A stretch of DNA of 21,248 bases, taken from positions 1-21,248 of IMG/VR virus record IMGVR_UViG_3300042865_000540. One strand, 5' to 3'. Position numbers and translations under genes: made by a program. Shown piece by piece: positions 1 through 21,248 of this stretch (positions are counted from its first letter, which is position 1; each line of letters opens with the position of its first letter). The notes beneath the pieces are model-generated. The model did not search any database and had not been told where the DNA came from. It saw only the letters and a list, made by a program, of their open reading frames with translations. The DNA is from a virus.

Positions 1-684
1 ATGCTCACACTCAAATTTGACGACAAAGAGCTGCGGAAAAAGCTGCAGCATGTGCCATCGCTTGCTGATGAAGCTGTGAGGGGGGCTATCCGAAACACAC
101 TGGCATTTGACGTTGCTGGAAACAAGGGGTCAAACACCCTGCGAAACTACATGGATGGCACGCTCAGGCAGTACGTTGACCGGCCAACGCCATTCACTTC
201 GGACGGCAAGGGCTTGGCCTTCTATGCCACTGTGCCTGAGAAAAAATCGGGGCCGCTTGAGGGAAAGTTTGGCGTCAAAGGCATTCAGGGCGCGTACATT
301 CAATTTATCGCAAAAGGGGTGCCACGCGATAACAAGATAATCGAACGCAGATCACCAGACGGGATATTGATGGTGCCTGCAAAGAAAATGAAACTTGATA
401 AATATGGAAACGTGCCAAGGAAAATATACGAGCGCATTTACAACGAGGCATTTTCATCTGCAAAGAATAAGCAATTTTTCTATTTGAAGAAGGGCGGGAA
501 GATTCCGCCTGGAATCTATGAGCGAAAAGAGGCTGGCGGTGTAGAGTTGAAGTTTTTGGCGGTGAACGAGGCCAAGTACAGAAAGCAATGGGATTTCTTC
601 GGTCTGGCGCAAGACTGGATTGAAAAACGACTCCCTATTGCAACTCAGGATGCACTCAGTCACGAACTGAAAAAAGGATTTTGA
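1..684 (+). CDS. gpZ-like minor tail protein (tail completion), putative
   Basis: Predicted 227-residue soluble protein with no signal peptide or membrane segment. Its outline resembles lambda gpZ, which acts at the head-proximal end of the tail. It has an N-terminal amphipathic helix region (DKELRKKLQHV, then an Ala/Asn-rich helix), a central basic part with a G-AYIQF motif near residue 97, and a C-terminal RLP-x(5)-AL-x-HEL-KK tail much like the RLP..ALQHQL end of gpZ. These similarities are from memory, not a search. The first base of the window is the A of the ATG, so a start further upstream cannot be excluded. The end is close to the next gene, whose ribosome binding site lies inside this coding sequence. 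Position is unusual: lambda Z lies just before U in the tail module, whereas here the gene sits directly upstream of terminase. A different HK97 gp10-like tail-completion role is possible. Confidence 0.55.
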   Translation: MLTLKFDDKELRKKLQHVPSLADEAVRGAIRNTLAFDVAGNKGSNTLRNYMDGTLRQYVDRPTPFTSDGKGLAFYATVPEKKSGPLEGKFGVKGIQGAYIQFIAKGVPRDNKIIERRSPDGILMVPAKKMKLDKYGNVPRKIYERIYNEAFSSAKNKQFFYLKKGGKIPPGIYERKEAGGVELKFLAVNEAKYRKQWDFFGLAQDWIEKRLPIATQDALSHELKKGF

Positions 685-686
685 CC

Positions 687-1130
687 ATGGCAAGGCGATT
701 CAATGACGATGACGATGGCGGCGCGCTTGACCCGCTGAAGACTGCACGGCGAGAGCTGGTATTGAGGCAAATCAGGAATGAAGACCTGAAGATGGCCGTG
801 GCCGAGGGCCAGTTGATGCGGACCGATGTGCACCGCGAGGTCATGTCTGAAATCATCTCCACCATGATCACATTCTTGGACACGCTGCCGGACGTGATGG
901 AGCGAAAGCTGGCCTTGAACTCAACAGTGGTGGTCGCCATGCGTGACTTGGTGGACAACGCCAGGGATGGCTTGCATGAAAAGCTGATGGCCGTTGTTCC
1001 GCCGGACTCGAGCAAGCAAGAACCTGGACAACTTAACAGCGCCCCCCCACTGCCGGCCGGAGCTGCACCCGCAAAACGCAGACCCGGACGACCAACGAAC
1101 GCCGAGCGCGCAATGCGAGGTGGCATCTGA
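687..1130 (+). CDS. terminase small subunit-like DNA packaging protein
   Basis: Predicted 147-residue protein. The core (about residues 18-100) is helical and matches the part of Nu1-type small terminase subunits downstream of their DNA-binding domain: LKTARRELVLRQIRNEDLK, a GQL-x-R-x-DV-HREV segment, and TFLDTLPDVMERKL. The usual N-terminal winged helix is missing. Instead there is an acidic DDDD run at the start and a basic C-terminal tail with KRRPGRPT (residues 130-137), which looks like an AT-hook. Small subunits recognise the packaging site and load the large subunit. ATG 687 is chosen because AGGA at 675-678 is 8 bases upstream; the in-frame TTG at 681 is too close to it. The stop overlaps the terminase large subunit start (TGATG), showing translational coupling. 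Identification rests on the core pattern and the neighbour, so it is good but not certain. Confidence 0.75.
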   Translation: MARRFNDDDDGGALDPLKTARRELVLRQIRNEDLKMAVAEGQLMRTDVHREVMSEIISTMITFLDTLPDVMERKLALNSTVVVAMRDLVDNARDGLHEKLMAVVPPDSSKQEPGQLNSAPPLPAGAAPAKRRPGRPTNAERAMRGGI

Positions 1131-3202
1131 TGATCGAAGAACCGTATCACGAAGCGTACAAAAAGAACAAGCTCAAGTCCGGCCGTGAGCAGGCCATTGG
1201 GGTTTTTGAGCGAGTTCGTGCACCGCGCAGAATTTCGATGTCTCAGGCATGCCGTGAGTACATGCGGATCAGCACGCCAGGCGGCTACGATGGGCCGTGG
1301 AGTTCGGACGTCGCGCCCTACATGGTTGAGCCCATGGATGCCAGTGTCAGTAGAGAGTACGAGGCGGTGGTTTTTGTTGGCGTTGCGCAGTCCGGCAAGA
1401 CCGCATCTCTGGCAGAGGGTGCGATCACATACTCTGTGGTAGTGGACCCGTCAGACTGCACGCTGATCATGCCATCTCAGGACTCGGCCAGGGACTTCAG
1501 CAAGCGCCGCCTTGACCGGCTTGTGCGGAACTCCCCTGAGCTTCGCTCGCGTGTCGGCGGCGGGCAGGATGACAACGTCCTCGACAAGGTGACAACTGCC
1601 GGGGCGATCCTGACGCTTGGCTGGCCAACAGTCAGCCAGTTGGCGTCCAAGAACATCAAGCGCATCATCCTGTCCGACCTTGACCGCATGCCTGCCGATA
1701 TTGGCGGCGAGGGCGATCCGTTCAGCTTGGCCAAAAAGCGCACCCAGAGCTTCATGTCTGCTGGCAAGGTCATTGCCGAAAGCACACCCGGTTACTACGT
1801 GACGGACGCCGACTGGAAACCGCCATCGCCGGACTCCCACATGCCGCCTCCGGTTGCCGGTGGCGTGTTGCAGCTTTACGCGCAAGGGACCATGGAACGC
1901 TGGTACTGGAAGTGCCCGCATTGCAGCGAGATGTTTCGCGCTGAGATGCAGCATTTCAGGTGGGATGACCTGCCGGACCCATCGGAGGCGGCTGCAACCG
2001 CTCACATTGCCTGCCCTGAGTGCGGCGGCGTGATCGAGGAAAAGCACAAGCAGGCGCTGAACTTGGCTGGCAGGTGGTTGCCGGACGGCTGGCGGGATGG
2101 AAAGCCAAGGGTGGCGAGAATACGAAGTTTTTGGATGCAAGGTGTGGCGGCAGCTTTTCAGCGGTGGTCATCGCTGGCCTACAACATGATCGCTGCCCGG
2201 CGAGAGTTTGCTGAGTCCGGTGCTGTGGAGCGGCTGAAGGTTGTAACGAACGTTGACTGGGGTTTGCCGTTCACGCAGCCAGCCTCTATGTCTGAGCGGT
2301 CATCGACCGGTTTGCAGGCGCTCTCTGAGCATTACTCGCTTGGCGTTGTCCCGCCAGAAGGACGGTTTCTTGTGGCATCGGTTGACATGCAGATCAACCG
2401 CTTTGTGTTGCAGGTTGTCGCCCATGGGAAGAGCAACGAGCGTTGGCTGGTGGATCGGCGAAACATAACCGAGTCACCGAGGGTCATGGCGGACGGATCA
2501 AAAGCGCGGGTTGAGCCATTCACGCACCCGGAGGACTTCAACGCCCTGCTGCCCATCCTGACCGATCTAAAGTACCCGGACTCAAGCGGCGGCGACATGA
2601 ATGTGCGCGTCATGACGCTGGACACCGGCGGCAAAGATGAGGCAGCTGTCAACGCCTACGCCTTTTGGCGCAAGGCTGCAGGACTCGGGCTCGCGGATCG
2701 GCTCATGCTGATCAAGGGCAGCGGCCTGCCGGGTGCCAAGCGGCTGAACCGGTCAACAGCTCAAAAGGTTGACGGTGTACCGCTGTGGATCGTTGGCACA
2801 AATATTATCAAGACAGAGGTGGCCTTTGACTTGATAAGGCAGGACCCTGGCCCTGGGAAAATCCACACTTCAAGCGAGCTACAAAGTTGGTTCTTCGACG
2901 AGCTTGCAGCCGAGGAGCAAGACCCGGCAACAGGGAAATGGTTTAAGAAGAACGCGAAAGGCAAAAACGAGGCGTTAGACTTGTTGGTTTACGACGCTGC
3001 AGCCTATATTGCCATCGGCGGAGAGGGTTTGCAGTGGGATGAAGAGGAGAAGTTGCCGGTTTGGGCGCGTCGTAGGGTTCCGGCACCTCCCGAGCCAGAA
3101 TTTCCAGCTCAAACCATAATTAATCCAGCATCCAGAGCCGCCGATCCAACTCAGTCGGGCAAGATTGACTGGGCCGCGCTTGGAGAAAGCATGAACGGGT
3201 GA
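1130..3202 (+). CDS. terminase large subunit (lambda gpA family)
   Basis: 690-residue packaging motor that cuts concatemeric DNA and pumps it through the portal using ATP. The N-terminal ATPase shows a Walker-A-like loop VAQSGKT (residues 85-91) and a Walker-B-like strand IILSDLDRM (179-187). Two CxxC pairs (CPHC near 262-265, CPEC near 295-298) form a likely zinc-binding knuckle, common in this family. The C-terminal nuclease part shows acidic residues in the expected strands: VASVDM (D419), TLDTGG (D498) and ALDLLVYDAAAY near residue 630. Length is close to lambda gpA (641 aa). The start overlaps the small subunit stop by one base. No frameshift or missing key residue was seen. This is the clearest anchor for assigning the window to a lambda-like late region. 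Confidence 0.96.
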   Translation: MIEEPYHEAYKKNKLKSGREQAIGVFERVRAPRRISMSQACREYMRISTPGGYDGPWSSDVAPYMVEPMDASVSREYEAVVFVGVAQSGKTASLAEGAITYSVVVDPSDCTLIMPSQDSARDFSKRRLDRLVRNSPELRSRVGGGQDDNVLDKVTTAGAILTLGWPTVSQLASKNIKRIILSDLDRMPADIGGEGDPFSLAKKRTQSFMSAGKVIAESTPGYYVTDADWKPPSPDSHMPPPVAGGVLQLYAQGTMERWYWKCPHCSEMFRAEMQHFRWDDLPDPSEAAATAHIACPECGGVIEEKHKQALNLAGRWLPDGWRDGKPRVARIRSFWMQGVAAAFQRWSSLAYNMIAARREFAESGAVERLKVVTNVDWGLPFTQPASMSERSSTGLQALSEHYSLGVVPPEGRFLVASVDMQINRFVLQVVAHGKSNERWLVDRRNITESPRVMADGSKARVEPFTHPEDFNALLPILTDLKYPDSSGGDMNVRVMTLDTGGKDEAAVNAYAFWRKAAGLGLADRLMLIKGSGLPGAKRLNRSTAQKVDGVPLWIVGTNIIKTEVAFDLIRQDPGPGKIHTSSELQSWFFDELAAEEQDPATGKWFKKNAKGKNEALDLLVYDAAAYIAIGGEGLQWDEEEKLPVWARRRVPAPPEPEFPAQTIINPASRAADPTQSGKIDWAALGESMNG

Positions 3203-3340
3203 TTTTTGGGTATTAGGATTTTATTTTTAGATGAGTAAATCCGAAGTGACGCCGAGCCGCATTAGTCTGTATCGACGGAAGTGGTATTTTTATTTGAAAT
3301 AATATTGCACAAACCACAAATCGGCGTGATAATTGCAAAA
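3203..3340 (+). other. AT-rich intergenic gap between terminase and gpW-like gene
   Basis: A 138-base gap, the longest AT-rich non-coding stretch in the head module. It holds a 23-codon open frame at 3231-3302 with no ribosome binding site, which I do not call. Near its end TTGCAC (3305-3310) and GATAAT (3328-3333) are separated by 17 bases, a weak sigma70-like arrangement (3/6 and 5/6 matches). No hairpin terminator was seen after the terminase gene. Confidence 0.4.
3305..3333 (+). promoter_or_regulatory. weak candidate promoter upstream of gpW-like gene
   Basis: TTGCAC at 3305-3310, a 17-base spacer, then GATAAT at 3328-3333. The -10 element is good, the -35 poor. Transcription would be expected to begin near base 3341, exactly where the ATG of the next gene lies, so the product might be a leaderless message. 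This fits the lack of a ribosome binding site there, but no experiment supports it. Confidence 0.25.
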
Positions 3341-3676
3341 ATGGACAATTGCGCACCACGCCATGCAAAGTTCCGCTGTTCCGAGGCTATCGGCCAAGCG
3401 GTTGCCGCCTATCACGCCCTGATGGTCGGTCAAACTCGCGTTCGCGTGCGCCATGGAGATTCCGAAGTTGAGTATGACAAGCGAAACATTCCGGCCCTGA
3501 AAAACTACATCATGTCGCTTCACCAGTCCTGTGGCGGCGCTGAGTCGGCGGCTGTTTTGGGCATCCCTCAACGCCGTGCACCGGCGCATGCCGTGTTCAG
3601 CGAACAGACTTTGGCTGGTTCTGGCTGCATTTCAGGCATCCAGAAATCATGCAACCCATGCGAAGGATGCGAATGA
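3341..3676 (+). CDS. gpW-like head-tail connector protein
   Basis: 111 residues from ATG 3341. The middle part follows lambda gpW: an Ala-rich helix ending AAYHALMVGQTRV, a beta hairpin VRHGDSEVEYDKRN, a second helix IPALKNYIMSLHQ, and a tail with QRRAPAHAVF that parallels the RRRGPAGF end of gpW. gpW plugs the portal after packaging and prepares it for tail attachment. Here the protein is longer than gpW (68 aa) because of an N-terminal Cys-containing stretch and a C-terminal extension with several Cys (SGCISGIQ, CNPCEGC). A GTG at 3281 in the same frame would add 20 residues; neither start has a convincing ribosome binding site. The stop overlaps the portal start as ATGA. The position between terminase and portal is exactly that of lambda W. 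Confidence 0.78.
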   Translation: MDNCAPRHAKFRCSEAIGQAVAAYHALMVGQTRVRVRHGDSEVEYDKRNIPALKNYIMSLHQSCGGAESAAVLGIPQRRAPAHAVFSEQTLAGSGCISGIQKSCNPCEGCE

Positions 3677-5328
3677 AGGCTAGGCGGAAATATGTGCCGC
3701 TTGACCACTCGGCAAATCCTGGTGCGTTGGCGGACAGCTTTTCGCTCAAGCCGACCGCTGGGGCTTTCACGGCTGGAGATCGGCAATCCCGAGAACTGGC
3801 AAGCTGGAGGCCAAAGCTCCAATCAGCCGATGCTGACATGCTGGACAACAAAGAGGTTGCAGAGGCCAGGACAATCGACCTGGTTCGTAACAATGGCATC
3901 GCATCTGGGGCCGTGCAGTCGCGCAAAGACCGGGTTGTTGGCGCAAAGTTTCGTCTGATTCTTGCCCCAGACTACCGCACGCTAGGACTTGACCGGGCAA
4001 TGCTTCGAGAGTGGGCGCGCCTGATTGAAGGCGAGTACTCCGCATGGGCCGACGATCCATCTTGCTTTGCTGACGCCCAGCGCAAGCGCACCGTTACCGA
4101 GATTCTTCGAGACTCAGAAGCCACCCGCTTCATGCAAGGCGAATCATTCCTGACTCGGGAATGGCGCTTTATGCCGTTCAACGAATCCCCGTATGGGACA
4201 TGCTTTGCCATGGTTGAGCCCGAGCGTGTGAGCAATCCAATGCTTGCGGACGCTGAAAAAATCAGGGCTGGTATTGAGTTTGACAGCTACGGCGCTGCCA
4301 CGGCGTTTCATATCCGCACACGCCACCCCGAGGACTTTTCTCGCTCAACATTGGGTGGCGACATTGATCCAAATCAATGGCAACGCATCACGAAGTACAA
4401 CCGCTTTGGCTGGCTTCAGGTCATCCACAATTTTGAGCAGCAAAGATCAAGCCAGACCCGTGGATTCAGCTCGTTCGCTTCAGTCGTCAAGCGGCTCAAG
4501 ATGCTCGACCGCCAAGAAAACATCCAGCTTGAGCTGTCAATCATTGCCGCATCTCTGGCCATCGTGATCGAAAGCCAGTTCGGACCCAACAGCGCGCACG
4601 AGGCGCTTGGAGCGTCAGGCATTGGACAGCTCGCGGAGTATGTCGGCGCTCAGTCGTCGTTCAAAAAGAACTCCCCTGTCCTGTTTGATGGCGTCAAAAT
4701 CCCGCACTTGTTCCCGGGCGAAAAGCTCAACGTGTCACGGGCCGAGCCGCCCGGTGATCAGTTCGCAGCCTTCCAAGAGGCCATGCTTCGCCACACGGCG
4801 CGGGGCCTGAATACGTCATACGAGTCATTGTCAGGCGACTACAGCAAGACAAGCTACAGCTCTGCCCGTGCGGCAATGGCCGAATCATGGGCATCGGTGC
4901 TGGCTTCGCGTGAGTTTGGACCCGCCCGCAATGCAACGCACATTTTCCGGCTGTGGTTGCGAGAGGGCATTGTCAGGGGTTTGCTGCCCCTGCCTCCCGG
5001 TGTGAAGCTGGAAGACTTTTTGGGCCGCATGGGCTTGTTTTCGCGCTGTGGCTGGCTTGGTGCGGGCCGAATCCCAATCGACGAACTCAAGAACGCCAGG
5101 GCAAACAAGCTGCAGCTTGAGACGAATCAAACCACTCTGGCATCCATCGCCGCGGACGCTGGCATGGATTGGGAGGAGATGCTTGAGCAGCGCGCCGAGG
5201 AAATGAACATGGCGAAAGAGCTGGGCGTCGATCCGGTGATCAACGCAGCAAACGCAGCCGCTAACTCTGACGGCGAAATGGACAACCCCGACAATGGAGA
5301 AACCCAAGGTGACAGCCAAACATCCTGA
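3673..5328 (+). CDS. portal protein (lambda gpB family)
   Basis: 551-residue portal subunit. Twelve copies are expected to form the ring at one capsid vertex through which DNA enters and leaves. Family marks include RNNGIASGAVQSRKDRVVG early in the protein, a central ESFLTREWR segment, the long helical stem region with RLKMLDRQENIQLELSIIAA, and GLNTSYESLSGDYSKTSYSSAR, typical of lambda-type portals. Length is near lambda gpB (533 aa). ATG 3673 is preferred because it overlaps the upstream stop (ATGA) and GAAGG at 3662-3666 is 6 bases upstream; ATG 3649 in the same frame would add 8 residues. The C-terminal tail is acidic and Asn/Asp-rich, as is common. The gene is followed by two very small open frames rather than directly by the protease. 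Confidence 0.95.
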   Translation: MKARRKYVPLDHSANPGALADSFSLKPTAGAFTAGDRQSRELASWRPKLQSADADMLDNKEVAEARTIDLVRNNGIASGAVQSRKDRVVGAKFRLILAPDYRTLGLDRAMLREWARLIEGEYSAWADDPSCFADAQRKRTVTEILRDSEATRFMQGESFLTREWRFMPFNESPYGTCFAMVEPERVSNPMLADAEKIRAGIEFDSYGAATAFHIRTRHPEDFSRSTLGGDIDPNQWQRITKYNRFGWLQVIHNFEQQRSSQTRGFSSFASVVKRLKMLDRQENIQLELSIIAASLAIVIESQFGPNSAHEALGASGIGQLAEYVGAQSSFKKNSPVLFDGVKIPHLFPGEKLNVSRAEPPGDQFAAFQEAMLRHTARGLNTSYESLSGDYSKTSYSSARAAMAESWASVLASREFGPARNATHIFRLWLREGIVRGLLPLPPGVKLEDFLGRMGLFSRCGWLGAGRIPIDELKNARANKLQLETNQTTLASIAADAGMDWEEMLEQRAEEMNMAKELGVDPVINAANAAANSDGEMDNPDNGETQGDSQTS

Positions 5329-5485
5329 GCCATCGCAGATCGTGAACAAGGCACGCCTTTGGCACATCAAAACCGCCCAATACGTGACCCTGTGCAATTG
5401 CGCAAGCGCGGCCGATTACCGAAAAGTTTCATGGGCAAAGCCTAGACCATCCGAGTACTACCTGGATGAGCCAAAAAATGCTTAA
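5294..5485 (+). CDS. small hypothetical protein overlapping portal end
   Basis: 63-residue open frame beginning inside the last 35 bases of the portal gene in another frame. The product is basic, carries a CNC motif at about residues 34-36 and ends in KPRPSEYYLDEPKNA; there is no signal peptide or membrane segment. I do not recognise a family. No clear ribosome binding site precedes ATG 5294, so expression would depend on coupling to portal translation. Its end overlaps the next small frame by 20 bases, the tight packing normally seen in real phage genes. The stretch would otherwise be an unexplained 330-base gap in the head operon, which mildly favours it being real. Confidence 0.42.
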   Translation: MEKPKVTAKHPEPSQIVNKARLWHIKTAQYVTLCNCASAADYRKVSWAKPRPSEYYLDEPKNA

Positions 5486-5630
5486 GTATATTTGTGAAGA
5501 CGGTCATGCAAACGTCAAGCTTGCACGACTGCTGGCATGGCCAGCCGAAGGGGCTGATTGCGAGTGCTGCGCCGGTGCTCGGGTGTGGCTTGCTCTGGCC
5601 GTTGGCCTGCTGGTCGGCTGGATTCTCTAA
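5466..5630 (+). CDS. 54-aa Cys-rich single-pass membrane protein, hypothetical
   Basis: Short open frame. The N-terminal half has four cysteines arranged as ICEDGH and DCECC (C10, C32, C34, C35), which could bind a metal or form disulfides. The last 17 residues, VWLALAVGLLVGWIL with its flank, form a hydrophobic helix running to the C-terminus, as in tail-anchored or small membrane proteins. An in-frame ATG at 5478 is an alternative start giving 50 residues. The frame overlaps the previous small gene by 20 bases and ends 28 bases before the protease start. There is no strong ribosome binding site. Its function is unknown; a clean hydrophobic C-terminus is unlikely by chance but not proof of expression. 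Confidence 0.45.
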   Translation: MSQKMLKYICEDGHANVKLARLLAWPAEGADCECCAGARVWLALAVGLLVGWIL

Positions 5631-5644
5631 AATCAAATAATATG

Positions 5645-5662
5645 TCATAATCCACATTATGA
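5645..5662 (+). promoter_or_regulatory. inverted repeat enclosing the protease start codon
   Basis: TCATAAT (5645-5651), loop CCAC, ATTATGA (5656-5662): a perfect 7-bp stem that contains the ATG at 5659-5661. No Shine-Dalgarno sequence is visible upstream. In RNA the pairing is AU-rich and so weak, but it could dampen initiation of the protease, which is needed in low amounts. The regulatory role is inference only. Confidence 0.35.
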
Positions 5663-7002
5663 AATTCGCACACATCGCTGCACGAGTCCTGAGCAGACCT
5701 TTGCTGCTTGAGCCGATCTATGCCGGAATATTCTTTTCTGCGCTTGGGCAGCGGCTTGGCGCTCAAGAGCTTGACGACGCGCAAGGGGCGGTAATGGATC
5801 TTTCCGGCATGGTTCGGACAGCCGAGAGCTACCAGGTGCGCATGCAGCGGTTTGGGGCTGGTAAGTATGCGCCATACGCCGTCATGGGAAACGGCATTGC
5901 CGTGGTGTCGATAGAAGGCACACTGGTACAAAAAACCGGAAACCTTGACCCCGATAGCGGAATGCAGGGTTATGACGGTGTGCGCGGCAAGATGGAAATG
6001 GCGCTGGCCGACTCAAAAGTCAACGGCATTCTGCTGAATATCGACTCCCCAGGCGGCGAGGTGTCTGGCGCGTTCGACATGGCGGATTTTGTCCGTACTG
6101 CCAACGCTCAAAAGCCGGTGTGGTCATACGCTGGCGACACAATGGCCTCTGCAGCGTACCTCATCGGCTCGCAGGCGTCAAAGGTCTTCGCTAGCCAGAC
6201 TGCATCAGTTGGATCAATCGGGGTCCTGGTGGCGCACGCTGACAGATCTGGCCAACTTGATAAACAAGGAGTCAAGATTACCTTGATTCACTCAGGTAAG
6301 CACAAAGTGGACGGCAACCCATACGGCGCGCTGCCGGACGGCGTGAAGGCCGGTATTCAAGGCGAGATCGACGCCGTGCGTGACAAATTCGCGGGCACTG
6401 CAGCGGCAGGGCGTAAAAAGAGCAAGGAAGACATGTTGGCAACCGAGGCGCGGGTTTACTCGGCTTCAGCGGCGCAACAAGTCGGGCTTGTTGATGGGGT
6501 GATGTCCTTTGACGAGGTTGTCACCGCATTTTCTTCAACCTTCGCCCGGTCGGGCGAAACACAACCGAGAGGTAATCAAATGACTTCACAAGTCAACAAT
6601 CCCTCCCCCGGCCTGACAGATGCCGAGGTGGAGAAGATGATGGGGGACGCACGTTCTGAGGGCTTGAAAGCTGGCTCCACCGCCGAGCGCACCCGCATTC
6701 AGGCAATCCTTGGCAGTCCAGCGGCAGAAGGCCGCACGGCCACGGCGCAACATCTGGCGTTCAACACCGACATGACTGCAGATTCCGCTTTGTCGCTGCT
6801 GTCCACATTCCCTCAAGCCGCCGCACCAGTCGCCAGTGTGGTGGACCCCATTCGTGCTGCAGCCGCAGCGGGAATGACCGAAGGCGCTGGTGTTCGCGCC
6901 GAGCTGACCGACGACAAAACCAATGAGCAGTCTGACGACCAGAAGGCTTCCGCAGCGACCATGGCGGCTCTGTCCATCATGGGCATCAAAATGAAAGCAT
7001 GA
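5659..7002 (+). CDS. prohead protease, S49 (SppA-like) family, lambda gpC type
   Basis: 447-residue capsid maturation protease with scaffold domain fused at its C-terminus. It opens with the RPLLLEPIYAGIFFSALGQR segment typical of phage S49 proteases. The catalytic domain covers roughly residues 75-290: IDSPGGEVSG (oxyanion-hole glycines at 132-133), the probable nucleophile Ser164 in DTMASAAY, VGSIGV (about 184-189), and the likely general-base Lys at 214 or 216 in HSGKHKVDGNPY. The remainder (from about residue 308) is Ala/Thr/Glu-rich, consistent with a helical scaffold. Length matches lambda gpC (439 aa). The start has no visible ribosome binding site and lies inside an inverted repeat. 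The stop TGA overlaps the GAGG ribosome binding site of the decoration gene. Confidence 0.93.
   Translation: MKFAHIAARVLSRPLLLEPIYAGIFFSALGQRLGAQELDDAQGAVMDLSGMVRTAESYQVRMQRFGAGKYAPYAVMGNGIAVVSIEGTLVQKTGNLDPDSGMQGYDGVRGKMEMALADSKVNGILLNIDSPGGEVSGAFDMADFVRTANAQKPVWSYAGDTMASAAYLIGSQASKVFASQTASVGSIGVLVAHADRSGQLDKQGVKITLIHSGKHKVDGNPYGALPDGVKAGIQGEIDAVRDKFAGTAAAGRKKSKEDMLATEARVYSASAAQQVGLVDGVMSFDEVVTAFSSTFARSGETQPRGNQMTSQVNNPSPGLTDAEVEKMMGDARSEGLKAGSTAERTRIQAILGSPAAEGRTATAQHLAFNTDMTADSALSLLSTFPQAAAPVASVVDPIRAAAAAGMTEGAGVRAELTDDKTNEQSDDQKASAATMAALSIMGIKMKA
6541..6558 (+). promoter_or_regulatory. perfect 8-bp hairpin before the internal scaffold start
   Basis: TTCGCCCG and CGGGCGAA flank a GT centre, so the RNA can fold as a GC-rich stem of 7 bp with a four-base loop. 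It lies within the protease coding sequence, 8 bases upstream of the internal ribosome binding site GAGAGG (6567-6572). No T-run follows, so it is unlikely to be a terminator. A role in stalling, message stability or exposing the internal start is inferred from position. Confidence 0.5.
6580..7002 (+). CDS. internal in-frame scaffold protein (lambda Nu3 analogue)
   Basis: Predicted 140-residue product from an ATG inside the protease gene, same frame (residue 308 of the long protein), sharing its C-terminus. GAGAGG at 6567-6572 lies 7 bases before the ATG, a better ribosome binding site than the one for the full protease. The product is largely helical and Ala/Glu/Thr-rich (TDAEVEKMMGDARSEGLKAG at its start), as expected for an assembly scaffold that is later lost. 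In lambda, Nu3 is made in exactly this way from gene C and is needed in excess over the protease. A perfect hairpin lies just upstream. The internal initiation is inferred from sequence and the lambda precedent. Confidence 0.7.
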   Translation: MTSQVNNPSPGLTDAEVEKMMGDARSEGLKAGSTAERTRIQAILGSPAAEGRTATAQHLAFNTDMTADSALSLLSTFPQAAAPVASVVDPIRAAAAAGMTEGAGVRAELTDDKTNEQSDDQKASAATMAALSIMGIKMKA

Positions 7003-7012
7003 GGTAAAAACC

Positions 7013-7396
7013 ATGACCTGCACCATCAATCCCGTCAAAATCAACCAGTGCCCTGAAGTCACTGACTTGAGCCTGAACAACACCTTGCTCTGCAAGTCGT
7101 GCTGCCTGCCATCGCGAAAATTCGTGAACGTCAAAGTCGGCGAGACCATTGTGTCTGGCGACCTGGTGAAGATCGACCCGGCTACAGGCGAAGCCTCTGT
7201 GGCCACCGCCGTGGCTGACATCAAGGGCGTGGCCGACTGCTCCGCCACCGCCACCGCAGACTGCCCCGGTCAAATCTGCGTTTACGTGCGCGACGCCCTG
7301 CTGAAGTGCGGCTCCATCAACTATGGCGCACTGGCCCCGGCCTTAGTAGACGCCAAGCTGGAAGAACTGCGCATCTTCCTGGCCTTCCAAATCTGA
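7013..7396 (+). CDS. head decoration protein (gpD-like)
   Basis: 127 residues, close to lambda gpD (110 aa), placed between scaffold and major capsid protein as in lambda. The core has short beta strands, KFVNVKVGETIVSGDLVKIDPATG followed by VADIKGVADCSA, the fold pattern of small trimeric decoration proteins that clamp the expanded capsid. It is strikingly cysteine-rich: nine Cys in 127 residues, including C3, C13 and the cluster CKSCC at 27-31. This is unlike lambda gpD and suggests disulfides or metal binding in the mature virion, though this is inference. GAGG at 7001-7004 gives a good ribosome binding site, 8 bases before the ATG. Expression in large amounts is expected. Confidence 0.8.
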   Translation: MTCTINPVKINQCPEVTDLSLNNTLLCKSCCLPSRKFVNVKVGETIVSGDLVKIDPATGEASVATAVADIKGVADCSATATADCPGQICVYVRDALLKCGSINYGALAPALVDAKLEELRIFLAFQI

Positions 7397-7415
7397 TCAC
7401 GAAAGGACAAAGAAA

Positions 7416-8525
7416 ATGCCTTGCTTGAAACCCATGCAGCCCATCGAAGTCACCAACATCATCAACAAGATGCCGGTGATGTATGGCCAGATCACCGACA
7501 TGAATCTGTTCCAGTTCAAGGGCACGTTCACTGAAACTGTGGCCATTGACCGCTCCGACTACACCCCCGGCCTGATCCCAGCATCCCCATGGTGCTGCGA
7601 CCCCAAGGTGACTCAGGGCTCGCCCACCCGTGAGATGTTCCCCATCCAGATTCCCCACACGCAGCTCGAAGATGCCTTGTGGGCATGTGATATCAGCGGC
7701 GTGCGCGCTGAAACCACTGGATTCCAAGTGGACTTCACAAGCGTGGCCGACGAGCGCGCAAAGGTGTTGGCCCGCATGAAGATGAACTTTGATATCACCT
7801 ACGAGTACCGCTTGCTGAGTGCGCTCAAGGGCAAAGTCATGGACGCTGGCGGCGTGAACGTGCTGGCCGACCTGTTCCAAATCTTTGGCGCAACCCAAAA
7901 GTCGGTTGATATCCCAATCAACGAAGCTGGCACAGACGTGATCGGCGCGTTCCGTAATGCGGTTCGTGTCTCGCAGCGTGCGGCTCGTTCGTTCGTGCCT
8001 ACCGGCTGGCGCGTGATTGCCGGTAAAAACTTCTTCGACCGCCTGGTGGCTCACGACAACTTCCGCGATGTCTATAAGCGAAGTTTTGACGCATGGAACA
8101 CTACTATGGGGAACGCCGCAAACTTCCGCTTCAGCCTGATCCCAGGTGTCGAGGTAATGGAGTATTGGGGCACTGTCGCCAATGATCCAGTGAGCGGTGA
8201 GCCCGTGGAATACATCGGCGACGACGAAGCGATCATGTTCCCCATCGTGCCTCGTGGCTTTGAGATGTATGAGCTCTTGGTTGCTCCTCCCAAGACGCTC
8301 AACTTTGTGAACACCCGTGCGCGCAACTTGGTGTACATGTGGGAAAAGTTGATCTGCGAACGCAGTGAAGATGACGCTGAAGGCATCAAGATGTTGGCCG
8401 AATCCAACTACCTGCCCATCGTCAAGCATCCTGACGCGATCATTCGCCTCAACATGTCGTGCGGCCCTGAGCAAATCGACTGCTCGGTTGCTGCAAAGAC
8501 AGCAAAAACCTTGTCACTGAAGTAA
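7416..8525 (+). CDS. major capsid protein (lambda gpE family)
   Basis: 369-residue shell protein of the HK97 fold, E-type family. Recognisable parts are VMYGQITDMNLFQFKGTFT and AIDRSDYTPGLIPASPW near the N-terminus, a central helix with DITYEYRLLSALKGKVMDAGG, FRNAVRVSQRAARSF, and the C-terminal MWEKLICERSEDDAEG..LAESNYLPI segment. Length agrees with lambda gpE (341 aa). AAAGGA near 7402-7407 provides the ribosome binding site. Seven cysteines occur, including a CC pair in PWCCDPK. The gene ends 12 bases before a strong hairpin. A long antisense open frame on this gene is a coding shadow. Together with the decoration gene it should be the most highly expressed part of the window. Confidence 0.95.
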   Translation: MPCLKPMQPIEVTNIINKMPVMYGQITDMNLFQFKGTFTETVAIDRSDYTPGLIPASPWCCDPKVTQGSPTREMFPIQIPHTQLEDALWACDISGVRAETTGFQVDFTSVADERAKVLARMKMNFDITYEYRLLSALKGKVMDAGGVNVLADLFQIFGATQKSVDIPINEAGTDVIGAFRNAVRVSQRAARSFVPTGWRVIAGKNFFDRLVAHDNFRDVYKRSFDAWNTTMGNAANFRFSLIPGVEVMEYWGTVANDPVSGEPVEYIGDDEAIMFPIVPRGFEMYELLVAPPKTLNFVNTRARNLVYMWEKLICERSEDDAEGIKMLAESNYLPIVKHPDAIIRLNMSCGPEQIDCSVAAKTAKTLSLK

Positions 8526-8537
8526 GTGCATTGATCC

Positions 8538-8561
8538 CAGCCGCCCGGAATCGGGCGGCTG
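8538..8561 (+). terminator. GC-rich hairpin after the capsid gene (possible terminator)
   Basis: CAGCCGCCCG (8538-8547), loop GAAT, CGGGCGGCTG (8552-8561): a perfect 10-bp stem. The following bases CATTGAATCCTCATTT are only weakly T-rich, so it may be a leaky terminator or a 3' end stabiliser of the capsid message rather than a full stop. Confidence 0.7.
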
Positions 8562-8594
8562 CATTGAATCCTCATTTACACCGAACGGCGCACA

Positions 8595-9473
8595 ATGGCG
8601 AAAAAAAACAACTGCCCAACACCCGTGCGCCGCGAAGGCGGCGCAGCCCCATCATGTAAGGCTTGCTCAGTCGCCGAAGATTGGTGCTACCGCCTGGCCG
8701 ACGATCCATCTGGAACCGTCCGTAAAGGCAAGCACACGTATGATCGCGACGAGGATTGCGCCAGGACAAATGAGAAGTGGATCGGCGATGCTGGCTCAGA
8801 AATTGACCGTTGCACCGTCCCTTTAACCGAACTACTTTGCAGCGTCGCGGATAGCGGCGGAGAGGGTGGCGGGGGGGTATTGCCGCCAAGCCCGATCACA
8901 CTGGAAGGTCAAAACTGCGCGGGCGAAGCGACCCCTGCCACCGGCCTGAGCGGGCAGATAATGCAAGTCGTTGTGAAGCCAGGACAAGCCATTCCCGTTT
9001 ATTTCTGCGAAGGCTCAACGCCAGGCGGTGGTGGCACTTCGTCTGGCCTCGAATCTGACGATGATGATGTGTGCGTGGATGGTGAATTTCTGCGCCGACA
9101 TATTGTCAAAAAGGACGGCAAGCCTACCGGCGTTGTTTGGTACACCGACCAATCCACCGGCGCTCTTGTGTCGCCGCCCCCAGGCGCTGTGTTGGTCCCC
9201 GGAAAGTGCGAGACGGCTCCTGTTCAATCTGTTTCAAGCGCCACTGCCAACAACTTGTCCGGCTTACTTCCGGGCACGAGTTTCTCATTTCTGAAAACTG
9301 CTGCGTGCGACGTTAGAGTGACGACCTCCGTAGGGTCTTTCATCATCCCGGCTGACGCTACCTCATACTGCACGCAGACTTTCAAAGCCCCGTTCGCTGT
9401 CACCGGCCTTGAGGTCGTGGACGGAACATGTGATCTATCGACGATCACAATCATTAGCAACTCCTCGTTTTAA
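8595..9473 (+). CDS. Cys-rich virion-associated protein, unknown function
   Basis: 292 residues, no recognised family. It has 14 cysteines, concentrated in the first 110 residues (NNCP, SCKAC, DWCYR, EDCAR, DRCTV, LLCSV). Two glycine-rich hinges follow (GGEGGGGV near residue 90 and PGGGGTSSG near 142), then an acidic ESDDDDVC patch and a beta-rich C-terminal half. The glycine linkers suggest three modules: a Cys-rich head, a middle beta domain with PGQAIPVYFCEG, and a C-terminal beta domain. There is no signal peptide or membrane helix. It directly follows the capsid gene and its hairpin, the place of lambda FI, but does not resemble FI. A capsid-surface accessory protein is plausible. No strong ribosome binding site was seen. 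Confidence 0.7.
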   Translation: MAKKNNCPTPVRREGGAAPSCKACSVAEDWCYRLADDPSGTVRKGKHTYDRDEDCARTNEKWIGDAGSEIDRCTVPLTELLCSVADSGGEGGGGVLPPSPITLEGQNCAGEATPATGLSGQIMQVVVKPGQAIPVYFCEGSTPGGGGTSSGLESDDDDVCVDGEFLRRHIVKKDGKPTGVVWYTDQSTGALVSPPPGAVLVPGKCETAPVQSVSSATANNLSGLLPGTSFSFLKTAACDVRVTTSVGSFIIPADATSYCTQTFKAPFAVTGLEVVDGTCDLSTITIISNSSF

Positions 9474-9489
9474 GTAAAAAGGAACCATC

Positions 9490-10230
9490 ATGGGCCAACA
9501 ACTCGTTTCGCGAACCTCCAGCGGCTGCTCGGGCAACCCCACAGCCGCTCCAGTGCGCACCGCACCTACCCCTGTGACCATTGCTGCTGGCGCTGGCGCC
9601 ACCCCGGCTGTGGTGTACGCTGCTGCTGTCGGCGACAAGGTTCCCTATGGCGGCCAGGTCCTGAAGACCAATGAGTGTGACCGCTTGAAGATTGTGGTGT
9701 CGTACCTCGACAAAGGCGATTGCAACGTCTGCACGCCTGACGACCTCGAACTGAAAGAAGAAACCTACTTCGCCGAAGCTGGCGGCGCAGGTTACGACCT
9801 CGGCCCGATCGGCTTCGTCGCCAAAGTGGAAGTGACGGTGGTTGACTCCGCAGGCGCACCCACCACTTCCGTTTTGGGTGGTGACGTTTCGTTTATGTCC
9901 GAGCGTGCCGCTCTGTGCAACGAAGTGTTGATGCCTGAAATTGAAGACGCCCCTGCATTTGATGTGTTGGCTAAGCAAGACGTCACGTTCTTGACGCTCT
10001 TGCCTGCCGGAACCACCTTCACCGCTCTTGGTGGTAGCCCTGTTTTTAACCCAATTTGGAAGGGTGGCCCCCTCCTCTCAACATCGTTTGTCGTGAAGGC
10101 TGACAGAACCGGCATCGAGCCAACGAGCTTGACGGGCGAGTTCCTGACGCTGGCAAACTTCCAAATCGGTGACGTGTTCCAGTTTGAACTGAATGGCCTC
10201 GTCTACACACTGACCACAACGCAGGTCTAA
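9490..10230 (+). CDS. beta-rich virion-associated protein, unknown function
   Basis: 246 residues. The N-terminus is Ala/Thr/Pro-rich and flexible (residues 10-45), then comes KIVVSYLDKGDCNVCTPDDL, which suggests a small beta domain with a CxxC pair. The remainder alternates hydrophobic and polar residues as expected of beta sandwiches (FVAKVEVTVVDSAG, FVVKADRTGIEPTSLTGEF, FQFELNGLVYTLTTTQV). I do not recognise a family. AAGGAA at 9479-9484 is a good ribosome binding site for ATG 9490. The gene is closed by a terminator hairpin at 10247-10276. Its place behind the capsid gene and the general character suggest a structural or surface protein. Confidence 0.7.
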   Translation: MGQQLVSRTSSGCSGNPTAAPVRTAPTPVTIAAGAGATPAVVYAAAVGDKVPYGGQVLKTNECDRLKIVVSYLDKGDCNVCTPDDLELKEETYFAEAGGAGYDLGPIGFVAKVEVTVVDSAGAPTTSVLGGDVSFMSERAALCNEVLMPEIEDAPAFDVLAKQDVTFLTLLPAGTTFTALGGSPVFNPIWKGGPLLSTSFVVKADRTGIEPTSLTGEFLTLANFQIGDVFQFELNGLVYTLTTTQV

Positions 10231-10246
10231 GCTCTAAGCAAGCCTG

Positions 10247-10276
10247 AAGCCCCTTGAGTAAAAGCAAGGGGCTTTT
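10247..10276 (+). terminator. rho-independent terminator-like hairpin
   Basis: AAGCCCCTTG (10247-10256), loop AGTAAAAG, CAAGGGGCTT (10265-10274) followed by TT: a perfect 10-bp stem ending in a short T-run (TTTT at 10273-10276). It separates the gene ending at 10230 from the one starting at 10302, and may act as an attenuator inside the late operon. Confidence 0.72.
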
Positions 10277-10301
10277 GAGTTGCAAGATCAAAGGAAAGAT
10301 G

Positions 10302-10988
10302 ATGGGATCACAAACAAGCGGGCTTAGTCCAAACAGCGCCGGGAAGTATTTCCAGATCCAAGGTTGTGCCGCAGGCGTCACGGTGTGGAAACTCGTGCCG
10401 CTTGACGACTGTGCTTGCGATCAGTCGGTCAAGTACGTTGACGAGTCGGGCAACGTCACCACAACTGCGCCCGCAGGGTGGGTTGGTGGCGAATGCTCTG
10501 CTCCCGATAGTCTGGTACTGAACCGGCACGCTCGTTTCGTTCTGGCGATCACGGGGGATATAAATGTGCCGGCTGGAGGAACTTTTGATCTGACTCCAAA
10601 CGTGCAACAGTTAAACACGTTTCCTGCGGGAATGATATTCCATGACCCCGTTGCCAACGTGATTAAGTTTGCAAACACGTTGCAACTGAATATTCAGCAG
10701 CGAGTGTTTTTTAACCTAAGTACTGGCGTCTTGACTCCTTACGACATCGGATTGCAACGGGGCAATGAAACCACGCCGATAGCAACAACCCGCCTGCCAG
10801 TTTTTCGCAGGCCCGCCAACGGCGGTGAAGTTTCGGGGCCTACTGTCGCGACGATCAACACGTTCACCTCCGGCCCTACAGACCCGTTTAACTTAGTCGG
10901 CGTCAAGACCATATTTATTAACCCAACGGGGCAAAACGTGCGGATTATCGCTGGGGAGATAAGACACGACTTTTTTGCCGTGATCTAA
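10302..10988 (+). CDS. fibre-like virion protein with shared N-terminal module
   Basis: 228 residues from ATG 10302. Residues about 15-65 (QGCAAG..TVWK..P.DDCACDQSVKYVDE.GNV) match the start of the next gene at 36 of 51 positions by hand alignment. The C-terminal 150 residues are unrelated to it: a beta-rich domain with ARFVLAITGDINVPAGGTF and FINPTGQNVRIIAGEIRHDF, compatible with a trimeric jelly-roll type tip, though this fold guess is weak. ATG 10302 is chosen because AAAGGAAA (10290-10297) is suitably spaced and the paralogue also begins MGSQ. An in-frame ATG at 10254 would put the start within the terminator hairpin and is rejected. The two genes look like alternatives on one docking module. 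The function is unknown beyond probable virion surface attachment. Confidence 0.72.
   Translation: MGSQTSGLSPNSAGKYFQIQGCAAGVTVWKLVPLDDCACDQSVKYVDESGNVTTTAPAGWVGGECSAPDSLVLNRHARFVLAITGDINVPAGGTFDLTPNVQQLNTFPAGMIFHDPVANVIKFANTLQLNIQQRVFFNLSTGVLTPYDIGLQRGNETTPIATTRLPVFRRPANGGEVSGPTVATINTFTSGPTDPFNLVGVKTIFINPTGQNVRIIAGEIRHDFFAVI
10404..10441 (+). repeat. 38-bp direct repeat, copy 1
   Basis: Identical at DNA level to 11109-11146. It encodes the DDCACDQSVKYVD part of the N-terminal module shared by the two neighbouring genes. The flanking DNA of the module is diverged, so the identical core suggests recent conversion or strong constraint. Confidence 0.85.
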
Positions 10989-11003
10989 AAAAGAAGGAAA
11001 ATC

Positions 11004-13295
11004 ATGGGATCGCAAATCGACAAACCGAATGACGAAGAATCTCTCGGCGCTTTTTTCACAGTGCAAGGCTGTGCAGCGGGCAAGACCGTGTGGAAGGTCA
11101 TTCCAGTGGACGACTGTGCTTGCGATCAGTCGGTCAAGTACGTTGATGAGGATGGTAATGTCTCCACAACCGAGCCCGATGGGTGGAGTGGTGTGGCGTG
11201 CGGTGGGCCGCTGCCACTCAAAAACACTGTCAGCGCCACAGCCCCTAGCTTGACCACCCCGGCAGACAACACGGCGTTCAAAAACCAAATTGTTACTGTT
11301 GGCGAAGTTCTTTATTTTGTTGACGATACCGGCAAAGCGGCGGTGGTCGAAAAGGCCACTCAACTGCCACTCACAAACACATCAAGCGGAACGGCTCCGA
11401 GCACCGCTGATCCTTTACTGAACACCGCTTTCAAAAATCAGATGGTGACCGTTGGAGGCGTTGTTTATTTCGTGGACAGCAATGGCAAGGCTGTGATTGT
11501 TGAACGGGCCGAACAAGCACTAGCAGAGCCTGTGTCTTTTGCAATTGCAATTGGCACCCAAGCCCAACTCACAGCGTTGGCAAACAAGGTTCCAGGTGAA
11601 CGGTACATCGTCACCGACGGCCCAAACGCAGGTGATGTGTTACGGTGGAACGTTGATACCAACGCTGCCGGAGCAGTGTTGTCTAGTTCTTTTGGTGTAG
11701 CCAAGACCACTCCCGCATTGGTTAACGGTGAAAAGTGGACCATCCTCACCAACGCCACCGGCTCGCCTGCTGGCGTCTACATTTACACATTGGCAACAGA
11801 CACATGGGCGAAGGCATCTGACGTGCTCCCTCTTGTGTCTATTGCAAGCGGCCCGGTTTCTGCTGGCGGCATCCGAATGCCCGGCAGGTACTTAGCGCCA
11901 CGCTCAGACAACGGTGGAACGTACATACTCGGAGACTGCGTGGCAGGACACGGGCAATCAAATAGTTACCACACCGACGATGGCTCAATTGTCTCGCCAG
12001 CGGCGGGCGAAGGGGTCCGCAAGCGCCCGTTCACGTATTACCAAAACAACATTCCCTACGCGGCACTAAGCATTCGGGATGCTTGGGCTGTGGATGTTCA
12101 GATGAACAACGCAGGGGCGGTGGCAATTGACGATGTCGGGATCTTGTATTACTCAGGTTCTGCCGCATTCATGACCGCCATGACAGATTCGGACAACGGC
12201 GTATCTACTGCCATCACTCCCGCCTTTGTCCCGGATGCTTTCTGGGCCAAGCGGGCGGTAAAGGTCATCAAGTTCTGGTTGAGTTACGCCAGCAACAATT
12301 TGATCGCGTTAGCAGGAGATGGGACAATTTGGGTCCGAGGCGCGTCCGGCACATCTGGCATTTACGGCAACGGAACGGTCGTAGCAAATAAGGTTTGGAA
12401 CCAAGTTGCCATTCCTGCAAAGAAGTACACCAAGATTTACATCGCAGCCGACGCCACGCCATGCTGTGGGGCTTTGGGCGCAGATGGAACTATGTATGTT
12501 TGGGGTGCGAATGCAACTCAGCGCATATTAGCGGGGGCAACGACAGTTATCTCCACGCCAACGCTTGTGCCTGGTTTTGTTGGAAACCCGATAACAGATT
12601 TCGCAATGGACGCAAACAGCACGATGCTGATAGCAGGCGGCGTTCGTCATGCAATTGGCATCAATACAACAGCCGGAAAGTTTGGGGATGGTACTGGCAA
12701 TGCAAACACCGTATATGAAGCGCTTCCAAGTAACGGATTCGTTTACAGTAAAGTATTCTCCGGTGACGCAGATGGTAGTGAGTTTTATTACTACCTAACT
12801 ACCGACAAACGTGCAGTTATGACCGGCCGGAACAATCAACAGTTTAACTCAGGAGCTTCCGGTGCCAATATTACCACCCCAACATTGATGGGGACGGGAG
12901 CATATCAAGGCAGCGTGATTGACATTCGTGCCCATGCAGGCAGCGCCTTGATTCACACAGACCAAGGTACAGTCTGGACATCTGTAGGCGCAACGGGCGC
13001 TGCAAACGGGGAAAATGGCTGGGGCACAAACGCCGTTTTAGCTTCGGGTCAAAACTTGTTTAAGCGAGTGCCTGTGCCAGGGCTGGTCGTAGGGGTGCAA
13101 TCAAGTTCAAACAGTGTGGCGTCAACTTTTGGCGCTCAGTACACGGTGCTGACAGATCGCGGGATTTTGTACTCGTGGGGTGCTGCTGCATTTCAAATCG
13201 GTAACCAAATTCGATTCGCACCGGCTGAGATACCAACACAGGGTTTCAGGCAGTTGACGCCAAAGACCAACTCTCAACTTGACCTGGCCCCATAA
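11004..13295 (+). CDS. large virion protein with RCC1-like beta-propeller
   Basis: 763 residues in four parts. Residues 1-68 are the module shared with the previous gene. Residues 70-171 are a tandem pair of 51-residue repeats (34 of 51 identical) containing NTAFKNQ-VTVG..YFVD. Residues 172-340 are beta-rich, of tail-fibre type (GERYIVTDGPNAGDVLRWN). From about 365 to 745, seven segments of 35-50 residues fit the RCC1 pattern 'DG.+Y.WG.N....G.G......P..+': near 367, 433, 489, 541, 594, 648 and 713, clearest in ADGTMYVWGANAT and TDRGILYSWGAA. Seven blades would close a propeller. AAGGA at 10994-10998 is the ribosome binding site. Such a protein most likely binds a ligand on the host surface, as a tail or head fibre. 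Whether it sits on the capsid or the tail cannot be told. Confidence 0.8.
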   Translation: MGSQIDKPNDEESLGAFFTVQGCAAGKTVWKVIPVDDCACDQSVKYVDEDGNVSTTEPDGWSGVACGGPLPLKNTVSATAPSLTTPADNTAFKNQIVTVGEVLYFVDDTGKAAVVEKATQLPLTNTSSGTAPSTADPLLNTAFKNQMVTVGGVVYFVDSNGKAVIVERAEQALAEPVSFAIAIGTQAQLTALANKVPGERYIVTDGPNAGDVLRWNVDTNAAGAVLSSSFGVAKTTPALVNGEKWTILTNATGSPAGVYIYTLATDTWAKASDVLPLVSIASGPVSAGGIRMPGRYLAPRSDNGGTYILGDCVAGHGQSNSYHTDDGSIVSPAAGEGVRKRPFTYYQNNIPYAALSIRDAWAVDVQMNNAGAVAIDDVGILYYSGSAAFMTAMTDSDNGVSTAITPAFVPDAFWAKRAVKVIKFWLSYASNNLIALAGDGTIWVRGASGTSGIYGNGTVVANKVWNQVAIPAKKYTKIYIAADATPCCGALGADGTMYVWGANATQRILAGATTVISTPTLVPGFVGNPITDFAMDANSTMLIAGGVRHAIGINTTAGKFGDGTGNANTVYEALPSNGFVYSKVFSGDADGSEFYYYLTTDKRAVMTGRNNQQFNSGASGANITTPTLMGTGAYQGSVIDIRAHAGSALIHTDQGTVWTSVGATGAANGENGWGTNAVLASGQNLFKRVPVPGLVVGVQSSSNSVASTFGAQYTVLTDRGILYSWGAAAFQIGNQIRFAPAEIPTQGFRQLTPKTNSQLDLAP
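11109..11146 (+). repeat. 38-bp direct repeat, copy 2
   Basis: Second copy of the 10404-10441 sequence, in the corresponding place in the next gene, 705 bases downstream. The close, direct copies could recombine and delete or swap the intervening gene end. Confidence 0.85.
11211..11516 (+). repeat. two tandem 153-bp coding repeats (51 aa each)
   Basis: Copy 1 is 11211-11363 and copy 2 is 11364-11516, encoding residues 70-120 and 121-171 of the propeller protein. Thirty-four of 51 residues are identical, with conserved LPL.NT, TAPS, NTAFKNQ, VTVG and YFVD. The DNA has diverged more, so the duplication is old. The copies probably form repeated shaft or linker domains. Confidence 0.85.
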
Positions 13296-13304
13296 GGACG
13301 ACCA

Positions 13305-13883
13305 ATGAAACTCGCATTCAGAAAAACCAACGCCCCCGGTTTTTTTAAGGCCCTTTTTAGCCGTTACACAAGGTGGAGCATCAAGAGCGCCTACCCGCAC
13401 GGCGGGGTTATTATTGGCGGCAAGCTTTGGGATACGACAAAAGACGGGATGGTCATCACGGACTTGGAAAACCATCAAGACTGGGATTTGTTTGAAACTC
13501 CAGTGTCAGATAAAATAGCTACATTCCGGCTTGAACAAGTGGCAAGTATGGAGTACGACCATTTCACAATGCTGGGGATAAAACTTCCATTCAGAATTAC
13601 AGACAGAAAAAGGCTGAACTGTTTTGAAAGAATGTGGGTTGCCCTTACTGGTGAAAATCCCGGCGCTCAAATTACGCCTGATGCCCTTATGGCAGAACTG
13701 TTGAGGATGATCAATGAAAAAGGCACTACGCCTAACCTACCTGTTGACTGCGGTAATGACTCTAACGGGGCACTTCACAATCCCGGCGGTAGAGCATTTG
13801 CCACCGGAAATGCAGAACATAATTTACCGGCTGGGGTCGATGCCGATTATGTTTCTCGTAGCTCTTTACGTTTACAGGGGTAA
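13305..13883 (+). CDS. permuted NlpC/P60 (papain-like) phage protein, putative
   Basis: 192 residues. Residues 1-135 match a family common in phage lysis regions: MKLAFRK followed by a Phe/Arg-rich start, SAYPHGGVIIGGKLWDTT, HQDWDLFETP, YDHFTMLGIKLPF and LNCFERMWVALTG, ending in a helix with TPDALMAELL. In these permuted papain-like enzymes the His of the first motif (here H32) and the Cys of the later one (C106 in NCFE, usually FCSE) form the active site; both are present. It may cut peptidoglycan peptides or an amide. Residues beyond about 138 are low-complexity in look and overlap a strongly supported start in another frame, so that tail is likely unconstrained. AAGGA near 13294-13298 is the ribosome binding site. 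The assignment is from remembered patterns. Confidence 0.65.
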   Translation: MKLAFRKTNAPGFFKALFSRYTRWSIKSAYPHGGVIIGGKLWDTTKDGMVITDLENHQDWDLFETPVSDKIATFRLEQVASMEYDHFTMLGIKLPFRITDRKRLNCFERMWVALTGENPGAQITPDALMAELLRMINEKGTTPNLPVDCGNDSNGALHNPGGRAFATGNAEHNLPAGVDADYVSRSSLRLQG

Positions 13884-14133
13884 AAAATGGGAACAGAAGC
13901 AACCGTTGAGCACGCCGCCGAAGCATGGGGCTTCAAAATCCTTGGGGGCGGCTCCGCTGCTGGAGCGGCTGGCATTTACGCAACGCTGGATGTCGTCACG
14001 GTGGTCGGCGTGGCGGTCGCGGTGTGCGGGCTTTTGCTCCAAGTTATGGAGTCGTACAGTCGGCGAAAAGCGGCGAAAGAAGAAAAGCGCCTTAGCGACG
14101 AACAGCGAGAAACAGACGAACGACGCGGCCTAG
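13714..14133 (+). CDS. small membrane protein in lysis cassette (possible holin/antiholin)
   Basis: 139-residue open frame. The first 56 residues contain two hydrophobic segments (LRLTYLLTAVMTLTGHFTI and SMPIMFLVALYVY) joined by a polar loop, then a basic GKKWEQK, typical of a small holin partner. ATG 13714 has a good ribosome binding site, GAGG at 13703-13706, 7 bases upstream. It overlaps the end of the papain-like gene by 170 bases and the holin gene by 247 bases, both in other frames. In 13714-13883 third positions are richer in G/C in this frame than in the upstream gene's frame. The last 80 residues are Arg/Trp/Ser-rich and look like an out-of-frame reading of the holin gene, so either a long useless tail is tolerated or a -1 shift at the A6 run (13881-13886) joins it to the holin. 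Confidence 0.5.
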   Translation: MKKALRLTYLLTAVMTLTGHFTIPAVEHLPPEMQNIIYRLGSMPIMFLVALYVYRGKKWEQKQPLSTPPKHGASKSLGAAPLLERLAFTQRWMSSRWSAWRSRCAGFCSKLWSRTVGEKRRKKKSALATNSEKQTNDAA

Positions 14134-14225
14134 AGAGGCATGCGCTCGAAATGCAAATCCTTCGCGAGCGGCTGGCCGACTTGAAAATCCCTCAAGTGGA
14201 GATACAAAATGAGAACCCCGATTAA
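13887..14225 (+). CDS. putative holin
   Basis: 112 residues. A hydrophobic part at residues 17-52 (ILGGGSAAGAAGIYATLDVVTVVGVAVAVCGLLLQVM) can form two short helices, followed by a highly charged cytoplasmic tail (RRKAAKEEKRLSDEQRETDE) with coiled-coil character. The pattern resembles class II holins of the P2/HP1 kind, where the YGTSAG..-type start and the charged R-R-K-A tail are typical; the charged tail here is longer. Holins form membrane lesions at a set time and so trigger lysis. AGGGGT (13875-13880) is a strong ribosome binding site, 6 bases before ATG. The end overlaps the endolysin gene by 17 bases. Confidence 0.72.
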   Translation: MGTEATVEHAAEAWGFKILGGGSAAGAAGIYATLDVVTVVGVAVAVCGLLLQVMESYSRRKAAKEEKRLSDEQRETDERRGLERHALEMQILRERLADLKIPQVEIQNENPD

Positions 14226-14655
14226 GTCAATCACCGCACTGGCTGCGGCTGCTGCGGCCTTGGTTTTTCTGCCACCGCCGACCGAGTCGCCAAAGCTATC
14301 GAACTACCAAGCCCGGTGCTCGCAGGCCATTGCTTACTTCATCACGCAGATACCCCGCATCGACAACGGCAGGCATCAAGTGACGATGGGTGAGGCGCAC
14401 CGACCCGAGTGGGTTGCCTTGGGCTACGCAAAACAAGGCGTGGGGATCGCTGAATCACTGCACACGAAACGCTTGGCCGTGGACCTGCTGCTGTTCACGG
14501 ACGGCGTGTTTCAAAGTCAACCCGAAGCCTACAAACCATTGGCCGAACTGTGGATGCAGGTCGCTCCACCATTCGGCGTTCATCCAGCCGCCGGGTACTT
14601 TTTTAAGTCGAAAGACGCTGTGCATTTCTCTTGTACTCATGGTGGATACAAGTGA
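14209..14655 (+). CDS. endolysin, M15-type peptidase with N-terminal signal/anchor
   Basis: 148 residues. Zinc ligands of the M15 (VanY/L-Ala-D-Glu peptidase) fold are in place: SLHTKRLAVDL supplies H85 and D92, and DAVHFSC supplies H139; LAELW carries the probable catalytic acid E113. Such enzymes cut the peptide stems of peptidoglycan. Residues 8-21 (ITALAAAAAALVFLPPP with its flank) form an Ala-rich hydrophobic segment, so it may be a signal peptide or a signal-arrest-release anchor; export would then not need the holin pore. GGAG at 14198-14201 is the ribosome binding site. It overlaps the holin by 17 bases and its stop overlaps the GTG start of the spanin. The length is that of lambdoid M15 endolysins. 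Confidence 0.82.
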   Translation: MRTPIKSITALAAAAAALVFLPPPTESPKLSNYQARCSQAIAYFITQIPRIDNGRHQVTMGEAHRPEWVALGYAKQGVGIAESLHTKRLAVDLLLFTDGVFQSQPEAYKPLAELWMQVAPPFGVHPAAGYFFKSKDAVHFSCTHGGYK

Positions 14656-15065
14656 TTCGAGCTGCTGTCATCTCTGGTGTCGCCGCTGCGCTTATGGGTT
14701 TGTCCTTCTTTGGCGGGCACCAATCGGGCGTGGGGAAAGAGCGCGCCCATTGGCTGGCGCTGGAAAACGCCACCTTGCGCGAGCAAGCCAAGGAAATCAC
14801 CCGGCAGGTCGAAGCCGTTGCCGAAAAACAGAAAGACTACAACCATGCCCAAACTCAGATTGCTGACGCTGCTGTGCGCGTGCGCAGCGCTGACAGGATG
14901 CGCGTCAAAGCAGAGCACGAAGCCGCCATTGAGCGTGCCAGCGCCGGGAATCTCCGAAACTATGCAGCCAAAACCATCGGACTTTTTGAAGCGTGTCGAA
15001 AAGAATACATCGAGCTGGGACTTGAGGCAGCAAGAACTGCTGCGAGTGCTCAATCCATGAATTGA
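14652..15065 (+). CDS. i-spanin (Rz-like inner membrane subunit)
   Basis: 137 residues from GTG 14652. Residues 3-23 form one N-terminal membrane helix (AAVISGVAAALMGLSFFGG), then a long charged helix rich in Ala, Glu and Lys (residues 35-110) forms the periplasmic coiled coil. This is the layout of lambda Rz (153 aa). Paired with the Rz1 lipoprotein it fuses inner and outer membranes at the last step of lysis. GTG 14652 overlaps the endolysin stop and is preceded by a GGTGG stretch 6 bases upstream; a TTG at 14631 would add 7 residues. The stop is 26 bases before a promoter-like element. Complete nesting of Rz1 supports the identification. Confidence 0.85.
   Translation: MIRAAVISGVAAALMGLSFFGGHQSGVGKERAHWLALENATLREQAKEITRQVEAVAEKQKDYNHAQTQIADAAVRVRSADRMRVKAEHEAAIERASAGNLRNYAAKTIGLFEACRKEYIELGLEAARTAASAQSMN
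14845..15060 (+). CDS. o-spanin (Rz1-like outer membrane lipoprotein), nested in Rz
   Basis: 71 residues, read in a different frame wholly inside the Rz gene. It has a short lipoprotein signal MPKLRLLTLLCACAALTGC, with lipobox LTGC and acylated Cys19. The mature part is about 53 residues with a Pro-rich stretch KPPLSVPAPG, as in lambda Rz1. It should be attached to the outer membrane and meet Rz across the periplasm. The longer open frame beginning at 14677 is rejected because its first 56 residues are a shadow of Rz, and the ATG at 14845 gives a clean signal peptide. A weak GAAAG upstream at about 14831-14835 could be the ribosome binding site. Confidence 0.88.
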   Translation: MPKLRLLTLLCACAALTGCASKQSTKPPLSVPAPGISETMQPKPSDFLKRVEKNTSSWDLRQQELLRVLNP

Positions 15066-15090
15066 CAAACGCAATAAAAATTATTTTGTG

Positions 15091-15119
15091 TTGATTTTTA
15101 CTTTGGTAATTGCGATAAT
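15091..15119 (+). promoter_or_regulatory. candidate sigma70 promoter after the lysis genes
   Basis: TTGATT (15091-15096), 17-base spacer, GATAAT (15114-15119). The -35 matches 4/6 and the -10 5/6 with ideal spacing, in an AT-rich gap. A start near 15126 would leave a short leader carrying GGAGA (15129-15133) before ATG 15141. If active it would feed the whole tail module. Confidence 0.55.
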
Positions 15120-15140
15120 TTGTTAATTGGAGAAACTGAT

Positions 15141-15755
15141 ATGACCGATCTTGTTGGATGCGCTGCTTTCAATGCGCTAGTCGAAAAGGTTGACGGCCTG
15201 CCTGTTCCTGACGGCAGTGAAACCAAAGTCACGCAGGGCAGCAATGTCAAGGTCTCTGGCGCTGGAACTACTGCGGCCCCTTACGTGATTTCTGGCCTGT
15301 ACCCTGAAACTGGCGCACAAATCCCCATTGATTCGCCGGTTGCGATTGTGCCAGCAATTTTTGGCTACCTCGAAAAGCGCGACCCGCTGACGGGTGAGAT
15401 TCAGTTTTCTTCCGCTGGCCGAAAACTCTATTTGCCCTTATATTCAGACGATTCAGTTATCCAGCTTACTGACATCGGCTTCATAGCCGATCCACTTGGC
15501 AATTTACGACTCGCAATCAAGAAAACATCGAATGGCAACCCAATGCCTGCAGCTGGTGTTTTTCGGGAGCTTGCAGTCGATGGTGTAAGCCATCTTCCAA
15601 ATTCTTTTGTCTTGGACTCTGTTTTATACGGATTTTCAAATTCTAGCCTTACTGGAAGGACCCCTGCCACGCCATTCGGGGTTCCGATCACATTCACGGA
15701 CTTTGTGGGCAATAAGTATGCCGGGACAGGCTCATTTATGCTCATGCCTCAATAA
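15141..15755 (+). CDS. fibre-like hypothetical protein
   Basis: 204 residues. Near the N-terminus it has the DGSETKVTQGSNVKVSGAG..PYVIS pattern that recurs in phage tail fibres and other surface proteins as a short beta repeat; I recognise the pattern but not a named family. The rest is beta-rich (IPIDSPVAIVPAIFGYL, LYLPLYSDDSVIQLT, GFIADPLGNLRLAIK) with a GTGSFMLMPQ end. No membrane helix or signal is seen. GGAGA at 15129-15133 supports ATG 15141 over the in-frame TTG at 15120. It is the first gene after the promoter-like element and the only fibre-like gene on the tail side of the lysis cassette. Composition is more AT-rich than in the following gene. Confidence 0.65.
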   Translation: MTDLVGCAAFNALVEKVDGLPVPDGSETKVTQGSNVKVSGAGTTAAPYVISGLYPETGAQIPIDSPVAIVPAIFGYLEKRDPLTGEIQFSSAGRKLYLPLYSDDSVIQLTDIGFIADPLGNLRLAIKKTSNGNPMPAAGVFRELAVDGVSHLPNSFVLDSVLYGFSNSSLTGRTPATPFGVPITFTDFVGNKYAGTGSFMLMPQ

Positions 15756-15764
15756 GGTCAAGAG

Positions 15765-16415
15765 ATGTACGCTCGAAAACCATCATCCTGTTGCGGCTGT
15801 GATTGCGAGTTGTGGCTGGACTGCGGCACCGACTACCTAGCGGTTGACGCCCGCGCCATTGTCTTTGGCGACGATGGCACTTGGCCCGAAGGCATTGAAT
15901 CTGTGCGGTTGGTTTTCGAGTCGGTGGACGGGTGCGGCTGCAACGCCACTTGCTCGTTGGAGGTGTCTGGCAAGCTCTACGAAGCTGGATGCGTGCCGCA
16001 CTGGCCCACCTCTGGCAATGCCACGCCACTCAAGGGGTGCGATGGCAGCGGTGCGGGTTTTATGTTCGTGCCGGGTGCATGCGCAGACCCAGCAGCCACG
16101 GTGTCCTTGGACTTGTGCGATGGCACCCCTGTGGGCTTGCTCTACCCGACCCCTGTACCAGGCAAGGCCACTGTGCCTGTCCGTGTTGGTTGCGATGCAA
16201 GCGCGCAGATTGTTGGCTACGCCCTGAACAGCTTGGCGAGCGGCAGTTATCGCTCTGCCGGGTGCACCACAAACCCCGGTCAACAGCGAACTGCATGGTT
16301 CGATGTAACCGGCGGTCAAACCCGGCGAATTGGCGGCTTTGCAGGCCGCTACAAAGTGTTTGGCACACTGGTTAGCGGCTCAACTGTCCTGCTTGCTGAG
16401 GGGCCGGTACTGTGA
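15765..16415 (+). CDS. Cys-rich hypothetical virion protein
   Basis: 216 residues with 14 cysteines. The N-terminus CCGCDCELWLDC (C9, C10, C12, C14, C20) and the following DGCGCNATC are dense Cys clusters; others are spread along the first 180 residues. The rest is Gly/Val/Thr-rich and beta-like, ending GRYKVFGTLVSGSTVLLAEGPVL. I know no family for it. AAGG (15754-15757) is the ribosome binding site, and the stop overlaps the start of the head-tail joining gene (GTGA). Coupled translation to that gene implies a structural or assembly role. Cysteines in pairs suggest metal binding or disulfide links after release; neither is proved. Confidence 0.68.
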   Translation: MYARKPSSCCGCDCELWLDCGTDYLAVDARAIVFGDDGTWPEGIESVRLVFESVDGCGCNATCSLEVSGKLYEAGCVPHWPTSGNATPLKGCDGSGAGFMFVPGACADPAATVSLDLCDGTPVGLLYPTPVPGKATVPVRVGCDASAQIVGYALNSLASGSYRSAGCTTNPGQQRTAWFDVTGGQTRRIGGFAGRYKVFGTLVSGSTVLLAEGPVL

Positions 16416-16753
16416 GCATGTTCGACCTGTCGCGGGAAGCATTTTCAGCCGTCCAGGCTGAGATGGGTGAGTCACTGCGACTTATTCGCGGCGCGGCCTA
16501 CCCGCTGACTGCCGTGCTGATCGAAAAGCATGTTCAGACGCTCGAAGATGACGGGTCATCGGTTGTTGACGACACCGCCATGTATATCGACGTGGCCATG
16601 GATGAGTTGGCGGCGTATGGCCTTGGCGGACTGGAGCATGGCGACCGCATCATGAAGGGCGAACAGGAGCTTCTTGTTGTGACCGTCATGGATCGCATGG
16701 GCTACCAGCGTGCACGCCTTCACCAGCGCCGATCAAACGGGAGGACATGGTGA
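16412..16753 (+). CDS. head-tail joining protein (lambda gpFII-like)
   Basis: 113 residues, against 117 for gpFII. The arrangement follows FII: an N-terminal helix (FSAVQAEMGESLRLIRG), a strand with LTAVLIEKHVQTLEDDG, a DELAAYGLGGLEHGDRIMKG turn similar to the DEVRQLRRGDTLTIGE of FII, and a last strand VVTVMDRMGYQRARL. FII-type proteins bind the connector and receive the tail. GTG 16412 overlaps the upstream stop and has GAGGGG (16398-16403) 8 bases before it; ATG 16418 is the alternative, with a spacing of 14. It is coupled to the tail terminator gene by a 7-base overlap. Family placement is from pattern memory. Confidence 0.7.
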   Translation: MSMFDLSREAFSAVQAEMGESLRLIRGAAYPLTAVLIEKHVQTLEDDGSSVVDDTAMYIDVAMDELAAYGLGGLEHGDRIMKGEQELLVVTVMDRMGYQRARLHQRRSNGRTW

Positions 16754-17184
16754 AGCGCCCCGAAATGCGGCGCGCCTTGGAGGCGTGCGTCAAAAACAAA
16801 ACAGCGGCAGCGCATCGAGTCTTTCATGAGCGGCGCGTGCCCTTTGGCGTCGAGGAGCTCCCCGCCATAAACATCGTGTTCAACGCGCCCGAGCAGCCTA
16901 CCGAAGACGACATGTGGGAAACCACCACATTCACAGTGGCCGGGATTCTCAAGCAAGAGGAATACAACGAAACGGACGGGGGCTTGGCCTTCGCTTGCGA
17001 AGTCGACTCCCTGCTGGACGAGATCAAGGCGCTACTGCTGTGCATGCCTCTTGCGGGGTGCACCAAGATCGACATCGGACGTGCAAACATGTCTTTCAGT
17101 GCCGAAGGGCGCGGGATGATGGCGAGCGCATGGGTTGATGTTGAGTTCATTACTGAGGCGGAAAACCTCGGCAAATTTTTTTGA
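16747..17184 (+). CDS. tail terminator protein (lambda gpU-like)
   Basis: 145 residues, gpU being 131. The motif order fits gpU: an N-terminal helix (PEMRRALEACVKN), FHERRVPFGVEELPAINIVF parallel to FFDGRPAVFDEADFPAVAVY, then a WETTTFTVAGIL strand, an acidic helix EVDSLLDEIKALL and a C-terminal beta strand ASAWVDVEFITE. gpU caps the tail tube when it reaches full length and binds the head. GGGAGG (16739-16744) is the ribosome binding site; GTG 16750 in frame is slightly better spaced. It is followed by the tail tube gene, as in lambda (U then V). The protein keeps only two to three Cys, unlike its neighbours. Confidence 0.75.
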   Translation: MVKRPEMRRALEACVKNKTAAAHRVFHERRVPFGVEELPAINIVFNAPEQPTEDDMWETTTFTVAGILKQEEYNETDGGLAFACEVDSLLDEIKALLLCMPLAGCTKIDIGRANMSFSAEGRGMMASAWVDVEFITEAENLGKFF

Positions 17185-17210
17185 ATCAAGTTTCTTGAAA
17201 GGGAACGAAA

Positions 17211-18020
17211 ATGGCTGAATGTACAACCGAAGTTAAGAACTGCTGCTTTGCAGGCATTGGAAGAATCTATCTGAAGCCATACGATCCATGTTGCGGCGCG
17301 GCCATCGAATCTTCTTCCGCTTACATTGGCTTGGGCAACTGCTCCAGCTTCAGCATTGATGCTGCCGTCTCTGAGCTGAAGGTCCCTAACTACATGGACA
17401 TTGGTGGTGGGACTGAATGTCAGACGTCGTGGATTGAGTCCGCGACTGCGAAAATCACTGGCATGTGCTTTTCTGCCGACAACTTTGCAAAATGCTGGTC
17501 TGGCGACATTTCTAAAAAAGCCGCACAAACGCAGACCATTGAAATCACTGTTCATGGCCTGGACACATTCATCCCGTTTCTGGACGCTGACGGCAACCCG
17601 ATCACGGACGTTGACACAGCCCAGTTCGTTGGCATTGGACTTGCTGCGGATGACGGCCCTGCAAAGCCAGGCCGCGACTTTGTTGCTACGCCAAACGGCC
17701 TGATAATCCCACCCGCAAGCCGACTGGTAACAACCAACTTTCCTTCGGCAACTGACGTTTCGGTGACGCACAGCGAGTACAGCCTGGTTGACATGCTGAC
17801 CACATCGGCAAAAGAATTCTCTCTGTTTTACAGCGGCGTGAACCGCTTTGGCAACAAGCCATTCAGTGTTTACCTGTATCGCGTCAAAATGAATCCAGTC
17901 AATGGAATCCCGCTGATCGGCACAGACGTTGCATCGGCCGAATACATGCTGGAAATCCTGCGCGATCCATGCCGTGGTGAAGGCACCGGCTTTTCTCAGT
18001 ACGGCAGCCTGGCCATCTGA
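17211..18020 (+). CDS. major tail tube protein (gpV-like)
   Basis: 269 residues; the position and shape fit a siphophage tail tube. It has an initial beta part with GRIYLKPYDP, a GLGNCSSFSIDAAVSELKVPNY segment, a GGGTECQTSWIES region and KITGMCFSADNFAKCW, where a helix follows the tube strand; the GGGT...IES pattern with the 'SADNFAKC' helix is typical of tube proteins. A C-terminal portion with SRLVTTNFPSATDVSVTH may be a second, Ig-like domain. Ten cysteines are present (KNCC and DPCC near the start). AAAGGGAA upstream of ATG 17211 is a strong ribosome binding site. Its stop overlaps the next start (TGATG). High expression is expected. Confidence 0.8.
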   Translation: MAECTTEVKNCCFAGIGRIYLKPYDPCCGAAIESSSAYIGLGNCSSFSIDAAVSELKVPNYMDIGGGTECQTSWIESATAKITGMCFSADNFAKCWSGDISKKAAQTQTIEITVHGLDTFIPFLDADGNPITDVDTAQFVGIGLAADDGPAKPGRDFVATPNGLIIPPASRLVTTNFPSATDVSVTHSEYSLVDMLTTSAKEFSLFYSGVNRFGNKPFSVYLYRVKMNPVNGIPLIGTDVASAEYMLEILRDPCRGEGTGFSQYGSLAI

Positions 18021-18511
18021 TGTCCGATTGCTGCGCCTTCTATCGCGGCAAAGTAAGTTTCTCGTCAGAGCCTGAAGTCTGGCGAGAAATTGGCAATGCC
18101 AGCCGCCTTGTGTTGATGCCGGTTGTGGACGACATGGTTCCACTTGACGCCGACCTTAATGACACTTGCTGCGGCTGGATTTCGTGTGGGATCGAACTCA
18201 CCTTCAGTTGCATGACGCCTGAGAACTTGTCGATGGCGCTCAGTTCGCTTCTTGAATACGGCCCGAGTCAGGCCAGGCATAACGCTGGCACGCGGTGCGG
18301 AGCCAGGGGAGCTTTAAAGTTCGATGGGTTTAATCAATTTGGTGGACAAATTCAGTTATTTGTTCCATATGTTGAATTTCGCCCAACAGGAAATCTAAAT
18401 ATGATTAGCACAGAAATAGAGCAAATCACACTTACAGGCAGCGTCCGTTTGAAAAATACCAGCGAAGGAACTTGGTTTAATGTGGTGACTTATTCTGAAG
18501 AAACCTGTTAA
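18020..18511 (+). CDS. second tail-tube-like protein
   Basis: 163 residues. It is start-stop coupled to the tube gene (TGATG). Its GIELTFSCMTPENLSMALSS segment has the same form as KITGMCFSADNFAKCW in the tube protein and as the '-PENLALAL-' helix of many tube proteins; SRLVLMPVVDDMVPLDADL also fits a tube strand pair. It may be a tube paralogue used at a special level, for example the tip or the terminator ring, or a domain split off from the tube gene. Eight cysteines, with CC pairs (SDCCAF, DTCCGW). The last third (from about base 18300) becomes AT-rich, about 33 % GC by hand count at 18361-18420. Assignment is moderate. Confidence 0.6.
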   Translation: MSDCCAFYRGKVSFSSEPEVWREIGNASRLVLMPVVDDMVPLDADLNDTCCGWISCGIELTFSCMTPENLSMALSSLLEYGPSQARHNAGTRCGARGALKFDGFNQFGGQIQLFVPYVEFRPTGNLNMISTEIEQITLTGSVRLKNTSEGTWFNVVTYSEETC

Positions 18512-18546
18512 ATTAATCAAATCAAACTGTAGTTGAAAGGTAAAAA

Positions 18547-18915
18547 ATGAGCAACATCGACGTTCTGTTTCCAGTTGAAAAAACAATCAAAATTCAAGAT
18601 AAAGATTTTACAATTCGTGAATTCCATGTTCGCGAGTTTCCACAGGTCGTAAAATTTGCCGCCAAAATCGGAATCAATGGACAAGACAACATCATGGAGG
18701 CCGTCGAGGGCAACATTCAAGATGTGCTTAATATTGTTGCCAGCATTACCAATCAGCCATTGGACGTTATTGAGTCCATGCGCCTTCCTGTCCTTTTGCA
18801 TCTGATCGAAAAGATTATTGAGGAGAACATCGATTTTTTCGTCGTGCAGCTTCCGGTGTCGCTGAACCGGGTGAGCAAAATGATGACGGGTGGTTTGACA
18901 CAGCCCAACTCCTGA
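18547..18915 (+). CDS. tail assembly chaperone, gpG-like
   Basis: 122 residues; lambda gpG is 140. It begins with a beta hairpin DVLFPVEKTIKIQDKDFTIREF and continues as helices (REFPQVVKFAAKIG, MRLPVLLHLIEKIIEENIDFF), the usual form for chaperones that coat the tape measure protein. AAAGG at 18536-18540 is the ribosome binding site. It stands between tail tube and tape measure genes, where the G/T pair always lies. The sequence T TTT TTC at 18834-18840 allows a -1 shift into a longer frame. Residues after F98 (VVQLPVSLNRVSKMM) are the non-shifted tail, as in the normal gpG product. The first half is AT-rich (30 % GC at 18541-18600). Confidence 0.85.
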   Translation: MSNIDVLFPVEKTIKIQDKDFTIREFHVREFPQVVKFAAKIGINGQDNIMEAVEGNIQDVLNIVASITNQPLDVIESMRLPVLLHLIEKIIEENIDFFVVQLPVSLNRVSKMMTGGLTQPNS

Positions 18916-19037
18916 TCAGCGAAGGCCACTCTCTTTTGGATGTCGGTGGCTACACTTTTAAGCAGGTTGATGCTTTTGTTTCTGCAGCGGTGCGCCAGCG
19001 ATCAAACCGCGCTCTTTTTGGCGCAATTGGAGCTTAA
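18547..19037 (+). CDS. tail assembly chaperone gpGT-like, -1 frameshift fusion
   Basis: Predicted 163-residue product made when ribosomes slip back one base at T TTT TTC (18834-18840). Codons 1-98 come from the G frame (18547-18840), then 65 codons are read from base 18840 to the TAA at 19035-19037. The added part begins RRAASGVAEPGEQNDDG, goes on WFDTAQLLISEGHSLLDVGG and ends SNRALFGAIGA; it is open, has no start of its own and looks like a genuine T domain (polar linker followed by a helical domain). In lambda about 4 % of ribosomes do this at G GGA AAG, giving gpGT, which links the tape measure to tube subunits. The shifted stop directly abuts the tape measure ATG (TAAATG). Confidence 0.85.
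18834..18840 (+). promoter_or_regulatory. -1 ribosomal frameshift slippery site T TTT TTC
   Basis: In frame with codon 96-98 of the gpG-like gene (GAT TTT TTC), so it fits X XXY YYZ. Downstream, CCGGT (18853-18857) and ACCGG (18866-18870) can pair as a 5-bp hairpin 12 bases beyond the slippery site, a possible but slightly distant stimulator. Confidence 0.8.
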
Positions 19038-21248
19038 ATGGCCACAACGCCAAAACTCAATATCACGATTTCTGGTGACACCAAAGAGTTGACCCAGGCC
19101 GTCAAGCAAGCAGAAGATGCGCTTGACAAAACATCGGACTCAGCAAAGGCCACAGCCGAGGCAATCAAGCAGATCAACAACACCTCAAAGGGGTTGCTTG
19201 AGGCCCGGGCGTCATTGGCGCAGCTGCAGCGCCAATTCACCGAAGTCAAAGATGCGGCGGTTCAAAGCGGAATTGGCATCACAAATGCCGTGCGCGACAA
19301 CTACCGAAAAGCCATTTCCACCGCTCGCGTGGAGGTTGCCAAAGAGCGCGAGGCGCTGGCAAAAGAGCTGGCCAGAAAGCCGATTGAAATCCCGGCAGAG
19401 GTGAAGGTAAGGACCGACACAAGCAAGGCGCGTGACGCAAATGGCCTTACGGCCGGTCAACTTAGGCAGGCTCAATCTACCTTACCAGCCCAGTTCACCG
19501 ACATCGTTGTTAGCTTGCAGGGCGGGCAAAACCCATTGAATGTTTTGCTTCAACAGGGCGGTCAGCTCAAGGATCAGTTTGGCGGCATTGGTGCGGCTGC
19601 GAGGTCAATGGGCGGATACATCGCGGCACTTGCCACGCCGGTGAATCTGGTTGTTTCGGCAGTCGCTGCCTTGGCCATTGCGTACAAGCAAGGCAGCGAA
19701 GAGGTTGACGCATTCAGGGCGGCCCTGGTGAACACTGGCAACGCCGCAGGAGCCAGCACAGACCAACTCGCAGGCATGGCCAACGCAATGGGGCAAGGCT
19801 TTGGGGCTACGGCAGGCAAGGCGGCTGAGGTGTTGGCTCAGTTGGCGGAAACAGGCCAGGTGGGCCGGGCCAGCTTGCAAGAATTCGCAAACGCAGCGAT
19901 ACAAGCGGAAAAGGCATTCGGCACAGCGACAGCCGACATCGTGAAGAACTTTGCGGAGTTGGGCAAAGACCCCGTGGGCGCTTCAGCGCGCCTGAACGAG
20001 TCGATGAATTACCTGACGGCCAGCACCTATGCTCAAATTCAAGCCGCCATCGACCTGGGCCAAGAATCCAAGGCCGCAGCCATTGCTCAAGAGGCTTATG
20101 CCAACGCCTTGAACGGCAGAAGTGGCGAGATGATTTCAAACCTAGGGAGCATCGAGAGGGCTTTCCGTGGGCTGATGAGCGTTGCGAAAGAAGCATGGGA
20201 CGCGATGCTTGGTGTTGGTCGCACAACCTCAATTGACGAGCAGCTCAAGAAGGCCCAAAAGCTGCTAGACGACACAAAGGGCGCACAAAAGCTCTATGGC
20301 GGCGAAAAATCGTTTTTCGGCAGCATGCTGGACGGCAACATAGCCAGGGCAACCGCAGAGGTGGAGCGGCTGCGAGAGATCGGCAGCCTGAACAAGCGTG
20401 CAGGCGACAGCGCCGCCGCACGCGCAGACAAAGAAAAGGCGGGAATCCAAGCCCAAAAAGACGGCTTGAAATACCTGAGCGATGAACAAAAGATGCGCAA
20501 AGACATTGCGCAGCAAACCGCAACGATGCGCAAGGCGGGGCTGGAGGAAAGCGCAGTCCAAGAGCGCATCGCCAAGATCAAAGAAAGCTACGCGAAAAAA
20601 GGCGGCTCTTCAGGCGGCGGTGGCGGGGGCTCAAAGCGCGAGGTCTTCGACCTTGCCAATCCAGAAGCGGAAAGCATGAAGCGAAGCCTGGAGCTGTTCA
20701 AGTTCTACCAGGCAGAGCAAGATCGTCTTTACAAGCTTGGAGAGATTTCAGCCTCTGCGTACTTCGACAAAAAAATAGCAGACATACAGGCCGAATCCGA
20801 GGCGCAGGCAATTTCCTACGAAAAACAGAAGGCCCGACTCGCCGCTGATTTGGGAAGCGCCAAGACGCCTGAAGGTCAGAATCGCGTTCGTGGGGCCATG
20901 GAGAAGGCTGCAACCGAAGACCAAAAGATTCAGTTGGACTTGGCAAGCAAGCTGCGCGACACAGACATTGCCAGGTCCGAGGCAATGCGAAAATACGCAG
21001 AGCAAGCAAACGCCATCAACATCAAGTACCTCGAACTGATCGGAAGCGCCACAACCGTAGAGGCTATTGAGGCGCGGCGGGTTGCGATCAATGCGAAGTA
21101 TGCTGATCAGATCAAGCAAGCATCCGAAGAGCAACGCGCACAAATTGACGTTATCAAGGCCGCTGAACTTGCCTCAGCAAACCTTGCCGCAATGCGATCC
21201 GAGCAGGCGAGAGAGCTTGTTCTATTATCAACCCGGCGCGCAGAAATT
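19038..21248 (+). CDS. tail tape measure protein (lambda gpH-type), 3' truncated
   Basis: 737 codons are seen, with no stop before the end of the window. Coiled-coil helices make up residues 1-150 (KELTQAVKQAEDALDKTSD). The family signature LPAQFTDIVVSL and NPLNVLLQQGGQLKDQFGG lies at 149-183, as in the prophage tail length tape measure family (TMP_2). A hydrophobic stretch follows at 201-216. The rest is Ala/Glu/Lys-rich helix with a glycine hinge (SSGGGGGGSK) near residue 535. The protein sets tail length, is coated by the G/GT chaperones and usually enters the host membrane on ejection. GGAG (19029-19032) is 5 bases before ATG 19038, which abuts the frameshift-product stop. Full length is expected to be larger (lambda gpH 853 aa). 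Confidence 0.92.
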   Translation, partial: MATTPKLNITISGDTKELTQAVKQAEDALDKTSDSAKATAEAIKQINNTSKGLLEARASLAQLQRQFTEVKDAAVQSGIGITNAVRDNYRKAISTARVEVAKEREALAKELARKPIEIPAEVKVRTDTSKARDANGLTAGQLRQAQSTLPAQFTDIVVSLQGGQNPLNVLLQQGGQLKDQFGGIGAAARSMGGYIAALATPVNLVVSAVAALAIAYKQGSEEVDAFRAALVNTGNAAGASTDQLAGMANAMGQGFGATAGKAAEVLAQLAETGQVGRASLQEFANAAIQAEKAFGTATADIVKNFAELGKDPVGASARLNESMNYLTASTYAQIQAAIDLGQESKAAAIAQEAYANALNGRSGEMISNLGSIERAFRGLMSVAKEAWDAMLGVGRTTSIDEQLKKAQKLLDDTKGAQKLYGGEKSFFGSMLDGNIARATAEVERLREIGSLNKRAGDSAAARADKEKAGIQAQKDGLKYLSDEQKMRKDIAQQTATMRKAGLEESAVQERIAKIKESYAKKGGSSGGGGGGSKREVFDLANPEAESMKRSLELFKFYQAEQDRLYKLGEISASAYFDKKIADIQAESEAQAISYEKQKARLAADLGSAKTPEGQNRVRGAMEKAATEDQKIQLDLASKLRDTDIARSEAMRKYAEQANAINIKYLELIGSATTVEAIEARRVAINAKYADQIKQASEEQRAQIDVIKAAELASANLAAMRSEQARELVLLSTRRAEI

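Follow-up and report, generated by a model that had tools for sequence, protein, structure and literature searches.

A lambda G/GT-type -1 frameshift with a probable Shine-Dalgarno-like stimulator predicted in the tail chaperone locus of an IMG/VR virus

The tail gene locus and its two reading frames

The window analyzed here is a stretch of 21,248 bases from an IMG/VR virus record. The tail genes in its 3' part run from the major tail protein through ORF 18020-18511, gene G, and a -1 extension (T) to the tape measure. Apart from the one extra ORF before G, this is the placement between major tail protein and tape measure that characterizes the G/GT class of tail assembly chaperones. The features are as follows.

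17211..18020, + strand: major tail protein with an Ig-like domain, likely partner of the T domain (phrog_807, E 1.8e-33)
18020-18511: ORF between the major tail protein and G (partial match to the phrog_807 family)
18547..18915, + strand: gene G, tail assembly chaperone, 0 frame, 122 aa (phrog_1442 "tail assembly chaperone," E 4.4e-12; AlphaFold fold matches)
18820..18825, + strand: Shine-Dalgarno (SD)-like GAGGAG, core AGGAG at 18821-18825, putative frameshift stimulator (anti-SD duplex of about -9.1 kcal/mol; enriched in relatives)
18834..18840, + strand: slippery heptamer T TTT TTC, in register with gene G (read from the sequence; kept in relatives)
18840..19037, + strand: T extension, -1 frame, 65 residues plus stop (phrog_14432, E 3.9e-7)
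18547..19037, + strand: predicted GT fusion, 163 aa, through a -1 shift at 18834-18840 (from the frames and from annotated frameshift products in relatives)
19038..21248, + strand: tape measure protein, N-terminal 737 aa, running off the contig (Pfam TMP_2, E 4.2e-64; phrog_24, E 3.8e-104)

A preliminary description made from the sequence alone had ended the G-like frame at 18915 and placed T TTT TTC exactly where the two frames can be joined, and both points stand. The bases GAT TTT TTC at 18832-18840 put 18834-18840 in register as X XXY YYZ. The -1 frame, described as open from 18840 to 19037, is in fact open from 18822, 18 bases 5' of 18840, and its stop adjoins the tape measure ATG at 19038, as had been noted. 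T was also said to have no start codon or ribosome binding site of its own. We found no ATG in the -1 frame between 18822 and 19037, and its full set of start-like codons (CTG 18912, ATC 18915, TTG 18936, GTG 18990, and ATT 19026) lies 3' of the domain's conserved Trp (residue 18), with no visible SD sequence before any of the five.

AlphaFold models of both halves are compact, with a pLDDT of 84.5 for G and 85.7 for the T extension, and the slip codons fall in the last modeled helix of G. Among viral folds, the G model comes closest to the DLP_5 chaperone (E 3.3e-4), and several tail assembly chaperones rank next; sequence and fold searches of the PDB gave no usable match, and a fold search with the T extension alone gave no significant match. 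The T extension is modeled as a three-helix domain behind a flexible linker, with a pLDDT of 94 to 98 across the helical core (residues 21 to 60). The preliminary description had predicted an acidic linker followed by a helical domain; the helical part agrees with the model, whereas the linker begins with the basic RRAASG and turns acidic only afterwards. The phrog_14432 match covers a conserved domain, GHxxxD[IV]xxYTxxQ, and an alignment of 45 extensions shows L25, G29, H30, D34, Y38, T39, and Q42 to be invariant. Pfam DUF6631 (PF20336) is matched by 24 of 48 G relatives and, judged by gene context, is likely the tail assembly chaperone G. A likely function is thereby assigned to DUF6631, phrog_14432, and phrog_13355, all of which are listed as having unknown function.

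Slippery heptamers are not rare in this window. Its genes contain 26 in-register X XXY YYZ heptamers in 6572 codons, and 8.7% of randomly chosen codons have a -1 frame that runs 65 codons or more without a stop. The heptamer at 18834 is the only one of the 26 whose -1 frame passes the end of its own gene and stops at the start of the next. Since heptamers are common and long -1 frames arise by chance, the single sequence is suggestive, and it is the comparison with relatives that decides. Another heptamer, C CCC CCA near 1043, lies in register close to the end of ORF 681-1130, and its -1 frame continues as a terminase-like ORF (1130-3202); this is probably a coincidence of ordinary gene overlap.

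Conservation of the slip site in distant relatives

A tblastn search of phages with G returned no match, and scans for related loci, whether based on G or on the major tail protein, found no close relatives of the window. Conservation is therefore read over distant relatives, with about 20% identity in G, to which the T extension, the major tail protein, and the tape measure led. Three relatives with matching gene order, Suso, HXX_Dennis, and Summit, are annotated as frameshift products: the GenBank entries of Suso and HXX_Dennis read "tape measure chaperone frameshift product" and "slippery sequence identified," and the Summit chaperone is given as a joined product. The heptamer is T TTT TTC in Suso, HXX_Dennis, and PotUPM1, T TTT TTT in DLP_5, DLP_3, Summit, and SM1, and T TTT TTG in QH16. 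In all of these phages it falls at the motif N-x-D/G/S-F-F/L, in register, and the -1 frame stays open as far as the tape measure; in an alignment of their T extensions, W, L, GH, YT, Q, and A are invariant.

We obtained a larger sample by scanning viral and bacterial contigs with a DNA pattern for the T motif alone, GHxxxD[IV]xxYT[FL]xQ, a search that is blind to the slip site. An upstream frame with an in-register heptamer, nearly always T TTT TTT or T TTT TTC, accompanies 209 of the 237 matches. Among the 208 genuine loci that have the N-x-x-F-F motif, 207 carry T TTT TT[T/C], and the sole exception (L318) contains an ambiguous base. Removal of near copies left 99 loci; the window is among them, as are five known phages in addition to those that had been merged.

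The preliminary description had proposed an alignment of homologous loci as a check on the heptamer, and T TTT TT[T/C/G] is indeed kept in 99/99 of the nonredundant loci. It is likewise present in 46 of the 48 loci of a second sample, which was collected with a protein profile of the extension from about 300 genomes in each of three bacterial orders. Measured against the codon usage of the same genes, the first Phe codon is TTT in all 99 loci (22.6 expected), and codon -1 ends in T in all 99 (33.0 expected). Such near-absolute conservation beyond the expectation from codon usage indicates selection on the nucleotides and not on the residues alone, placing the heptamer itself, beyond the protein, under strong selection. 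With conservation added, the sequence evidence for a predicted slip site at 18834-18840 is overwhelming.

Two Nitrospirae loci (L290, near 1743, and L292, near 4055) share the T motif and have the in-register heptamer A AAA AAC, which suggests that the heptamer is exchangeable within the T-motif family.

Signals flanking the heptamer

A small hairpin at 18853-18870 had been put forward in the preliminary description as a doubtful aid to frameshifting, and the doubt was justified. The stem is present as local pairing (22 nt, z -2.2, for a region chosen after the fact). Folding downstream of the heptamer in the window shows no excess over shuffled sequence (z 0.05 for 60 nt and -0.60 for 70 nt), 46 relatives have no common downstream structure (mean z -0.3 to -0.4), and the window has no Rfam match. 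We found neither a stem-loop nor a pseudoknot signal of the kind that accompanies SD-stimulated shifts, and we reject the downstream hairpin as a stimulator.

A better candidate, absent from the preliminary description, lies upstream. The AGGAG core at 18821-18825 ends 8 nt before the heptamer, compared with a spacing of 10 nt in Escherichia coli dnaX. In typical relatives, the residues E-V-N-A-D before the slip site are written GAG GTG AAC GCC GAT, which creates GAGGTGA, fully complementary to the 16S rRNA 3' end, 7 nt upstream. We compared the anti-SD energy at this site with that of a synonymous null, in which codons were drawn at the frequencies of the G and tape measure genes only. The mean energy peaks at the upstream site at -6.7 kcal/mol, versus -4.9 kcal/mol for the null (z -5.6, n = 99), and the excess persists when the set is clustered down to 56, 36, and 27 sequences (z -4.8, -4.2, and -4.4), although related sequences are not independent and these z-scores therefore overstate significance. 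Thirteen new sites give -7.5 versus -5.4 for the null (z -3.0).

Codon choice at the site points the same way. Codon -5 has G at its wobble position in 85 of 99 loci (54.6 expected). Glu before Val is encoded by GAG in 47 of 50 cases at codons -5/-4, compared with 112 of 174 elsewhere in the same genes (p 1.4e-5). An SD-like sequence at a suitable distance 5' of the heptamer thus appears to be under codon-level selection, and we read AGGAG as a putative frameshift stimulator, probably of the dnaX type.

For the large proteobacterial chaperone family as a whole, we lean toward the view that a conserved SD-like element 7 to 9 nt 5' of T TTT TTY acts as the stimulator and replaces downstream RNA structure. 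There is also a substantial possibility that the frameshift is real and the SD-like element is a by-product of conserved E/Q-V-N residues and GC-rich codon choice. E, V, and N are indeed conserved residues, the hosts are mainly GC rich, and wobble G is somewhat raised at codons -7, -11, and -12 as well, so the signal may be partly local composition. Some relatives also do without the element: it is weak or absent in three clear ones (L083, L152, and L253) and thus cannot be essential. A by-product of this kind accounts poorly for loci in which codon -5 does not encode Glu, where wobble G is still found in 27 of 37 cases against 15.4 expected and even the rare codons GGG and CGG are used. Nor does it readily explain why GAG is favored over GAA before Val at this site more than elsewhere in the same genes, or why the window, with 46% G+C around the site, has AGGAG nonetheless. 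The recurrence of the signal in the 13 new sites, and the lack of any anti-SD excess in 23 G GGA AAC chaperones from other families, likewise argue for a stimulator.

If the family-wide SD-like stimulator is real, it would represent a -1 frameshift stimulated from upstream only that tunes the tail chaperone ratio. The relatives show a second anti-SD excess, GGTGATG-like, at the equivalents of window positions 18842-18857 (+8 to +15 after the first Phe codon), in the overlap of the two frames.

Proposed frameshift, alternatives, and known systems

The frames, the heptamer, both protein families, the synteny, and the conservation of the heptamer together point to a lambda G/GT-type -1 frameshift. 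The preliminary description had proposed a -1 shift joining gpG to T, and the homology of both halves, the synteny, and the heptamer conservation support that proposal at the level of sequence. We consider a programmed -1 frameshift at T TTT TTC, with probable SD-like stimulation, to be the best explanation of the locus and hold it with high confidence. From these features we infer the slip and its efficiency, what gpG and gpGT do, and what the stimulator does, as follows. The majority of ribosomes translating G would terminate at 18915 and yield gpG (122 aa). In a minority, the tRNA-Phe molecules that occupy TTT TTC (18835-18840) in the ribosomal P and A sites would slip by -1 onto TTT TTT, and these ribosomes would read the -1 frame to 19037 and produce gpGT (163 aa). 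As in dnaX, slipping would probably become more frequent through base pairing, in elongating ribosomes, between the 16S rRNA 3' end and the AGGAG that lies 8 nt 5' of the heptamer. On the lambda model, gpG and gpGT would coat the tape measure encoded directly downstream with their G part, and gpGT, the rarer of the two, would use its T domain to recruit the major tail protein. On this proposal, the gpG:gpGT ratio would set correct tail assembly.

Two explanations without ribosomal slippage have to be weighed. T could be a separate gene, expressed from an internal start or by translational coupling, with the T run being incidental. Some annotators do call a small ORF here in relatives (e.g., DLP_5 gp016 and QH16), and TTG 18936 and GTG 18990 are present in the T frame. 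We regard a separate gene as very unlikely: the T frame has no ATG, its start-like codons lie within the domain, past the Trp and without an SD sequence, and no -1-frame start codon follows the SD-like element. A separate gene would also leave the third-base conservation of codon -1 and of the first Phe codon unexplained. Slippage of RNA polymerase on the T run could produce mRNAs of altered length and thus the same fusion; the site contains a homopolymer, and bacteria are known to show transcriptional slippage. It usually needs longer runs than 6 or 7 T, however, and the run is 6 or 7 in all 99 relatives and never longer. What is conserved is the in-register X XXY YYZ, and the SD-like element enriched upstream is a signal for translation. 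Polymerase slippage accordingly has the slimmest chance of the explanations considered, and we retain ribosomal frameshifting at the heptamer.

The G/GT system of lambda is established, as is its wide conservation (PMC5009743, summarizing Levin 1993 and Xu 2004, 2013, and 2014). In lambda as in the window, the gene lies between the major tail protein and the tape measure, the -1 shift falls near the 3' end of G, and a C-terminal T extension that lacks an ATG ends at the tape measure start. In contrast, the lambda heptamer is G GGA AAG rather than T TTT TTC, and the lambda proteins could not be aligned with those of the window by the searches used. T TTT TTC was proposed in 2014 as the -1 site joining two tail assembly ORFs in PaMx73 (PMC4378225). 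PaMx73 and the D3112-like Pseudomonas aeruginosa phages (core ORFs 35/36), likened to the window through this published site, share the heptamer and differ in having an overlapping ORF with a putative AUG (PMC4378225). Stenotrophomonas phage Suso and Xanthomonas phage HXX_Dennis (L082 and L094) resemble the window in synteny, in a homologous T domain (35% identity), and in T TTT TTC at the same motif; their G (192 aa) and T (95 aa) are longer and their SD-like element is weaker. The frameshift is thus not new in kind, its heptamer having been published for PaMx73 and annotated in Suso and HXX_Dennis.

The novel part here is the SD-like element upstream of the slip site. SD stimulation of -1 shifts is established for E. 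coli dnaX (PMC3711429, PMC5009743), which also has an SD-like sequence a short distance 5' of a -1 heptamer. dnaX is a different gene with the heptamer A AAA AAG and a hairpin, whereas the window has no supported downstream hairpin. PRFect takes an RBS score as a general feature. A search of freely available literature turned up no earlier description of a conserved SD-like element 5' of the slip sites in tail chaperone genes. Certain tailed-phage shifts seem to lack stimulatory signals (PMC5009743), unlike the window with its upstream element. If the SD-like element works, it would provide a stimulator in a type of frameshifting described as lacking one in those phages, and the gpG:gpGT ratio would become predictable and testable from sequence. 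The locus offers a clear, testable addition to the G/GT frameshift class.

Two further features lie elsewhere in the structural region of the window. ORF 11004-13295 (763 aa) has RCC1-like repeats (PF25390, E 1.7e-12; PF00415, E 2.9e-5) and sits between the capsid and tail genes, which is unusual in a phage structural region. Beside a peptidase-like ORF (14209-14655), between the head and tail genes, ORF 14677-15060 is nested in ORF 14631-15065 on the same strand in another frame and has a lipobox-like LTGC; the pair looks like an embedded Rz/Rz1 spanin pair.
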